Shown here: positions 1-64,000 of the stretch, piece by piece | How the letters are laid out: every line of letters starts with the position of its first letter | Numbering within the stretch: the stretch's first letter is position 1 | NCBI GenBank assembly: GCA_029961055.1 | Contig: JASBVM010000023.1 | Location: forward strand, 1-64,000 | Source: Bacillota bacterium | Lineage (GTDB): Bacteria > Bacillota > Sulfobacillia > JAIMAT01 | Direction: 5' to 3' | Length of the DNA stretch: 64,000 nucleotides | The notes under the pieces: model-generated | Seen by the model: only the letters and a program-made list of their open reading frames with translations | The model's database searches: none | Told to the model about the DNA's origin: nothing | Position numbers and translations under genes: made by a program

Positions 1-1
1 C

Positions 2-232
2 GAGTACCTGAACAAGATGCAGGACCGCGTGATCAGGTTCGTCGTCGAAAATTCGAGAATCAGCGAGGAGAAGTTCCGCGAGCTGATGTTCAGCACGGGG
101 GAGCTGGCGCAGGACGTGGGCACGATCCTGGTGGGACGCGAGGCGGTGGAGGTGGGCCTGATCCAGCAGGAAGGCGGCATCGCCGACGCCCACCGGGCGC
201 TGCGCGAGATGATCGCGGGAGGTGCCGGCTGA
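2..232 (+). CDS. tepA: TepA/ClpP-like protease, C-terminal fragment
   Basis: The gene enters from outside the window and only about 76 C-terminal residues are visible. The segment around MQDRVIRFV, the motif SEEKFRELMFSTGEL and the tail (GREAVEVGLI, GGIADA) match the end of the ClpP-fold translocation-enhancing protein TepA (YmfB) of Bacillus. TepA is a serine peptidase of the ClpP/SppA group. In Bacillota it sits just before ylzJ and spoIIIE, as here. The catalytic Ser and His would lie upstream, so activity cannot be judged. The TGA stop overlaps the ATG of the next gene (ATGA), which suggests translational coupling. The family call rests on the tail sequence plus synteny. Confidence 0.8.
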   Translation, partial: EYLNKMQDRVIRFVVENSRISEEKFRELMFSTGELAQDVGTILVGREAVEVGLIQQEGGIADAHRALREMIAGGAG

Positions 233-480
233 TGCTCTGGACGATCGCCCCGCCGGAGATGATCTGGGGAGAGGGGTGGAGCCGGGTGGCGAAGCCCCCT
301 TCCTACGAGGAAGCGCAGGTGGGGGGCAGGCGGCTCTTGGTCGAGCGGGGAGCGGACGGGCGGCGGCGCGTCGTCCGCCTCCTCTCGACAGATCCGGCGG
401 ACTTCCTCGACGCGCGCTTCCAGCCGGGGACGGTCCTGCCGGAGCCGCTGCCGGAAGGGGGTGGCAGGGCCGCGATATAA
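232..480 (+). CDS. ylzJ: YlzJ-like small protein
   Basis: An 82-residue protein starts at the ATG that overlaps the tepA stop. The N-terminus (MLWTIAPPEMIWGEG) resembles the short YlzJ proteins found between tepA and spoIIIE in spore formers. The function of the family is unknown. The protein is soluble, rich in Arg and Gly, and has no signal peptide or membrane segment. Identification depends on the N-terminal pattern, the size and the position between tepA and ftsK/spoIIIE. A TATAAT hexamer occurs at its 3' end (476-481), just upstream of uppP, but I see no good -35 with it. Confidence 0.7.
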   Translation: MLWTIAPPEMIWGEGWSRVAKPPSYEEAQVGGRRLLVERGADGRRRVVRLLSTDPADFLDARFQPGTVLPEPLPEGGGRAAI

Positions 481-517
481 TGGTCGGGACTCCGGAGGGG
501 AGGGTGTTCCGACCTCG

Positions 518-1348
518 ATGGCACTCTGGGAGGCGCTGGTGCTCGGGGTGGTCCAAGGGCTGACGGAGTTCCTGCCCGTCTCCAGCTCGGGCCACCTGAC
601 GCTGGTCCAATTCCTGATGGGTTTCCAGGGCAGAGCGCAGGAGATGCTGGCCTTCGACGTGCTGCTCCACCTGGGGACCTTCCTGGCCGTAGTCCTCTAT
701 TTCGCGCGCGACATCGTGGCGCTGATCGCCGGCTTCTTCACCGGCCTGGGCGCGCTCCTGGGGCGCCGCTCCGCCTGGGCCGACGTCTGGCGGGAGCCGA
801 ACTTCCGCACGGCCCTCCTGGTGCTGATCGGGAGCATCCCCACCGGACTGATGGGAATCTTGCTGCAGTCGTTCTTCGAATCGCTCTACAACTCGCTCCT
901 GGCGGTAGCGGTGGGTTGGCTGGCCACCGCTGCGCTCCTCTGGTGGGTCGACCAGCTGGGCCACCACGGGCGGCGGGCGAGCCAGAGCGGCGCGGGGGCG
1001 GCGCTCTGGACCGGCTTCATGCAGGGCATGGCGATCGCGCCGGGGCTCTCCCGCTCCGGCGCGACGGTGGCGGGGGCGCTGATGGCGGGGATGGAGCGGA
1101 GGGAGGCGGCGCGCTTCTCCTTCCTGTTGGCGTTGCCGGCGATCCTGGGCGCGGCGCTGGTCGAGCTGCGGCACGTGACCGGCCTGGCCGGCGGCGTGGA
1201 ACTGGCGGCCGGCTTCCTGGCGGCGACGCTGTCGGGCATGGTGGCCATCCGCTGGCTCCTCCAGGCGCTCACCCGGGGGAGTCTCCGCCCCTTCGCCGTC
1301 TACTGCGCGCTCCTGGGCGTCGTGGTGGCGGCCTGGCAACTGCTTTGA
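518..1348 (+). CDS. uppP: Undecaprenyl-diphosphate phosphatase UppP (BacA family)
   Basis: A 276-residue integral membrane enzyme that removes a phosphate from undecaprenyl diphosphate and so recycles the lipid carrier for peptidoglycan and other wall polymers. The two family signatures are present: EFLPVSSSGHL at residues 17-27, with the catalytic Glu and the Ser/His region, and PGLSRSGAT near residue 178. About seven or eight hydrophobic segments fit the family, and the length matches E. coli BacA (273 aa). I chose the ATG at 518 because homology begins at once (MALWEALVLGVVQG) and a GGAGGGGAGGG purine tract lies upstream. The open frame extends further 5', but that part is not conserved in character. 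Confidence 0.95.
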   Translation: MALWEALVLGVVQGLTEFLPVSSSGHLTLVQFLMGFQGRAQEMLAFDVLLHLGTFLAVVLYFARDIVALIAGFFTGLGALLGRRSAWADVWREPNFRTALLVLIGSIPTGLMGILLQSFFESLYNSLLAVAVGWLATAALLWWVDQLGHHGRRASQSGAGAALWTGFMQGMAIAPGLSRSGATVAGALMAGMERREAARFSFLLALPAILGAALVELRHVTGLAGGVELAAGFLAATLSGMVAIRWLLQALTRGSLRPFAVYCALLGVVVAAWQLL

Positions 1349-1392
1349 GCGGGCCGAGGAGGACGAAGCCGGGCAAGGCGGGGGAGAGAAGG

Positions 1393-3855
1393 ATGCAGCG
1401 AGCGAGGGGCTCGGACCGCACCGCCCGCCGGGCGCGCTCGGCCCGGCCGGCCCGGGCGCCCCTGCCCGAGCCGCTCCGCCGCGAGCTGGCCGCCCTGGCG
1501 GTGGGCGTCTTCGCCGTCCTGCTGGGCGGCGCGCTGGCCGGCGCGCCCATGGGGCCGGCCGGCCGCGGCGTCCGAGCGGCGCTTCTGGCGCTCTTCGGAT
1601 GGGTGGCCTGGGCGGCGCCGCTCCTCCTGGCGGCGGTGGCCCTGGCGCTCCTGCGCGCGTCCGCGCCTCCGGGCGGGCGGGGGCGGGCCGCGGGCGCAGC
1701 GCTTCTTTTCGCCGACCTTGCGGGCTGGGCCTCGCTGATCCGGCCGGGAAGCTGGTCGCAGGCGCTGGCGGGACAGGCGGGGGGCGGCCTTCTGGGCACG
1801 GCGGTCTGGGCCGCTCTGAGGTCCGGCCTCGGGCGCTTCGGCGGCACCGTCCTCCTGGCGGCGGCGGGCCTGGCGGGGCTGCTTCTGCTGACGGGGAGCC
1901 CGGTGAGCGGCTGGGCGGGAAAGGCGGCTTCGGCCGCCCGCGCCTTCTTTGCGGCGCTCTGGTCGGCGCTGGACGACTTCCTCTTCGAACAGGTGGAGGA
2001 GCCACCGGCTGGTGTCTCGCCGGCGTCGGGAGGACCGGGGACACCCGCGACCGAGGTGGCCGAGGGCGGGCCGAGGCCCGAAGGCGGCGTCGCGGCGCGG
2101 CCGCTCTCCGAGGCCGCCGGCGTCCTTCCCGCGGGGGGTTCCGGCCCGGCCCCTACCGAGCCGCCGGACTCTCCCGCTCCGCCTGCGGCGGACCTGCCCA
2201 TCCCGCCGCGCATGCCGATGGCCGCGCCTGCGGAGGATCTCCTCTCGGGCGGTGCGGCGGAGGCCGGGGCGCGGCCTTCCGCGGGGCGGGCGGCCCCGGA
2301 CGGATCCGGCGCGCCGCCGGGGCGCGCCGCGGCCGGTCGGCGGCGCGAGCGAGAGGGCCGGGCAACGGGGATCCAGCTTCCGCCGCTCGACTTGCTCGCC
2401 CGGCCTGTTCCGGGCCGGGTGGGGGCGGACCGCGAGGAAGACCTCCGCCAGGAGGCGGCGCTGCTGGAGTCGACGCTGCGCAGCTTCGGCGTCGAGACGA
2501 CGCTGGCCGGCGTCTACCGCGGCCCGGCCGTCACCCGCTTCGAGCTCCAGCCGGCGCCCGGCGTCAAGGTGGCGCGGATCGTCGCCCTGGCCGACGACAT
2601 CGCGCTGGCGCTGGCGGCGCCGGAGGTGCGCGTGGTGGCGCCGGTTCCGGGCAAGTCGGTGCTGGGGATCGAGGTGCCCAACAAGCACGTCACGCCGGTG
2701 ACGCTGCGCGAGGTGCTGGAATCGCCGGCCTTCCAGAACGCGCGCTCCCGCCTCACGGTCGCCATCGGCAAGGACATCGGCGGGCGCCCGATCGTGGCCA
2801 CGCTGGACGACATGCTCCACGTGCTCATCGCCGGCGCCACCGGCTCCGGCAAGAGCGTCTGCATCAACACCCTCATCACCAGCCTGCTCTTCAAGGCGCG
2901 CCCGCAGGACGTCCGGCTCCTCCTCATCGACCCCAAGCGGGTCGAGCTGAGCGGCTACGAGGGGTTGCCGCACCTCCTGGCACCGGTGATCACCGACCCG
3001 AAGAAGTCGGCGGGCGCCATGCGCTGGCTGGTGCGCGAGATGGAGCGGCGCTACGAGCTCTTCGCGGAGTGGCGGGTGCGCGACATCGACCGCTTCAACC
3101 AGGCGGTGCTCCGGGACGGGAGCCCGGCGCTTCCTTACATCGTCGTCGTCGTGGACGAGCTGGCCGACCTGATGATGGTGGCCCCGCGCGAGATCGAGGA
3201 GGCGATCCAGCGGCTGGCCCAGATGGCGCGGGCGGCCGGGATCCACCTGGTGCTGGCGACCCAGAGGCCCAGCGTCGACGTGATCACCGGCGTGATCAAG
3301 GCCAACATCCCCTCGCGCATCGCCTTCGCGGTCAGCTCGCAGGTCGACTCGCGGACCATCCTGGACATGGCGGGCGCCGAGAAGCTGCTGGGCAAGGGCG
3401 ACATGCTCTTCTACCCGCTGGGTGCGGCCAAGCCGGTCCGGGCGCAGGGCGCCTACGTCTCCGAGCGGGAGCTGGAGCGGGTGCTCACCTTCCTGCGCGA
3501 CCAGGCGTCGCCGGAGTACCTGCTCGAGGCCGGCGCCCCGCTCGACGACGAGGAAGAGACCACCGGCGAGGAGGACGATCCGCTCCTCTCCGAGGCGATC
3601 CGCGTCGTGGTGGAGAACCACCAGGCCTCCGTCTCCATCCTCCAGAGGCGGCTTCGCGTCGGCTACACGCGGGCCGGCCGGCTCATCGACATCATGGAGC
3701 GGCGCGGCATCGTCGGCCCGTATCAGGGTCCGAAGCCGCGCGAGGTCCTGATGACGTCCGAGACCTATGCCCGTCTTTACGGCGACGGCGGCCGCCCGGA
3801 CCCTTCCGGCGGCGCGACGCCTGCCGGCCCGTCTTCCTCTCCTGGCAAGGGTTGA
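1393..3855 (+). CDS. ftsK: DNA translocase FtsK/SpoIIIE
   Basis: An 820-residue DNA pump that moves chromosomal DNA through the septum during division or into the forespore. Residues about 30-200 form four hydrophobic segments. They are followed by a long Pro/Ala/Gly-rich linker (about 200-330) and then the motor. Walker A is GATGSGKS, with its Lys near residue 487. The Walker B region is YIVVVVDELADLMM, and the ATQRPSVDVITG motif follows. The C-terminal gamma winged helix (VGYTRAGRLIDIMERRGIVG) reads DNA orientation sequences. The start at 1393 follows GGGGAGAGAAGG; the open frame continues upstream inside uppP but is unlikely to be used. The position next to tepA-ylzJ matches spoIIIE, and sequence alone does not separate a vegetative FtsK from a sporulation SpoIIIE role. 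Confidence 0.95.
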   Translation: MQRARGSDRTARRARSARPARAPLPEPLRRELAALAVGVFAVLLGGALAGAPMGPAGRGVRAALLALFGWVAWAAPLLLAAVALALLRASAPPGGRGRAAGAALLFADLAGWASLIRPGSWSQALAGQAGGGLLGTAVWAALRSGLGRFGGTVLLAAAGLAGLLLLTGSPVSGWAGKAASAARAFFAALWSALDDFLFEQVEEPPAGVSPASGGPGTPATEVAEGGPRPEGGVAARPLSEAAGVLPAGGSGPAPTEPPDSPAPPAADLPIPPRMPMAAPAEDLLSGGAAEAGARPSAGRAAPDGSGAPPGRAAAGRRREREGRATGIQLPPLDLLARPVPGRVGADREEDLRQEAALLESTLRSFGVETTLAGVYRGPAVTRFELQPAPGVKVARIVALADDIALALAAPEVRVVAPVPGKSVLGIEVPNKHVTPVTLREVLESPAFQNARSRLTVAIGKDIGGRPIVATLDDMLHVLIAGATGSGKSVCINTLITSLLFKARPQDVRLLLIDPKRVELSGYEGLPHLLAPVITDPKKSAGAMRWLVREMERRYELFAEWRVRDIDRFNQAVLRDGSPALPYIVVVVDELADLMMVAPREIEEAIQRLAQMARAAGIHLVLATQRPSVDVITGVIKANIPSRIAFAVSSQVDSRTILDMAGAEKLLGKGDMLFYPLGAAKPVRAQGAYVSERELERVLTFLRDQASPEYLLEAGAPLDDEEETTGEEDDPLLSEAIRVVVENHQASVSILQRRLRVGYTRAGRLIDIMERRGIVGPYQGPKPREVLMTSETYARLYGDGGRPDPSGGATPAGPSSSPGKG

Positions 3856-3942
3856 GCGGAGAGCCGCCCCGCGCCCTCCGCATACTACGACCGTCACTTG
3901 CCGCCGGGCGCATCTTCGGCCCGGCAGGAAGGAGGCGGTCGT

Positions 3943-5052
3943 ATGCGTATCTGCGGCAGGGCCTCGCGGGCCGGCCTGGTGCTGCTGCTGGCGGCGGCGG
4001 TCCTGCTGGGGGCCGGCTGCGCCGGTGGCCGGACCGCCCAGAAGGTTCCCGGCCCCTCCCAGCCGGGGAACAGGACCGGCAGGCCGGCGACCTCGGCCAC
4101 CTTGCCGTCGGAGCACGGCAAGCCGCTGAGCCGGCACACGGGTCCGCTCAAGGTGCTGGCCTTTTACGACGACCAGTACGAGAAGCCGCGCGGCCAGGTG
4201 CTCACCCTGGTCCGCCAGAACAGGGACCTGATCTCCTACCTGGCGCCCTTCTGGTACAAGGTGCAGGCGGACGGGAGCCTCATCGACAACAGCGAGGCGG
4301 ACCTGAAGAAGTTCGCCCGAGAGAACCGCATCCTGCTCCAGCCGCTCTTCACCAACGCCGGTGGCAACGACGCCGTGCTTCTGGATCCGGCCGCCCGGGC
4401 CCGCGCCGTCGAGAACATCGTGGCAGCGGTGCAGAAGAACGGCTACGCCGGGGCCAGCATCGACTTCCAGCTGCTCAAGCCCGAGTCCCGCGACGGCCTG
4501 AGCGCCTTCGTGGCCGCGCTCAGCCAGCGGCTCCACGCCATGGGCAAGGTGGTCACCGTGGACGTGATCCCGGCGCTCACCGCCAACGGACCGCGCAGCG
4601 CCTACGACTACGCGGCCCTGGGCAAGAGCGCCGACCAGGTGGTCCTGATGACGTACGACCGGCACAGTGACGGCTCGCCGCCCGGTTCGGTGGCGCCGCT
4701 GGCCTGGGTCGACGCGGCCGTGCGCGAGGCCATCTCCGTGATCCCGCCCGACAGGGTGATCCTCGGCCTGGCCGCCTACGGCTACGACTGGCCGCAAGGA
4801 AGCACCCAGGCGCGCTCGATCCCGCTCAAGAACATTCCGCGTGGCCCGCATATCCAGCGGACACCGGCGGCCGTCCCCTACTACACCTACGTGGCCGCCG
4901 ACGGGACCCGGCACGAGGTCTGGTTCGAAGACGACAAGTCCATCGTCAAGAAGATCCAGATCGCCAAGAAGTACGGGCTTCACGGCCTGGCCGTCTGGCG
5001 GGTGGGGTACGAGACCGCCGGCTTCTGGAACGCGATCCGCCGGAACCGGTGA
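3943..5052 (+). CDS. Lipoprotein with GH18-like domain, catalytic Glu replaced by Gln
   Basis: A 369-residue secreted protein. Residues 1-26 are a lipoprotein signal (Arg-rich start, long Leu/Ala core, LLGAGC with Cys26 as the lipidated residue). A Pro/Thr-rich linker is followed by a glycoside hydrolase family 18 fold of the YaaH/spore-germination type. It contains the strand leading to SIDFQLL (Asp174, Gln176), then VLMTYD and VILGLAAYGYDWP. In active GH18 enzymes this strand ends in a catalytic Glu (DxxDxDxE). Here the position is Gln176, so hydrolysis is doubtful and glycan binding is an alternative role. The ATG at 3943 has GGAGG upstream. A strong terminator follows, so the gene is probably the last of its transcription unit. 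Confidence 0.8.
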   Translation: MRICGRASRAGLVLLLAAAVLLGAGCAGGRTAQKVPGPSQPGNRTGRPATSATLPSEHGKPLSRHTGPLKVLAFYDDQYEKPRGQVLTLVRQNRDLISYLAPFWYKVQADGSLIDNSEADLKKFARENRILLQPLFTNAGGNDAVLLDPAARARAVENIVAAVQKNGYAGASIDFQLLKPESRDGLSAFVAALSQRLHAMGKVVTVDVIPALTANGPRSAYDYAALGKSADQVVLMTYDRHSDGSPPGSVAPLAWVDAAVREAISVIPPDRVILGLAAYGYDWPQGSTQARSIPLKNIPRGPHIQRTPAAVPYYTYVAADGTRHEVWFEDDKSIVKKIQIAKKYGLHGLAVWRVGYETAGFWNAIRRNR

Positions 5053-5083
5053 GCGGGCGGAAGCCGTGGGTGTGGGCGAGAAG

Positions 5084-5128
5084 GCAGGCGACGGGCGCCC
5101 GAGGCCCCGTCGCCTGCTTCCTTTCGCC
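5084..5128. terminator. Bidirectional terminator between convergent genes
   Basis: A perfect 12-bp stem (5084-5095 with 5106-5117) closes a 10-nt loop and is followed by TTCCTTT on the + strand. It lies between the GH18-like lipoprotein gene and the convergent minus-strand gene and could stop transcription from both sides. Confidence 0.75.
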
Positions 5129-5161
5129 CCGTCTCGGGCTTTTCGCCCCGCCCGGGCTGCT

Positions 5162-6049
5162 TCAGGTCAGCTGCCGGAGCCTGCGCTTGGCGGCCCGGAC
5201 CAGGGAGGCCGGCCCCCGCGCCGCCCCGCCTTCCTGGTCGGGCTGGCCTTGTCCCTGTCCCTGCCCGGACTCCTGGCTGCCGTCGCCACCGTTCCGCGAG
5301 CGGCGGAGTCCCCTGGGAGCGAGGCCCGAGCCGGAGGAACCGTCCTGTGAGCCGCCCGCCGCCATGGAGACACCTCCACCGCCGCCCTGCCGGGGGCCGG
5401 CCTGCTGGGAGAGCTGCTCGATCCGGTTGGCGATCTGTTCCGTCTCCTGGAGAACGTTGCGCAGGCGGGCCAGGTTGTCGATCAGCTGCTGGGCGATCTG
5501 GCCCGCCGGGTCAGCCTGGCCGCTTGGGGCCCAGCCGGAGCCGGCCTGCTGCTGCGGCTGGGCTCCGGCCTGTCCGGGTGCGGATCCGCTGGGACTGGCG
5601 AGCCGGATCTGGCGGCGCCGCAGACGACCGGCGCGCAACCCCGCGCCGGCCGTCCCGCTGACGCCGAGGGGCGGGCCCATCTCCCCGGCGACTCCGGCGG
5701 CCCCCATCCCCGCCGCTCCGGTTCCGGAGCCCCCACCGGCCTGGGCAACGCCACGCGTCATCCGCATCCTGCGTCCCGCGCCCCCCGCCGCGGCGCCGGC
5801 GCCGCGCCCGTACCCAGCCGGACCGCCATCGGAGCCAGCGATGGCGCCGGCGCCGGCCTGGCCGGCCGGGCTTCGGCCTTCGGGCCCCTGGTACCAGCCG
5901 CCCTGCGGCCCGGCCGCGGCAGGCGCGCCCGAGCCCTCCCGGCCGGAGAGGAGAGAGGCCAGTTCCTCCCGGATCATCGCTCGCAGCATCTGGTCGGCAC
6001 CGCCTGCCTGACCCGCCACGGAGAGGATCACTCCCTTGTCTGGGCTCAC
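5162..6049 (-). CDS. Unrecognised Gly/Ala/Gln-rich protein
   Basis: I do not recognise this 295-residue protein. The N-terminal 35 residues look globular and helical (ADQMLRAMIREELASLLSG). A low-complexity Gly/Ala/Pro stretch follows, then an amphipathic helix near residues 180-215 (LIDNLARLRNVLQETEQIA) and a Gly/Gln/Ser-rich, basic C-terminus. The minus strand is preferred over the overlapping open frame on the other strand because its third codon positions are almost all G or C, while the other frame yields an improbable Trp/Cys/Pro-rich product. The GTG at 6049 has no clear Shine-Dalgarno site; the internal GTG 12 codons further on, or the ATG at Met20-21, are alternatives. The composition resembles spore-coat-like or phasin-like proteins, but that is only an impression. 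Confidence 0.5.
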   Translation of the reverse strand: MSPDKGVILSVAGQAGGADQMLRAMIREELASLLSGREGSGAPAAAGPQGGWYQGPEGRSPAGQAGAGAIAGSDGGPAGYGRGAGAAAGGAGRRMRMTRGVAQAGGGSGTGAAGMGAAGVAGEMGPPLGVSGTAGAGLRAGRLRRRQIRLASPSGSAPGQAGAQPQQQAGSGWAPSGQADPAGQIAQQLIDNLARLRNVLQETEQIANRIEQLSQQAGPRQGGGGGVSMAAGGSQDGSSGSGLAPRGLRRSRNGGDGSQESGQGQGQGQPDQEGGAARGPASLVRAAKRRLRQLT

Positions 6050-6162
6050 CCCGGGCTAGCTTGCCAGCCGTCCCGGCGCGCTATTCCGGAAGAGCGGGCG
6101 GGCCGCCTCCGCCGGGCGCCCCGCCCGCTCCCGGTGCGCCCGCCACGGGCGCTGGCACGGGT

Positions 6163-6350
6163 CTGCAAGTCCCCTATGGGAGTGGGTAGCGACAACCGCT
6201 AGCCGAGGGCAACGGGGTCCGCGAACGGAGCGAAACCCGAGGCTACCGAGGGACGGTCGGGTGGATGGGGCCGGCTGCTGGAGCGGTGGTCCGGCGCGGG
6301 CAGATCCCTCAACCTGCCCGACGCAACTGCGTGATCAGGCCGGACGGCGA
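6163..6350. other. Hairpin-rich region without a clear gene; possible structured RNA
   Basis: The 509-bp gap 6050-6558 has no convincing coding gene. From about 6163 it holds consecutive hairpins: TCCC/GGGA around a CTAT loop; an 8-bp stem with one mismatch (GGGTAGCG/CGCTAGCC, 6184-6204); TCCG/CGGA with a CGAA loop; ACCG/CGGT near 6245; a 7-bp stem CGGGCAG/CTGCCCG (6297-6303 with 6314-6320); and ACGC/GCGT at 6321-6332. The run AGTCCCCTATGGGAG followed by GCTAGCCGAGGGCAA reminds me of group II intron domain I or of the scaffold RNAs linked to IscB (HEARO/omega RNA). No reverse transcriptase or nuclease gene is next to it, so it could be a relic or a solo element. The strand is uncertain. Confidence 0.35.
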
Positions 6351-6558
6351 CGGCCGCGCGGTCTTCGGCCACTACACGGCGGCCGAGATCCGGGAGTTCG
6401 GGATCCGAGACGCTGCGAGCCGGGCCGGTCCCGTGCCCGCCGCGGGCGAAAAGCCGCTCCCGCTCCGGGGTAACGGTGGCTGGGACTGCTCGCCGCACGG
6501 TGGACGGTGTGGCGGCGACGGTGCCGTGACCGGTAGAATGCGAGCAGGAGCGATGGAG

Positions 6559-7287
6559 ATGCCCTTCACGGTGGAGGACCTCCGGGATCTTTTGAGACTT
6601 TTGGACGAGCACCCGGAGTGGAAGCGCGAGGTGCGCAGGGCGGTCTTGGCCGACGATATCCTGGAGCTTCCCCGGATCGTGCGGGAGCTCGTGGAGGCGC
6701 AAAGGCGGACCGAGGCGCGCCTGGATTCGCTGGCGGCGCGGGTGGAGGAGCTCGCCGAGGCGCAGAGGCGGACCGAGGCGCGCCTGGATTCGCTGGCGGC
6801 GCGGGTGGAAGAGCTCGCCGAGGCGCAGAAGCGGACCGAGGAGACCGTTCAGCGGCTCGTGACCGATGTCGCCCGGCTCAACGGCTCCGAGCTCGAGCGC
6901 AGGTTCCGCGAGAACGCGCCCGCCTACCTGAGCCGCCGTTACCGGCGCGGACGGCTTCTGTCGAAGCAGGAGCTGATGGACGCGCTGGACGACGCCGTGG
7001 ACGGAGGGCGTCTGAGCGCAGTGGAGGCCGAGGTGATTCACGGGGCGATCCGTGCGGCCGACGCCGTGGTTCGCGCCCGCGACCCCGAGGGAGAACTCTG
7101 GTTGGTGGCCGAGGTCTCCCAGGTGGTCGACCGCAAGGACGTGGCGCGGGCCAAGGAGCGGGCTGAAGCGCTGGCGAAGCTGGGTGTGCGGACGTTACCC
7201 GGTGTCGCGGGGCTCCGCTTCACGGAGGGGGCGGAAAGCCTCCTGGCCGAGGGCGGTGTGGAGCGCTGGAACTTGGAGGACGACTGA
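6559..7287 (+). CDS. Coiled-coil protein with degenerate PD-(D/E)XK-like C-terminal domain
   Basis: A 242-residue protein of unknown function. An N-terminal helical part ([19 protein letters not shown]) leads into a coiled coil built of two nearly identical 21-residue units plus a partial third (residues about 46-94). The C-terminal domain, with its strand [15 protein letters not shown], resembles the DUF3782-type nuclease-fold proteins common in cyanobacteria and thermophiles, in which the catalytic residues are often eroded. I chose the ATG at 6559 because AGGAG (6546-6550) lies 8 nt upstream; the ATG at 6553 is too close to it. Family membership is an inference from general appearance, and the gene may be mobile. 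Confidence 0.6.
6694..6841 (+). repeat. Tandem 63-bp in-frame repeat
   Basis: Two almost identical 63-bp units (6694-6756 and 6757-6819) are followed by a partial third copy (6820-6841). Each unit encodes 21 residues, three heptads of the coiled coil, and the few differences seen are single bases. The near-identity at DNA level suggests a recent duplication or slippage event that lengthened the coiled coil. Confidence 0.9.
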
Positions 7288-7306
7288 GGAGTCGGAGGAT
7301 GGAACT

Positions 7307-7380
7307 GCCAGCCTAGCTCAACGGCAGAGCGGCCGCCTCGTAAGTGGCAGACGCCGGTTCGACCCCGGCGGCTGGCTCCA
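7307..7380 (+). tRNA. tRNA-Thr (anticodon CGT)
   Basis: A full cloverleaf is visible. The acceptor stem GCCAGCC pairs with GGCTGGC. The D arm is GCTC/GAGC. The anticodon stem GCCGC/GTGGC carries loop CTCGTAA with anticodon CGT. The T arm is GCCGG-TTCGACC-CCGGC, followed by discriminator T and an encoded CCA. It reads ACG threonine codons. A terminator follows 20 nt later, so the gene can form a short transcript of its own or end the transcript of the coiled-coil gene. Confidence 0.95.
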
Positions 7381-7399
7381 AAGATCACACATTTCGTGG

Positions 7400-7421
7400 A
7401 GCGGCCGTCCGGCCGCTTTTT
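7400..7421 (+). terminator. Rho-independent terminator after tRNA-Thr
   Basis: A 7-bp stem (AGCGGCC with GGCCGCT, loop GTCC) is followed directly by a T tract. It is placed correctly to end the tRNA transcript. Confidence 0.85.
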
Positions 7422-7550
7422 GCGGTGGGCGGCGCCAAGATGAACGCGATTCGCGGATGGCGGCGGCACAACCGAGCGTTTCGCCTTGTCAGGGTGAGCG
7501 ACCGGGAAGCCGCCGGATGCGGCCCCTCTCGTCCGCGGGTGTGCGAAGAA

Positions 7551-7567
7551 GGGGGCTGGCCGCCCCC
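7551..7567 (-). terminator. Possible terminator of the transaminase gene
   Basis: A 6-bp stem (GGGGGC/GCCCCC, loop TGGCC) lies about 50 nt past the stop of the minus-strand dat gene. Read on the minus strand it is followed by TTCTTC, a weak U-containing tail. Nothing else is evident in 7422-7619. Confidence 0.4.
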
Positions 7568-7619
7568 CCTCCTGCTCGATCCGGGTCTCCCGGGCTCCGG
7601 GCCTGCCCTGTTCGCTCGC

Positions 7620-8474
7620 TCACGCCGCGCCGCGCGCCCGGCGAACCAGCTCCTCCCGGATGCGGAGCGTCACCGGGCCGGGGCGGCCGTCGCCGATGGG
7701 CCGGTCGTCCACGCGGACGATGGGCACGACCTCCGAGGTGGTGCCGGTGACGAAGACCTCGTCCGCCTGCCAGAGCTCCTCCAGCGGCACCGCCCGCTCC
7801 ACCAGGCGGATCGACAGGTCGCGCGCCACCTCCAGCACCGCGCCGCGGGTGACGCCGGAAAGGATGAAGGGACCCTCCGGGTGGGTCTGGAGCTCTCCGT
7901 CGAAGACCAGGAAGAGGTTGGAGCTCGACCCCTCCGTCAACACGCCCTCCCGCACCAGGATCGCCTCGAAGGCACCGGCCTCGTGGGCGGCCTGCTTGGC
8001 CAGCACGTTGGGCAGGAGGCAGATCGACTTGATGTGGACGGCATGCCAGCGGATGTCGGGCACGGTGACGGCCGTGGCCCCCTTCTCGACCAGCGCCGGA
8101 TCGGCCGGGGCCACAGGGCGCGCGGTCATGACCACGGTCGGGTGGGGATCCTCGGGGAACGTGTGCGCACGCGGCGCCGGTCCGCGCGTCACCTCGAGGT
8201 AGACCGACGCGTCCGCTGCGGCCAGCCCGTTCCGGCGCAGGAGCTCCTCCGCCGCCTGCCGGATCGCGCGGCGGTCCATGGGCAGGGCCAGGTGGATGGC
8301 CAGCGCGCTCCGCTCCAGCCGGTCCAGGTGTTCCTCCATCCGCCAGAACCGGCCACCGTAGACCGCGATCACCTCGTAGATCCCGTCCCCGAAGAGGAAG
8401 CCGCGATCTTCCACGGGGATGAGCGCCTGCTCGTAGGGAACGAACTGCCCGTTGAGGAAAACCGTCTCCGACAT
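7620..8474 (-). CDS. dat: D-amino-acid transaminase
   Basis: A 284-residue PLP-dependent fold-type IV aminotransferase that interconverts D-alanine and 2-oxoglutarate with D-glutamate and pyruvate, supplying D-amino acids for the wall. Visible motifs are RGFLFGDGIYEV near residue 25, the PLP lysine in HIKSICLLPNVLAKQAA near residue 145 (as in Bacillus DAAT), the EGSSSNLFLV signature and the TGTTSEVVPI loop that binds the cofactor phosphate. The length equals that of Bacillus Dat. The ATG at 8474 is preceded by AGGAGG. A branched-chain aminotransferase is less likely given the HIKS..LLPN pattern. The gene diverges from the lysO pair across an 82-bp gap containing a perfect palindrome. Confidence 0.9.
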   Translation of the reverse strand: MSETVFLNGQFVPYEQALIPVEDRGFLFGDGIYEVIAVYGGRFWRMEEHLDRLERSALAIHLALPMDRRAIRQAAEELLRRNGLAAADASVYLEVTRGPAPRAHTFPEDPHPTVVMTARPVAPADPALVEKGATAVTVPDIRWHAVHIKSICLLPNVLAKQAAHEAGAFEAILVREGVLTEGSSSNLFLVFDGELQTHPEGPFILSGVTRGAVLEVARDLSIRLVERAVPLEELWQADEVFVTGTTSEVVPIVRVDDRPIGDGRPGPVTLRIREELVRRARGAA

Positions 8475-8502
8475 CCTTCTGCCTCCTGATTGGACCTGGG
8501 CT

Positions 8503-8516
8503 AGCGGCATGCCGCT
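8503..8516. promoter_or_regulatory. 14-bp perfect palindrome between dat and lysO
   Basis: AGCGGCATGCCGCT is a perfect inverted repeat in the short divergent intergenic region. It is a candidate operator for one or both genes. No matching regulator is encoded next to it and I cannot assign it to a known family. Confidence 0.35.
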
Positions 8517-8556
8517 TTCCCAGTGTATCCCACACCACCTGAGGAAGGGGACCCGA

Positions 8557-8814
8557 ATGAACTGGATCTGGCTGGTTGCGCTGCTGCTCGGCTTCCTCAC
8601 CGGTGCCGCCCTCCATCCCGGCCGCCTCGTCCTGCGCTGGAACGAGCGGCTGGGGCAGCTCGCCCTGGTGCTCCTGCTCCTGAGCCTGGGCGCCCAAGTC
8701 GGCGCCGACCCGGCGGTCTGGCAGCAACCGGGTCTCCTCGTCCGCCGCGCCCTCCTCCTGGGCTGGCTGCCCCAGGCCGGGGCCGTCCTGGTCACGCGGT
8801 TCCTGGTCCGGTGA
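8557..8814 (+). CDS. LysO-type exporter, small N-terminal subunit
   Basis: An 85-residue membrane protein with three hydrophobic stretches (WIWLVALLLGFLTGAAL; LALVLLLLSLGAQVG; ALLLGWLPQAGAVLV). It corresponds to the N-terminal part of the lysine exporter LysO (YbjE, DUF340), which in E. coli is one polypeptide. The ATG at 8557 follows GAGGAAGGGG. Its stop overlaps the start of the second half (GTGA). The two products are expected to assemble in the membrane. The assignment relies mainly on the partner gene. Confidence 0.7.
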   Translation: MNWIWLVALLLGFLTGAALHPGRLVLRWNERLGQLALVLLLLSLGAQVGADPAVWQQPGLLVRRALLLGWLPQAGAVLVTRFLVR

Positions 8815-9410
8815 GCCGGCTGATCCTGGCCGCGACCGCGGCCGGCCTCCTCCTCGGCCTTCTCGGCCGCGGTCATCCGGTCGCCGCCTGGGCCGGCGTC
8901 TCGGAGACCTGGGCGCTCACCGCCCTCCTCTTCTCAGCCGGCGTGGTGATGGGGGCCGACCTGGAGCGGGTGGCGCGCCTCCTGAGCCGGGGCTGGCGCC
9001 TCCTCCTGACGCCTCTGGGGGCGGCGTTGGGCAGTCTACTCGGTGGACTCCTGGCGGCTCCACTGGCGGGGATGCGGCCGGTCCACGCACTGGCGGTGGC
9101 CGGGGGCTTCGGATGGTACAGCCTGGATGCGGTCCTGGTCGGCCGGATGGCGGGGCCGGAGCTGGCGGTCATCGCCTTCGTGGCCAACCTGATCCGGGAG
9201 CTGACGGGCCTTGCCGCCGCCGCCTGGCTGATGCGCAGGCTGGGACGGCCGGCGGCGGTGGCGGCCGCCGGGGCGACCGCCATGGACACCGGGCTCGGGG
9301 TTCTGGTCCGGGCCGGAGGAGCCGAGGCGGGGGTGGAAGGATTCGTGAGCGGGCTTCTGCTCAGCGCCGCGGTGCCCCTTCTCCTGGGCTTCCTTGGCAG
9401 GTGGTTGTGA
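8811..9410 (+). CDS. lysO: LysO-type lysine exporter, large C-terminal subunit
   Basis: A 199-residue polytopic membrane protein carrying the LysO hallmark GGFGWYSLDAVL (residues about 97-108) and the conserved VIAFVANLIREL helix. It matches the main domain of LysO, which exports L-lysine and toxic analogues in E. coli. The GTG at 8811 overlaps the stop of the small subunit by four bases, which argues for coupled translation and equal amounts. The split into two genes is real in this sequence: each half has its own stop and start and there is no sign of frameshift damage. The substrate in this organism is inferred from the family. Confidence 0.85.
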   Translation: MSRLILAATAAGLLLGLLGRGHPVAAWAGVSETWALTALLFSAGVVMGADLERVARLLSRGWRLLLTPLGAALGSLLGGLLAAPLAGMRPVHALAVAGGFGWYSLDAVLVGRMAGPELAVIAFVANLIRELTGLAAAAWLMRRLGRPAAVAAAGATAMDTGLGVLVRAGGAEAGVEGFVSGLLLSAAVPLLLGFLGRWL

Positions 9411-9520
9411 GGGGGCCATGTGGTAGCATGGGGCGGCGCCCCGGTTCGGCGGGCCGCCCGCGACGCGCCGGCCGGACGGGAGTCTGCCACCATCCCGCTT
9501 GCGTCGAGGTGGATGACGCG

Positions 9521-10846
9521 TTGCTCGCTCGCTCTCACGCAGCTCGCACCGGCCGGGCGGCCGGTACCTGCCGTCGCCTTGCAGCCGGGTTGCTCGTTCT
9601 CCTGGTCGGATCGCTGCCGCTGGGCTGGCTGGCGCGAGCCGCCAGGGCCGAGGCGCCGGCCTCGTCGGGCGGGGTGGCGCAGGCCACCGCCCCGGCCGGC
9701 GGCCTGCCGGTCCGCGGCAACCCGCTGGGGCTGAAGGCGAAGGCGGCCGAGCTGCTGGACGTGCGGACGGGGCAGATCCTCTACGCCACCAACGAGCACG
9801 AGAAGATGGAGCCGGCCAGCCTGGCCAAGCTGATGACCTTCCTGCTGGCGCTGGAGGCGGTCCGGAACGGCGTCGTCAGCCCACGGACCCAGGTGACCGT
9901 CAGCGAGAACGCGTGGAGGCTCTCGCTGAACGACGCGGTCTCGCGCATGTTCATCCGCGTGGGGGAGAAGGTCCCCTTCGACACGCTGCTCTACGGGCTG
10001 ATGGTCGCCTCGGGGAACGACGCAGCCGTCGCCATCGCGGAACGGCTGGGAGGCACCGAGGCCAACTTCGTCCGCATGATGAACGCCAAGGCCCGCCAGC
10101 TGGGCCTGTCCGACACGGTCTTCGTCAACAGCCACGGCCTGGACGCGCCGGGCCAGTCGACCAGCGCCGCCGACGTGGCCAAGCTCTCCGCCTACATCCT
10201 GACGCACTTCCCCGACGCCACCCGCTACACCAAGCCGGCCAGCTTCAGCTTCCAGCCCACCGGCGCACCCCAGCCCATCCGGCAGCAGAACTGGAACGGG
10301 CTGGTCATCACCGATCCCCGCGTGGACGGGCTGAAGACCGGTCACCTGGAGGCGGCGGGTTACCACCTGGCCGCTTCGGCGCGGGCGCAGGGGATGCGGC
10401 TGGTGGCGGTGGTGATGGGGATCCAGGCACCGACACTCCAGGCGGGTATGCAGGAACGGGAGCGGGAAGCGGAGGCGCTTCTCAACTGGGGCTTCGACAA
10501 CTTCACCACCGTCCAGCCCGACCTGAGGGGGAAGCTGCCCGCCTCGATCCCGGTCTACAAGGGGGCGGCAGGTCACGTCCGGGCCGTGCCGGGGGCTCCG
10601 CTTCTCCTGACCCTGCCCAGGCAGGAGGCACGCTCCGTCAGCGTCCAGGTCACCCTTCCCTCCAGGCTGATCGCGCCTGTCCGGAAGGGTCAGCCGCTGG
10701 GCGAGGTGGTGCTCAAGGCAGGATCCGGCACGTGGAGGATTCCGCTGCTGGCGGCCGAGGCGGTGCCCCGGGGCAGCTTCCTCCGGGTCCTGTGGGACAC
10801 GATCCGCCTGGCCGTGGACGATCTGCTGGCCCGGGTCCGCCTGTGA
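9521..10846 (+). CDS. D-alanyl-D-alanine carboxypeptidase (S11, DacA/DacF type)
   Basis: A 441-residue secreted penicillin-binding protein that trims the terminal D-Ala from peptidoglycan stem peptides. The active-site motifs are complete: SLAK (Ser100 nucleophile, Lys103), SGN (164-166) and KTG (272-274). A C-terminal beta domain and a final amphipathic helix (VLWDTIRLAVDDLLARVRL) would hold it at the membrane. The TTG at 9521 is chosen because GAGGTGG sits 8 nt upstream and an Arg-rich signal peptide with core AAGLLVLLVGSLPLGWLA follows, with probable cleavage after ARA. A longer open frame upstream overlaps lysO and lacks a better start. A second S11 enzyme is encoded at 24.3 kb. Confidence 0.88.
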   Translation: MLARSHAARTGRAAGTCRRLAAGLLVLLVGSLPLGWLARAARAEAPASSGGVAQATAPAGGLPVRGNPLGLKAKAAELLDVRTGQILYATNEHEKMEPASLAKLMTFLLALEAVRNGVVSPRTQVTVSENAWRLSLNDAVSRMFIRVGEKVPFDTLLYGLMVASGNDAAVAIAERLGGTEANFVRMMNAKARQLGLSDTVFVNSHGLDAPGQSTSAADVAKLSAYILTHFPDATRYTKPASFSFQPTGAPQPIRQQNWNGLVITDPRVDGLKTGHLEAAGYHLAASARAQGMRLVAVVMGIQAPTLQAGMQEREREAEALLNWGFDNFTTVQPDLRGKLPASIPVYKGAAGHVRAVPGAPLLLTLPRQEARSVSVQVTLPSRLIAPVRKGQPLGEVVLKAGSGTWRIPLLAAEAVPRGSFLRVLWDTIRLAVDDLLARVRL

Positions 10847-10854
10847 TGCCTGTG

Positions 10855-10882
10855 AGGGGGGCCGGCTCGGCCGGGGGCCCCT
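10855..10882. terminator. GC-rich hairpin between convergent genes
   Basis: A GGGGCC/GGCCCC stem with an inner GGC-TCG-GCC hairpin spans the 34-bp gap between the carboxypeptidase gene and the convergent DUF4912-like gene. It has no U tract, so its role as a terminator is uncertain. Confidence 0.35.
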
Positions 10883-11300
10883 AGACGGGCGGGCGGAGCT
10901 CGGCCTCCTCTTCCATCCATGCCGGCGAGCGGGAGTGGTCGCCCTGGACGTCCTCCCCGGTCTTCCGGACGTCGAAGTCCGGGCTGACCGCCAGCGTCTC
11001 CCGGCGACGACGGTCGGTGCGCCGGGCCAGCTCGACCCGGTAGCGGCCGGGGCGCGGTACGGCCAGGCGCCAGCTGTCGACCGGCCGGGGAAGGACCGCT
11101 TCGTAGAGGAGACCCCGCTCCGGATCGATCAGATCGAGGACGAGATGGCTCTCGTTGCCGAGCCGGTGCCAGCGCCGGAGGTCGAGGCGTCCCGCCCAGG
11201 AGACGCGGACCCACTGCGGGTCAAGGAGCTCGACCTCCAGGTCCTGCAGGTCGCGCACGGTCGAAGCCTCGCCTTTCCGCGTCGGCTCGGTTACGTTCAT
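10881..11300 (-). CDS. DUF4912-like protein
   Basis: A 139-residue protein with the pattern of DUF4912 domains: a strand ending in a Trp motif (QWVRVSWAG), a segment of the type LVLDLIDPERGL, then DSWRLAVPRPGRYRVELA. The domain is found in Bacillota and cyanobacteria and its molecular function is unknown. There is no signal peptide or membrane segment and the C-terminus is charged. The ATG at 11300 follows GGGAGG at good spacing. It diverges from the UPF0182 gene across 108 bp, in which I see no clear promoter. The family call rests on pattern resemblance. Confidence 0.6.
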   Translation of the reverse strand: MNVTEPTRKGEASTVRDLQDLEVELLDPQWVRVSWAGRLDLRRWHRLGNESHLVLDLIDPERGLLYEAVLPRPVDSWRLAVPRPGRYRVELARRTDRRRRETLAVSPDFDVRKTGEDVQGDHSRSPAWMEEEAELRPPV

Positions 11301-11408
11301 GAGGGTGCCTCCCGCACGAATCGTCACAGAGGATGATGCCTCGCGGAGCGGCTTCCCTATCCGCGACACGGCGAGAGGGACGTTCCGAGCCGGACGAGGA
11401 GGCAGGCG

Positions 11409-14156
11409 ATGGGCGAGCGCAGGTGGATCTGGCTTTTCGCCGCCGGCATGCTGGCGGCCTTCGGCTTGGCCACGCTCTTCAGCCAGGGGTATGTCAACTG
11501 GCAATGGTTCGGTCACCTCGGCTACCGGGGCGTCTTCTGGACGGCGCTGGCCTACCGCTGGGGCGTGGGCGTGACGGCCGGCCTCCTGGCGGCCGCCGTC
11601 CTCTTCGTCAACCTGCTCTGGGCGCGCCGGGCGTTCAGCGTCTTCTTCCTCAATCCGGAATCGGTGCCGCCCCAGCTGATCCCGTGGCTGCGGCCACGGC
11701 GGCAGATCCTCCTCCTGGGCGTCATCGCGGGCCTCACTGGCGTCGCCATGGGGCTGAGCACCGCCGACCAGTGGATGACCGTGGCCAGCTGGTGGAACCA
11801 GGTGCCCTTCGGCCAGGTCGACCCGGTCTTCCACCGCGACATCGGCTTCTACGTCTTCACCCTGCCCTTCCTCCGCCTCGTCTACAGCTTCCTGGAGACG
11901 ATCGTCGTCCTCTCCCTGCTGGTGACGGGGTTCCTCTACTTCATGACGGGCGCGGTCGCCCTCTTCGACCGGCGGCTCCACGTCTATCCGGCGGCGCGGG
12001 CGCACCTGGGGATCCTGGTGGGGGTCTACTTCCTGCTGCTGGCCTGGCGGTATCGCCTGGACATGTTCGGCCTCCTCTTCTCCAACCGGTCCGTGGCCTC
12101 GGGCCCGGGTTACACCGATCTGCACGTGCTGCTGCCGGGGCTGGGCGTGATGATCGCCCTGGCGCTGGCGGCGGCTGGGGCCGCGTTCGCGCTGACGCGC
12201 CTCACCCAGCTCCGCTGGCTGGGGTACGCGGTGGCGGCGGTGGCGCTGGGCTCCATCCTGGTGGCGGGTGTCGTTCCCGCGCTGGTCCAGCGGCTGGTGG
12301 TGGTGCCCAACCAGCTGGTCAAGGAGCGCCCCTACATCGAGAACGCGATCCAGGCGACGCTGCGCGCCTGGAACCTGGACCATGTCGAGGCGCGGAACTA
12401 CCAGGTGCGGCAGGACCTGGACTACGCCAGGGTGGAGGCGGACCAGGGGACGGTGAGCAACATCCGCCTCTGGGACTGGCGCTTCATCAGCCGCGCCTAC
12501 CAGCAGCTGCAAGGAATCCGGACCTACTACACGTTCGACGCCATGACGGTCGACCGCTACATGCTGGGCGGCACGCTCCGGCAGGTGGTCCTCTCGGGCC
12601 GGGAGATCGCCTACGACAACCTGCCCGACGCCAGTTGGGTCAACCAGCACCTGGTCTACACCCACGGCTACGGGGTGGTGGCGACGCCTGCGGCCGAGGT
12701 GACCCGGGACGGCATGCCGCCGTTGGTGCTGCGCGACATCCCTCCGCGCGGCAGGCCGGAGCTGGCCGTCCGCCAGCCGGCCATCTACTTCGGCCTGGAA
12801 ACGCGGCCCTACGCCATCGTGGGCACGACGCAGAAGGAGTTCGACTACCCGCGGGGCAGCACCAACGTCTACACCGAATACCGGGGGCGGGGGGACGTCC
12901 AGCTGGGCGGCTTCCTCCAGCGCCTCGCCTTCGCCCTGGCGGAGGGCGATTACAACGTTCTCCTCTCGAGCCAGCTGACCGCCCGCAGCCAGGCGCTGAT
13001 CCACCGCCAGGTGGAGGAGCGGGTGGCGCGGGTCGCCCCCTTCCTGCAGTACGATTCCTCGCCCTACCTGGTCATCGACGGAGGGCGCCTGAAATGGATC
13101 GTCGACGCCTACACGGTCAGCTCCTACTACCCGTATGCCCAGTCCACGGGGGAGAGCGGCGTCAACTACATGCGCAACTCGGTCAAGGCGGTGGTGGACG
13201 CCACCAGCGGTGCGGTGAGCTTCTACGTGGCCGACCCCCGCGATCCGCTCCTGCGGGCGTACCAGCGGGTCTTTCCGGGGCTCTTCCGGCCCATGGCGGA
13301 GATGCCGGCCGGGCTGCGGGCGCACATCCGCTATCCGCAGGACCTCTTCGAGGCGCAGCTGCGGATCTACGCCCGCTACCACATGAAGGATCCGGAGGTC
13401 TTCTACAACAACGAAGACCTCTGGACCTTCCCCAAGGAGATCGTGGGGGGGACCACGGATCAAAGCCCCATGGAACCCTACTACGCCATCCTCCAGCTGC
13501 CGGGGGAGTCCCAGCCGGAGTTCCTGCTGGTCATGCCGCTGACGCCCAACAACCGGGACAACATGATCGCCTGGCTGGCGGCGCGCTCGGACGGCTCCCA
13601 CTACGGGGAGCTGGTCCTCTTCAACTTCCCGAAGCAGACCCAGGTCTTCGGTCCGGCGCAGGTGGAGTCGCTGATCAACAACAACGACCAGATCTCCCAG
13701 GCGCTGACGCTCTGGAACCAGCAGGGCTCGCGGGTGCTGCGCGGCAACCTGCTGGTCATCCCCATCGACCGGTCACTGCTCTACGTGCAGCCGCTCTACC
13801 TGGAGTCGACAAGCACGCAGCTCCCCGAGCTCCGGCGGGTGATCGCCTCCTATGCCGGGCGGGTGGCCATGGAGCCGACCCTGGACCAGGCGCTGCGCAC
13901 GCTCTTCGGCGTGAGCGGCCCGCCGACGGCACCGGCGACGCCCGCGGCGCCCGCCCGGCCGGCTCCCGGTCCGGGTGCCCCCGGCCAGAGCTGGGCCGAC
14001 CTCGTGCGCAGGGCGAACCAGCTTTACACCCAGGCCCAGGAAGCGATCCGGCAGGGAAACTGGGCGCTCTACGGAGAACGGATGGCTGAGCTGGCGCAAG
14101 TCCTGCAGCAGTTGCAGCAGACCCTGCCGGCGGGCCCGGCGGGGCAGGGAAGGTAG
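11409..14156 (+). CDS. UPF0182 family membrane protein
   Basis: A 915-residue protein of the UPF0182 (COG1615) family, which has no established function. The N-terminal third holds about seven transmembrane segments, beginning with WIWLFAAGMLAAFGLATLF. The large extracytoplasmic part has family-typical stretches such as FHRDIGFYVFTLPF, KERPYIENAIQATL, GYGVVATPAAEVT and MPLTPNNRDNMIAWLAAR. A Pro/Ala linker and a short helical tail end the protein. The total length is usual for the family. The ATG at 11409 has GAGGAGGCA upstream. asnS follows after 46 bp and may be cotranscribed. Confidence 0.92.
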   Translation: MGERRWIWLFAAGMLAAFGLATLFSQGYVNWQWFGHLGYRGVFWTALAYRWGVGVTAGLLAAAVLFVNLLWARRAFSVFFLNPESVPPQLIPWLRPRRQILLLGVIAGLTGVAMGLSTADQWMTVASWWNQVPFGQVDPVFHRDIGFYVFTLPFLRLVYSFLETIVVLSLLVTGFLYFMTGAVALFDRRLHVYPAARAHLGILVGVYFLLLAWRYRLDMFGLLFSNRSVASGPGYTDLHVLLPGLGVMIALALAAAGAAFALTRLTQLRWLGYAVAAVALGSILVAGVVPALVQRLVVVPNQLVKERPYIENAIQATLRAWNLDHVEARNYQVRQDLDYARVEADQGTVSNIRLWDWRFISRAYQQLQGIRTYYTFDAMTVDRYMLGGTLRQVVLSGREIAYDNLPDASWVNQHLVYTHGYGVVATPAAEVTRDGMPPLVLRDIPPRGRPELAVRQPAIYFGLETRPYAIVGTTQKEFDYPRGSTNVYTEYRGRGDVQLGGFLQRLAFALAEGDYNVLLSSQLTARSQALIHRQVEERVARVAPFLQYDSSPYLVIDGGRLKWIVDAYTVSSYYPYAQSTGESGVNYMRNSVKAVVDATSGAVSFYVADPRDPLLRAYQRVFPGLFRPMAEMPAGLRAHIRYPQDLFEAQLRIYARYHMKDPEVFYNNEDLWTFPKEIVGGTTDQSPMEPYYAILQLPGESQPEFLLVMPLTPNNRDNMIAWLAARSDGSHYGELVLFNFPKQTQVFGPAQVESLINNNDQISQALTLWNQQGSRVLRGNLLVIPIDRSLLYVQPLYLESTSTQLPELRRVIASYAGRVAMEPTLDQALRTLFGVSGPPTAPATPAAPARPAPGPGAPGQSWADLVRRANQLYTQAQEAIRQGNWALYGERMAELAQVLQQLQQTLPAGPAGQGR

Positions 14157-14202
14157 AAGCGGCAGCGATCACACGAGCAGGGCAGACGGGGTGGGGTGGA
14201 GC

Positions 14203-15519
14203 GTGGAACCCGTGGAATCCGAGGGGGCGCAGCGGGTGCGGATCGAGGATCTGCCCGCGCACCTCGGCGAAGAGGTGCGGCTGGAGGGGTGGCTTCACAA
14301 CCGGCGCTCCAGCGGCAAGATCACCTTCCTGATCGTCCGGGACGGGACCGGCTTCGTCCAGGCGGTGGGCAGCCTGGACGCGCTGGGCGAAGAGGCCTAT
14401 CGCCGGCTGGACCACCTGGTCCAGGAGAGCCCTCTCCGGCTGCGCGGGCGGGTGCGCCAGGACCGTCGCGCGCCCACGGGGGTGGAGATCGAGCTGGAGG
14501 AGCTGGAGAGCTTCCCCAGCGGACCCGACTATCCCATCACCCCCAAGGAGCACGGCGTCGACTTCCTCCTCGACCACCGGCACCTCTGGATCCGGACGCC
14601 GCGCCAGCGCGCCATCCTCCGCATTCGCGCGGAGGTGATCGCGGCCAGCGAGGAGTTCCTCCGGGGACAGGGCTTCCTGCGGGTCGACTCGCCCGTTCTG
14701 ACGGCCAACGCCAGCGAGGGGACGACCACGCTCTTCTCGGTCGACTACTTCGGCGAACCCGCCTTCCTCTCGCAGAGCGGGCAGCTCTATGCCGAGGCCA
14801 GCGCCATGGCGCTGGGCCGCGTCTACTGCTTCGGGCCCACCTTCCGGGCCGAGCGCTCCAAGACCCGGCGCCACCTGATCGAGTTCTGGATGCTGGAGCC
14901 GGAGGCGGCCTTCGTCGAGCACGAGGAGAACCTGCGCCTCCAGGAGGGTCTGGTCCGCCACGTCCTGCGGCGTCTCCTGGAACGCTGCGCGCCCGAGCTG
15001 GCCGAGGTGGGCCGCGACGTGCGCAAGCTGGAGAAGGCGGAGGGGCCCTTCGAGCGGATCACCTACGACGAGGGGCTGGCCCTGCTGCGCAGGCAGGGCC
15101 TGGAGCTGGAGTGGGGGGACGACTTCGGGGCGCCGCACGAGACGGCGCTCGCCTCCGCCTTCGACCGGCCGGTCTTCGTCGAGCGCTATCCCGCCCAGGC
15201 CAAGGCCTTCTACATGCAGCCGGCGGCCGACGACCCGCGGGTCGTCCTCTGCGACGACCTGCTGGCACCGGAGGGCTACGGCGAGGTGATCGGAGGGAGC
15301 CAGCGCATCCACGACCTGGAACTGCTCCGGCGACGGATCCGGGAGTCCGGGCTGAACGAGGCGGACTTCGAGTGGTACCTCGACCTGCGCCGCTGGGGAA
15401 GCGTCCCGCACAGCGGCTTCGGCATGGGAATCGAGCGGATGGTGGCCTGGATCTGCGGCCTGGAGCACGTGCGCGAGGCGATCCCCTACCCGCGGCTGCT
15501 CAACCGCCTGCGGCCGTGA
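14203..15519 (+). CDS. asnS: Asparaginyl-tRNA synthetase
   Basis: A class IIb aminoacyl-tRNA synthetase of about 438 residues that charges tRNA-Asn. The N-terminal OB fold carries NRRSSGKITFLIVRDGTG, typical of bacterial AsnRS. The catalytic domain has motif 2 (FGPTFRAERSKTRRHLIEFW) and motif 3 (HSGFGMGIERMVAWICG), and ends in IPYPR. The start is ambiguous: GTG codons at 14191, 14203 and 14212 are in frame, and GGGTGG precedes the second, which I use. There is no T-box leader, since the upstream gap is only 46 bp. AsnRS is preferred over an archaeal-type AspRS because of the RSSGKI loop and the GTTTLF/YLSQSGQLY-like region. Confidence 0.92.
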   Translation: MEPVESEGAQRVRIEDLPAHLGEEVRLEGWLHNRRSSGKITFLIVRDGTGFVQAVGSLDALGEEAYRRLDHLVQESPLRLRGRVRQDRRAPTGVEIELEELESFPSGPDYPITPKEHGVDFLLDHRHLWIRTPRQRAILRIRAEVIAASEEFLRGQGFLRVDSPVLTANASEGTTTLFSVDYFGEPAFLSQSGQLYAEASAMALGRVYCFGPTFRAERSKTRRHLIEFWMLEPEAAFVEHEENLRLQEGLVRHVLRRLLERCAPELAEVGRDVRKLEKAEGPFERITYDEGLALLRRQGLELEWGDDFGAPHETALASAFDRPVFVERYPAQAKAFYMQPAADDPRVVLCDDLLAPEGYGEVIGGSQRIHDLELLRRRIRESGLNEADFEWYLDLRRWGSVPHSGFGMGIERMVAWICGLEHVREAIPYPRLLNRLRP

Positions 15520-15581
15520 GCCCTCCCGGAGGCAGACGGCCCTGACGCGCCCGCCCGGGCGGTAGCGAGGAGGAAGGCGAG

Positions 15582-16652
15582 ATGGAGAGCGTCGGCACGA
15601 TCCTGCGCCAGCGGCGTGAGGAGCTGGGTCTCAGCCTGGAGGAAGTCCAAGCCCGGACCAAGATCCGGAGCCGCTACCTCGACGCGCTGGAACGAGGCGA
15701 CTACGGCCTGCTGCCCGGGGAGGTCTACGTCCGCGGTTTCCTGCGCGCCTACGGCGAGGCGATGGGGCTGGACCCGCAGATGCTGCTCGAACGGTACCAG
15801 CGCGAGGTGGGCTCCACCTCGGAGGAAGCCCCCGCGCCGCCGGCCAGCGGCCAGGCCGGTGCCGGGGCCGGTGGCGGGACCGTGGTCGAGGGCGAGCCGG
15901 AGGCCGGCCCCGCCCCGCCGCCGCAGGCAGGCGGCGTGCTGCCGCCGCGCGCCCGTTCCGCCGCCAGCCGCCCGGGCCGTTCCGGTGCCCCGGCGCGCGG
16001 CGCGCGAGGGCCAGCCCGTGGGTCCAGGGCCGTGAGGCCGGCCTCGCCTGCGGTGGGGCTGCGGAGCCCGCGCCGCTTCCTGGCGGTGCTGCTGGGCGCG
16101 GTCCTGGTGGTGGGCGTCCTCGCCTACGCTCTCTGGCCGCGCTCCCCGGCCGCCAGCCCGGCGGCCGGCCGGAAGACACCTCCCGTCACCCAGACCGGCC
16201 AGGCGGGCCAGGACACGTCCGGCAAGGGCGCTGGAGGCGGCTCCGGCTCCCAGGCGCCCGGTGGAAGCGGGGCGACCCTCCCCGCGGTGGAGAAGTCCGT
16301 CTCGGGCCAGACCGTCCTCTACACCCTCAAGGAGAAGGGGCCGCTCCGCCTGGACGCCGCCTTCACCGACCGGGTCTGGCTGGAGGTGAAGACCGACGGG
16401 AAGCTGGCCTTCAGCGGGATCGTCCTGCAGGGCGCCCGGCGCAGCTGGTCGGCGGCCAGCGAGATCGACATCGTCACCGCCCGGCCGTACGCCATGGATC
16501 TGACGCTCAACGGCCAGGCGCTGGGCGTCCCCAGCCCCTCCACCGTCCGAACCTACCTGGTCTTCGTCCTCGCCGGCCAGTCCGGGGGCGGGAGCGGCGC
16601 GACCGGTACCGGCGGCTCCGGCGCCGGTCAGGGGAGCGGTTCCGGGACCTAG
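15582..16652 (+). CDS. rodZ: RodZ/YmfM-like helix-turn-helix membrane protein
   Basis: A 356-residue cytoskeletal adaptor. Residues 1-70 form a Cro-like helix-turn-helix domain (ILRQRREELGLSLEEVQART, then LDALERGDYGLLPGEVYVRGFLRAYGE), the part that contacts MreB in RodZ. A Pro/Ala/Gly-rich linker precedes one transmembrane helix (RFLAVLLGAVLVVGVLAYALW, about 166-186). The outer part ends in a DUF4115 beta domain (about 245-325). The ATG at 15582 has GAGGAGGAAGG upstream. In Bacillota this gene lies between the spoIIIE region and pgsA/cinA/recA; here the order is loosened. It converges with the deacetylase gene, overlapping its stop by a few bases. Confidence 0.88.
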   Translation: MESVGTILRQRREELGLSLEEVQARTKIRSRYLDALERGDYGLLPGEVYVRGFLRAYGEAMGLDPQMLLERYQREVGSTSEEAPAPPASGQAGAGAGGGTVVEGEPEAGPAPPPQAGGVLPPRARSAASRPGRSGAPARGARGPARGSRAVRPASPAVGLRSPRRFLAVLLGAVLVVGVLAYALWPRSPAASPAAGRKTPPVTQTGQAGQDTSGKGAGGGSGSQAPGGSGATLPAVEKSVSGQTVLYTLKEKGPLRLDAAFTDRVWLEVKTDGKLAFSGIVLQGARRSWSAASEIDIVTARPYAMDLTLNGQALGVPSPSTVRTYLVFVLAGQSGGGSGATGTGGSGAGQGSGSGT

Positions 16653-17413
16653 CGCGGGGGAGGAGAGGGAGCCGGGTTCCCGGCCTCTCGGAGCAGGTGG
16701 CCGAGCGAGACGAACTGGAAGCCTTTCCCTCGCAGCTCCAGGAGGATCTGGCGGAGCGCCAGGGGCGTCTGGCTGTCCGTGTCGTTGGCGCTCATGAGGA
16801 CGATGTCGCCCGGTCGTGCCAGGCGGAGGACGCGGCGGCGGATGTAGTCCGGTCCCGGCCCCAGCCAGTCCTGCGAGTCGAGGCTCCAGCGGACGGGGAC
16901 GTAGCCCAGCTCCACCGCCGTCTGGACTACCGTCGGGCTGTAGTCCCCGTTGGGCGCGCGGAAGAAGCGCGCCGGCTCCCCCGTCACCTGGCGGAGGACG
17001 GAGCCGCTCCGCTGGAGCTCCTCCCGGATCACCTCGCGCCCGTACTGGCTCATGTTGATCTGACGGTAGCCCAGGCTGCCCACCTCGTGCCCGTCCGCCG
17101 TCATGCGGCGGACCAGCTCCGGGTGCTCCGCCGCCCAGGCGCCGGAGACGAAGAAGAGAGCGGGCACGTGCTCGTCATGGAGGATGTCCAGGACCTGCAC
17201 GGGCACCTGGTCCCCCCAGGCCACGTCGAAGGTGAGCACCAGCTCCCGCCTCCGGGTCTCCACCCGCTCCAGCGGCGCCGGCTGGCCGGCGGCCGGCAGG
17301 TAGGCGGCCAGTCGCAGCCCCCCCTCCAGGACCAGGAGGAAGCCCAGGAGCGCCGCGAAGACGGCGGCCCTGCGGCGGACGGCTTCGCCGAGGTCGAGGT
17401 GGAGGACGAACAC
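16649..17413 (-). CDS. PdaB-like polysaccharide deacetylase, metal-binding His missing
   Basis: A protein of about 254 residues with an N-terminal membrane anchor (RRAAVFAALLGFLLVLEGGL) and a NodB-fold domain of the PdaB type (TFDVAWGD, RAPNGDYSP, WSLDSQDWLGPG). PdaB proteins act on cortex peptidoglycan late in sporulation. NodB enzymes bind metal through one Asp and two His in a (N/S)HxxxH motif. Here those positions read S-L-G-Y-R-Q (113-118), so Leu114 and Gln118 replace both His. The later His (usually in LLH or LMH) is Ser. Asp63 is kept. Metal-dependent deacetylation is therefore unlikely by the usual route. The GTG at 17413 follows AAGGGG; an upstream in-frame GTG in 17414-17608 is possible. 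Confidence 0.75.
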   Translation of the reverse strand: MFVLHLDLGEAVRRRAAVFAALLGFLLVLEGGLRLAAYLPAAGQPAPLERVETRRRELVLTFDVAWGDQVPVQVLDILHDEHVPALFFVSGAWAAEHPELVRRMTADGHEVGSLGYRQINMSQYGREVIREELQRSGSVLRQVTGEPARFFRAPNGDYSPTVVQTAVELGYVPVRWSLDSQDWLGPGPDYIRRRVLRLARPGDIVLMSANDTDSQTPLALRQILLELRGKGFQFVSLGHLLREAGNPAPSPPPR

Positions 17414-17608
17414 CCGCGCGGCATCCCCTTCCCGGCCTGGCCGCACCCCCCATGGAGCCAGGCCGCGGTAGAGGGTATGCCCTGGCGGGCCGGTCCTACG
17501 CCTTCCGGCGCCCCGCGCCCGGAGCGAGACCGGCCCGCCTGCCGTGCTCCCGGCCGGCCGGGAGGGCGGTGCCCGACCGGCCGGCGGAGGCGGCCAATGG
17601 CCGGGCAC

Positions 17609-18685
17609 CTAGGCATGGAGCCGCCGCCGGAGGCGCTGACGCCGGTGCTCCAGCTCCTGCACCCGCTGTGCCGAGCCCGGCAGGCGGCGCCTGGCCTCCA
17701 GCGAAAGCGCCTGCTCCACCAGCTCCAGGGCCCGTTCGGGTCTCTTGAGCCGGTGCTCGTAAAGCTTGGCCAGGGCGACAAAGGCCTCGCTGGGAGCGAG
17801 GGAGGGCTGGGTGAGCAGCTCCTCCCAGACCGCGGCCGCCTCCGTCCAGCGCCGGTGCCGCTCCAGCTCCCGCGCCAGGAGCCGGCCGGTACGGAGGCGC
17901 TCCCCAGGCCGCTCGGACCCGCGGAAGGCCTGGGCAAGCAACGGGACCGAGGCGGGGTCGCCGGCCTTCCGGGCCCAGCGGCCCAGCCCCTCCGCCGCCC
18001 AGGCGGGCAGCCCCTGCGACGGGCGCCGGGCGAGCAGCTCCGCCAGGCGAGCGGTCAGGGCGGCCAGGGAGACCAGGTCGCTCCGGTTGTGCGCCAGCAC
18101 GTCGTCCAGAAGCCCCGCGTCTCCCCCGTTCAGATAGGCCAGGTACCGGGCGGGGGCAGCCGACCCGGGAAGGTCGCCCTCGCGCCGGAGACCGAGCACA
18201 GCCTCCTCCAGGACCGCCAGCGAGGCGCGCCCGAGCCGGCGCCCCCAGACCGCCCGGGCCAGCGGAAGGATGTCCCAACCCGCGGTGCCCGCCGCTCCCG
18301 TCGCACCCGGCGCAGCGGGGGCGAAGGGGTTGGGGCCGGCGCCCGGACCGTGGCAGAGAAGCCAGCGCCCCGCCAGCAGGGGCAGGTCGAAGCGGTCGCC
18401 GTTGAAGGTGACCCAGGGGCGGCCGGCCATCTCCGCCGCCACCTCCTCCAGCCAGGCCGCCTCCTCCGCCGGGTCGGGGAGGAGGTGCTGGAGGACCACC
18501 AGCTCGTCCTCCTCCCACCAGGCGAGGCCGACCAGGAAGACCAGCGTCCCCGCGCCCCGGGAGAGCCCGGTGCTCTCCACGTCCAGGTAGCCCCACCCCC
18601 GGGGGGAGCCCTCCAGGGGGACGGCCGAGGGGAGCAGCCCGCGCCGCGGTTCGGCGTCCAGGCCCTGCGGGGAGAGACCGGGCAC
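17609..18685 (-). CDS. mrfB: MrfB (YprB) exonuclease
   Basis: The partner of the helicase MrfA in the Bacillus mitomycin repair pathway (formerly YprAB). The 358-residue call has an RNase H-like DEDD exonuclease core: DVES (motif I, near residue 35), VTFNGDRFDLPLL (motif II) and HNRSDLVSL (motif III). A C-terminal TPR-like helical part (residues about 250-345) follows. The reading frame stays open upstream to just inside mrfA, and that upstream peptide (WDRFLAERAKAPAGA) looks protein-like but has no ATG, GTG or TTG. The GTG at 18685 is thus the first normal start, and a non-standard start further up is possible. MrfB is known as a metal-dependent exonuclease; I infer the same here. Confidence 0.8.
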   Translation of the reverse strand: MPGLSPQGLDAEPRRGLLPSAVPLEGSPRGWGYLDVESTGLSRGAGTLVFLVGLAWWEEDELVVLQHLLPDPAEEAAWLEEVAAEMAGRPWVTFNGDRFDLPLLAGRWLLCHGPGAGPNPFAPAAPGATGAAGTAGWDILPLARAVWGRRLGRASLAVLEEAVLGLRREGDLPGSAAPARYLAYLNGGDAGLLDDVLAHNRSDLVSLAALTARLAELLARRPSQGLPAWAAEGLGRWARKAGDPASVPLLAQAFRGSERPGERLRTGRLLARELERHRRWTEAAAVWEELLTQPSLAPSEAFVALAKLYEHRLKRPERALELVEQALSLEARRRLPGSAQRVQELEHRRQRLRRRLHA

Positions 18686-18830
18686 CCTCGCCGCCGGGAG
18701 CCGCAGGGGACCTGCCCGCCGGAGGGCGGACCCCGGCTCGCCGGAAGGCGCGGAAGGGTACAGCGGCGCGGCGCGCGAAGCCGCCCCGGCCGGCGCCTTC
18801 GCCCGCTCCGCCAGGAAGCGGTCCCAGCGC

Positions 18831-21164
18831 TCAAGGAGCCCCGTGCGGCCTCACCTCGCCCAGGCCGCTCCCTCCGGCCTCCAGGCAGGCGGCCAGGAGC
18901 GACCGCGCCACCTCCTTCCCCCGCGGCCCCACCTCGCTGGCCGGGCCCACGCAACCGGGGCAGCCGTTCTCGCAGGGGCAGCGGTCGACCAGCTCGAGGG
19001 CGGTCCGCAGAAGGTCCCGGTGGAGCGCGTACAGCTTCTCGCTCAGCCCCACGCCCCCCGGGTAGGACTCGTAGAGGAAGACCGTGGGCCGGCCCGTGAA
19101 AGGCGAGCGCGCCTGGACCGAGGAACGGAGGTCCTGGGGGTCGCAGAGGAGGTAGAGCGGGGCCACCCCCGCCAGCAGCCGTCCGAGCCCCAGCAGCCCG
19201 CCCTCCAGCACCGCCTGCGGCCAGAGGGCGCCGCTCTCCGGCGGCAGCGCCAGCCAGAAGGCGGCGGAGGGCATCTCCAGCTCCGGCAGGTGGATCCGCC
19301 CCCAGCCCACGTTCTCGCGGGTGGTGAGCCGGATCTTCTTGAAGAGGGTGGCCCGGGAGACGACCCGCACCTCGCCCCAGGCCCGCTGCCATCCGCCGGG
19401 GAGCGCCTCCTGGCGCTCCACCTGGGTGACGCGCAGCTCCACCGCCAGATCGGCGTCGGTGTAATAGTCCACGTCCACCGGCCGGACGTACGCCTTCCTC
19501 TCCTGGAAGTCGAGCCGGGTCACCTCGTACTGCCGGCCCCCGTGGAGGTAGATGGCCTGCTCGTGGACCAGGAGCGGCGCCGAGAAGAGGTCCACCTCGC
19601 CGATCACCCGGGCCCCCTGGCTGCTGTCGACGATGACCACGTTCTCCTGCGCCGCCGAGCGGAGGCTGATCTCGTTGGCGGGGAAGCTCTCCGCGTTCCA
19701 GAACCAGCGGCCGCCGGTGTGGCGGAGCACCCCTTCCCGGGCGAGGAACTCGAGGATCGCCTCCAGGTCGACGCCGTCCTCGCCCTCCAGGCCCGGCCAG
19801 CGCTCGCCGTCGCGGAAGGGGAGCTCGAAGGCGGCGCACTGGACGTGGCTCATGAGGATGTAGAGGTTTTCCGGGTTGATGCGCGCCTCTTCCGGCTCCT
19901 TCGACAGGAAGTACTCCGGGTGCGTCACCACGTACTGGTCGAGGGGGGCCCCGCCGGCCACCAGCACCGCCACCGCCGGCTCCTGCCGCCGCCCGGCGCG
20001 CCCCGCCTCCTGCCAGGTGCTGGCGACGCTCCCGGGGTAGCCGGCCATCACCGAGGCGCTCAGGCTGCCGATGTCGACGCCCAGCTCCAGGGCGTTGGTG
20101 CTGGCCACGCCGAGGATCTGGCCGCTCCGCAGGCCGCGCTCGATCCGGCGCCGCTCCCCCGGCAGGTAGCCTCCCCGGTACCCCTCCACCCGGCTGGCCA
20201 GCGCGGGTGGCAGCTTCCGGCGCAGCTCCGAGAGCATCAGCTCCACGGAGAGGCGGGAGCGCCCGAAGAGGATGGTGGGGACGGCATGGCGGAGGAAACG
20301 GGCCGCCCAGGCTTCGGCCTCGGCCAGCGAGCTTCTCCGGATGCCGGAGGAGGGGTCCACCAGGGGCGGGTTATAGAATAGAAAGTGCTTCTCACCCTGG
20401 GGCGCGCCGTTCTCCCGGATGGCGACGGCGGCCCGGCCGGTCAGGCGCCGGGCCAGTTCGGCCGGGTTGCCGATGGTGGCCGAGGTGGCGATGACCTGGG
20501 GGGAGCTCCCGTAGAAGCGGGCGATCCGCTCCAGGCGCCGGAGGACGCCGGCCACGTGGCTGCCGAAGACGCCCCGGTACTGGTGGAGCTCGTCGATGAC
20601 GACGAAGCGGAGCCCCTGGAAGAGCTTCTGCCACTGGGTGTGATGCGGCAGAATGGCTGCGTGGAGCATGTCGGGGTTGGTGATGACGATGCGCGCCGCC
20701 GCCCGGATGGCACGGCGCCTTTCGGGAGGCGTGTCGCCATCGTAGGTGTCGGCGAGGAAGCCCTCCCCCAGGGCCTCCAGGAGGGCGGAGAGCTCCGCCC
20801 TCTGATCCTGGGCCAGGGCCTTGGTGGGGAAGAGGTAGAGCGCCCGCGCCTCGGGCTCGGCCAGGAGGCGCTCCAGCACCGGCAGGTTGTAGCAGAGCGT
20901 CTTCCCGGAGGCGGTGGGCGTCACCACCACCGGGTTCCGCCCCTCCCGGGCCGCCTGCCAGGCGGCGAGCTGGTGGCTGTAGAGACGATGCACACCGCGC
21001 CGTTCCAGGGCCTGCCGGAGGGCCGCCGGGCTCCACTCCGGCCAGTCGCTCCAGCGGGCCTCGCGCGGCGGGATCCGTACCCAGGCGGTGATGGAGGGCC
21101 GGAGCGCCGGGTCGGCGTCGATCTCCTCGAGAAGCTGCGCGAGATTCAAGGGCGGACCACCCAC
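18831..21164 (-). CDS. mrfA: MrfA (YprA) DEXH-box helicase
   Basis: A 777-residue SF2 helicase of the YprA/Hrq1 group, a 3'-5' DNA helicase needed for repair of mitomycin C damage in Bacillus. Helicase motifs run in order: Q-like region YSHQLAAWQAAREG, Walker A TPTASGKT (about 82-89), DELH box (VVIDELHQYRG), SATIGN, the LELGVDIG motif and QEAGRAGRR (motif VI). The C-terminal DUF1998-like domain ends with a four-cysteine cluster (CPCENGCPGC) expected to bind zinc. The GTG at 21164 begins the longest frame; a TTG five codons later (21149) is a reasonable alternative given a GAGGTGGGTGG tract. mrfB follows with its open frame overlapping the end of mrfA, so the pair is an operon. Confidence 0.92.
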   Translation of the reverse strand: MGGPPLNLAQLLEEIDADPALRPSITAWVRIPPREARWSDWPEWSPAALRQALERRGVHRLYSHQLAAWQAAREGRNPVVVTPTASGKTLCYNLPVLERLLAEPEARALYLFPTKALAQDQRAELSALLEALGEGFLADTYDGDTPPERRRAIRAAARIVITNPDMLHAAILPHHTQWQKLFQGLRFVVIDELHQYRGVFGSHVAGVLRRLERIARFYGSSPQVIATSATIGNPAELARRLTGRAAVAIRENGAPQGEKHFLFYNPPLVDPSSGIRRSSLAEAEAWAARFLRHAVPTILFGRSRLSVELMLSELRRKLPPALASRVEGYRGGYLPGERRRIERGLRSGQILGVASTNALELGVDIGSLSASVMAGYPGSVASTWQEAGRAGRRQEPAVAVLVAGGAPLDQYVVTHPEYFLSKEPEEARINPENLYILMSHVQCAAFELPFRDGERWPGLEGEDGVDLEAILEFLAREGVLRHTGGRWFWNAESFPANEISLRSAAQENVVIVDSSQGARVIGEVDLFSAPLLVHEQAIYLHGGRQYEVTRLDFQERKAYVRPVDVDYYTDADLAVELRVTQVERQEALPGGWQRAWGEVRVVSRATLFKKIRLTTRENVGWGRIHLPELEMPSAAFWLALPPESGALWPQAVLEGGLLGLGRLLAGVAPLYLLCDPQDLRSSVQARSPFTGRPTVFLYESYPGGVGLSEKLYALHRDLLRTALELVDRCPCENGCPGCVGPASEVGPRGKEVARSLLAACLEAGGSGLGEVRPHGAP

Positions 21165-21205
21165 CTCGATCCAAGGGGCCGGACGCGCCGGCCCCGCGAA
21201 GGACG

Positions 21206-22921
21206 GTGACCAAGATCCCCAAAGAGTTTCGCGCCGGACCGCTCAGTCCCCTTGCCGTCAACCCGCTCTTCGGCCGCTGGCTGGAAGAGCCCGCCGTCCT
21301 CCAGGACCGGCTGCGGCTCGCCCTCCGCCCGGACGAGCCCGCGCTGGCCGAGCAGGCGGCGTGGGTGGGGGAGCATTTCGCCGGCGACCGGCACCGGCTG
21401 GTGGAGGCGCTCCTGGCCACCGGCCGGGAGCTGGGGGCGCCCCTGGCCAGCATGGAGAACGCGGCCCGGCTCGAGGACCCCCGGGCGCTCGCGCTGGTCA
21501 CCGGCCAGCAGCCCGCCCTGGCGGGGGGGCCGGCATACACCGTCTACAAGGCGCTCCAGGCGGTCCGCTGGGCGCGCGAGCTGGAGCTCCGCTGGCGCCG
21601 CCCGGTGATCCCGGTCTTCTGGCTGGCCGGGGAGGATCACGACTACGGCGAGGCCTCGGGAACCTACGTCTGGACCGCCGACCGGCGGGTGATGCGCATC
21701 CGGCTGGCCACCCGCCACGGCTGGCGTCGCCCGGTCGCCTGGGTGCCGCTGGAGGCGGACGCCCAGCTGGCCGTCGAGGCGCTCCTGCAGGCGCTGGCCC
21801 CTCTGGAGCATGCCGGGGAGGTGCGGGCCCTCCTGGAGGGGAGCCTCCGGAGCTCCCGCCTCCTGGGCGACTGGTTCGCCCGCCTGCTCCTGGGCCTGCT
21901 CGGCCGGCGCGGGCTCGTCCTCTGCGATCCGATGCGCCCGGAGCTGCGGAGGCTGGCGGCGCCGGCGGTGGAGCTCCTCCTCCGCCGGCCGGCGGAGGTG
22001 CTCCAGGCCTGTCGCCAGGGCGAGGAAGCGATCCGCGCCCGCGGCCTCACCCCCGCCCTCCGCTCCCACCCGCTCCAGCTCCCGCTCTTCCACCTGGACG
22101 GCGACGGCGCCCGCCGCGCCCTCCAATACCGGGAAGGAAGCTTCTCCGAGCGCGGGGGCGCCTGGTCCGGCACCGCCGCGGCGCTTCTGGACGAGCTGGA
22201 GCGGGCGCCGGAACGGTTCAGCCCCTCGGCCGCCCTCCGCCCCGTCGTCCAGGACCGGCTCCTGCCCACCGTCGCCTACGTGGCCGGCCCCGGCGAGATC
22301 GCCTACCTGAGCCAGCTGGCCGAGCTCTACGCCTTCTACGGCCAGCGCCCCCCGGTCTTCCTCCCGCGCCGGCACGTGACGGTGGTGGGCGGGGAGGAGG
22401 CCGAGTGGATGGAGCGCGCAGACGCCGATGTCGCCAGCGTCTGGGAGGCGCGCAGCCGGCCGGAGATCCTGGTGGCCAGGGGCATCCCCTCCGTCCGGGC
22501 GGCCTTGAGCGAGTGGGAGGCGCGCCGCCAGGCCCTGGCCCGGGCGCTGGAGGCGAGCCAGGGCTTCCTGGCGGCGCTGGAGGGCGGGGAGGGCGCAGCC
22601 GCCGGGCCGGGGGAAGACGCCGGCTCCGCCTGGACCGGACGGTGGCTGGCGCGCCTCGACCGGCGGCTCTGGAGCCTGCTCCGGCTCCGCCATCGCGCCG
22701 ACTTCTCGGAGGCGCGCCGGGTGGCCACCGCGCTCTTCCCGCTGGCGCTCCCCCAGGACCGCGTCTTCGCCGTCTGGTCCTGGCTGGCGCGGAGCGGCAC
22801 GGACTGGCTGGAGGAAGTGGCCGAGGCCCCGATCGAACCCCTCCACCTGGTCGCCTGGCCCCTCCGGCCGGAGGAGGCCGCGTGCTCCCGCCGGCAGGCG
22901 TCGGGAGGCGGTACGGACTAG
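21206..22921 (+). CDS. bshC: BshC, putative cysteine ligase of bacillithiol synthesis
   Basis: A 571-residue protein with the BshC signatures ALVTGQQPALAGGPAYTVYKAL and PVFWLAGEDHDYGEA in the Rossmann core, and a long C-terminal coiled-coil arm. BshC adds cysteine to GlcN-malate in the last step of bacillithiol synthesis. Its presence suggests that the cell makes bacillithiol, although bshA and bshB are not in this window. The GTG at 21206 follows GAAGGA. It diverges from mrfA over 41 bp, too short for elaborate control. In Bacillus bshC lies near ftsL and mraZ, so the location here differs. Confidence 0.9.
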   Translation: MTKIPKEFRAGPLSPLAVNPLFGRWLEEPAVLQDRLRLALRPDEPALAEQAAWVGEHFAGDRHRLVEALLATGRELGAPLASMENAARLEDPRALALVTGQQPALAGGPAYTVYKALQAVRWARELELRWRRPVIPVFWLAGEDHDYGEASGTYVWTADRRVMRIRLATRHGWRRPVAWVPLEADAQLAVEALLQALAPLEHAGEVRALLEGSLRSSRLLGDWFARLLLGLLGRRGLVLCDPMRPELRRLAAPAVELLLRRPAEVLQACRQGEEAIRARGLTPALRSHPLQLPLFHLDGDGARRALQYREGSFSERGGAWSGTAAALLDELERAPERFSPSAALRPVVQDRLLPTVAYVAGPGEIAYLSQLAELYAFYGQRPPVFLPRRHVTVVGGEEAEWMERADADVASVWEARSRPEILVARGIPSVRAALSEWEARRQALARALEASQGFLAALEGGEGAAAGPGEDAGSAWTGRWLARLDRRLWSLLRLRHRADFSEARRVATALFPLALPQDRVFAVWSWLARSGTDWLEEVAEAPIEPLHLVAWPLRPEEAACSRRQASGGGTD

Positions 22922-22958
22922 CGCAGGGGCGGACCGGCGCAGAGGCAGAGGTGAGGAG

Positions 22959-24314
22959 ATGGGGGCCCGAACGAGGCCGTCGGTCTACATCGAGACGTTG
23001 GGCTGCGCCAAGAACACGGTGGACAGCGAGTACATGGCGGGCCTCCTGGCCCGGTCCGGCTTCCGCCTGGCGGAGAGGGCGGCCGGCGCGGACGTGGCGG
23101 TCCTGGAGACCTGCGGCTTCATCGGGCCGGCGCGGCAGGAGTCGCAGGAGGCGCTGGAGGAGCTGCTGGAGCTGAAGCAGCGGGGGCGGACCCGGGCCGT
23201 GGTGGTGGCCGGCTGCCTGGTCCAGCGCGATCCGGTGGGCCTGCGCCGGCTCTACCCCGGGGTGGACGCCCTGCTGGGCAGCGGCGACTTCCCCCAGGTG
23301 GCCGAGGTGCTCCGCCAGGTGCTGGAGGGGCACAGGGACGGGGAGCCGCCCGACCGGGTGGGGGTTCCTTCCTACCGGTACGACGCCCCCCTGCCGCGCC
23401 TCGGCGCGGGCGGCTTCAGCGCGTACGTCAAGATCTCCGAGGGCTGCGACCACGGCTGCGCCTTCTGCGCCATCCCCCTGATGCGCGGGCGCTTCCGCTC
23501 GCGGCCGGCGGAGGTGATCGAGCGGGAGGTGGCGGAGCTGGCCCAGGCCGGCGTCCGGGAGATCAACCTGATCGCCCAGGACAGCACCGCCTACGGCCTC
23601 GACCACCCGGGCGGCCCGCGGCTGCCGGAGCTCCTCCGCCGGCTGGACCGCGTGGACGGGGTGGAGTGGCTCCGCCTCCACTACGCCTACCCGACGCTGG
23701 TGGACGAGCGGCTCCTGGAGGTGATGGCGGAGAGCCGCCACATCCTGCACTACCTGGACATGCCGCTCCAGCACGGGAGCGACGCCGTCCTGCAGGCGAT
23801 GCGGCGGCCCGAGCGGCGGCCGCTGATCGAGGAGAAGGTGCAGAGGATCCGGCGGACGATGCCGGACGCCATCCTGCGCAGCACCTTCATCGTCGGCTTC
23901 CCCGGCGAGGGAAGGGCCCAGTTCGAGGAACTCCTCGACCTCCTGCGCTCCCTGGAGCTGGACCGGGTCGGCTTCTTCGCCTACTCGCGCGAGCCCGGGA
24001 CGCCGGCCGCCGACCTCCATCCCCAGGTGCCGGAGCGGGTGAAGGAATCGCGGCTGCGCCGGGCCGAGGCGCTGCAGGCGCGGATCGGCGAACGGCGGCA
24101 GCGACGCTTCCTGGGCCGCACGCTGGAGGTCTGGGTGGAGGCGCAGGACCCCGACGATCCGCGCTACTGGGTGGGCCGCTGGTGGGGGCAGGCACCCGAG
24201 GTGGACGGGAACGTCGTCTTCGCCGGGCTCCGCCCGCACCGCCCGGGCGACCGGGTCCGCGTCCGGATCGAGCGGGCCGAAGCGGCGGATCTGATGGGAA
24301 GCGAGCTTCCTTGA
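22959..24314 (+). CDS. rimO: Ribosomal protein S12 methylthiotransferase RimO
   Basis: A 451-residue radical-SAM enzyme that methylthiolates the conserved aspartate of ribosomal protein S12. The N-terminal UPF0004 domain has its three Cys (ETLGCAKN, ETCGFI, AGCLVQR) for one Fe-S cluster. The radical-SAM motif is CDHGCAFCAIP near residue 160. The C-terminal TRAM domain (GRTLEVWVEAQD to the end) binds the substrate. The cysteine contexts, especially TLGCAKNTVDSE and the SEGCDHGCAFC stretch, place it in RimO rather than MiaB, which is encoded separately at 36.7 kb. The ATG at 22959 follows GAGGTGAGGAG. The stop overlaps the TTG start of the following carboxypeptidase gene. Confidence 0.93.
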   Translation: MGARTRPSVYIETLGCAKNTVDSEYMAGLLARSGFRLAERAAGADVAVLETCGFIGPARQESQEALEELLELKQRGRTRAVVVAGCLVQRDPVGLRRLYPGVDALLGSGDFPQVAEVLRQVLEGHRDGEPPDRVGVPSYRYDAPLPRLGAGGFSAYVKISEGCDHGCAFCAIPLMRGRFRSRPAEVIEREVAELAQAGVREINLIAQDSTAYGLDHPGGPRLPELLRRLDRVDGVEWLRLHYAYPTLVDERLLEVMAESRHILHYLDMPLQHGSDAVLQAMRRPERRPLIEEKVQRIRRTMPDAILRSTFIVGFPGEGRAQFEELLDLLRSLELDRVGFFAYSREPGTPAADLHPQVPERVKESRLRRAEALQARIGERRQRRFLGRTLEVWVEAQDPDDPRYWVGRWWGQAPEVDGNVVFAGLRPHRPGDRVRVRIERAEAADLMGSELP

Positions 24315-25624
24315 GCGCGGGACCGGGGGGCGCACCGCGTCCGGGGCGCCGGAGGTGGGCCGCGGTCCTCCTGCTTGCCTGCCTTCTCCAGCCGCTCCTC
24401 CCGCCGGCGCCGGTCGCGGCCCGGGATCCGCGGCTCGGGTTGGCCGCGCTCCTCCGTCCCGAGGAGCCGCCCCCTCCGGTGGAGGCGCCGGGCTACGTGG
24501 TCATGGACGAGGCGACAGGCCAGGTCCTGGCCGAGCGGCAGGGCGACGTGCCCCGGCCCCCGGCCAGCATCACCAAGATCCTGACGGCGCTCGTCGTCCT
24601 GGAGCGGAGCCGGCCCGACGACCGGGTCACGGTCAGCCGCCAGGCCTCCGAGGTGCAGGGAAGCCGCGTCTACCTGAGCGAAGGCTCGACGTTCACCGTC
24701 CGGCAGCTCCTCCTGGCGCTGATGCTCGCCTCGGCCAACGACGCCGCGGTGGCGCTGGCCGAGCACGTGGCCGGCAGCGAGGCCGCCTTCGCCCGCCTGC
24801 TCGACCAGCGCGCCGCCCAGCTGGGCGCGCGCACCGCCCACTTCGTCAACGCCAGCGGCCTGCCCGCTCCCGGCCACGTGGCCTCGCCGCTGGACATGGC
24901 CGTCATCGCCCGGGCGGCGCTCCGGAATCCCGCCTTCCGCCAGCTCGTCTCCGTCAAGGAAGCGGACATCCCCTGGAACCACGGCGACGGTCCCCGCCAC
25001 CTGGTCAACCACAACCGGCTCCTCTTCCTTCACCCCGATGTGGTCGGGGTCAAGAACGGCTACACGGTGGAGGCGGGGCAGACGCTGGTCCTGGCCGTCC
25101 GCCGGGGGACGCGCGAGATCCTGGTGGTGACCATGGGCGGCGGGCTGGGCAACTGGGAGGAGAGCTATGCCTTGGCGGACTGGGCCTTCCGGAGTTTCTA
25201 CCCGGTGCGGGCGGTGGACGCGGGGCAGCGTTTCCTGCTTCGCCTGCCCGGTGGCCGGCGGGTCGAGGCGGAGGCGCTCCGTCCGCTTCAGATCGACCTG
25301 CCGGTGGGCTCTCCCGCGCTCCAGATACGGGTGCAGGCCGGCGTGCGCGCCCCCTCGCCGGGGCGGACGGTGGGATGGGCCGGCGCCTATCTGGATGGCC
25401 GGCTCCTGGGGCGGGTCCCGCTTCGGCAGCCGGCCCCGGTGGCCGGTCAGGAGGCCTCGGCCGGGGCGGGGCCCGGCCGCAAGGGCTGGGAAGGGTGGCT
25501 CCTCCTCCTGGTGCTTCTGGCAGGGGGCGCCTGGGAATGGCGGCTGCGCCGCCTGCGCCGCCGACGCCTCCTGGAACGGCAGCGCCGGCGCCTCTCCACC
25601 CTCCCGGATCCGAACGGAAGGTAA
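24311..25624 (+). CDS. S11 D-alanyl-D-alanine carboxypeptidase with KNG variant
   Basis: A 437-residue secreted S11 peptidase and the second in this window. A signal peptide (WAAVLLLACLLQPLLP core) is followed by the catalytic domain with SITK (Ser86, Lys89) and SAN (141-143). The third motif, normally KTG, reads K248-N249-G250. The Thr/Ser of this motif helps hold the substrate carboxylate, so activity may be altered. A C-terminal hydrophobic helix (GWEGWLLLLVLLAGGAW) and a strongly basic cytoplasmic tail anchor it. The TTG at 24311 overlaps the rimO stop (TTGA). The architecture with a C-terminal membrane helix resembles sporulation DacB/DacF enzymes; which one is not clear. Confidence 0.87.
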   Translation: MSAGPGGAPRPGRRRWAAVLLLACLLQPLLPPAPVAARDPRLGLAALLRPEEPPPPVEAPGYVVMDEATGQVLAERQGDVPRPPASITKILTALVVLERSRPDDRVTVSRQASEVQGSRVYLSEGSTFTVRQLLLALMLASANDAAVALAEHVAGSEAAFARLLDQRAAQLGARTAHFVNASGLPAPGHVASPLDMAVIARAALRNPAFRQLVSVKEADIPWNHGDGPRHLVNHNRLLFLHPDVVGVKNGYTVEAGQTLVLAVRRGTREILVVTMGGGLGNWEESYALADWAFRSFYPVRAVDAGQRFLLRLPGGRRVEAEALRPLQIDLPVGSPALQIRVQAGVRAPSPGRTVGWAGAYLDGRLLGRVPLRQPAPVAGQEASAGAGPGRKGWEGWLLLLVLLAGGAWEWRLRRLRRRRLLERQRRRLSTLPDPNGR

Positions 25625-25732
25625 GCCGGGCGCTGGCGTCGAATCCCCGGGCAAGGTACGGGGGGCGGTGCGCGATGAGCACGCGGCTGGGAGAGGAGGA
25701 GACGGCCTGCAACCCGGGTGGCACGGGGACCA

Positions 25733-25770
25733 AAAGAGCGTTCTGCGCCAGCAGAACGCTCTTTCGATTT
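25733..25770. terminator. Strong bidirectional terminator
   Basis: A perfect 14-bp stem (25733-25746 with 25751-25764, loop GCCA) starts with A-rich and ends with T-rich sequence, so it works as a Rho-independent terminator in both directions. It separates the carboxypeptidase gene from the convergent cold-shock gene. The rest of 25625-25791 shows nothing else clear. Confidence 0.92.
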
Positions 25771-25791
25771 CCTACTTCCCAGGGTGCTGCG

Positions 25792-25992
25792 TCAGATCCT
25801 TACAACGTTCTGGGCCTGCGGTCCCTTGGTGCCCTGAACGATGTCGAACTCGACGCGCTGACCTTCCTCGAGGGTCCGGAATCCTTCACTCTGAATGGCG
25901 GTGTAGTGCACGAAGACGTCGCCCTCACCGTCGTCACGGCTGATGAACCCGTAACCCTTCTCCGCGTTGAACCACTTGACAGTACCCTGCAA
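25792..25992 (-). CDS. Cold-shock protein (CspA/CspB family)
   Basis: A 66-residue single-domain RNA chaperone. The RNA-binding motifs are intact: RNP1 KGYGFISRD and RNP2 DVFVHYTAI. The start [13 protein letters not shown] and the C-terminal [10 protein letters not shown] are typical of the family. The start codon is TTG (25990-25992), with GGAGG upstream; no ATG is available there. An extended -10 promoter lies about 55 bp upstream, leaving a 5' leader of roughly 45 nt, short for a cold-responsive leader. The gene uses noticeably less GC-extreme codons than its neighbours, as expected for a highly expressed conserved gene. Confidence 0.96.
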
Positions 25993-26045
25993 ACCTTGAG
26001 ACCTCCAGGTGAAGAGATTCGCCGAACCGGGGTCAGCGTACCGCT

Positions 26046-26072
26046 AGTATACCACAGGCAGGCCCGGGTAAA
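26046..26072 (-). promoter_or_regulatory. Promoter of the cold-shock gene
   Basis: Read on the minus strand: TTTACC (26067-26072), a 15-bp spacer and TATACT (26046-26051) preceded by TGG, which makes an extended -10. The short spacer is compensated by the TGn element. Transcription would start near 26039. Confidence 0.6.
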
Positions 26073-26170
26073 GCCTGCCTGTTCTCCGGCCGACTCGCAT
26101 CCGGCCGGACGCGCCGGAGCCCCCCAGCAGGAGAACCCCAGGTGGCAGGAGGGAAGGAGGGAGGACGAAG

Positions 26171-26374
26171 GTGGGTCAGGTCGTGCCGCTCTTCCGCGAC
26201 ATGCACTGCCAATCCTGCGGTAAACTGATCCGGCGGTTCCGCGGCAACGATCCCACGCTACGGACGCTGGAGGCCATGGAGCGTGAGGGACGCTTCCGCC
26301 GGATCTGCGTCGCCTGCGCCCGTGCGCAGGCCGGGGAGCGCGCCGCGCCGGTACGCCGCCGGGCCATCCCCTGA
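26171..26374 (+). CDS. Small zinc-ribbon-like protein
   Basis: A 67-residue protein that I do not recognise by name. Two CxxC pairs (HCQSCGKL near residue 13 and RICVACARA near residue 44) suggest one zinc bound in a ribbon, as in small regulators or RNA-binding proteins. A basic stretch RRFRGND lies between them and the C-terminus is Arg-rich. The GTG at 26171 follows GGAGGGAGGACGAAG. It is followed by an acetyltransferase gene 70 bp later. Confidence 0.6.
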   Translation: MGQVVPLFRDMHCQSCGKLIRRFRGNDPTLRTLEAMEREGRFRRICVACARAQAGERAAPVRRRAIP

Positions 26375-26444
26375 CGGGGAGTGAACGGGCTCCCGACCGC
26401 GGGAGACGGCCGGACCCGGGCGAGATCGAGGAGGGTGGGCAGCC

Positions 26445-26912
26445 TTGTGGACCGTCGAGTACGCCACCACGGACGACGTACCCAGCATCCTGAACGTGCA
26501 GCGGTCGGCCTTCAGCGAGAACCAGCGTCGCTATCGCTTTCCCCTGCCCCAGTTGCGTGAGACGGAGGAAGACCTCCTGCGCGACCTGCGGGAGGCGGTC
26601 GTCCTGGTCGCGCGCCAGGCGGACGAGGTGATCGGGGCGGTTCGCGGCCGCCTGGACGGCGAGGTCTGCGAGGTCTACGACCTGGCCGTCGATCCCGCCT
26701 ACTCCCACCTGGCGGTGGGACGCTCGCTGATGAGCCGGGTCGAGGCCGAGGCGCTCGGTCGAGGGGCCACCCGGGTCGTCTTGCGCACGGGCCTGAGGGA
26801 CGCGCCGGCCATCGACTTCTACCTGAAACTGGGGTACCGGCCGACCACCGTCCTGCGCGACGACCTGACCGAGTACGACCAGGTCGAGTTCGTCAAGGTG
26901 CTGGCGGAGTGA
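26445..26912 (+). CDS. GNAT-family N-acetyltransferase
   Basis: A 155-residue acetyl-CoA-dependent acetyltransferase. Fold elements in order are an N-terminal strand and helix (VEYATTDDVPSILNVQRSAF), the strand VYDLAVDPAYSHLAVGRSLM, which carries the acetyl-CoA pyrophosphate loop in slightly altered form (the usual Q/RxxGxG/A reads HLAVGRS), and the end pair DAPAIDFYLKLGYRP. The substrate cannot be inferred. The TTG at 26445 has GGAGGG upstream. The gene is followed by two competing GC-rich hairpins. Confidence 0.8.
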   Translation: MWTVEYATTDDVPSILNVQRSAFSENQRRYRFPLPQLRETEEDLLRDLREAVVLVARQADEVIGAVRGRLDGEVCEVYDLAVDPAYSHLAVGRSLMSRVEAEALGRGATRVVLRTGLRDAPAIDFYLKLGYRPTTVLRDDLTEYDQVEFVKVLAE

Positions 26913-26916
26913 CCGC

Positions 26917-26977
26917 CCCCGGGCCGCCGCCCCGGCAGCGGCGGCCCGGGGCTCCTTCCGGGGGAGGAGCCCCGGGC
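26917..26977 (+). promoter_or_regulatory. Two overlapping, mutually exclusive hairpins
   Basis: Stem A is a perfect 14-bp helix (26917-26930 with 26938-26951). Stem B is a perfect 12-bp helix (26944-26955 with 26966-26977). They share 26944-26951, so only one can form at a time. Neither is followed by a U tract. They may simply be strong 3' ends after the acetyltransferase gene or may form a switch ahead of the gene at 27081. Confidence 0.45.
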
Positions 26978-27080
26978 GCGACCGGAAGCTGGGCCGCCTG
27001 CCACGCTTGTCCGTTTCCGCACGGTGTCCCAAGTCCTTAACATGAACAGAGGTAGGATCTCGTGCCCGAGGAGGTAGGCG

Positions 27081-27626
27081 GTGTCGGCGGGATCTCGGCG
27101 CGCGGCCCGGATCGTCCTGGGCCTGGCGGCGGGCTTGGTCGTCCTCTTCGGCGGTCAGTGGCTCTACCGCTGGACCACCTTCACCCGTCCGCTCCAGGCC
27201 GCCATGGCGAGCCGGGCGGAGGTTGAAAGCTACCGGGTCGACTCCCAGGCGACTCCTCCCGTGATCCAGGTCCGGCTCAGGCCGGTGGCCAACCTGCAGG
27301 AGAGCTACCGCTCGCTGGAGCAGGCGCTCGACGCCTCCCTGGGATCCGGCCGCTTCCGCCTGGAGGTGGCGGACCGGCGGGACGCCGAGCTGACCAGCGA
27401 CTACTACCGGCTCAACCTGGTACTGGCCGAAGGGTTGGCGACCGGCCACTTCCTGGACATGGACCGGAGGGCCCAGCAGATGGCTCGCACGTTGGGTCTC
27501 CGGCGGCTGACCCTGACCGTGGACGAACGCTACCTGTACGTGACGATGGTGAAAGGAAGCCATTACCTCTACGAACTGGTGCCCCGAGCGGCAGCCGGCA
27601 AGAGCGAGGTGAGCGGGAGCGGATGA
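27081..27626 (+). CDS. Membrane-anchored protein paired with FtsH-like protease
   Basis: A 181-residue protein with one N-terminal transmembrane helix (IVLGLAAGLVVLFGGQWLY, residues 11-29) and a soluble alpha/beta domain probably outside the membrane. The end of the domain (LTLTVDERYLYVTMVKGSHYLYELVPR) looks well structured and conserved in style, but I cannot name the family. The GTG at 27081 follows GAGGAGGTAGGCG. The TGA stop overlaps the first ATG of the AAA protease gene, so the two are translationally coupled and probably act together, perhaps as adaptor and protease. That link is inference from gene order. Confidence 0.65.
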   Translation: MSAGSRRAARIVLGLAAGLVVLFGGQWLYRWTTFTRPLQAAMASRAEVESYRVDSQATPPVIQVRLRPVANLQESYRSLEQALDASLGSGRFRLEVADRRDAELTSDYYRLNLVLAEGLATGHFLDMDRRAQQMARTLGLRRLTLTVDERYLYVTMVKGSHYLYELVPRAAAGKSEVSGSG

Positions 27627-29128
27627 TGGAACTGGCGATCGGTGCAGCGATCGCCCTGAGCCTCTTCCTCCTGGGCCAGGGCGTCAACGTTCTTCCGCTC
27701 TGGGTGCTCGCGGGTGGGCTCGTCCTCGTCTACCGCACGCTGGGCATCCCCGGCCTGCCGCTGCGGCGGTTCGCGCCGCTGGCTCCCTTCGAGCGGGACG
27801 AGGGGATCACCTTCGACGACATCGGCGGGCAGGGCTCCGCCAAGCAGGAGCTGATGGAGGCGCTCACCTTCGTCACCGAGGTGGAGCGCGTCCGCACCAT
27901 GGGCATCCGGCCGCTGCGCGGCATCCTGCTGGTCGGCCCCCCGGGGACCGGCAAGACGCTTCTGGCCAAGGCGGCGGCTACCGCCACCCGCTCGGTCTTC
28001 ATCCCCACCTCCGGGTCGGAGTTCGTGGAGATGTACGCCGGCGTAGGCGCGCAGCGGGTGCGCGAGCTGTTCCGCAGGGCGCGGGAGACGGCGCGGCGGA
28101 CCGGGCGGACCAGCGCCATCGTCTTCATCGACGAGCTGGAGGTGCTGGGCGGCAAGCGCGGCCGCCACGAGAGCCACCTGGAGTACGACCAGACGCTCAA
28201 CCAGCTGCTGGTGGAGATGGACGGCATCCGCGCCGACCAGGAGGTCTACGTGCTGGTGATCGGCGCCACCAACCGGCCCGACCTGCTGGACGAGGCCCTG
28301 ACGCGCCCCGGCCGGTTCGACCGGGTGGTCCGGGTGGAGCTGCCCGACCGGGAGGGCCGGCGGCAGATCCTGGAGCTGCACACCCGGAACAAGCGGCTGG
28401 CCGGGGATGTCGATCTGGACGAGGTGGCGCGGGAGACCTTCGGCTTCTCCGGCGCGCACCTGGAGAATCTGACCAACGAGGCGGCCATCCTCGCCATGCG
28501 CCAGGGCGAGGAAGCGATCCACCAGCGCCACCTCCTGGAGGCCATCGACAAGGTGATCATGGGCGAGAGGCTGGACCGCCGCCCCAGCGAGGAAGAGCGC
28601 TACCGGATCGCGGTCCACGAGTCGGGCCATGCGCTGGTGGGCGAGTGGCTGGAGCCCGGGTCGGTGGCCAGCATCACCATCGCCTCGCGCGGGGAGGCGC
28701 TGGGCTACGTGCGGCAGGCCCCCCAGGACGATCCGTACCTTTATACGCAGGAGTACCTGGAGAACCAGATCTGCCGTGCCCTGGGCGGCTCGCTGGCCGA
28801 GCGGCTCCTCCTGGGGAGCAGCAGCACCGGTGCGGCCGGAGATTTCGACCAGGCGCTCTCCCTGGCGGAGCGGATGATCTACGCGGGCATGACGCGACTG
28901 GGCGTGGTCAGCCGGGAGACGCTTCCCCAGGTGCTCCGCCACCGCGCGCTGAGCGAGCTGATGAACGAGATGGAACGCCGGACCCAGGCGATTCTGGAGG
29001 AGAACCGGGGGCAGCTGGAGCAGGCGGCGCGGCAGCTGCTGGAACGCGAGCGGATGAGCGGGGCGGAGCTGCGCCGGCTCCTGGGCTGGCCGCCCCTGGC
29101 GGCGCAGGCAGGAGCGGGCGGGCGCTAG
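27623..29128 (+). CDS. Compact FtsH-like membrane AAA+ metalloprotease
   Basis: A 501-residue protein with two N-terminal hydrophobic segments (about 4-22 and 25-42) instead of the usual periplasmic domain. It continues with an AAA+ module: Walker A GPPGTGKT (105-112), Walker B SAIVFIDELE, pore motif MYAGVGAQRVRELF, sensor GATNRP and arginine finger ALTRPGRFDR. The M41 protease domain has HESGH (332-336) as zinc site, and the later GDFDQALSLAERMI holds the third ligand Asp. It is shorter than classical FtsH (about 600-650 aa), and its Walker B reads IDELE where FtsH has IDEID, so it is a paralogue-like form. It is coupled to the preceding membrane protein gene. Confidence 0.85.
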   Translation: MMELAIGAAIALSLFLLGQGVNVLPLWVLAGGLVLVYRTLGIPGLPLRRFAPLAPFERDEGITFDDIGGQGSAKQELMEALTFVTEVERVRTMGIRPLRGILLVGPPGTGKTLLAKAAATATRSVFIPTSGSEFVEMYAGVGAQRVRELFRRARETARRTGRTSAIVFIDELEVLGGKRGRHESHLEYDQTLNQLLVEMDGIRADQEVYVLVIGATNRPDLLDEALTRPGRFDRVVRVELPDREGRRQILELHTRNKRLAGDVDLDEVARETFGFSGAHLENLTNEAAILAMRQGEEAIHQRHLLEAIDKVIMGERLDRRPSEEERYRIAVHESGHALVGEWLEPGSVASITIASRGEALGYVRQAPQDDPYLYTQEYLENQICRALGGSLAERLLLGSSSTGAAGDFDQALSLAERMIYAGMTRLGVVSRETLPQVLRHRALSELMNEMERRTQAILEENRGQLEQAARQLLERERMSGAELRRLLGWPPLAAQAGAGGR

Positions 29129-29185
29129 ACGGAATCCCGGAAGCGGGCCGACCGGCATGGGAGCGGGGTCGAGGAGGCTGGCGGG

Positions 29186-29683
29186 ATGAGCGGGGAGCGC
29201 GCCGCGGGGCTGGCGGAGCGCGTCGGCGACCTGCTGCGGCGCCGGGGCGAGACGCTGGCGGTGGCGGAGTCCTGTACCGGCGGTCTCCTGGCCGACCGGA
29301 TCACCGACGTGCCCGGCGCCTCGGACTACTTCCTCCTGGGAGTGGTCGCCTACGCCAACCGCGCCAAGGAAGCGGTGCTGGGCGTGCCGGTGACGGTGCT
29401 GGAGCGGTACGGCGCGGTCAGCGAGGAGACCGCCCGCGCCATGGCCGAGGGGGTCCGCCGGCGGGCGGGCTCCGACTGGGGCCTGGCCACCACCGGGATC
29501 GCGGGGCCCGGCGGTGCCACGCCCGCCAAGCCGGTCGGCTTGGTCTGGGTGGCGGTGGCCGGCGGCGGCGAGGTCTGGGCGGAGGAGCTCCGCCTCGACG
29601 GCGACCGGCGGCGGGTCAAGGAGCGCGCGGTGGAGCTCCTTCTGGAGAGCTTCCTCGGGAAGCTGGGGGGCGAACCGGCGTGA
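29186..29683 (+). CDS. pncC: Nicotinamide-nucleotide amidase PncC (CinA C-terminal type)
   Basis: A 165-residue protein equal to the C-terminal domain of CinA. Conserved parts are [19 protein letters not shown] with the nucleophilic Ser, [32 protein letters not shown] and [10 protein letters not shown]. The enzyme converts NMN to nicotinate mononucleotide in NAD recycling. The N-terminal COG1058 domain of full CinA is absent. In Bacillota cinA lies directly before recA; here thpR is inserted between them. The ATG at 29186 has GAGGAGG upstream and the stop overlaps the thpR start. Confidence 0.9.
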
Positions 29684-30288
29684 GCGGGAGCTGGCGCCTC
29701 TTCGTGGCGGTGCCGCTCCAGGCGCTGGCTGGCCCCGCGCTGGCGGCGATCCGCACCCGCTGGGACGGGGGGCCGCGCGGGGTGCGCTGGGTGGAGCCGG
29801 AGCAGCTTCACCTCACGCTCCGCTTCCTGGGCGAGACGCCCCGGGAGCGGGTCGAGCCGCTGGTGGGCGAGCTGGGGCGGATCGCCCGCCCGGAAGGAGC
29901 GGCGCCGATCCGGCTGGTGGGGGGAGGAGCCTTCCCCGACCCGCGGCGCGCGCGGGTGCTCTGGCTCGGCGTGGCCGCGGACTGGCTGGAGCCGCTGGCC
30001 GGGGCCGTGGAGGCCGGCGTACGGCGGCTGGGGTGGCCCGCGGAGAGGCGCCGCTTCCTCCCGCACCTGACGGTGGGGCGGAGCCGGCGGGAGAGCCCGG
30101 TCGACGTCTCCGATCTGATAGGCTCCTGGCAGGGGCACCCCTGGGCATCGGGGTCGGTGGCGGAATTCGCGCTCTACCGCAGCGAGCTGAGGCCGGAGGG
30201 TGCGCGCTACTCCGTGGTGGCGCGGTTCCCTTTTTCACCTCTCCCCTTGTCAACCTCCGGGCATGGGAGGATACTGGGAGAGAAGTGA
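29680..30288 (+). CDS. thpR: RNA 2',3'-cyclic phosphodiesterase (2'-5' RNA ligase family)
   Basis: A 202-residue 2H phosphoesterase. The two HxTx motifs that make up the active site are HLTL (His44) and HLTV (His129). The start [11 protein letters not shown] and the segment RARVLWLGV are typical of ThpR. Such enzymes open 2',3'-cyclic phosphates and, in vitro, join tRNA halves through 2'-5' bonds. The GTG at 29680 overlaps the pncC stop (GTGA). The last 15 codons overlap the recA promoter, so recA can be transcribed independently of this gene. Confidence 0.88.
30247..30275 (+). promoter_or_regulatory. recA promoter
   Basis: TTGTCA (30247-30252), a 17-bp spacer and GATACT (30270-30275) form a good vegetative promoter inside the end of thpR. 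The transcript would start near 30282. No SOS box of the GAAC-N4-GTTC type is seen around it, which is notable for recA. Confidence 0.7.
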
Positions 30289-30299
30289 TCTGGAAAAAG

Positions 30300-31355
30300 A
30301 TGGGGGATTGGGCGTTGGACCGACAGAAAGCGCTGGATTCCGCCCTGCTCCAGATCGAGCGCCAATTCGGCAAGGGTGCCATCATGCGCATGGGCGAGGC
30401 GGCGGCGCAGATGCAGGTGGAGACCATCTCCACCGGTTCGCTTGCCCTGGACCTGGCGCTGGGCGTGGGCGGGCTGCCGCGGGGACGGGTGGTGGAGATC
30501 TTCGGTCCCGAGTCCTCGGGCAAGACGACCGTCGCGCTCCACGTGATCGCCGAGGCGCAGAAGGGAGGCGGCGTCGCCGCCTTCATCGACGCGGAGCACG
30601 CGCTCGATCCCAGCTACGCACGGGGCATCGGCGTCGACGTGGACAACCTCCTCATCTCGCAGCCCGACACGGGGGAGCAGGCTCTGGAGATCGCCGACGC
30701 CCTGGTCCGGTCCGGGGCGGTGGACGTGGTCGTGGTCGACTCGGTGGCGGCGCTGGTACCCAAGGCCGAGATCGAGGGGGAGATGGGCGACTCCCACGTG
30801 GGCCTTCAGGCGCGGCTGATGTCGCAGGCCCTGCGGAAGCTGACCGGCTCCATCTCGCGCTCGCGCACCTGCGTCGTCTTCATCAACCAGCTGCGCGAGA
30901 AGGTCGGCGTCATGTTCGGCAACCCCGAGGTGACCCCCGGCGGGCGGGCGCTCAAGTTCTACGCCTCGGTCCGCATCGACGTGCGCCGGGTGGAGTCGCT
31001 CAAGCAGGGGACGGAGAACGTCGGCATCCGCGTCCGCGCCAAGGTGGTCAAGAACAAGGTGGCGCCCCCCTTCAAGCAGGCAGAGTTCGACCTGCTCTAC
31101 GGGCGCGGCATCTCCAGGGAGGGCGACATCCTGGACATCGGCTCGGAGCTGGAGATCATCCTGCGCACGGGCGCGTGGTACGCCTACGGGGACGTGCGGC
31201 TGGGCCAGGGCAAGGAGAACGCCCGCGAGTACCTGCGGGAGCATCCGGAGCTGGCGGCCGAGATCGAGGCCAGGATCCGGGAGCGGCTGGGCGGCTCGAT
31301 GGTCGCGGCCGCCACGGCGGCCGCGGACGACGACGAACCGGGAGTGGGCGAGTGA
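30300..31355 (+). CDS. recA: Recombinase RecA
   Basis: A RecA of about 351 residues that forms filaments on single-stranded DNA, exchanges strands and stimulates LexA-type cleavage. The core starts with [20 protein letters not shown]. Walker A is GPESSGKT (69-76). [18 protein letters not shown], the L1/L2 loops and [15 protein letters not shown] are intact. The start is uncertain: GTG 30285, ATG 30300 and TTG 30315 are in frame. The TTG aligns best with Bacillus RecA and has GGGGGA 8 nt upstream; I give the ATG as a neutral choice. The stop overlaps recX. No inteins or insertions are seen. Confidence 0.97.
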
Positions 31356-31981
31356 GGATCACCGGGCTCGAGGCCGATCCCAAGGGCGGCATCGCAGTCA
31401 TGGTGGACGGCGAGCCGCTCGGCTCCGTCTCCACCGCCGCCGCCGTCGAGCTCGGCCTGCAGGTCGGCGAGGAGCTGGACGAGGAGCGGGCCGCCCGGCT
31501 TCGCCTGGAGGTGGAGACCGAGTCGGCCTTCTTGCGTGCCTTGCGCTGGCTGGCCGTGCACCCGCGCTCACGCCGCGAGCTGGAGATCCGCCTGCAGCGG
31601 GCGGGCTGGACGAAGGAGGCGGCGGAGCGGGCGCTCGCCCGGCTGGAGCGGTTCGGCTACGTGGACGATCTGGGAGTGGCGCGCCGCCTGCTCGAGGAGC
31701 GGGGGCGCGAGTGGGGCCCGGTCCGCCTGCGCCAGGAGCTGCGCAAGCGCGGGATCCCCGCGCCGGTGATCGAGGAGGCGCTGGCGGCCGCCGAGCTGCC
31801 CGCCGAGGAGTCGGTGGCGCTCGAGCTGGGACGCCAGAGGTGGCTCCGCTACCAGGGCGAGGCGGCGGAGGTCCGCCGGCGCCGGGTGGCCGACTTCCTC
31901 CGGCGGCGCGGCTTCGGCTGGGAGGTCGTGGAGCGGACTCTTGCTCGCCTTGACAGCGATTTCCGTCGACTTCTAAACTGA
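31352..31981 (+). CDS. recX: Regulatory protein RecX
   Basis: A 209-residue all-helical modulator of RecA. An N-terminal beta part ([19 protein letters not shown]) is followed by three-helix repeats with typical RecX phrases: [48 protein letters not shown] and [15 protein letters not shown]. RecX caps and shortens RecA filaments. The GTG at 31352 overlaps the recA stop by four bases, so the two are translated together. A strong promoter for the next transcript lies within its last codons. Confidence 0.92.
31950..31979 (+). promoter_or_regulatory. Strong promoter at the end of recX
   Basis: A perfect TTGACA (31950-31955), an 18-bp spacer and TAAACT (31974-31979) lie across the recX stop. It is among the best sigma-A type promoters in the window. 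Transcription would start near 31986 and run into the structured leader ahead of rny. Confidence 0.8.
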
Positions 31982-31985
31982 ACGA

Positions 31986-32204
31986 GGGCGTATGTCAACC
32001 AATCCGGCCATAGGCCGTTCGCATAGATAGACGGGGCGACAGGTGGGCGCCAGAGACGACGGGAACCATCCGGGCGACGGGACGGATCGACGCCGCCGGC
32101 GGCGGAGGAGACGGTCGGTCCGCCTCGCCGGTCGAGGCCACCCGAAGACCCGTTAATCCATGGCGAAGTGGCATTGGAGGCCGAGCCCCCGCTCGGTCTT
32201 TTTG
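31986..32204 (+). ncRNA. Candidate structured small RNA or leader upstream of rny
   Basis: The 340-bp gap between recX and rny has no coding gene. It begins with a strong promoter and contains a Rho-independent terminator 200 nt later, giving an RNA of about 218 nt. Nested helices are visible: CCAAT (31999-32003) with ATTGG (32173-32177); ACGGG (32031-32035) with CCCGT (32149-32153); GGTGG (32042-32046) with CCACC (32138-32142). Inside lie hairpins ATCCG/CGGAT (32068-32087) and CGCCG/CGGCG (32091-32104), and near the 5' end CGGCC/GGCCG. I do not recognise a known riboswitch; the size also fits a 6S-like RNA. Either a stand-alone RNA or an attenuator of rny is possible. Confidence 0.55.
32181..32204 (+). 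terminator. Terminator between the RNA candidate and rny
   Basis: CCGAGC-CCCC-GCTCGG (32181-32196) is followed by TCTTTTT. It would end most transcripts from the promoter at 31950 unless antiterminated. The stretch 32205-32321 downstream holds no further clear promoter. Confidence 0.88.
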
Positions 32205-32321
32205 CATCTCTACGGCGCCTCCGACCTCGGAACGGAGGGGGCGGAGGCCGCGGGGACCGGGCGCACAGGGCCTGCCGGTCGAGAGGAACGGGTGGGCTGA
32301 TGACGACAGGGGTGAACAAGA

Positions 32322-33857
32322 ATGGGGTGGACGCTGGTCGCCCTGCTGGTGGGGCTGGTGGCGGGCGCCGGCGCAGCCTATCTGTGGGCGCGCGGGGCGT
32401 CTACGAGCCTGCTCCATCAGGCGGAGGAAGAGGCCGCCCGCATCCGCGAGGAGGCGGCCAAGGAGAGGGAGCAGATCCTGCTCCAGGGACGGCTTCAAGC
32501 CGAGGAAGAGTCGCGTAGGCTCCTCCGCCAGGCCCAGGAAGAGGCCCAGTCGTGGCGGAGCGACGTGCAGAAGGTCGAAGCGAGGCTGGAGCAGCGCGAG
32601 GAGGGGTTGGAGCACCGGGCGCGGCAGCTGGACCGCCGCGAGGAGGAGCTGGAGCGGAGGACCCGCGAGGCGGAGGCACTCCGGGCCGAGGCCGAGCGGC
32701 TGCACCAGCAACAGATGGCGGAGCTGGAGCGGATCGCCGGACTGACCCGGCAACAGGCCCGCGAGGAGATGATGGCGGAGGTCCGCCAGGCGGCGGAGCG
32801 CGACGCGGCCCTGCTCGCCCGCCAGATCGAGGAGGAGGCGCGCAGCCGTGCGGAGCGCGAGGCGCGCGAGGTGATCGCCCAGGCGATCCAGCGCTGCGCC
32901 GCCGACTACGTGGCGGAGTCCAGCGTCTCCGTGGTCCCGCTTCCCAGCGACGACATGAAGGGGCGCATCATCGGCCGCGAGGGCCGGAACATCCGCGCCT
33001 TCGAAGCCATCGCGGGCGTCGACCTGATCGTCGACGACACGCCGGAGGCGGTGGTGGTCTCCGCCTTCGAGCCGGTCCGACGCGAGAAGGCCCGGCTGGC
33101 CCTGGAGATGCTGGTGGCGGACGGGCGGATCCATCCCGCGCGGATCGAGGAGATCTACCAGAAGGCCGAGAGGGAGATCGAGCAGGAGATCCAGCAGGCG
33201 GGCGAGGAGGCCTGCCTGGAGGTGGGCGTCCACGGCCTCCACGGCGAGCTGGTGCGCACGCTGGGGCGTCTCAAGTTCCGCACCAGCTACGGCCAGAACG
33301 TGCTTCGCCACTCCGTGGAGGTGGCGCACCTGGCGGGCATGATGGCCAGCATGCTGGGGGCCAACGTGGCGGTGGCCAAGCGCGCCGGCCTGCTCCACGA
33401 CATCGGCAAGGCGATCGACCGCGAGATGGAAGGCACCCACGTGATGCTGGGCATGGAGCTCCTCCGGCGCTACCACGAGTCGGAGGAAGTGATCCACGCC
33501 ATGTCCACCCACCACGGGGAATTCGAGGCGCTGAGCGTCGAGGCGGTGCTGGTGACCGCCGCCGACGCGCTTTCGGCCGCCCGACCGGGTGCGCGCCGGG
33601 AGACCCTGGAGGCGTACATCCAACGGCTGACCAAGCTGGAGGAGATTGCCAGCTCCTTCAAGGGCGTGGAGAAGTCCTACGCCATCCAGGCGGGGCGTGA
33701 GATCCGGATCATCGTCAAGCCGGACGAGGTGGACGACCTGGCCTCCTGGACCATGGCCAAGGAGATCGCCCGGCGCATCGAGAAGGAGATGCAGTACCCG
33801 GGACAGATCAAGGTGACCGTGATCCGCGAGTCCCGCGCGGTGGAGTATGCGCGCTGA
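32322..33857 (+). CDS. rny: Ribonuclease Y
   Basis: A 511-residue membrane-anchored endoribonuclease that starts bulk mRNA decay in Bacillota. An N-terminal transmembrane helix ([19 protein letters not shown]) is followed by a long Glu/Arg-rich coiled coil (about 30-195), a KH domain ([15 protein letters not shown], about 216-230) and an HD domain with [10 protein letters not shown] near residue 360. The length is standard (about 520 aa). The ATG at 32322 has only a modest GGGGTGA site. The 5' region contains a candidate RNA and terminator, so expression may be controlled by attenuation. ymdB follows 11 bp later, as in Bacillus. Confidence 0.97.
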
Positions 33858-33868
33858 GGAGGCATGGC

Positions 33869-34666
33869 TTGCGTCTCCTTTTCATAGGTGACATCGTCGG
33901 CAAGCCGGGGCGGGAGATGGTGCGCGAGGTCCTCTCCCGCCTCGTCCACGAGCAGGCGATCGACGCGGTCGTGGCGAACGCCGAGAACGCGGCCGGCCAT
34001 GCGGGGCTGACGCCGGCCGTGGCGGCGGAGCTCCTCCGGGCCGGGGTGGACGTCATCACCCTGGGCGACCACGCCTGGGACCAGAGGGATCTGATCCCCG
34101 CCATCGACGGCCTGACCGAGGTGGTCCGGCCGGCCAACTACCCGCCGGGCGTGCCCGGGCAGGGCTGGCTGGTCAAGGAGCTCCGCGGCGGCTTCCGCCT
34201 GGGCGTGGTCAACCTGCTCGGGCGGGTCTTCATGCGCATCCAGGTCGACGATCCTTTCCGCAAGGCGGACGAGGCGCTGGAGGAGCTGAAGGGGCGTGCC
34301 GACGCCATCCTGGTGGACGTCCACGCCGAGGCGACCAGCGAGAAGGTGGCCCTCGGCTGGTACCTCGACGGCCGGGCCAGCGCCGTCCTGGGGACGCACA
34401 CCCATGTCCAGACGGCCGACGAGAGGATCCTGCCCGGGGGCACCGCCTACCTGAGCGACGCGGGCATGACGGGACCGAGCGAGTCGATCCTGGGCGTGGA
34501 GAAGTCGGTGGCCCTGGAGCGCTTCCTGACACAGATGCCGGTGCGGTTCGAGGTGGCGCGGGGGCCGCGGCAGTTCTGCGGGGCGGTGGTGGACGTGGAT
34601 GCGGCCAGCGGCCGCGCCACCGCCATCCGCCGGGTCTTCATCCGAGAGAACGCGCAAGGCGCCTAG
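33869..34666 (+). CDS. ymdB: YmdB-type metallophosphoesterase
   Basis: A 265-residue binuclear metallophosphoesterase of the YmdB family, reported to hydrolyse 2',3'-cyclic nucleotides and to influence biofilm and RNA turnover in Bacillus. Metal-binding motifs are GDIVGKPGR, NAENAAGHAGL, TLGDHAWDQ, VDVHAEATSEK and GTHTHVQTADE. The start is TTG (33869), with GAGGAGG about 8 nt upstream; the homology RLLFIGDIVGKPG starts immediately. The position directly after rny is conserved across Bacillota. Confidence 0.93.
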   Translation: MRLLFIGDIVGKPGREMVREVLSRLVHEQAIDAVVANAENAAGHAGLTPAVAAELLRAGVDVITLGDHAWDQRDLIPAIDGLTEVVRPANYPPGVPGQGWLVKELRGGFRLGVVNLLGRVFMRIQVDDPFRKADEALEELKGRADAILVDVHAEATSEKVALGWYLDGRASAVLGTHTHVQTADERILPGGTAYLSDAGMTGPSESILGVEKSVALERFLTQMPVRFEVARGPRQFCGAVVDVDAASGRATAIRRVFIRENAQGA

Positions 34667-34679
34667 CCGGGGGGAAGGT

Positions 34680-35519
34680 ATGGCGGCCGACCTGCACAAC
34701 CACACGATCTATTCGGACGGTACGCTGACGCCCGCCCAGCTGCTCCGCTGGGGGGTCGACCTGAAGCTGGCCTATCTGGGGATCACCGACCACGACACGG
34801 ACGAGGGGCTGGAGCCGGCGCGGCTGGCCGTGGAGGAGCTGCGCCAGAAGGGCTTCACCCCTCCGGAGCTGGTGCCGGGGGTGGAGCTGAGCACCGAGGT
34901 CCAGTCGCGCTCCGTCCATCTCATCGCCTACTGGCCCGAACTGGGCGAGGGGCCGCTGGCGGAGCTCCTGGCCCGCATGCAGCGGGAGCGCGTCACCCGC
35001 ATCGAGCGGATCGTGGCCAAGCTCGGCGAGGAGCACATCGTGGTCGACCTGGACCGGGTGCGCGAGCTGGCCGGACCGGGGGTGATCGGCCGCCCCCACG
35101 TGGCGCGGGCGCTGGTGGAGGAAGGGTACGCCTCCAGCGTGGAGGAGGCCTTCGACCTCTACCTGGTGCGCGGCCAGCCCGGCTACGTGCCGCGGGCGAA
35201 GCTCGATCCCGCCAGCGCCGCAGAGGCCATCCACCAGGCTGGCGGCGTCTGCGTGCTGGCCCACCCGCGCCTGGTGGGCGACGAGGGGCTGGTGGAGGAG
35301 CTGGCGGCCTCGGGCATCCTCGACGGGTTGGAGGCCTGGCATCCGGAGCACAACGCGACGGAGACCCAGCGTTACATCGATCTGGCGCACCGTTACCGGC
35401 TGGTGACGACGGGCGGGAGCGATTTTCACGCCCAGGGGGAGGGCAGTGGCCGCATGGGCGCCGCCACCGCCCCCGACGAGGTGGTGAGCCAGCTGTGGGG
35501 CCGGAGGAAGGGCCGGTAG
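34680..35519 (+). CDS. PHP-domain phosphoesterase (TrpH/YciV type)
   Basis: A 279-residue PHP-fold metal enzyme. Motifs are DLHNHTIYSDGTLTP (motif I), GITDHDTDEGL (motif II), a Glu in VPGVELSTE, VLAHPRLVG and TTGGSDFHAQG (C-terminal motif). The arrangement fits the TrpH/YciV group, members of which act on 3',5'-nucleotide bisphosphates or short RNA ends. That would suit a place beside rny and ymdB in RNA turnover, but the substrate is inferred. The ATG at 34680 follows GGGGGAAGG. The next gene overlaps its 3' end by 25 bases. Confidence 0.88.
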   Translation: MAADLHNHTIYSDGTLTPAQLLRWGVDLKLAYLGITDHDTDEGLEPARLAVEELRQKGFTPPELVPGVELSTEVQSRSVHLIAYWPELGEGPLAELLARMQRERVTRIERIVAKLGEEHIVVDLDRVRELAGPGVIGRPHVARALVEEGYASSVEEAFDLYLVRGQPGYVPRAKLDPASAAEAIHQAGGVCVLAHPRLVGDEGLVEELAASGILDGLEAWHPEHNATETQRYIDLAHRYRLVTTGGSDFHAQGEGSGRMGAATAPDEVVSQLWGRRKGR

Positions 35520-36034
35520 GCCCGGGCGACGCCGGGGCGGGGGAGGCGGAGGAGTCGCTGGGGCTGGAGGAGGCCTGCGAACGGCTGAACATCCGCCCCT
35601 ATCTCTTCCGGACGCTGGCGCGGCAGCAGCCGGAACTCTTCCGCACCGTGGTCGTGGCGGGAGAGCGTCGGGTGCGGAGCGCCGACCTCGTGGCCATGGA
35701 GCGCTTCCTGGCGCGGCGGCTGGGCGGCGAGGCCGAGGCGCAGGGGCTGGCGGCCGCCGGGGCGGCGCCGGCCGAGCCGCAGGAGCCCGCCTCTCCGGAG
35801 GCGCGGTGGGCCGATCTGGAGGCGCGGGTGCGGAGGCTGGAGCACCTCCTGGGCGAGGAGCGGGACCAGTGGCTGGTCCAGCTGGCCCGGCTGCAGCAGG
35901 AGGTGCGCCAGCTCCGGTACGAGCTGGCCGCTTCCACGCCGCGGCGCGCCCGGCGGGGCTTCCACCTCTTCGGCTTCGCGTGGCGAGGCGGAGGGCGGGG
36001 ACGCGGTTCAGGGCCGGAGGCGGCGGGCAGCTGA
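35495..36034 (+). CDS. MerR-like winged-helix protein with coiled coil
   Basis: A 179-residue protein. Residues about 21-75 (LGLEEACERLNIRPYLFRTL, then RVRSADLVAMERFLARRLGG) resemble a MerR/excisionase-type winged helix. An Ala/Pro linker is followed by a coiled coil (WADLEARVRRLEHLLGEE to RQLRYELAAS) and a basic, Gly-rich tail. It could be a DNA-binding or chromosome-associated protein; I cannot give a name. The GTG at 35495 has GGTGAG upstream and lies inside the end of the PHP gene, which supports cotranscription. Confidence 0.6.
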   Translation: MGPEEGPVGPGDAGAGEAEESLGLEEACERLNIRPYLFRTLARQQPELFRTVVVAGERRVRSADLVAMERFLARRLGGEAEAQGLAAAGAAPAEPQEPASPEARWADLEARVRRLEHLLGEERDQWLVQLARLQQEVRQLRYELAASTPRRARRGFHLFGFAWRGGGRGRGSGPEAAGS

Positions 36035-36079
36035 GCGCGCGGGCGCGGGCCGCCTGCCCCGGGGTGCAACCCGGGGGGT

Positions 36080-36550
36080 TCAGCTGCGGGAGCTGGGCAG
36101 GGCGACGCCCCAGGTGTAGGAGCGCTTGTAGATGCGCAGGAGGAGCGAGGAGTTGATCTCCCGGATGCCCTGGATCTTGCTCAGCTTGCGCAGGACGAAG
36201 TCGGCCAGCTCCTGGTTGTTGGCGAAGTAGGCGCGGGCGACCACGTCGTACTCGCCGGTGGCGGCGGCCACGTAGTGGACCTCGGGCAGGGCCACCAGCT
36301 CGCGGACGACGCTCTCGATGTCCGCCGTATCCACACGCAGGCCGAAGAAGGCCGCGGTCTCGAAGCCGACGGCGAAGGGGTCGGCGATGGCCGCGATGCG
36401 GATGAGGCCGGCCTCGCGCAACTGGTTGAAACGGCGCCGGATGGTCCCCTCCGTGACCCCGATACGGGCCGCCATGTCGACGAAGGACATGCGGCCGTCC
36501 GCCTGCAGGAGCTCGATGATCTGCCGGTCGACTGGGTGGATGACTTCCAA
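36080..36550 (-). CDS. Lrp/AsnC-family transcription regulator
   Basis: A 156-residue feast/famine regulator. The N-terminal helix-turn-helix is VDRQIIELLQADGRMSFVDM through VTEGTIRRRFNQLREAGLI. The C-terminal RAM ligand-binding domain runs from FGLRVDTADIESVVREL to EINSSLLLRIYKRSY. The start is TTG at 36550, with an ideal GGAGGT 8 nt upstream; the longer open frame upstream is not needed. It diverges from miaB over 199 bp. A TACGG-ACA-TACGG direct repeat near 36600-36612 (minus reading) might be its own binding site. The ligand is unknown. Confidence 0.9.
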   Translation of the reverse strand: MEVIHPVDRQIIELLQADGRMSFVDMAARIGVTEGTIRRRFNQLREAGLIRIAAIADPFAVGFETAAFFGLRVDTADIESVVRELVALPEVHYVAAATGEYDVVARAYFANNQELADFVLRKLSKIQGIREINSSLLLRIYKRSYTWGVALPSSRS

Positions 36551-36717
36551 CGTGGATGACCTCCGCCTGGACGACGAATTTCGCGCAAGGGCCGTCACGT
36601 ACGGACATACGGTAGCAGAGGCATGGGGCTCGCACAATCCCCGCTGCGATGCAGCCCGAGCGGGGATCCGGCCGGCGGTGGGACGGTCCCCGGGCGGACG
36701 GCCCCCGGGCGCGCGGG

Positions 36718-36723
36718 TATAAT
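36718..36723 (+). promoter_or_regulatory. Probable -10 element of miaB operon
   Basis: A perfect TATAAT stands out in very GC-rich sequence 27 bp before the miaB start. The region 17 bp upstream (CGGACG/GGACGG) is a poor -35, so an activator or another contact may be needed. Confidence 0.5.
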
Positions 36724-36749
36724 GCCGGCAGATCAGGGGGTCTGGGCGC

Positions 36750-38150
36750 ATGGTGGGCAAGTATTACATCCGCACGTGGGGCTGCCAGATGAACGAGCGC
36801 GACAGCGAGGTGCTCGCGGGTCAGCTCGAGGCCATGGGCTACGAGGCGGCGGAGGGGCCGGAGGAGGCGGACGTCGTCCTCCTCAACACGTGCACCGTCC
36901 GCGACAACGCCGACCAGAAGCAGCTGGGCGAGATCGGCCGGCTCAAGCCGCTCAAGGCGGCCAGGCCCGAGATGATCCTGGGCGTGGCCGGATGCATGGC
37001 GCAGGTGCCGGAGGCGGTAGAGCGGATCCGGCGGCAGGCGCCCTTCGTCGACCTGGTCTTCGGCACGCACAACCTGCACCGCCTGCCGGAGCTGATCGAG
37101 CGGGCGCGCCGGAGCGACGAGATGGTGGTGGACGTCTGGCAGTACGCCGAGGGCGTCCAGGAGCACCTTCCTTCCCGCCGGGCCAGCCGGGTCCGGGCCT
37201 GGGTCAACATCATCTACGGCTGCGACAAGTACTGCACGTACTGCATCGTCCCCACCACCCGCGGCCGCGAGCGGAGCCGGCGTCCGGAGGAGATCCTGGC
37301 CGAGGTGCGCGGGCTGGTGGACGCGGGCTACAAGGAGATCACCCTGCTCGGCCAGAACGTCAACTCCTACGGCCACGACCTGCCCGAGCCGTACGACTTC
37401 GCCGACCTCCTGCGCGAGATCGACCGCGTGCCCGGCATCGGCTGGGTCCGGTACATGACCTCGCACCCGCGGGACTTCACGCCCAAGCTGATCGAGACCC
37501 TGGCGGAGAGCGAGCACATCTGCGAGCACATCCACCTGCCGGTCCAGTCCGGCTCCGACGCGGTCCTGCGCCGGATGAACCGCAAGTATACGGTCGCGCA
37601 GTACCTGGAGACCGTCGACCGGATCCGCGCGCGGATTCCGGAGGCGACGCTGACCACCGACATCATCGTCGGCTTCCCGGGGGAGACCGAAGCGGATTTC
37701 GAGGCGACCCTGGACCTGGTCCGCCGGGTCCGCTACGACAACGCCTTCACCTTCGTCTACTCGCCGCGCGCCGGCACGGTGGCCACCCGCTGGCTGGCCG
37801 GCGACCCGACCACGGAGGAGGAGAAGCACCGCCGGCTGGAGCGGCTGAACGACGTGGTCTACGCCATCGCCCGGGAGAAGAACGAGACGCTGGTCGGCCG
37901 CGAGTTCGACGTCCTGGTCGAGGGGCCCAGCAAGAAGGATCCCTCGGTCTTCAGCGCCCGCACCCGGGGTAACAAGCTGGTCCTGGTGCCGGGCGGGCAG
38001 GTGCGGGCCGGCGAGTGGGCCCGCGTCCGCATCACCCGTGCCCACACCTGGACGCTGGAGGCGGAGGCGATCGGGCGGCCGGCCGGCGCCGAGCCCGCGC
38101 CCGGCCTGGTCGTGGCGGCCGCGACCGCGCGGGCAGGTGGCCGGCGATGA
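36750..38150 (+). CDS. miaB: tRNA-2-methylthio-N6-dimethylallyladenosine synthase MiaB
   Basis: A 466-residue radical-SAM methylthiotransferase that converts i6A37 to ms2i6A37 in tRNAs reading UNN codons. Fe-S cysteines of the UPF0004 domain are in TWGCQMNERDSE, NTCTVRDNA and AGCMAQ. The radical-SAM motif is CDKYCTYCIVP near residue 155. The TRAM domain at the end (GREFDVLVEGPSKKD onward) binds tRNA. The substrate-making enzyme MiaA is encoded in the same operon at 42.9 kb. The ATG at 36750 has GGGGG upstream. The stop overlaps the next gene (ATGA). Confidence 0.96.
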   Translation: MVGKYYIRTWGCQMNERDSEVLAGQLEAMGYEAAEGPEEADVVLLNTCTVRDNADQKQLGEIGRLKPLKAARPEMILGVAGCMAQVPEAVERIRRQAPFVDLVFGTHNLHRLPELIERARRSDEMVVDVWQYAEGVQEHLPSRRASRVRAWVNIIYGCDKYCTYCIVPTTRGRERSRRPEEILAEVRGLVDAGYKEITLLGQNVNSYGHDLPEPYDFADLLREIDRVPGIGWVRYMTSHPRDFTPKLIETLAESEHICEHIHLPVQSGSDAVLRRMNRKYTVAQYLETVDRIRARIPEATLTTDIIVGFPGETEADFEATLDLVRRVRYDNAFTFVYSPRAGTVATRWLAGDPTTEEEKHRRLERLNDVVYAIAREKNETLVGREFDVLVEGPSKKDPSVFSARTRGNKLVLVPGGQVRAGEWARVRITRAHTWTLEAEAIGRPAGAEPAPGLVVAAATARAGGRR

Positions 38151-38479
38151 GGGCGAGCCTTCTCGTCCGCGCCCGGGAGCTGGCCAGGGAGCTGGAGGAG
38201 AGCGAGGAGGTGGCCGAGCTCCGGGCGGCCGAGGCGGAGCTGGTCGAGCGGGGCGAAGGCGACGCCCAGGCGCTCCGCCGTTACCAGGAGGCGCGCCGGA
38301 GGGTGGAGGCGACCACCACCGCCATCCTGAATGTCCTCTCCGCCGTTCTGACCGGCGGGCCGCTGGGACCGGCGGGGTGCTCCGCCTGCTCCCTGGCCCG
38401 GGGAGGGGTGGCGGCAGGGGCGGCGCGGGCGGTGGCGGGAGCGACGGCGGCGACGCCGGCCGCACAGGCGGAGGCATGA
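38147..38479 (+). CDS. YlbF/YmcA-like protein
   Basis: A 110-residue protein with a helical N-terminal half (LLVRARELARELEESEEV, then RYQEARRRVE) that resembles the YlbF/YmcA domain. In Bacillus ymcA lies exactly here, between miaB and mutS. YmcA, YlbF and YaaT form a complex that assists RNase Y and carries Fe-S clusters, which would link this gene to rny at 32.3 kb. The C-terminal part has a CSAC pair in GPAGCSACSLARGG, possibly a cluster ligand, and then becomes Ala-rich low complexity. The start and stop overlap both neighbours by four bases. The family call depends on synteny plus weak sequence. Confidence 0.6.
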   Translation: MRASLLVRARELARELEESEEVAELRAAEAELVERGEGDAQALRRYQEARRRVEATTTAILNVLSAVLTGGPLGPAGCSACSLARGGVAAGAARAVAGATAATPAAQAEA

Positions 38480-41136
38480 GCGCCGCCTCCCCCGACGGCC
38501 TGGCCGCCCGGGGGCAGCGCGGCCCGGGCCGGAGCGCAGGAACGCCGCCCCTCCTCGACCAGTACCTCCGCATCAAGGCCGAGCACCCGGATGCGTTGCT
38601 CTTCTTCCGCCTGGGCGACTTCTTCGAGCTCTTCTTCGAGGATGCGGAGATCGCCGCCCGCGAGCTCGACCTGGTGCTGACCGGGCGCGAGCTGCAGAAG
38701 GGCCACCGCGTCCCCATGTGCGGCGTCCCCCACCACGCGGCGGAGGGCTACATCCGGCGGCTGGTGGAGAGGGGCTACCGGGTGGCGCTCTGCGAGCAGA
38801 TGGAGGACCCGCGCCTGGCGAAGGGCCTGGTCCAGCGCCAGGTGATCCAGGTGATCAGCGCCGGGACGCTCCTCGAACCGGGGCTCCTCGATGCCGGCCG
38901 GAACAACTTCCTGGCGGTGGTGGCGCCCGGGCGCCGGTCGCTGGGTCTCGCCTACGCCGACGCCTCCACCGGCGAGTTCCGGGCGGGCGAGTGGGAGGCG
39001 GGCGAGGAAGGCTGGCTGGAGGAGCTGGACCGCCTCCAGCCCGCCGAGGTGCTCCTGCCCGAGGGCCTCCCCAAGCCGCTGGAGGAAGCGGTCCGGGAGC
39101 GGGGCTTCCGCCTCACCCGGCGCCCCGCCGGCGACTTCGACCCCTCCCGGGCGGCCGGGAGGCTGAAGGAGCACTTCGAGCTGGCTTCCTTGGATGTCTT
39201 CGGGCTGGAGCCGCGGCCGCAGGCGACGGCGGCCGCCGGGGCGCTCCTCGCCTACCTGGAGGAGTCCCAGCCGGGCGGCGTCGGACAGCTGACGGAGATC
39301 CGCCTGCTCGAGCCGGGCGAGGCGATGCTCCTCGACCCGGCCACGCGCCGGAACCTGGAGCTGACCCAGCGCGGGCCGGAGGGCGGGCGCCAGGGGACGC
39401 TCCTGGAGGCCCTGGACGGGACGGTCAGCGCCCTGGGGTTGCGGACGCTCCGGCGCTGGATCGAGCGCCCCCTCAACCGCGCCGAGCCCGTCCTCCGCCG
39501 GCTGGACGCGGTGGAGACCCTGGTCCGGGAGGCGCTCGAACGCAGCCGGTTGCGGAAGCTCCTGGGCGGCGCCCGCGACGTGGAGCGCCTGGCCACCCGC
39601 GCCGTCCTCGGCCTGGCGGGGCCGCGCGAGCTGCTGGAGATCGCCCAGACGATGGAGGCCGCCCAGGCCGTCCGCCAGCTCCTCTCCGGGCTGGAGCTGC
39701 CGGAGCTCCTCCAGGAGCTATCGGCCGACCTGGAGCCGCCGCCCGGCCTCGCCGAAGAGATCCGCCGCGCTCTGGTGGACGAGCCTCCCGCCGTCCTGGG
39801 CGAGGGCGACGTGATCCGCCCCGGCTACGACCAGGAAGTGGACCGCCTGCGCGCGCTCAGCGGCGACAGCGAGGAGGCGATCCGCGCCATCGAGCGGCGC
39901 GAGCGGGAGCGGACCGGGATCCGCAGCCTCCGCGTCGGCTACAACCGCGTCTTCGGCTACTACCTCGAGGTCTCCCGCTCCCAGCGCGGCCAGGTGCCGC
40001 CCGACTACACCCGCAAGCAGACGCTCGCCAACGCCGAGCGGTACGTCACCCGCGAGCTGAGCGAGCTGGAGGCGCGGGTGGAGAGCGCCCGCGAGGCGCT
40101 CTCCCGGCGCGAGGCGGAGCTCTTCGCCGACCTCCGCGCCCGCGTCGGCCGGGAGCTCCGGCGCCTGCGCGCCTCGGCGCGCGCGCTGGGCCGGCTGGAC
40201 GCGCTCCAGGGACTGGCCCAGGTGGCGGCGGAGCGCGGCTGGGTCCGGCCGGAGGTGGACGGGGGCGACCGGATCGAGATCGTCCAGGGGCGTCACCCCG
40301 TGGTCGAGCGGATGCTCGGCCCGGGCGAGTTCGTGCCCAACGACACCGTGCTGGGCCCGGAGCGCCGCATCCTCCTGATCACGGGACCCAACATGGCGGG
40401 GAAGTCGACCTACGCCCGGCAGGTCGCGGTGCTGGTGCTGGCCGCGCAGGTGGGGAGCTTCCTGCCCGCCGAGTCGGCCCGCATCGGCGTGGTCGACCGG
40501 ATCTTCACGCGCATCGGCTCCGCCGACGACCTGGCGGCGGGGAAGTCCACGTTCATGGTGGAGATGGGGGAGGTGGCGCACATCCTGCGCCGGGCGACCC
40601 CGCGCAGCCTGGTCATCCTGGACGAGGTCGGCCGCGGCACCAGCACCTTCGACGGGCTGAGCCTCGCCTGGGCGGTCACCGAGTACCTGCACGACCGGGT
40701 GGGCGCCCGCACCCTCTTCGCCACCCACTACCACGAGCTGACCGGGCTGGAGGCGAAGCTGCCGGCGCTGGTCAACCTGACCATGGCGGTGGAGGAGGAA
40801 GGGGGGCGGATCCTCTTCCTGCGGCGCGTCCGCCCCGGGGCGGCCAGCCGGAGCTATGGCATCGAGGTCGCCCGGCTGGCGGGGATTCCCGCGGAGGTGC
40901 TGCGCCGGGCGCAGAAGATCCTGGAGCGGCTGGAGCGGGAGCAGGCGCGGAGGGCGGCTCGGAGCCGGGTGGAGCGCTCGCCGGAGGCGGAGCAGATGAC
41001 GCTGGTGCCACCGCCCGAGATGCTCCAGGTGCTGGAGGAGCTCCGGCAGGTGGATGTGGAGCGGACCACGCCGCTGGAGGCGCTGGAGCGCCTGGCGGCC
41101 TGGCAGGCGCTCCTGCGGGGGAGCGACGCGGGTTGA
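38476..41136 (+). CDS. mutS: DNA mismatch repair protein MutS
   Basis: An 886-residue mismatch-recognition ATPase. The N-terminal mismatch domain has LLFFRLGDFFELFFEDA, the MutS1 F-x-E motif. Connector, lever and clamp domains follow. The ATPase has Walker A GPNMAGKST (637-645), STFMVEMGE, the Walker B segment LVILDEVGRGTSTFDG and ATHYHEL. The C-terminal segment is short, with KTTP-like remnants only (DVERTTPLEALERL). The protein binds mismatches and recruits MutL, encoded next with a TTGA overlap. The ATG at 38476 has GGAGG immediately upstream, within the preceding gene. Confidence 0.97.
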   Translation: MSAASPDGLAARGQRGPGRSAGTPPLLDQYLRIKAEHPDALLFFRLGDFFELFFEDAEIAARELDLVLTGRELQKGHRVPMCGVPHHAAEGYIRRLVERGYRVALCEQMEDPRLAKGLVQRQVIQVISAGTLLEPGLLDAGRNNFLAVVAPGRRSLGLAYADASTGEFRAGEWEAGEEGWLEELDRLQPAEVLLPEGLPKPLEEAVRERGFRLTRRPAGDFDPSRAAGRLKEHFELASLDVFGLEPRPQATAAAGALLAYLEESQPGGVGQLTEIRLLEPGEAMLLDPATRRNLELTQRGPEGGRQGTLLEALDGTVSALGLRTLRRWIERPLNRAEPVLRRLDAVETLVREALERSRLRKLLGGARDVERLATRAVLGLAGPRELLEIAQTMEAAQAVRQLLSGLELPELLQELSADLEPPPGLAEEIRRALVDEPPAVLGEGDVIRPGYDQEVDRLRALSGDSEEAIRAIERRERERTGIRSLRVGYNRVFGYYLEVSRSQRGQVPPDYTRKQTLANAERYVTRELSELEARVESAREALSRREAELFADLRARVGRELRRLRASARALGRLDALQGLAQVAAERGWVRPEVDGGDRIEIVQGRHPVVERMLGPGEFVPNDTVLGPERRILLITGPNMAGKSTYARQVAVLVLAAQVGSFLPAESARIGVVDRIFTRIGSADDLAAGKSTFMVEMGEVAHILRRATPRSLVILDEVGRGTSTFDGLSLAWAVTEYLHDRVGARTLFATHYHELTGLEAKLPALVNLTMAVEEEGGRILFLRRVRPGAASRSYGIEVARLAGIPAEVLRRAQKILERLEREQARRAARSRVERSPEAEQMTLVPPPEMLQVLEELRQVDVERTTPLEALERLAAWQALLRGSDAG

Positions 41137-42908
41137 GTATCCGCAGGTTGCCGCGCGCCGTCACCGAGCGGATCGCTGCCGGCGAGGTGGTGGAGCGGCC
41201 GGCCTCCGTGGTCAAGGAGCTGGTGGAGAACGCCCTGGACGCGGGAGCGCGGCGCGTGCGGGTGGAGCTGGAGGACGGCGGTCGCGGCGCCATCCGCGTG
41301 GTCGACGACGGCTCGGGGATCGCCGCCGAAGAGCTGCCGCTGGCGGTGGAGCGGTACGCCACCTCCAAGCTGGAGCGCTTCGAGGACCTGGAACGGCTGC
41401 GGACGCTGGGCTTTCGGGGCGAGGCGCTGGCGAGCATCGCGGCTGTCGCCCGGCTGGAGATCCACAGCCGGACGCCCGAGGCGGAGGTGGGCTGCCGCCT
41501 CCGGATCGATCCCGATCACCCGGCGGAGCTGGAGCCGCTGGCCATGGCACCGGGCACCCGCGTCGACGTGCGCCAGCTCTTCCGGAACGTGCCGGCGCGG
41601 CGGGCCCACCTGCGCTCGGCCCGGGCCGAGCTGCAGGCCTGCGAGGAGGTGGTCGCCTCGCACGCCCTGGCCCACCCCGAGGTGGCCTTCGAACTGGTCC
41701 ACGGGGGCCGCATGATCCTGGCCACCCCCGGCGACGGACGGCTGCGGCACGCGGTGGCGGCCATCTGGGGCGAGGAGGTGGCGGCCCCGCTGCTGGAGGT
41801 CCGGGCGGAGGAGGCCACCCCGGCGCCCTTGCGCATCTCGGGCCTGGTCGGCCCGGCCGGGCTTGGGCGGGGCTCGCGGGCGCTGGAGCGGCTGGCCGTC
41901 AACGGCCGGCCGGTGGAGAATGTGGCGCTGCGCATGGCCGCGGAGGAAGCCTACCGGAACCTGCTCCCCCTGCACCGCTACCCGATCCTCTTCCTGTCGC
42001 TGGAGCTGCCCGCGGCGGAGGTGGACGTCAACGTCCACCCCACCAAGCGGGTGGTCCGCTTCCTCCACGAGAGGGCGGTCCAGGGCTCCGTCTACGCCGC
42101 GGTCCGCCGGGCGCTGGCGCCGACGCAGGCGGGTGGGGCACCGACCGCCTGGGCCGGGGCGGGGCGCGTCCGGGACCGGGGGGTGGCGGCCGGTGACGGG
42201 TGGCGGCAGATCTACGCGCCCGCGGACGGCGCGCCCCCGGCCGCGACGGACCTCGAGCCGGGGGGGCGGCCGGAGGCGGGGGTGGCGTCGGGCGGCGCGG
42301 GTCCGGCGGGCGAGGCGGCGCCGGCCGCCTCCCGGCCGCTCCCGCGGCTCCGGCCCCTGGCGCAGATCCACGCCACCTACCTGGTCTGCCTGGAGGAGAC
42401 CGGCGGTCGGCAGCGGCTCTGGCTGGTCGACCAGCACGCGGCGGACGAGCGGTACTGGTTCGAGCAGCTGGAAGGGCGCGCGCCCGGCGAGGGGGTGCAG
42501 CCGCTCCTGGCGCCGCTCCCGGTGCCGGTGGACCGCCGGAGGCGGGAGGCCTGGGAGGAGCGGCGACCGCTCCTGGAGGCGCTGGGCTTCCGCGCCGAGG
42601 AAGGAGGCCCCTCCAGCCTCTGGCTCCGCGCCATCCCGGCCGGGCTCCGCTCCCCGGAAGGGCTCTTCGCCGACCTCCTGGACGACGAGGCGCCGGGTGG
42701 CGCCTGGGAGGAGAGGCTTCGCGCCTGGCGGGCGCGGGTCGCCTGTCACGCCGCCGTGCGGGCGGGCGACCCCCTGGAGCCGCCTGCGCGGGAGGCGCTG
42801 CTGGAGCGCTGGGCATCCTGCCGGGCGCCCTGGACCTGCCCTCACGGCCGGCCGACGGCCCTGGAGATCGACCAGGCGGAGCTGGCCCGGAGGTTTCTCC
42901 GCCGGTGA
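41133..42908 (+). CDS. mutL: DNA mismatch repair endonuclease MutL
   Basis: A 591-residue GHKL ATPase. N-terminal motifs are RIAAGEVVERPASVVKELVE, ENALDAGA, DDGSGI and TLGFRGEALASIA. A Pro/Gly/Ala linker (about 330-405) precedes the C-terminal dimerisation domain. That domain carries the metal-dependent nicking motif DQHAADERYWFE from Asp433 and the CPHGRP motif, so it is an active-endonuclease type MutL as in organisms without MutH. It starts at TTG 41133 overlapping the mutS stop and ends overlapping the miaA start, so mutS-mutL-miaA are translationally chained. Confidence 0.96.
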   Translation: MSIRRLPRAVTERIAAGEVVERPASVVKELVENALDAGARRVRVELEDGGRGAIRVVDDGSGIAAEELPLAVERYATSKLERFEDLERLRTLGFRGEALASIAAVARLEIHSRTPEAEVGCRLRIDPDHPAELEPLAMAPGTRVDVRQLFRNVPARRAHLRSARAELQACEEVVASHALAHPEVAFELVHGGRMILATPGDGRLRHAVAAIWGEEVAAPLLEVRAEEATPAPLRISGLVGPAGLGRGSRALERLAVNGRPVENVALRMAAEEAYRNLLPLHRYPILFLSLELPAAEVDVNVHPTKRVVRFLHERAVQGSVYAAVRRALAPTQAGGAPTAWAGAGRVRDRGVAAGDGWRQIYAPADGAPPAATDLEPGGRPEAGVASGGAGPAGEAAPAASRPLPRLRPLAQIHATYLVCLEETGGRQRLWLVDQHAADERYWFEQLEGRAPGEGVQPLLAPLPVPVDRRRREAWEERRPLLEALGFRAEEGGPSSLWLRAIPAGLRSPEGLFADLLDDEAPGGAWEERLRAWRARVACHAAVRAGDPLEPPAREALLERWASCRAPWTCPHGRPTALEIDQAELARRFLRR

Positions 42909-43909
42909 GCGGACAGGCGCCCGGGGAGTGGGTCAGCCTGGTGCTGGTCGGGCCGACGGCGGTCGGCAAGAGCGAGTTGGCGCTCCGCCTGGCCGAGCGT
43001 TTCCACGGGGCGGTGCTGACGGCCGACTCGGCCCAGGTCTATCGCGGCATGGACGTGGGCACCGACAAGCCCCGGCTTGACCAGCGGCGCCGCATCCCGC
43101 ATTATGGTATTGATCTGGCAGAACCGGTTGCGGAATTCAGTGTCGCGAACTGGTTACGTGCGGCGCGGGATGCACTCGCGGAGTGCCGCCGCTCCCGGAG
43201 GCTGCCGGTGGTGGCCGGGGGAACCGGTCTCTATGTAGAAGCCCTCCTCCGCGGTTATCGCTTCGCGCCGACCTCACCCCGTCTGCGGCAGCAGTTGCTG
43301 GTACGGCTTCAAGAAGAAGGCCCGGAGCCGCTGCTCCGCGAGCTGGCCGCACGTGACCCCGCGACCTACGCGACCATCGACCGTCGGAACCCGCGCAGGC
43401 TTCTGCGCGCGCTGGAACGGGCCATCCTGAACGAGGAGCCCGGTGGGTGGGAGCAGCGGGGCGAAGGGGAGCGTCCCGCACTTCCCGATCCGGCGGAGCT
43501 GAGGCGGCTGCTCGGACGGACGGTGATCGTCGGGCTCTGCCGGAATCGCGCCGAGCTGGTGGAACGGATCCGGAAGCGGATCGCCAGGGAGATGGCAGAC
43601 GGCCTGCTCGAGGAAGTGGCCGGCCTCCTCGCCCGAGGTGTCCCGCGCTCCGCCGCCTCGATGCAGGCGCTCGGCTACCGCCAACTCGCGGCGCATCTGC
43701 TGGACGGCCTGTCCCTGGAAGGCGCGCTGGACCGGCTCGACCGCGACACGCGGCGTTTCGCCAAACGGCAGATGGCCTGGTTCCGCAACCGGCTTCCCGG
43801 AGCGACCTGGTTCAACCTCTCCTATGCGACGCCCGGCGAGGTGGAAGGCTGGGTGGAGTCAGCCTTTGCCAGATCCGCGGGTATGCCGGAGGAGAGGCCG
43901 GCATACTAA
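42905..43909 (+). CDS. miaA: tRNA dimethylallyltransferase MiaA
   Basis: A 334-residue enzyme that adds dimethylallyl to A37 of tRNAs, the step before MiaB. Motifs: P-loop VGPTAVGKSELALRLAE, DSAQVYRGMDVGTDKP, HYGIDLAEPVAEFSVANW, VVAGGTGLYVEALL and, at the end, RDTRRFAKRQMAWFR. The GTG at 42905 overlaps the mutL stop. From about 43080 to 43300 the codons become unusually A/T-ending (for example TAT, ATT, GAA, GTT, a rare TTA) compared with the rest of the operon, while the protein stays normal. The family is certain. Confidence 0.96.
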   Translation: MSGQAPGEWVSLVLVGPTAVGKSELALRLAERFHGAVLTADSAQVYRGMDVGTDKPRLDQRRRIPHYGIDLAEPVAEFSVANWLRAARDALAECRRSRRLPVVAGGTGLYVEALLRGYRFAPTSPRLRQQLLVRLQEEGPEPLLRELAARDPATYATIDRRNPRRLLRALERAILNEEPGGWEQRGEGERPALPDPAELRRLLGRTVIVGLCRNRAELVERIRKRIAREMADGLLEEVAGLLARGVPRSAASMQALGYRQLAAHLLDGLSLEGALDRLDRDTRRFAKRQMAWFRNRLPGATWFNLSYATPGEVEGWVESAFARSAGMPEERPAY

Positions 43910-43942
43910 GTTTCAACGCGCTCCTTGGCTGCGGTGAGGGGC

Positions 43943-43959
43943 GGGCGCCGCAGGCGCCC
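43943..43959 (+). terminator. Hairpin after miaA
   Basis: GGGCGCC-GCA-GGCGCCC is a perfect 7-bp stem in the 75-bp gap between miaA and the glycosyltransferase gene. It has no U tract and may only weaken read-through. Confidence 0.4.
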
Positions 43960-43984
43960 GGAGCGCAGGGCAAGGGGTGGTCGC

Positions 43985-45301
43985 ATGATCGGCAAAGCGA
44001 CGGCAACCATGGACGGGTCGCTGCTGCGAGGCAGGACCGTCTTCCTGAGCACCTATCCTCCCCAACGCTGCGGGATCGCCACCTTCACGCAGCACCTGGT
44101 GGAGACCATGGCCGGACTCTCCGTCGAGCCGCCGGCCGTGGTGGCGGTGAGCGACGGTGTCGACGCCCGACTCTACCCGGACGAGGTGGTGGCGGTCCTG
44201 GACCGCGAGGACCGCCCGGCCTACCGGGAGACCGCGCGCATGCTGAACCGCTCCGGGGCGGGGGCGGTGGTGGTCGAGCACGAGTACGGCATCTTCGGCG
44301 GCACGGACGGGAGCGATCTTCTCGAGCTGACCGACGCGCTGGAGATCCCGTGGGTGGTGACGTTGCACACGGTCCTCCGCCATCCCACCGCACGCCAGCG
44401 GGCGATCATCCGCCGGCTGGCGGAGCGGGCCCGGCGGGTGGTGGTCCTGGCGCAAAGGGCCCAGGAGATCCTGGTGGACGTCTACCGCCTGGACCCCTCG
44501 CGCCTCGTCCACATCCCCCACGGCGCGCCGGACGGGGTGCCCGTCTCGCGCCACGAGCTGAGGCGCCGGCTGGGCCTGGAGGGCGCCACCGTCCTCTGCA
44601 CCCTGGGGTTGATCAACCCCGGGAAGGGGATCGAGTACGTGATCGACGCCCTGCCCATCCTGGTGCAGGAGTTTCCGGACCTTCTCTACCTGGTCCTCGG
44701 ACAGACGCACCCGGGGATCCTCCGCCAATCGGGTGAGTCGTACCGTGAGATGCTGAAGCTCCGCGCCCGGCAGCTCGGCGTGGAGGAGCACGTCCGCTTC
44801 GTCGACACCTACCTGGACGACCAGAGCCTCGTGGAGTACCTGGTCGCGTCGGACATCTACATCACGCCCTATCTCTCGCCGGAGCAGATCTCCAGCGGGA
44901 CGCTGGCCTACGCGGTGGGGCTGGGCAAGGCGGTCATCTCCACGCCGTACGCCTACGCGCAGGAGCTCCTGGCCGACGGCCGCGGCCTGCTGGTGCCCTT
45001 CCGGGACGCGGAAGCCATCGCGGAGGCGGTCCGGGCGGTCCTCGGCTCGCCCAGGCTCCGCCGCGGCATGGAGCGGCGCGCCCGCCTGGTCGGACGTTCC
45101 ATGGCCTGGCCGCGGGTGGCGGAGGAGTACCTGGGGCTGCTCGAGGAGGTGAAGGAGCCCGGCTCGCGCCGGGGGAGGAGGGGCGGGCCCGTGGTCACCC
45201 TCGCCGGCAGCCGGGCGGTGGTCTTGGGTGCCAAAGGGGGGATCGCCCGCCGTGAAGCTGCAGCCTCCCACGCTGGACCATCTCTGGCGGATGACCGATG
45301 A
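43985..45301 (+). CDS. Family 4-type glycosyltransferase
   Basis: A 438-residue GT-B glycosyltransferase. The N-terminal domain begins FLSTYPPQRCGIATFTQHL, typical of group-1 transferases whose first loop binds the acceptor. The donor domain has CTLGLINPGKGIEYVIDAL and the E-x7-E-like region PEQISSGTLAYAVGLGKAVIS. There is no membrane helix. It overlaps an alpha/alpha-barrel gene and is followed by a sugar-binding-type cupin gene, a trio that suggests synthesis of a mannose- or glucose-containing glycan or glycoside. BshA is unlikely because the N-terminal motif and partners differ. The ATG at 43985 follows GGGGTGG. Confidence 0.8.
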   Translation: MIGKATATMDGSLLRGRTVFLSTYPPQRCGIATFTQHLVETMAGLSVEPPAVVAVSDGVDARLYPDEVVAVLDREDRPAYRETARMLNRSGAGAVVVEHEYGIFGGTDGSDLLELTDALEIPWVVTLHTVLRHPTARQRAIIRRLAERARRVVVLAQRAQEILVDVYRLDPSRLVHIPHGAPDGVPVSRHELRRRLGLEGATVLCTLGLINPGKGIEYVIDALPILVQEFPDLLYLVLGQTHPGILRQSGESYREMLKLRARQLGVEEHVRFVDTYLDDQSLVEYLVASDIYITPYLSPEQISSGTLAYAVGLGKAVISTPYAYAQELLADGRGLLVPFRDAEAIAEAVRAVLGSPRLRRGMERRARLVGRSMAWPRVAEEYLGLLEEVKEPGSRRGRRGGPVVTLAGSRAVVLGAKGGIARREAAASHAGPSLADDR

Positions 45302-46358
45302 CACCGGGATCATCCAGCATGCCACCGGCAGCATCCCGGACCGGAAGACGGGGTACACCACCGACGACAACGCCCGGGCGCTGATCGCCGCGCTCTGGGC
45401 CTTCCAGCGGGGAGAACGCGAGGCGGCCATGCTGGTCGAGCGGTACATGGCCTTCCTCGGCTGGGCCCAAGAGGAGGACGGCACCTTCCACAACGAGTTC
45501 ACCTACGACCGGCGCCCGGTCGCGGGGGGGCGGAGCGAGGACGCCACCGGCCAGGCGGTCTGGGCGCTGGGCGAGGTGATCGCGGCGCGGGAGAGGGGTT
45601 GGGCGGAGGCCGCGCTGCCCCGGCTTCGGCGCTGGCTGGAGGCGGCCCCCAGGCCTCGGTACATCCGTTCGGCCGCTTTCGCGCTCCTGGGCCTCGCCCG
45701 CGCGGCGTCCGGCGAGCTGGCGGAGCCCCTCGCCCGCCGCCTCGAGGAAGCGGGCGAAGCCCTGACGGGCCTCCTCCTGGAGAGGTACCATGACGCCAGG
45801 CGCCCGGGCTGGGAGTGGGTGGAGGACCGGCTCACCTACGCCAACGGAGCGCCGCCCGCGGCGCTGCTGGCGGCGGGGCGGACGTGGGGCTGGAGTGAGG
45901 CCGTCGCCGCCGGCGAGCGGATGCTCCGCTGGCTGGACGACCTCTCGTGGGAGGAGCAGGTCCTGGTCCCCGTGGGCAACCAGGGCTGGTACGCCCGCGG
46001 CGGCGAGAAGGCCCGCTTCGACCAGCAGCCCATCGATCCGGCCTGGATGGTGCTGGCCCACGTCGAGGCGGCCGCCGCCCTGGACAGCCGCTCCGACCTG
46101 GAGCGGGCGGAGTCGGCGCTCGGCTGGTTCGGCGGCCGGAACCTGCTGGGCCTCCCCCTGGTCGACCCGGTCAGCGGCGGTTGTCACGACGGCCTCGGCC
46201 GGGAAGGCCTCAACGCCAACCAGGGCGCCGAGTCCACCCTCGCCTGGCTCCTCGCCTTCTACGGGTTCGAGAGGGCGCGGAACGCGGTGGCGGTGCGGGC
46301 GGCCGGGCGGAATGCCTGGAGCCGGGGCGCCAGCAGCCTGGGCGCGACCGGAGCCTGA
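45252..46358 (+). CDS. Alpha/alpha-barrel protein linked to glycosyltransferase
   Basis: A protein of about 368 residues, all helical, with repeated hydrophobic helix pairs characteristic of an (alpha/alpha)6 toroid. Landmarks are TGIIQHATGSIPD, GYTTDDNARALIAALWAF, SEDATGQAVWALGEV, FDQQPIDPAWMV and LNANQGAESTLAWL. The TTDDNARAL motif is familiar from proteins encoded with, or fused to, group-1 glycosyltransferases, but no reaction is established to my knowledge. Conserved Asp/Glu in TDDN and QGAES could be catalytic for a glycosidase- or phosphorylase-like step. The start is either GTG 45228 or GTG 45252; both lie inside the end of the transferase gene, so expression is coupled. Confidence 0.7.
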   Translation: MKLQPPTLDHLWRMTDDTGIIQHATGSIPDRKTGYTTDDNARALIAALWAFQRGEREAAMLVERYMAFLGWAQEEDGTFHNEFTYDRRPVAGGRSEDATGQAVWALGEVIAARERGWAEAALPRLRRWLEAAPRPRYIRSAAFALLGLARAASGELAEPLARRLEEAGEALTGLLLERYHDARRPGWEWVEDRLTYANGAPPAALLAAGRTWGWSEAVAAGERMLRWLDDLSWEEQVLVPVGNQGWYARGGEKARFDQQPIDPAWMVLAHVEAAAALDSRSDLERAESALGWFGGRNLLGLPLVDPVSGGCHDGLGREGLNANQGAESTLAWLLAFYGFERARNAVAVRAAGRNAWSRGASSLGATGA

Positions 46359-46369
46359 GTTGGAGGCGG

Positions 46370-46747
46370 ATGAGCGTGAGCGAGACGAAGCCCCTCGTCG
46401 ACACCCCTGCCAGGACGGTGGAGAAGCCGTGGGGGCGCGAGATCTGGTGGGCGCAGACCGACCGCTATGTGGGAAAGATCATCGAGGTGAAGGCGGGAGG
46501 CTCGCTCAGCCTCCAGTACCACGAGCGCAAGATGGAGAGCATGTACTTCGTGGAAGGAAGCGGCACGCTGCTCCTGGGCGACCGGGAGATCCCGATCCGA
46601 CCCGGGCTCCACGTGACCATCCCGCCGCTCACCCGGCACCGGGTGATCGCCACCCGGGACACCCGCTTCTTCGAGGTCTCCTCGCCCGAGGTGGAGGACG
46701 TGGTCCGGCTGGAGGACGCGTATGGGCGCGCGGGCACCAGCGACTGA
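46370..46747 (+). CDS. Cupin, mannose-6-phosphate isomerase type II-like
   Basis: A 125-residue single-domain cupin of the COG0662 type. The first cupin motif is SLSLQYHERKMESMYFVEGSGTL (His and Glu metal ligands) and the second PGLHVTIPPLTRHRVIAT. The start (VEKPWGREIWWAQTDRYVGKIIEV) is typical of the isomerase domain of GDP-mannose pyrophosphorylase/isomerase proteins. It probably isomerises or binds a sugar phosphate for the two genes before it. The ATG at 46370 follows GGAGG. A perfect terminator follows the gene. Confidence 0.8.
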   Translation: MSVSETKPLVDTPARTVEKPWGREIWWAQTDRYVGKIIEVKAGGSLSLQYHERKMESMYFVEGSGTLLLGDREIPIRPGLHVTIPPLTRHRVIATRDTRFFEVSSPEVEDVVRLEDAYGRAGTSD

Positions 46748-46781
46748 GGCGAACTCCGTGCGCGGGAGGATGGACGGGGTG

Positions 46782-46812
46782 GAGGGGCCGGGGGCCACGC
46801 CCCCGGCCCCTC
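46782..46812. terminator. GC-rich hairpin between convergent operons
   Basis: A perfect 14-bp stem (46782-46795 with 46799-46812, loop CAC) separates the cupin gene from the convergent ABC permease gene. It lacks a U run but is very stable and can serve both directions. Confidence 0.65.
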
Positions 46813-46840
46813 GCGGGATCAGGCGCCCGTCGCGCCCCCC

Positions 46841-48202
46841 TCAGCGCCGGAGTGCCTCCACGGGTTCCAGGCTGGCGGCGGAGAGAGCGGGGTAGATGCC
46901 GAAGACCAGGCCGCAGCCCAAGGCCACGGAGACGGCCACCTGGACCGCCTGCGCGGTGACCGCCGCCTCCAGGCCGTAGCGGGTGAAGAGCTGGCTCCCC
47001 CAGATCCCTGCCGCCACCCCCGCCAAGGCGCCGGTGCCGCTGAGGAGGAGCGCCTCCAGGAGGAACTGGGCCACCAGGTCGCCCTGCTTGGCGCCCAGCG
47101 CGCGGCGGAGACCGATCTCGCCGGTCCGCTCGGTCACCGCCACGAGCATGATGTTCATGATGCCCAGCCCGCCCACCAGGAGCGAGACGGCCGCCATGCC
47201 GCCCAGGAGCAGGGTCATCACCCGGTTGGCGCGGTCGGCTTCCTGCACCATCTGGTTCATGTCGGTGATGCTCAGGAGCTCCTGCCCGGAAGGAAGCGCG
47301 AGGCCGGGCTGCGCCGGGCCGGGCCGGGCCGGCGGCCCCGGGGGAGGGGCGACGGGCCCGGGCTTGACGGGAGCCGGGGCGGAGCCGGCCGGGCCGCCCG
47401 GTTCGGACGTCGCCGGGGACCCGCCGGGGGCGGGGGTGGGCGCCGACTGGTCGAGGCCGAGCTGGCGGCGGAAGATCCGCCCGAGCTGGGCGACGGCGAG
47501 CTGCGCTTCCTCCGGCGAGCGGGCCTTCGCCCAGATCTCGTCCGCGTCCGTCCGCTCCATCAGGTCTTCGGCCAGGGTGTACGGGATGACGACGCTCCGG
47601 TCCACGTCCTGCGGGTCGCCGGGCCGGGGCGCGAAGACGCCCATGATGCGGAACTCCTGGCCGCCCACGGTGAGGCTGCGGCCCACCGGGTCCCGACCGT
47701 TGAGCAGGCCCCGGGCCAGCTGGTAGCCGATCACCGCCACGTGCACCCGCCGGCTGACATGGAAGCCGGTGAAGAAGCGGCCGGAGACCAGTTCCAGACC
47801 GCGCACCCGTGCGTAGTCGGCGGAGGCGCCGAGGACGGGGAGGCTCCCCCGCGTCCAGCGCCAGCGGACCGGCAGGGACTTGCGCAGGATGGGCGTCGCG
47901 GCCTCCAGGGAGGGGACGCGCTCCAGCAGGGAGGCCGCCTCGGCCGGGTCGAGGTGGACGTTGGGGTTCTCGGCCCTGACCACGACGACGTTGCTGCCCA
48001 GCCGTTCGAACTGCCGGACCACCGCCTGCCGCGCACCCTCGCCGATGGCCATCAGGCTGATCACCGAGGCGACCCCGATGCCGACGCCGAGCACGGTGAG
48101 AAGCGAGCGGAGGGGCCAGGCCAGCACCCCGTGCCAGGCCATCTGGAGGGCGAACGCCAGCCGTACCCCCCAACCCCTCAGGCGCCCTGCCGTACGCGCC
48201 AT
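46841..48202 (-). CDS. MacB-like ABC exporter permease
   Basis: A 453-residue FtsX/MacB-type permease without its own ATPase domain. A first transmembrane helix (LRSLLTVLGVGIGVASVISLM) is followed by an extracytoplasmic domain and three C-terminal helices (VMTLLLGGMAAVSLLVGGLGIMNIML onward). The characteristic cytoplasmic loop ERTGEIGLRRALGAKQGDL is intact. A Pro/Gly/Ala-rich insertion of about 60 residues sits before the second helix. It is the last gene of the minus-strand operon ATPase, adaptor, permease. The ATG at 48202 is used; an adjacent GTG (48205) has better spacing to AGGGGGG. The substrate may be a peptide, lipid or antibiotic. Confidence 0.88.
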   Translation of the reverse strand: MARTAGRLRGWGVRLAFALQMAWHGVLAWPLRSLLTVLGVGIGVASVISLMAIGEGARQAVVRQFERLGSNVVVVRAENPNVHLDPAEAASLLERVPSLEAATPILRKSLPVRWRWTRGSLPVLGASADYARVRGLELVSGRFFTGFHVSRRVHVAVIGYQLARGLLNGRDPVGRSLTVGGQEFRIMGVFAPRPGDPQDVDRSVVIPYTLAEDLMERTDADEIWAKARSPEEAQLAVAQLGRIFRRQLGLDQSAPTPAPGGSPATSEPGGPAGSAPAPVKPGPVAPPPGPPARPGPAQPGLALPSGQELLSITDMNQMVQEADRANRVMTLLLGGMAAVSLLVGGLGIMNIMLVAVTERTGEIGLRRALGAKQGDLVAQFLLEALLLSGTGALAGVAAGIWGSQLFTRYGLEAAVTAQAVQVAVSVALGCGLVFGIYPALSAASLEPVEALRR

Positions 48203-48218
48203 CACAGTGCCGTCCCCC

Positions 48219-50039
48219 CTAGTCGCCCGCGCCCGGGCCGGTCCCCGGGCCACCGGAACCGCCCGGGGACCCGCCCTGCCCGCCGGAGCCACCCGGACCG
48301 GAAGAGCCCGGGGCGCCCGGCAGAAGCCCGGGCGAGGTCAGATGCTGGCTGGGCAGGAGGTCGGCCGAGCTTCCGGTGATCACGCGGTCGCCTTCACGCA
48401 GGCCGGAGAGCACCTGGGCGTACCGGTCGCTCACCAGCCCCAGCCGGACGACGACCGTGCGGGTGGTCCCGTTCTCCTGCAGCACCTCCACCTTCGACTG
48501 TCCGCCTTCCTCGAAAATGGCCTCGACGGGCACCAGCAGGGCATCCTTGGCGCTGCCGGCGTCGATGTGCGCCCTGGCCTGCATGCCCGGTCGCAGCTCC
48601 GGGACGCCGGCCACCTGGATGACCACCTGGAACTGGGTGATGCCGCTCTGGTCCTTGCCCATCATGGAGACGTTGGTCACCGTGCCGCGCAGCACCCGGC
48701 CGGGCAGCGCGTCCACCGTCACCTGGACCGGCGACCCCTGGCGCACCTTGACGACGTCGACGTCGCTGACCTGGGCGAAGACCTGCATGCGGGAGGTGTT
48801 CAGCACCTGGCCGAGGTACTGCCCCGGCTGCAGGAGGGCGCCGGGCTGGAGGGGGGGCATGCCGACCACGACGCCGTCCATGGGCGCTCGCACCTCCAGC
48901 TGGCTCGCCTGGGCCTCGTCCTGGGCCAGTTTCCGCTCGGCGTCGCGGAGAGCCTGGAGCTTCTCCTCCACGGCGGCCTGGAACTCGCTCCCCGCCAGCG
49001 TCAGGATCGGGTCGCCGCGGTGCACCGGCTGCATGTCCTGGACGAAGAGCTGGGTGACCGAGGCGGCCGCGGGGCTGGTCAGCGGCTCGCTCTGCCCGTA
49101 ACTCTTGATCTGCTGGCAGTAGCGCAGCCAGCTGAGCGAGGAAGGCTCCTCCGAGCCGGAGCTCGCAGGCCGGCGCGGGTTGCTGCGGTCGAAGCCCACC
49201 TGGGCCTGCATGCCCGGGCGGAGGAGACCGGGATTCTCCCCCTCCAGGGTGACCCAGTAGACGAACTGCGACGGACCCGTCGCCTGGCCGCCGCCGGCGA
49301 CCGGCGCCGCTTCGGGACTGCAGCCGTTCAGCTCGGAGAGCGGCATCGGGATCAGGTTGGGGTTGATCTGCGTCACCCGGGCCGGGACCAGGCCGTCGAA
49401 CTCGTCGAAGCGGAGGTAGGCGGTCTCCCCCTTCCGGACGCCGGCCAGCTCGCCGGGCGCGAGCCGGGCGACCACCACGAAGCGGGACTCGTCCACCACC
49501 TGGGCGAGCAGCTGCCCCTGCTTCACCTCGCTGCCCACGCCGACGCCGAGGCCGGTCACGCGGCCGTCGACGGGGGCCGTGACGGTGATGCCCCGCGCCG
49601 GGTCGATGCGGTCGACCTGCTCCGGCGTCACCCCCGCCAGCTGGGCCAGGTCGGAGCGCGCCTGCTGGACGGCCTGGCGGTCTTGCTGGAGCTGCTGATC
49701 CAGGCTTGGAGCCGCGAGGCGGGCCACCACCTGCCCGGCCCGCACGGGGTCACCCTCGCGGACCAGCACCTCCTGCAGGACATACGAGGCCGAACCCGGG
49801 CCGGGGCCGACCCCCTGGCCCGGCGGGAAGGGCACCTGCAGGCCGCTCCCCTCCGAGGGGTTGAGCGGCCCGGTCGTATCCACCCCCACCGAGATCTCGC
49901 CCCGCCGGACGGTGGCGGTGGCGTAGAGCGGCGCCTGGGGCGTCCTGGCCGGCGGAGGGAGGAGCCGGCGGTAGGCGAGGTAACCGCCGCCCAGGACGAC
50001 CAGCAGTACGGCCAGCGTCGCTGTCACCCTGCGGATCAC
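48219..50039 (-). CDS. MacA/HlyD-type membrane fusion protein
   Basis: A 606-residue adaptor protein, longer than MacA. It has an N-terminal membrane anchor (TATLAVLLVVLGGGYLAYRRLL) and two biotinyl-lipoyl-like modules (VREGDPVRAGQVVARL...APVDGRVTGLGVGVGSEVKQGQLLAQV; HRGDPILTLAGSEF...APMDGVVVGMPPLQPGALLQPGQYL). A helical hairpin between the second pair (EEKLQALRDAERKLAQDEAQ) and beta-barrel domains follow, then a Gly/Ser/Pro tail. The doubled lipoyl arrangement is unusual. The GTG at 50039 overlaps the ATPase stop (GTGA). In a monoderm cell it would bridge the permease and the wall rather than an outer-membrane channel. Confidence 0.88.
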   Translation of the reverse strand: MIRRVTATLAVLLVVLGGGYLAYRRLLPPPARTPQAPLYATATVRRGEISVGVDTTGPLNPSEGSGLQVPFPPGQGVGPGPGSASYVLQEVLVREGDPVRAGQVVARLAAPSLDQQLQQDRQAVQQARSDLAQLAGVTPEQVDRIDPARGITVTAPVDGRVTGLGVGVGSEVKQGQLLAQVVDESRFVVVARLAPGELAGVRKGETAYLRFDEFDGLVPARVTQINPNLIPMPLSELNGCSPEAAPVAGGGQATGPSQFVYWVTLEGENPGLLRPGMQAQVGFDRSNPRRPASSGSEEPSSLSWLRYCQQIKSYGQSEPLTSPAAASVTQLFVQDMQPVHRGDPILTLAGSEFQAAVEEKLQALRDAERKLAQDEAQASQLEVRAPMDGVVVGMPPLQPGALLQPGQYLGQVLNTSRMQVFAQVSDVDVVKVRQGSPVQVTVDALPGRVLRGTVTNVSMMGKDQSGITQFQVVIQVAGVPELRPGMQARAHIDAGSAKDALLVPVEAIFEEGGQSKVEVLQENGTTRTVVVRLGLVSDRYAQVLSGLREGDRVITGSSADLLPSQHLTSPGLLPGAPGSSGPGGSGGQGGSPGGSGGPGTGPGAGD

Positions 50040-50827
50040 GGTCTTTCACCCCCATCTGTCCCGGGGGCGGCCGCCCCCGCGGGAAGAGCCGCCGCCCCCG
50101 CGGCGGGCGCCTCTTCCCCGGTCTCGTCGGCGAGGAGGCGGTCTGCGACGGGCTCGTCGCTGACCACCCGGCCGTCCAGCAGCCGGATGAGCCGGCTCGC
50201 ATGCCGGGCCACGCGTTCGTCGTGGGTCACCTGGACGACGGTCAGTCCCTGCTCGCGGTTGACGCGCTGGAAGATGGCCATGATCACGCGGCTGGAGTGC
50301 GAGTCGAGGGCGCCCGTCGGTTCGTCGGCCAGGATCAGTGCCGGCCGGCCGACCAGCGCCCGGGCGATGGCCACCCTCTGCTGCTCGCCGCCGGAGAGCT
50401 GGGAGGGGCGGTGATGGGCCCGGGCGGCCAGACCGACCGCCTCCAGCGCCGCCATGGCCAGGCGGTGGCGCTCGCGAGCCGGCAGACCGCGGTAGACCAG
50501 CGGGAGCTCCACGTTGGCCAGGGCATCGAGGTCGGGCATCAGCCGGAAATCCTGGAAGACGAAGCCGAGGAAGCGGTTGCGCAGATCGGCCAGTGCCCCG
50601 TCGCTCATGCGGTCGGTCAGGCGGCCCGCCACCTCGCGGCTGCCCGAGGTGGGCCGGTCGAGGCAGCCGATCAGGTTGAGGAGCGTGGACTTGCCGGAGC
50701 CCGAAGGGCCCATGATGGAGACGAACTCGCCGCTCTCCACGGCCAAGTCGACACCCCGCAGCGCGTCGACGTGGACCTGACCGCTGCGGTAGCTGCGCGC
50801 CACCCCAGCCAGCCGGACGACGACCAT
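50036..50827 (-). CDS. ABC exporter ATPase (LolD/MacB type)
   Basis: A 263-residue ATP-binding subunit. Motifs in order are Walker A GPSGSGKST near residue 40, Q-loop GFVFQDFRLMPD, signature LSGGEQQRVAIARAL, Walker B ALILADEPTGALD and the switch His in VTHDERVA. About 35 C-terminal residues are Ala/Pro/Gly-rich. It drives the permease encoded two genes downstream and is the first gene of the operon. The ATG at 50827 is preceded by GGGAGGGAGG. It diverges from spoVK over a 185-bp region that contains a 12-bp palindrome. Confidence 0.95.
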   Translation of the reverse strand: MVVVRLAGVARSYRSGQVHVDALRGVDLAVESGEFVSIMGPSGSGKSTLLNLIGCLDRPTSGSREVAGRLTDRMSDGALADLRNRFLGFVFQDFRLMPDLDALANVELPLVYRGLPARERHRLAMAALEAVGLAARAHHRPSQLSGGEQQRVAIARALVGRPALILADEPTGALDSHSSRVIMAIFQRVNREQGLTVVQVTHDERVARHASRLIRLLDGRVVSDEPVADRLLADETGEEAPAAGAAALPAGAAAPGTDGGERP

Positions 50828-50911
50828 CGTCCTCCCTCCCCGAGGCCACGGAGTGGGCGGCTCCGCCCGGCCGGGCGGGCCGGGCCGGCCGACCTCCATT
50901 GCCAGAGACGT

Positions 50912-50923
50912 GCCATCGATGGC
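50912..50923. promoter_or_regulatory. 12-bp palindrome in the ABC exporter/spoVK intergenic region
   Basis: GCCATCGATGGC is a perfect inverted repeat in the middle of the divergent region. It may be an operator for the exporter operon. No clear promoter hexamers were found beside it. Confidence 0.35.
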
Positions 50924-51012
50924 GAGGGTTCCCTCCGCTGGGAGAGCTCCCCTGCCTGTGCGGCCGGGGTCGGGCCCGCATAGAGATGAATCCGCGAGGA
51001 GGCGGGTCGGGG

Positions 51013-52014
51013 GTGGCGAGCGAGGCCGGGCGCGCCGTGGCGGAGGCGCTGGAGAGGGGCGAGATCGAGCCGCTGGAGGCGCTCCGCCGCCTCCGGCGCC
51101 TGCCCGCAGGCCCGCCGGAGGGGGGCGGCGGGCCTGCCGCGGTGAGCGCCGCCGCGGCGCCGAGCGCTCCCGCACCGCCCGCCGCGGAGGGAGGGGCGGA
51201 GCTGGACGCGGCCCTGGCCGAGCTGGACCGCCTGGTCGGGCTGGAGGAGGTCAAACGGCTGGTCCGCGAACTGATCGACTTCGTCGAGGTGCAGCGCCGC
51301 CGCCAGGCGCAGCGCCTGGTGACGGAGCCCACGGTGCTCCACGCGGTCTTCCGCGGCAACCCCGGAACCGGCAAGACCACCGTCGCCCGGCTGCTGGCCC
51401 GGATCTACCAGGCCCTGGGCCTGCTGGAGCGGGGCCACCTGGTGGAGGTGGAGCGGGCCGACCTGGTGGGGGAGTACATCGGCCACACTGCCCAGAAGAC
51501 GAGGGAGCAGGTGCGCCGCGCGCTGGGCGGCATCCTCTTCGTCGACGAGGCCTACTCCCTGGCACGGGGCGGCGAGAAGGACTTCGGCAAGGAGGCCATC
51601 GACGTCCTGGTCAAGGCCATGGAGGACCACCGGGGCCGCTTCGTCCTCATCCTGGCCGGCTACCAGCTGGAGATGGAGTGGTTCCTCGCCCAGAATCCGG
51701 GGCTCCGCTCGCGCTTCCCGATCCAGATCGAGTTCCCCGACTTCGAAGTGGACCAGCTGGTGGCGATCTGCGAACTGATGTTCCACGAACGCGAGTACCG
51801 CCCCTCCCCGGAAGCCCTCGCACAGCTGCGCCAGAGGCTCCGCCGCCCCGAGTGGGCGCGACCGGTGGCCCAGGGGAACGCGCGTTTGATCCGGAACCTG
51901 GTGGAACGGGCCATCCGGCGGCAGGCGAGCCGGGTGATCCGCGAGGACCGGCGGAGCCGGGAGGAGCTGATGGAGATCACCGCCGACGACCTGCTGGGGG
52001 GCCTGCCGGCTTGA
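51013..52014 (+). CDS. spoVK: Stage V sporulation protein K (SpoVK, AAA+ ATPase)
   Basis: A 333-residue AAA+ ATPase of the CbbX/SpoVK group, needed for spore maturation in Bacillus. After an Ala/Pro/Gly-rich N-terminus the AAA core has FRGNPGTGKTTVARLLARIY (Walker A), ADLVGEYIGHTAQKT, GGILFVDEAYSL (Walker B) and LILAGY (sensor 1), with the arginine-bearing NPGLRSRFP. The length matches Bacillus SpoVK (322 aa). The GTG at 51013 is chosen because GAGGAGG lies 10 nt upstream; an ATG nine codons earlier lacks such a site. In Bacillus spoVK precedes hflX, glnR and glnA; here a different GTPase replaces hflX. Confidence 0.9.
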   Translation: MASEAGRAVAEALERGEIEPLEALRRLRRLPAGPPEGGGGPAAVSAAAAPSAPAPPAAEGGAELDAALAELDRLVGLEEVKRLVRELIDFVEVQRRRQAQRLVTEPTVLHAVFRGNPGTGKTTVARLLARIYQALGLLERGHLVEVERADLVGEYIGHTAQKTREQVRRALGGILFVDEAYSLARGGEKDFGKEAIDVLVKAMEDHRGRFVLILAGYQLEMEWFLAQNPGLRSRFPIQIEFPDFEVDQLVAICELMFHEREYRPSPEALAQLRQRLRRPEWARPVAQGNARLIRNLVERAIRRQASRVIREDRRSREELMEITADDLLGGLPA

Positions 52015-52622
52015 GCCGGGAGGGACCGGTGGCCCTCCTGGTGGGCCGACCGGGTGTGGGCAAGAGCGCGCTCTTCCGTCTTCTGGCCGCTTCGCCGGCG
52101 GGGCCGGGCGACGGCATGGGCCGTGGCTGGCCGGTGCGGCGCCCGCAGGAGCGACGGACGAGGCCCGGACCGCCGCCCCCGCTCGGCGTCGCCTGCCGCT
52201 GGTACCGGCTCGAGCTCGGGCGCGGGCGCGTGGAGCGGCTCCTGCTGGTCGAAGGCGCCTCTGTTCCCGAACGGCTTCCTGCGGCGGTGGCGGAGCGGAG
52301 GCGGCTGGGGGAGACACTGCTCCTCCTGGAGGACGCCGAGATGGTCCTCCACGTCCTGGACGGGCCCCGGCTGGGGCTGGAGCCGGAGGCGAGCTGGCTT
52401 CACCCGATCGACGAGGAGCTGCAGAGGATCGGGGTTCGGCGGCCGGCCTACGCGGCGGTGGTGAGCGGGACCGACCGCCCGTGGGGACCGACGGGCCTCG
52501 CCCGTCTGAGGGAGCGCTGGTCCGGCCTGCCCGTCTTCCCCTTCTCGGCTGCCACGCGGGAGGGCGTCCGGGAGATCCGCTCCTGGCTGAGGGAGCAGCT
52601 GGGCCGCGCGCGCGTGCGTTGA
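52011..52622 (+). CDS. Degenerate P-loop GTPase-like protein
   Basis: A 203-residue protein with an intact Walker A (LVGRPGVGKSALF, Lys18) at the very N-terminus, as in small GTPases of the Era/FeoB kind. A Pro/Arg-rich insertion (about 30-58) follows where switch I would be. The later parts are eroded: LLEDAEMVLHVLDGP stands near the G3/DxxG area, VVSGTDRP in place of NKxD, and FSAATREGVREI as a G5-like SA motif. The TTG at 52011 overlaps the spoVK stop (TTGA). The gene takes the place of hflX in the Bacillus order, but the sequence is not HflX. A sporulation role next to spoVK is inference. Confidence 0.6.
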   Translation: MSREGPVALLVGRPGVGKSALFRLLAASPAGPGDGMGRGWPVRRPQERRTRPGPPPPLGVACRWYRLELGRGRVERLLLVEGASVPERLPAAVAERRRLGETLLLLEDAEMVLHVLDGPRLGLEPEASWLHPIDEELQRIGVRRPAYAAVVSGTDRPWGPTGLARLRERWSGLPVFPFSAATREGVREIRSWLREQLGRARVR

Positions 52623-52647
52623 CAGGCGTCCGGGTGCCCGGTACTGT
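52619..52647 (+). promoter_or_regulatory. Promoter of glnR-glnA
   Basis: A perfect TTGACA (52619-52624), a 17-bp spacer and TACTGT (52642-52647). TGACA at 52620-52624 and TGTAA at 52645-52649 resemble half-sites of the GlnR operator TGTNA-N7-TNACA but are not in the right arrangement. A small hairpin (CCCCG-CGTG-CGGGG, 52684-52697) directly precedes the AGGAGG site. Confidence 0.65.
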
Positions 52648-52711
52648 AACGACGGCACGGCGACGGCGATTCCTGCCATGAGACCCCGCGTGCGGGGAGG
52701 AGGCGGGAAGG

Positions 52712-53188
52712 TTGGAGCAGCAGCCGGGGGGCGAGGAGCCCCTTTTCTCCATCGGCACCGTGGAGAAGCTGACCGGCCTCACCAGCCGGCAGATCCGATA
52801 CTACGAGACCAAGGGCCTGATCCGGCCCAGACGGACCCCCGGTCACCAGCGGCTCTACACCCGGGCCCAGGTGGAGCGCCTCCGCCAGGTGAAGCGCCTG
52901 CTGGACGAGGGCAGGAGCCTGCAGCGCATCGTCCACGAGCTCCTGTCGGAGGAGCGCGAGGGGGCGGACGAAGGGGTCCGCTACGCCACGCCTGCACGCT
53001 TCCTCCGGCGGGGCTTGACCTCGCTCTACCCGGTCCGCGAGGCGGGCGAGCTGATGCGCCTGGTGGAGAGCCGCCGGCGGGAGGAAGGCTCGGGGGAGCC
53101 GGAGCAGGGCGAGACGTGGCGCGGTGCGGGCGGCCCCGGCCGCCGCGCGCGCGGCAGGAGGCGGACGGATGGCCAGGAGGACGCCTGA
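52712..53188 (+). CDS. glnR: MerR-family nitrogen regulator GlnR
   Basis: A 158-residue MerR-type repressor. The winged helix is [28 protein letters not shown], then [27 protein letters not shown]. The C-terminal part is Arg/Glu/Gly-rich, as in GlnR, where feedback-inhibited glutamine synthetase stabilises DNA binding. The TTG at 52712 has GGAGGAGG upstream. glnA starts 20 bases before the end of this gene, matching the Bacillus glnRA operon. TnrA is an alternative member of the family, but the operon position favours GlnR. Confidence 0.9.
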
Positions 53189-54503
53189 GGAGATCCTCCG
53201 CACCGTGCGGGAGCAGGAGGTCCGGTTCGTCCGGCTCCAGTTCACCGACGTGCTGGGCGTCATCAAGAACGTCGACATCCCCGCGGCACAGCTGGAGAAG
53301 GCGCTGGCCGGCGAGCTCGCCTTCGACGGCTCCTCCATCGAGGGCTTCGTCCGCATCGAGGAGTCGGACATGGTGCTCCGGCCCGATCCGGACACCTTTG
53401 TCGTCTATCCCTGGCGGAACCGCGACGGGACCCGGACGGCCCGGCTGATCTGCGACATCGCCAACCCGGACGGGAGCCCCTTCGAGGGCGATCCCCGCCG
53501 CGTCCTGCGGCGGGCGATGGCGCGGGCGGCCGAGCAGGGGTTCGTGATGAACGTGGGGCCGGAGCCGGAGTTCTTCCTCTTCGGGACCGACCGGGAGGGG
53601 AACGCCACCACCCAGACCCAGGACCAGGCCGGCTACTTCGACCTCGCACCCGTCGACCGGGGCGAGGAAGCGCGCGCCGACATGGTGGTGACCCTCCAGG
53701 AGATGGGCTTCGAGATCGAGGCCTCGCACCACGAGGTGGCGCCGGGGCAGCACGAGATCGACTTCAAGTACGCCGACGCGCTGACCACCGCCGACGCCAT
53801 CGTCACCTTCCGCTTCGTGGTGCGGACGGTGGCCGCGGCGCACGGGCTCCACGCCACCTTCATGCCCAAGCCGCTCTTCGGCGTCAACGGCTCCGGCATG
53901 CACCTCCACCAGTCGCTCTTCCGCGGGGAGGAGAACGCCTTCTACGACCCGCGGCGCCCGGACGGGCTCTCCGAGGTGGCGCTCCACTACATCGCCGGCG
54001 TCATGCGCCACGCCCGGGCCATCACCGCCCTGGCCAACCCGCTGGTCAACTCCTACAAGAGGCTGGTCCCGGGCTACGAGGCGCCCACCTACGTCGCCTG
54101 GTCCCACCGCAACCGGAGCCCGATGATCCGCATTCCGGCCAAGCGCGGGCTGAGCACGCGGATCGAGCTCCGCTCGCCCGACCCCAGCTGCAACCCCTAC
54201 CTCGTCCTGGCCGCCTGTCTGCGGGCGGGCCTGGAGGGGGTCGAGGAGGGCCTGGTCCCGCCCGAGCCGGTCAACCGGAACCTCTACGCCATGAGCCCGC
54301 GGGAGCGGGAGGAGCTGGGCGTGGGGGAGCTTCCGGGCAATCTGGGCGAGGCGCTGGAGGAGCTGAGGAAGGACCCGCTGATGCGGGAGACGCTGGGCGA
54401 GCACGTCTTCCACCGCTACCTCGAGGCGAAGGAGATCGAGTGGGAGACCTACCGGAGCCAGGTCCACCCCTGGGAGGTGGAGCAGTATCTGCGCACCTTC
54501 TGA
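53169..54503 (+). CDS. glnA: Glutamine synthetase, type I-alpha
   Basis: A 444-residue glutamine synthetase that makes glutamine from glutamate, ammonia and ATP. Signatures: [17 protein letters not shown] near residue 55, [26 protein letters not shown], the ATP-binding segment [17 protein letters not shown] and [17 protein letters not shown]. The short length, the absence of the adenylylation loop and the Arg in EGFVRIEES (Arg62 of the Bacillus enzyme, used in feedback inhibition) place it in GSI-alpha. The ATG at 53169 overlaps glnR. It is followed by a highly structured 3' region. Confidence 0.97.
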
Positions 54504-54512
54504 CTTCCTCGC

Positions 54513-54612
54513 CTCGCTGGTTGAAGCCGGGAACCGCCTGGCGACAGGGAAGTGTCGCAGCCAGCGAGAATAGTGGCGGCGGAGACTGAATCGTCATTCA
54601 GTCTCCGCCGCC
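54513..54612 (+). other. Structured 3' region of glnA with 17-bp perfect hairpin
   Basis: First comes an outer stem CTCGCTGG (54513-54520) with CCAGCGAG (54561-54568). It encloses a CGG-GAA-CCG mini-hairpin and GCGACA-GGGAAG-TGTCGC (54541-54558). Then a perfect 17-bp hairpin (54575-54591 with 54596-54612, loop CGTC) follows. The last is probably the terminator or 3' end of the glnRA transcript, although only TTCGTT follows. The first part may be a small RNA domain ahead of etfB. I do not recognise it as a known riboswitch. Confidence 0.6.
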
Positions 54613-54697
54613 TTCGTTCCGGTCCCTTCCGCCGCGGCGCCCGGCCGCGGGCAGAGGGGTGCCGGGGCGGGCCGACTTCCTGAACGGGGGGTTGCCC

Positions 54698-55489
54698 ATG
54701 CGACTGGTCGTAGGACTCAAAACCATCCTCGATCCCGAGATTCCGCCCCGTGACTTCCGCATCGACACGGAAGCCCGGCGGCCCGTGCAGGGCAGGGCTT
54801 CGCTGGTGATCAGCCCCTTCGACGAGAACGCGCTGGAGCTTGCGCTCCAGTTGAAGGACCGGGACGCCTCGACCCACGTGGTCGCGCTCAGCGCCGGCCC
54901 CGCCAGCGCGGAGGAAGCGCTGCGGAAGGCGCTCTCGCTCCGCGTGGACGAGGCGGTCCGCGTCGATACCGATCCCCTGGACGAGCCCGACAGCGAGCAG
55001 ACCGCGCTCCTGCTCGCCAGGGCCGTCGAGCGGCTGGGCGGAGACCTCCTCCTGGTCGGCCGCCAGGCGGGCGACTGGGACCGGGGCCAGACCGGCCTGA
55101 TCGCCGCCGAGATCCTGGGCTGGCCATGCGTCACCTCGGTCTCCCGCATCGAGGCGGCGGACGGCAGGCTCCGCCTCCGCCACGAGGGCCCCGGCGGGCT
55201 GGAGGTGGTGGAGGCGGCGCCGCCGCTGGTCCTGACGGTGACCAACGACGAAGCCAACCAGCTCCGCATTCCCAAGGCGCGCGACATCCTCGCCACCCGC
55301 TCGAAGAGCGTCACCCGGCTCGGCCTGGCCGACCTGGGCCTCTCGCCCGAGACGGTCCGGCCCGCCACCGAGGTGACCCGGCTCTACGTGCCCGTGGAGG
55401 AGCACCAGTGCGAGTGGATCGAGGGCGACGACGCCGAGTCCAAGGCGCGGGCGCTGGCCGAGCGCCTGCTCGCGCTCAAGGTGCTCTAG
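54698..55489 (+). CDS. etfB: Electron transfer flavoprotein, beta subunit
   Basis: A 263-residue ETF beta subunit. It begins MRLVVGLKTILDP and has the typical SPFDENALELALQLKD, LLLARAVERLGGDLLLVGRQAGDWDRGQTG and the C-terminal AMP/flavin-binding KARDILATRSKSV region. With EtfA it carries electrons from acyl-CoA dehydrogenase, encoded three genes on. The ATG at 54698 follows GGGGGG. The operon etfB, etfA, Fe-S oxidoreductase, acyl-CoA dehydrogenase reads in one direction with short gaps. Confidence 0.95.
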   Translation: MRLVVGLKTILDPEIPPRDFRIDTEARRPVQGRASLVISPFDENALELALQLKDRDASTHVVALSAGPASAEEALRKALSLRVDEAVRVDTDPLDEPDSEQTALLLARAVERLGGDLLLVGRQAGDWDRGQTGLIAAEILGWPCVTSVSRIEAADGRLRLRHEGPGGLEVVEAAPPLVLTVTNDEANQLRIPKARDILATRSKSVTRLGLADLGLSPETVRPATEVTRLYVPVEEHQCEWIEGDDAESKARALAERLLALKVL

Positions 55490-55534
55490 GGCGAGGGTCT
55501 TCCCGACACCGACCAGGAAGCGAGGGTCCCTGCG

Positions 55535-56509
55535 ATGAGCGTGCTATCCATTCTCCTTCTCCGCGACGGCGCCGACCTCGACAAGGCGGCGCTGGAGGCG
55601 CTGGGCGCGGGCCAGGCGGCCGCCCGGGCGCTGGGCACGGATCTGGAGGCGGCCGTGGTCAGCGCGGGCGGGCAGAGCCCGGAGCTGGCCCCCTATGGCG
55701 TGCGGGCCGTCTACCGGCTGGCCGGCCCGGCGGGCGAGTACCAGCCCGAGCGCTGGCTGGCGGCGGCGGAGGGGCTGGTCCGCGCGGCCGGCGCCGACGT
55801 CGTCCTCTTCACCGGCGATGCCGCCGGGCGCGAGCTGGGGCCGCGGCTGGGCCGCCGGCTCGGCACCGGCAGCGTCACCGAGTGCACCGACTTTCACGTC
55901 GAGGACGGCCGGCTGGAGGCGGTCCGGCCGGTCTTCGGCGGCAAGGCGATCGCTCACGTCCGCACGGAGGGGCGGCCTGCCGTGCTGGTCACCCGCTTTC
56001 ACGCCTTCGCCCCGGCGCAGGCCGGGAGCGGGGAGGGAGCGGCGCCGGTGCAGGAGGTGGCGGTGGAGCTGCCGGCGGCCGACGGCCTGCCGCGCGTGGT
56101 CGAGCGGATCGAGGAGAGCGGGGAGGGCATCCGCCTGGAGGAAGCCCGGCGGATCGTCTCGGGCGGCCGCGGCCTGGGCGGCCCGGAGAACTTCGCGCTC
56201 CTGGAGGAGCTGGCGCGGGTGATCGGCGCCGCCGTCGGCGCCTCGCGGGCGGCGGTGGACGCGGGATGGGTGCCGGCCAGCTACCAGATCGGCCAGACCG
56301 GCCACATCGTGGCGCCCGACCTCTACCTGGCCGTCGGCATCTCGGGGGCGAGCCAGCACCTGGCCGGCATCGGCGGGGCGCGCCATGTGGTCGCGATCAA
56401 CAAGGACCCCAACGCCCCCATCTTCAAGGTGGCCGAGCTGGGGGTGGCCGAGGACTACAAGAAGCTCCTTCCCCCGCTGATCGAGGAGCTGAGGCGCCGG
56501 CTCGCCTGA
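55535..56509 (+). CDS. etfA: Electron transfer flavoprotein, alpha subunit
   Basis: A 324-residue ETF alpha subunit (FixB-like). The N-terminal domain is variable. The C-terminal FAD-binding domain has [60 protein letters not shown] and [11 protein letters not shown], the hallmark sequence of the family. FAD in this domain receives electrons and passes them to the membrane oxidoreductase. The ATG at 55535 lies 45 bp after etfB. I see no extra ferredoxin domain, and whether it is the bifurcating type cannot be decided from the motifs alone. Confidence 0.95.
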
Positions 56510-56551
56510 GGGCGGGCGTCCGGTGCGGAGCCAGCGGGAGGGGGCGGTACC

Positions 56552-58645
<2,094 letters not shown>

Positions 58646-58709
58646 ACGGAGGCGCGGAGCGCGGCGGGCGGAGCGACCGTGCCCGTGCACGGACGGGAGG
58701 GCATGGGAC

Positions 58710-59876
58710 GTGGCGATGGGTGCCTTCGACCTGACCGAGGAGGAGCGGGCGCTGGCGGAGCTGGCGCGCCGGGTGGCCGAGGAGCGGGTGGCGCCCCGGG
58801 CGGCCGAGATCGACCTGGAGGACCGCTTCCCGGACGACCTCAGGCGGCTCTTCGGCGAGCTGGAGCTGATGGGGCTCGGCATCCCGGCGGCCTACGGCGG
58901 CGGTGGCGCCGGCCTCCTCGCCGTCTGCCTGGTGATCGAGGAGCTGGCGCGGGTGAGCGCCGCGGCCTCGCTGATCGTGGCCGATCACGAGCTGGGCCTG
59001 CTGCCTGTGCTGGTCGGGGCGTCGGAGGAGCAGAAGCGGGCCTGGCTCCCGGCCATCGCCTCGGGCGAGCGGCTGATGGCCTTCGCCCTGACCGAGCCGG
59101 AGGCGGGCTCTGACGCCGCCCGCCTCTCCATGCGCGCCGTCCGCCGCGGCGACCGCTACGTCCTCAGCGGCACCAAACGCTTCATCACGCACGGGAACGT
59201 GGCCGACTCGCTCACCGTCTTCGCCAGCACCGACCCCGAGAAGGGGTCGAAGGGGATCACCTGCTTCCTGGTCGACCGGGAGACGCCGGGGTTGAGCGTG
59301 ACCAAGCTGGAGCGGAAGATGGGGCTCCACGGCTCGCCCACGGCGGAACTCCTCTTCGAAGAGGTGGAGGTGCCGGTGGAGAACCGGATCGGGGAGGAGG
59401 GCCAGGGCTTCCGCATCGCCATGGCCACCCTGGACCACAGCCGGCCCGGTATCGCCGCCCAGGCCCTGGGCATCGCCCAGGGCGCCCTGGACCAGGCGGT
59501 CGCCTACGCGCGGGAGCGCCGCCAGTTCGGCCGCCCCATCGCCGACTTCCAGGCGATCCAGTTCATGATCGCCGACATGGCCATCGCGGTGGAGTCGGCG
59601 CGCGCGCTCACCTACAAGGCGGCGACGGTGGTGGAGGAGGCCGACCACGGGCGCCTCGACTGGCGGATGGCCAACCGCTACTCGGCGATGGCCAAGACCT
59701 ACGCCTCGGATGTGGCCATGCGCGTGACCACCGACGCGGTCCAGATCTTCGGCGGCTACGGGTACATCGCCGACTACCCCGTGGAGCGGATGATGCGGGA
59801 CGCCAAGATCACCCAGATCTACGAGGGGACGAACCAGATCCAGCGCCTCGTGATCGCCCGCAGCTACCTCTCCTGA
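58710..59876 (+). CDS. Acyl-CoA dehydrogenase
   Basis: A 388-residue flavoenzyme that oxidises acyl-CoA to enoyl-CoA and reduces ETF. Motifs: FALTEPEAGSDAARL (FAD/substrate), GTKRFITHGNVADS, RKMGLHGSPTAEL, GIAQGALDQAVAYARERRQFG, QIFGGYGYIADYPVERMMRDAK and the end IYEGTNQIQRLVIA. The catalytic base is Glu372, in the position of short/medium-chain and butyryl-CoA dehydrogenases; isovaleryl-type enzymes carry it elsewhere. The GTG at 58710 or the ATG two codons on may be the start. It is the last gene of the etf operon, converging with lexA by a 13-bp overlap. Confidence 0.94.
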   Translation: MAMGAFDLTEEERALAELARRVAEERVAPRAAEIDLEDRFPDDLRRLFGELELMGLGIPAAYGGGGAGLLAVCLVIEELARVSAAASLIVADHELGLLPVLVGASEEQKRAWLPAIASGERLMAFALTEPEAGSDAARLSMRAVRRGDRYVLSGTKRFITHGNVADSLTVFASTDPEKGSKGITCFLVDRETPGLSVTKLERKMGLHGSPTAELLFEEVEVPVENRIGEEGQGFRIAMATLDHSRPGIAAQALGIAQGALDQAVAYARERRQFGRPIADFQAIQFMIADMAIAVESARALTYKAATVVEEADHGRLDWRMANRYSAMAKTYASDVAMRVTTDAVQIFGGYGYIADYPVERMMRDAKITQIYEGTNQIQRLVIARSYLS

Positions 59877-60568
59877 GCGGGCGACGGCGGCGCGCCCAGG
59901 GCATGGGGGGCGCCGCCGCCGGATGCGCCGGCGAGACCGTGGAGGACGGCCAGGACGCGCCCCACGAGGCGGACTTCGCGGCTGACCAGCGGCTGGACGC
60001 CGGGGTTGGCAGCCTGGAGCCGGACCGCGTCCCCCTCGGGAAGAAGGCGCCGGACCACCGGCTCGTCGCCCACCAGCGCCACCACCAGCTGCCCGGGCGA
60101 GGCCTCCGCCGCGGGGCCGCAGAGGACCAGGTCGCCGTCGCCGATGCCGGCGCCTTCCATGGCGCTCCCCTGGACGCGGAGCGCGTAGGCCGCGCGGCCG
60201 CCGGGGGCGTCGGCGGGCAGGACGAGCCAGGCGAGCGGGAGCGGGGCGGCGGCCGCCGGTTCGGGTGGCTTCGGCAGCAGGGGGATGCGGCGGAGGCCGC
60301 GGCCGGCCTCCCCCGCCGTGGCGGGGAGCCCCGCGAGCCCCACGAGGCCCAGGGCGCGCGGCCGCGAGCCTTCCTGGCGGAGGTAGCCCTTGCGCGCCAG
60401 CTCCCGCAGGTAGGCGTGGACGGTGGAGCTGGAGCGGAGGCCGACGCGGGCGCCGATCTCGCGGACCGAGGGCGGGTAGCCGTGCTCCCGGAGGAAGGCG
60501 TCGATGGTCTCGAGAATCTGCCGCTCGCGCGGCCGCAGCGCGGAGGTGGCCGGCCGGCCGGCGTCCAA
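59864..60568 (-). CDS. lexA: LexA-family repressor lacking the self-cleavage residues
   Basis: A 234-residue LexA homologue. The N-terminal winged helix is clear and normal (LRPRERQILETIDAFLREHG, then YPPSVREIGARVGLRSSSTV). The C-terminal S24-type domain is recognisable (YALRVQGSAMEGAGIGDGD; DEPVVRRLLPEGDAVRLQAAN). In active LexA the motif is GxSM with a catalytic Ser; here it is G134-S135-A136-M137, so Ala replaces it. The catalytic Lys (DEATVKRF in Bacillus) is Arg173. The Ala-Gly scissile bond is absent, replaced by a Pro/Ala-rich stretch (95-112). The TTG at 60568 is chosen because the mapped promoter would start transcription downstream of the only longer start (ATG 60625). It is probably autoregulated by the SOS-type box. 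Confidence 0.88.
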   Translation of the reverse strand: MDAGRPATSALRPRERQILETIDAFLREHGYPPSVREIGARVGLRSSSTVHAYLRELARKGYLRQEGSRPRALGLVGLAGLPATAGEAGRGLRRIPLLPKPPEPAAAAPLPLAWLVLPADAPGGRAAYALRVQGSAMEGAGIGDGDLVLCGPAAEASPGQLVVALVGDEPVVRRLLPEGDAVRLQAANPGVQPLVSREVRLVGRVLAVLHGLAGASGGGAPHALGAPPSPAQER

Positions 60569-60615
60569 GGCGACACCCCCCTGGCGCCACTCGTCAGCGC
60601 GGGCGCGCCGGCTGC

Positions 60616-60644
60616 ATGCTAGCATGGAGGAAGGACGCGGTCAA
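60616..60644 (-). promoter_or_regulatory. lexA promoter
   Basis: On the minus strand: TTGACC (60639-60644), a 17-bp spacer and TAGCAT (60616-60621). Transcription would start near 60609. The SOS-type box overlaps the -35 element. Confidence 0.75.
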
Positions 60645-60655
60645 ACAGACGTTCG
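60642..60655. promoter_or_regulatory. SOS (LexA/DinR) box
   Basis: CAAACAGACGTTCG matches the Bacillota consensus CGAAC-N4-GTTCG with one mismatch. Its place over the -35 element of lexA fits classical autorepression, and the divergent coaB gene may also be affected. Confidence 0.7.
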
Positions 60656-60694
60656 CCCCGGGGCCCGGTCGCCCGGGGTTCGAGGAGGTTGAGC

Positions 60695-61402
60695 GTGCGC
60701 CGGCCACACTTGATCGTCACCGGGGGTCCCACCGAGGCACCCCTGGACGAGGTCCGCTTCCTGTCCAACCGCTCGTCGGGACGGACGGCGGCGGCCGTCG
60801 CGGGCGCGGCGCTGGCGCGGGGCTGGGACGTCACCTTCGTCCACGGGCCGGGCAGCGCCTTGCCGCAGGGAGGGGAGGGGTGGCTCCGGCGGGTGGCCGT
60901 CCGCACGGTGGGCGACCTGGCCGCCGCGCTGGAGCGGCTCCTGCGCGATCCGGAGCGCCCCGTCGACGCGCTGGTCCACGCCATGGCCGTGCTCGACTTC
61001 GCCCCGGACCGGAGCATGGAGGGGAAGGTCTCGTCGCGAGGCGAGTGGTGGGTCCGCCTGGTGCCCACGCCCAAGGTGGTGGAGCAGATCCGCCGCTGGG
61101 CGCCGGGGATCTTCCTGGTCGCCTTCAAGCTGGAGGCGGGGGAGGAGCCGGAGGAGCTGGTGCGGGCGGCGCGGGAGGCGGCCGCCCGCCACGGGGCCGA
61201 CCTGGTGGTGGCCAACAGCCTCCGCCAGGTCGGCGCCGACCGCCACGTCACCTACCTGGTCGACCCGCACGGGGGCGAGGTGCGGCGGAGCGAGACCAAC
61301 GCCGAACTGGCCGCCCTCCTGCTGGAGCGGATCGAGGCCCGCCTGGCGCCCAGGCGGGAGCCGGTGGAGAGCTGCGGGCGTCCCGGAGGCGGTCGGGGTT
61401 GA
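60695..61402 (+). CDS. coaB: Phosphopantothenate-cysteine ligase CoaB
   Basis: A 235-residue enzyme that joins 4'-phosphopantothenate and cysteine in coenzyme A synthesis. Motifs: LIVTGGPTEAPLDEVRFLSNRSSGR at the N-terminus, HAMAVLDFAPDRSMEGKVSS in the middle, LVPTPKVVEQIR, FKLE and DLVVANSL. It stands alone instead of being the C-terminal half of a CoaBC (Dfp) fusion. The GTG at 60695 has GGAGG 6 nt upstream; the TTG at 60689 is too close to it. The stop overlaps the start of coaC (TTGA). Confidence 0.92.
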   Translation: MRRPHLIVTGGPTEAPLDEVRFLSNRSSGRTAAAVAGAALARGWDVTFVHGPGSALPQGGEGWLRRVAVRTVGDLAAALERLLRDPERPVDALVHAMAVLDFAPDRSMEGKVSSRGEWWVRLVPTPKVVEQIRRWAPGIFLVAFKLEAGEEPEELVRAAREAAARHGADLVVANSLRQVGADRHVTYLVDPHGGEVRRSETNAELAALLLERIEARLAPRREPVESCGRPGGGRG

Positions 61403-61980
61403 GCGGGGGGGGCGAGGGGGCGCGCCCGCGGCTGGACGGGCGGCGCCTCCTCCTGGGCGTGACGGGCGGCATCGCCGCGTACAAGGTGCCGGAGCTGATC
61501 CGGCGGCTTCGCACCGAGGGCGCCGAGGTGGAGGTGATCCTCACCCGCGGGGCGACGGAGTTCGTGACGCCGCTGACGCTGGAGACGGTGGCCGGCCGGC
61601 CGGTCCACGAGAGCCTGCTGGGTCCCGCACGGGAGCCGTCGCTCATCCACCTGGAGCTGGCGCACTGGGCGGAGATGGTGCTGGTGGCGCCGGCGACCGC
61701 CCACTTCCTGGCCAAGGCGGCGGCGGGGCTGGCCGACGACCTGCTGGGGGCGGTGCTCCTCGCCTCCTTTCCGGAGGTGCCCCTGCTGGTGGCGCCGGCC
61801 ATGAACAGCCGCATGTGGACCCACCCCATCACGCAGCGGAACGTGGCGCTCCTGCGCGAGGTGGGCGTCCGCTTCGTGGGACCGGAGGTGGGCCGGCTCG
61901 CCGAGGAGCAGGTCGGGATCGGCCGCATGAGCGAGCCCGGGCGGATCGTGGAGGAAGTGGTGCGGCTCCTGGACGCCTGA
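61399..61980 (+). CDS. coaC: Phosphopantothenoylcysteine decarboxylase CoaC
   Basis: A 193-residue flavoprotein of the HFCD family that decarboxylates phosphopantothenoylcysteine. Conserved parts: LLLGVTGGIAAYKVPELIRRL (FMN), HLELAHWAEMVLVAPATAHFLAKAAAGLADDLL with the catalytic His, VAPAMNSRMW and GIGRMSEPGRIVEEV. It is separate from coaB and lies after it, the reverse of the domain order in CoaBC fusions. The TTG at 61399 overlaps the coaB stop. CoA supply fits the neighbouring acyl-CoA and 2-oxoacid oxidoreductase genes. Confidence 0.92.
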   Translation: MSGGGEGARPRLDGRRLLLGVTGGIAAYKVPELIRRLRTEGAEVEVILTRGATEFVTPLTLETVAGRPVHESLLGPAREPSLIHLELAHWAEMVLVAPATAHFLAKAAAGLADDLLGAVLLASFPEVPLLVAPAMNSRMWTHPITQRNVALLREVGVRFVGPEVGRLAEEQVGIGRMSEPGRIVEEVVRLLDA

Positions 61981-62125
61981 CCCCCGCGCATCGCCCCCGC
62001 CCCTTCCCCGCGCGCCCCGCCTCGCGCACCCCGCAATCCCCTTCCTGGTGGCGAAAGATCGCCCGAGGCGGCAATTCCTCGCCCTGCCGGCCAGGGCTAC
62101 GTTGGCCTGGGAGGAGGCGAGGCGG

Positions 62126-62356
62126 TTGCATCGCGTGCTTTTCGACTCGGAGCGCTGCAAGGGCTGCGGGCTCTGCGTCGACGCCTGCCCGGAGGCGGCC
62201 TTGGCCCAGCGGGAGGAGAGCAACCGCATGGGCTATCGTCCGGCCTACCTGGCGAGACCCGAGAAGTGCGTCAGCTGCGGGCTCTGCGGCGTCATCTGCC
62301 CGGACCTGGTGATCCGCGTCTACCGCCCGGCGGAAGCGACGGTGCCCGCGCGCTGA
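62126..62356 (+). CDS. korD: Ferredoxin subunit of 2-oxoacid:ferredoxin oxidoreductase
   Basis: A 76-residue two-cluster ferredoxin (delta subunit). The two 4Fe-4S motifs are CKGCGLCVDACP and CVSCGLCGVICP, and the phrase SNRMGYRPAYL between them is typical of KorD/VorD. It accepts electrons from the thiamine-diphosphate enzyme encoded by the next genes. The TTG at 62126 is chosen because GGAGGAGGCGAGG lies just upstream and the product then has the usual length; a GTG at 62048 would add 26 uncharacteristic residues. The 145-bp gap before it contains a CCCTG-CCGGC-CAGGG hairpin and no clear promoter. Confidence 0.9.
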   Translation: MHRVLFDSERCKGCGLCVDACPEAALAQREESNRMGYRPAYLARPEKCVSCGLCGVICPDLVIRVYRPAEATVPAR

Positions 62357-62392
62357 GCCCGGTGCAGGGGGCCCCAGGGGGGAGGAAAGACC

Positions 62393-63487
62393 GTGGGCGA
62401 ACGCGAGTTGACGAAGGGGAACGAGGCGATGGCGGAGGCGGCCATCCGCGCCGGCTGCCGCTACTTCTTCGGTTACCCCATCACGCCGCAGAGCGAGCTC
62501 CTGGAGTACATGGCCAAGCACCTGGAGGAGCACGGAGGGGTCTTCCTTCAGGCCGAGAGCGAGGTCTCGGCCATCAACATGGTCTACGGCGCGGCCGGGG
62601 CGGGCGCGCGGGTCATGACCGCCACCTCCAGCCCCGGCTTCTCGCTGATGCAGGAGGGGCTCTCCTACCTGGCCGGCGCCGAGCTGCCGGCGGTCGTGGT
62701 CGACGTGGTCCGGGGCGGCCCGGGACTGGGCGGCCTCCAGCCGGCCCAGTCCGACTACTTCCAGGCGACGAAGGGCGGCGGCCACGGCGACTACCGGCTG
62801 ATCGTCCTCGCACCCTCCAGCCCGCAGGAGGCGGCCGACCTGGTCTACGAAGCCTTCGACCTGGCCGACCGCTACCGGAACGTGGTCCTGATCCTGGCCG
62901 ACAGCATCCTGGCCCAGGCGATGGAGCCGGTGGAGCTGCCGCCGGCCCGGAGCCTGGAGAGCCTCCCCCCCAAGCCCTGGGCGACGGTGGGGAGGGGGGC
63001 GGGGCGGCGCGAGCCCAACGTGGTCCACTCGCTCTACCTGGCGCCCGAGGACCTCTGGGCGCACAACCAGAGGCTCCAGGCCAAGTACCGGCGGATCGAG
63101 GCGGAGGAGACGCGCTGGGAGGAGCGGGAGGCGGAGGACGCCGACTGGCTGGTGGTCGCCTACGGCAGCATGGCCCGCATCGCCCTGGCGGCCATCCGGC
63201 AGCTGCGGCGCCAGGGCCTCCGGGTCGGTCTCTTCCGGCCGATCACCCTCTGGCCCTTCCCCTCGCGGGCGCTGGCCCGCCGGGCCGCCTCCGTGCGCGG
63301 CATCCTCGCCATGGAGATGAGCGCCGGCCAGATGGTGGAGGACGTCCGCCTGGCCGTGGAGGGCGCGGTCCCCGTCCGCTTCTTCGGCAAGACCGGCGGC
63401 GTCGTCCCCGAGGTGGAGGAGGCGACGGAGGCGGTCCGCCGGATGGCGGCCGAAGCGGCGCCGCATCCGGTGCGCCCCGGCCGCTGA
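62393..63487 (+). CDS. korA: 2-oxoacid:ferredoxin oxidoreductase, alpha subunit
   Basis: A 364-residue alpha subunit. It starts [30 protein letters not shown], followed by [44 protein letters not shown] and [31 protein letters not shown], all typical of KorA/VorB. A long middle segment leads to the C-terminal domain with [18 protein letters not shown]. The enzyme decarboxylates 2-oxoglutarate or branched 2-oxoacids with CoA and reduces ferredoxin; the substrate cannot be fixed from the sequence. The GTG at 62393 follows GGGGAGGAAAG. Confidence 0.92.
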
Positions 63488-63515
63488 GCGGGGCCGGAAG
63501 GGAGGAGGCATCCCC

Positions 63516-64000
63516 ATGAGCATCACCCTGCGCCCGGTCTTCGAGCCGACGCGGGCCCTGCGACCCGATGCGGTCACCCACTACTGCCCCGGCTGCACCC
63601 ATGGCGTGGCCCACCGGCTGGTGGGCGAGGTGCTGGAGGAGCTGGGTCTCCTGGAGCGGACCGTGGGCGTCGCCTCCGTAGGCTGCTCGGTCCTGGCCTA
63701 CAAGTACTTCCTGGTGGACATGCAGGAGGCGGCGCACGGCCGCGCGCCGGCGGTGGCGACGGCGATCAAGCGGGTGCTCCCGGACCGGGTGGTCTTCGCC
63801 TACCAGGGCGACGGCGACCTGGCCGCCATCGGCACGGCCGAGATCGTCCACGCGGCGGCACGCGGCGAGAACATCACCGTCCTCTTCATCAACAACGCCA
63901 ACTACGGCATGACCAGCGGCCAGATGGCGCCCACCACCCTGGTGGGCCAGCGGACGACCACCACCCCCCTGGGCCGCGACCCGGTCAAGGCCGGCCACCC
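63516..64000 (+). CDS. korB: 2-oxoacid:ferredoxin oxidoreductase, beta subunit (partial)
   Basis: The first 161 residues of the thiamine-diphosphate-binding beta subunit; the gene runs off the window. It has [38 protein letters not shown], the TPP/Mg motif [20 protein letters not shown] and [18 protein letters not shown]. These are typical of KorB/VorA. The ATG at 63516 has GGAGGAGG upstream. A gamma subunit gene would be expected beyond the window edge. Confidence 0.93.

Follow-up and report, generated by a model that had tools for sequence, protein, structure and literature searches.

In the lineage of the uncultured Bacillota bacterium examined here, control of the SOS response has probably passed from LexA to a repressor of the CI/XRE type that carries an S24 peptidase domain (XRE-S24). 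Sensing of the RecA filament and release of the mutasome would have moved from LexA, whose gene lies in the window (the whole 64-kb stretch of DNA analysed), to an XRE-S24 protein encoded on contig C49 of the same genome (G000). How bacteria switch the master regulator of the DNA damage response is an open question, and where an S24 protein is reported to have replaced LexA, only the outcome is seen, LexA itself having disappeared. In the present genome, a LexA predicted to lack self-cleavage still stands beside its apparent successor, whose operon has LexA boxes in related genomes. This situation offers a model for the order of events, in which the mutasome acquires a new repressor first and LexA loses cleavage afterwards or at the same time.

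LexA in the window and its self-cleavage residues

The window gene is a genuine lexA. Its product matches LexA_DNA_bind (PF01726, E 1.4e-19) and Peptidase_S24 (PF00717, E 2.7e-17) in Pfam and scores above the NCBIfam cut-off for TIGR00498 (114.8 bits versus 110.95), in line with the initial annotation of a LexA homologue with a normal DNA-binding domain. The S24 match begins at profile position 30, and the segment that should hold the cleavage site is therefore unrecognised. The genus has two further species, G001 and G002, with orthologues at 74% and 69%, respectively. That annotation had given the gene a span of 59,864-60,655; lexA is indeed there, but its 5' end is probably the TTG at 60,568, downstream of the promoter, and not 60,625 or 60,655. 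A mechanical ATG reading frame extends to 60,625. We favour the TTG because this ATG sits inside the promoter spacer, between the -35 and -10 elements, and residue numbers 136 and 173 used below agree with the TTG start.

The lexA promoter reads TTGACC-17 nt-TAGCAT with an extended -10, an arrangement that occurred in none of 50 shuffles of the region. The LexA box over its -35, recognised at the outset, is an exact match to CGAACNNNNGTTYG and the sole exact site within the window. In G001 and G002 the box is present as NGAACNNCTGTTTGACC and likewise overlies the -35. Upstream of lexA, GAACNNCTGTTTGACC and CATGCTAGCATGCAGCCGGC are common to the three species, while the surrounding sequence varies. 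Conservation of the left half-box (GAAC) is the more telling, because the right half is also held by the -35. The predicted box supports retained autorepression of lexA for the window's genus only; at lexA of two other genomes described below, G018 and G061, it is poor or absent. Across the common intergenic region lie a CoaB-like and then a CoaC-like gene that are, by eye, separate and adjacent, an order and splitting that differ from the usual CoaC-CoaB fusion.

We read the catalytic positions against LexA of B. subtilis and E. coli. The motif 'GSAM' aligns without gaps to 'GDSM' of B. subtilis, which places Ala136, not Ser135, at the nucleophile position, and 'PVVRRL' aligns without gaps to 'ATVKRF', which places Arg173 at the catalytic Lys. 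Both substitutions are found in G001 and G002. The Ala-Gly scissile bond is absent from the window LexA, which has 'PAAAAP' at that place, whereas the sister proteins have an AG dipeptide in altered context ('GAGAPS' in G001, 'EAGDPP' in G002). Of the three losses first claimed, those of Ser and Lys thus extend through the genus and that of Ala-Gly does not. The structural model has a LexA fold (mean pLDDT 80), and the nearest PDB structures found by Foldseek include the engineered uncleavable variants S119A and S125A. The Ser-Lys dyad and the Ala-Gly bond of a self-cleaving SOS repressor are both missing. Sequence, conservation in the genus and modelled fold agree in supporting the earlier prediction that this LexA is unable to cleave itself, so that RecA could not relieve its repression in the usual way.

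Such losses are rare in the class. We aligned 145 LexA copies, from 141 of 154 class genomes and one extra genome, G061. Ser, Lys and Ala-Gly are intact in every readable copy except those of the window's genus (Ala/Arg at the Ser/Lys positions), G018 (Asp/Arg), G061 (Thr/Ile, its sole LexA, also without Ala-Gly) and an extra copy in G053 (Arg/Arg); the G014 copy is interrupted by a contig end. The C-terminal domains of G018 and G061 are more degenerate. G053 has an intact LexA and this second, longer LexA-like protein (L078, G053:C45; L065, G053:C50), a predicted uncleavable paralogue beside a normal one. Thirteen of the 154 genomes gave no LexA match; among them are G009, G034 and G086, members of one genus and 96-97% complete, from which LexA may be truly absent.

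No second LexA proper was found in the window's genome; a weak match on contig C4 is, by eye, a different winged-HTH protein. The genome has ten exact CGAACNNNNGTTYG sites, which do not make a regulon: nearly all lie within ordinary genes (clpX, dnaN, EF-G, lepA and ABC transporters, named by eye). A perfect palindrome, CGAACTCCCGTTCG, upstream of a pilB/gspE-like gene is possibly the only other intergenic exact box. Strict boxes common to G000 and its sister species are all intragenic apart from that of lexA itself, and genome-wide scans found no genus-conserved box outside the lexA promoter. The promoter region of recA reads TTGTCA-17-GATACT by eye; with no box within one mismatch nearby, we rejected recA as a LexA target.

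Table 1. Coordinates of the features discussed. Positions are those of the window unless a contig or locus is named.
Feature	Position	Strand	Remarks
recA	30318..31283	+	TIGR02012, 568 bits
lexA coding sequence	59864..60568	-	likely TTG start; 234 aa plus stop; PF01726, PF00717, TIGR00498
Arg173 codon, catalytic Lys position	60050..60052	-	VVRR for TVKR; alignment of 145 LexA sequences
Ala136 codon, catalytic Ser position	60161..60163	-	alignment of 145 LexA sequences
lexA -10, TAGCAT	60616..60621	-	TG-extended; identical in G000, G001 and G002
lexA -35, TTGACC	60639..60644	-	identical in G000, G001 and G002
LexA (SOS) box CGAACGTCTGTTTG	60642..60655	-	overlaps lexA -35; exact match to CGAACNNNNGTTYG
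CoaB/Dfp-like gene	60689..61402	+	divergent from lexA, common intergenic region; family by eye; same arrangement in G002
CoaC-like gene	about 61400-61980	+	by eye
XRE-S24 repressor gene	G000, contig C49:12028-12936		outside the 64-kb window; CI/XRE HTH and S24 domain
imuB'	L111:9062-9592; L112:3810-4322; L113:7732-8250; L114:10696-11133; L142:3343-3855		146-177 aa
XRE-S24-type operator TGTTCACCGCGCGTGAACG	G000:C8:10009-10027 (L364:3010-3028)		upstream of small mobile-element-like ORFs
Palindrome CGAACTCCCGTTCG	G000:C22:10271-10284 (L037)		upstream of pilB/gspE-like gene

An XRE-S24 repressor beside the mutasome operon

The best S24 match in the window's genome is the C49 protein, not LexA. It joins a CI-type HTH (PF01381, HTH_3, E 5.6e-11; HTH_31 also matched) to a full S24 domain (PF00717 positions 1-115, E 1.8e-23), the architecture of an SOS-type S24 repressor. 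Ala177-Gly178, Ser209 and Lys247 are invariant in four orthologues and present in the G061 copy too, and both domains are under purifying selection. Full-length orthologues occur in only four of the 154 class genomes, G000-G002 and G018, at an E cut-off of 1e-23 that more divergent relatives could escape. A scan of named GTDB genomes with the protein added one more, FK5.bin106 (G061, locus L142). The further XRE-S24 proteins of G129, G033 and G053 are separate proteins. Those of G129 (L361, G129:C44) and G033 (L362), CI-type proteins in apparent mobile elements, adjoin recombinase or phage-like genes, and the G033 protein has two XRE-like domains.

Carriers of XRE-S24 in the class are exactly the class genomes whose sole LexA has lost Ser and Lys. 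A predicted uncleavable LexA accompanies XRE-S24 in all three lineages that have it (the window's genus, G018 and G061) and is the sole LexA in no class genome without it. G061 serves as an out-of-sample check: it was picked by XRE-S24 alone, and its LexA then proved degenerate. At the genus level the coincidence concerns 2 of 82 genera, which simple arithmetic puts at a chance of about 3e-4, a count weakened by the kinship of DnaE2 in the genus and G018, which are sisters (support 100/99).

In all five genomes the XRE-S24 gene is divergent from genes for a truncated ImuB-like protein (ImuB') and a DUF6504 protein, and in four of them a DnaE2-type polymerase follows; on the stretch read in G061, no DnaE2 lies beside the locus. 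The best NCBIfam match of this polymerase is 'error-prone DNA polymerase', slightly below the cut-off. ImuB' is short, folds like the 'little finger' of Y-family polymerases and matches IMS_C weakly, and its model resembles Y-family polymerases over about 100 residues. The protein ends in a conserved C-terminal RRE..L.F.DP tail, and most relatives have a longer ORF at this place.

Palindromes of the form TGTACAC-N5-GTGAACA, a candidate operator, lie between XRE-S24 and the mutasome genes in four genomes, and a variant, CGTTTACCGTAAGCGTACA, occupies the corresponding place in G061. The C49 protein thus has a putative palindromic site both at its own gene and at error-prone polymerase genes. At two mismatches or fewer, the four genomes hold 2, 2, 3 and 1 sites, of which six of the eight fall in the intergenic region. 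By our own estimate from base composition, chance would give about 1.6 sites per genome at this threshold and about 0.06 at one mismatch or fewer. The intergenic sites are thus not what chance predicts, and other single sites mean little. Because sites with up to two mismatches occur genome-wide in near-chance numbers, further targets of XRE-S24 cannot be named. One other strong site, TGTTCACCGCGCGTGAACG, is possibly a second target, or else a chance occurrence. We found no XRE-S24 operator at lexA.

Comparison with relatives in the class that have an intact LexA gives the chief evidence that the regulator changed. In most of them, the ORF ahead of DUF6504 in the homologous operon is longer, at about 360-490 codons. 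Seven relatives carry an exact LexA box at a distance of 1.2-1.45 kb upstream of DUF6504, and several more carry boxes with one mismatch; among the operons read in relatives, about one in two has no exact box, and some of these are cut by contig ends. On the mutasome operon of the five XRE-S24 genomes, no LexA box was found at one mismatch or fewer.

A proposed hand-over of SOS control and competing explanations

We propose that XRE-S24 binds the TGTACAC-N5-GTGAACA-type palindromes in the region common to its own gene and imuB'-DUF6504-dnaE2. Upon DNA damage, RecA would stimulate self-cleavage of XRE-S24 at Ala177-Gly178, which would free both its own gene and the operon. In this account the catalytic Ser and Lys of LexA were lost once it was relieved of sensing, and LexA would now be an uninducible repressor that remains on its own promoter regardless of damage; through the box it has kept, it would set its own level and possibly that of a few further genes. 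The LexA losses and the intact XRE-S24 residues are read in the sequences, as are the operon with its operator, the co-occurrence and the LexA boxes of relatives; operator binding, RecA-dependent cleavage, derepression and the present role of LexA we infer, the first three from conserved residues and operators. The initial annotation had considered a rewired regulon or a different inducing signal. Rewiring is supported, but by way of an XRE-S24 repressor on the mutasome operon rather than a second LexA or new targets of LexA itself, and no observation points to a non-SOS signal for the window LexA.

The lineages that combine XRE-S24 with a disarmed LexA are few. Given that DnaE2 of the window's genus and of G018 are sisters, the mutasome locus may have switched regulator once and then been inherited or transferred. 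The residue changes in LexA differ between lineages, which suggests that cleavage was lost separately in each, after the switch.

A more specific form of this proposal, which we regard as an even bet, is that the old sensor has been kept in a disarmed state. LexA would be a conserved, DNA-binding, uninducible repressor of itself, and the phage-type S24 protein would be the only RecA-responsive repressor, with the mutasome alone under its control. The two circuits would be insulated from one another, with no LexA box on the mutasome operon and no XRE-S24 operator at lexA. The present role of LexA is the weakest point of the hand-over account, because no conserved box is found beyond its own promoter, none is found at recA, and in G018 and G061 the box at lexA is either poor or missing.

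It is conceivable, though unlikely, that LexA still answers DNA damage or another stress without self-cleavage, through ClpXP or another protease, phosphorylation, a ligand or redox state, and that XRE-S24 is an unrelated addition. Control of this sort has been proposed for cyanobacterial LexA, and Synechocystis LexA lacks cleavage residues and seems to be controlled by modification (PMC3091678; PMC7567884). The C-terminal domain of LexA in the window's genus is modelled with a LexA fold and is under some constraint (dN/dS 0.35-0.37), but dimerisation alone would also leave residual constraint. Moreover, control of this kind leaves unexplained both the coincidence of LexA loss with XRE-S24 at the mutasome in three lineages and the loss of LexA boxes from the operon.

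The same dN/dS values are relaxed relative to three genera with intact LexA (0.03-0.11), and the C-terminal domains of G018 and G061 are more degenerate still, with boxes poor or absent. LexA could be decaying, a pseudogene in the making with no retained function, as a consequence of the loss of a LexA-run SOS response. We consider this very unlikely: the reading frame, the promoter, the box over the -35 and the HTH, which is strongly constrained (dN/dS 0.08-0.17), are kept in three species, recA is intact and the mutasome operon is maintained.

Less probable again is that XRE-S24 is a resident or domesticated phage CI repressor that plays no role in the SOS response and is adjacent to the mutasome by accident. 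Its best PHROG is phrog_4, a phage repressor family, and the class has further XRE-S24 proteins, in G129 and G033, that sit in apparent mobile elements. However, no phage genes were recognised around the locus, both domains are under purifying selection, the synteny and the operator shared with the mutasome operon are conserved in three lineages, and the protein co-occurs with loss in LexA. Finally, although these are draft assemblies of many contigs, faulty assembly or sequencing of the catalytic codons is excluded in practice, as three separately assembled species have the identical two substitutions with GAACNNCTGTTTGACC kept upstream, and G018 and G061 have different, equally disabling changes.

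Relation to known SOS systems

The SOS network has been argued to have re-evolved several times (PMC8565304). S24 repressors that replace LexA are already known, as is an uncleavable LexA from a cyanobacterium. What appears to be new, judging from sequence, is the combination, a LexA retained but disarmed beside a cleavage-competent successor. Among open-licence papers, where absence is weak evidence, we came upon none that describes a disarmed LexA alongside a cleavable successor at a mutasome operon, nor any study of the SOS response in this bacterial group.

The window LexA resembles canonical LexA of E. coli and B. subtilis in its winged HTH, its S24 fold and an SOS box over its own promoter. 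It differs in that Ser and Lys are replaced, the cleavage segment is unrecognisable and no conserved target is recognised other than itself. The cyanobacterial comparison made at the outset is apt for the lost residues. LexA of Synechocystis PCC 6803 has Asp for Ser and Gly-Gly for Ala-Gly (PMC3091678), and is a regulator kept without its cleavage residues and with stress-related targets (PMC3091678; PMC7567884). It is thus like the window LexA in the natural loss of the catalytic Ser and Ala-Gly, and unlike it in the residues that took their place; the portions of these sources available to us describe no mutasome operon under an S24 replacement. The other half of the comparison, control of non-SOS genes, is not indicated for the window LexA.

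The C49 protein has a parallel in Bacteroidetes, which have no LexA and use CI-type S24 SOS repressors with their own palindromic operators (e.g. CTAA-N5-TTAG) and a broad regulon that includes imuA-imuB-dnaE2 (PMC8565304). The CI-type HTH, the S24 domain with cleavage residues, a palindrome of its own and the mutasome target are common to both systems; here, however, LexA persists, predicted to be uncleavable, and the regulon looks local. HdiR of Streptococcaceae and UmuDAb of Moraxellaceae are summarised in PMC8565304 as non-LexA S24 regulators of minimal error-prone polymerase regulons, and Acinetobacter, where UmuDAb acts, is without LexA (PMC3978071). Like them, the C49 protein is a non-LexA S24 protein placed over error-prone polymerases. 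The likeness proposed here to HdiR and the Bacteroidetes repressors is one of kind, not of descent. HdiR and UmuDAb are not known to target an ImuB'/DUF6504/DnaE2 operon, nor is a disarmed LexA known beside them.

An XRE regulator of Myxococcus activates dnaE2, directly or indirectly; it has an oligomerisation domain, and its description nowhere mentions S24 (PMC12288472). Operons without ImuA that combine an inactive PolY, a standalone ImuB-C and DnaE2, often with lexA, are known, for example, from Kyrpidia (PMC6511836). The mutasome operon of the window's genus is likewise ImuA-less, but its Y-family part is cut to about 146-177 aa and its partner regulator is XRE-S24.
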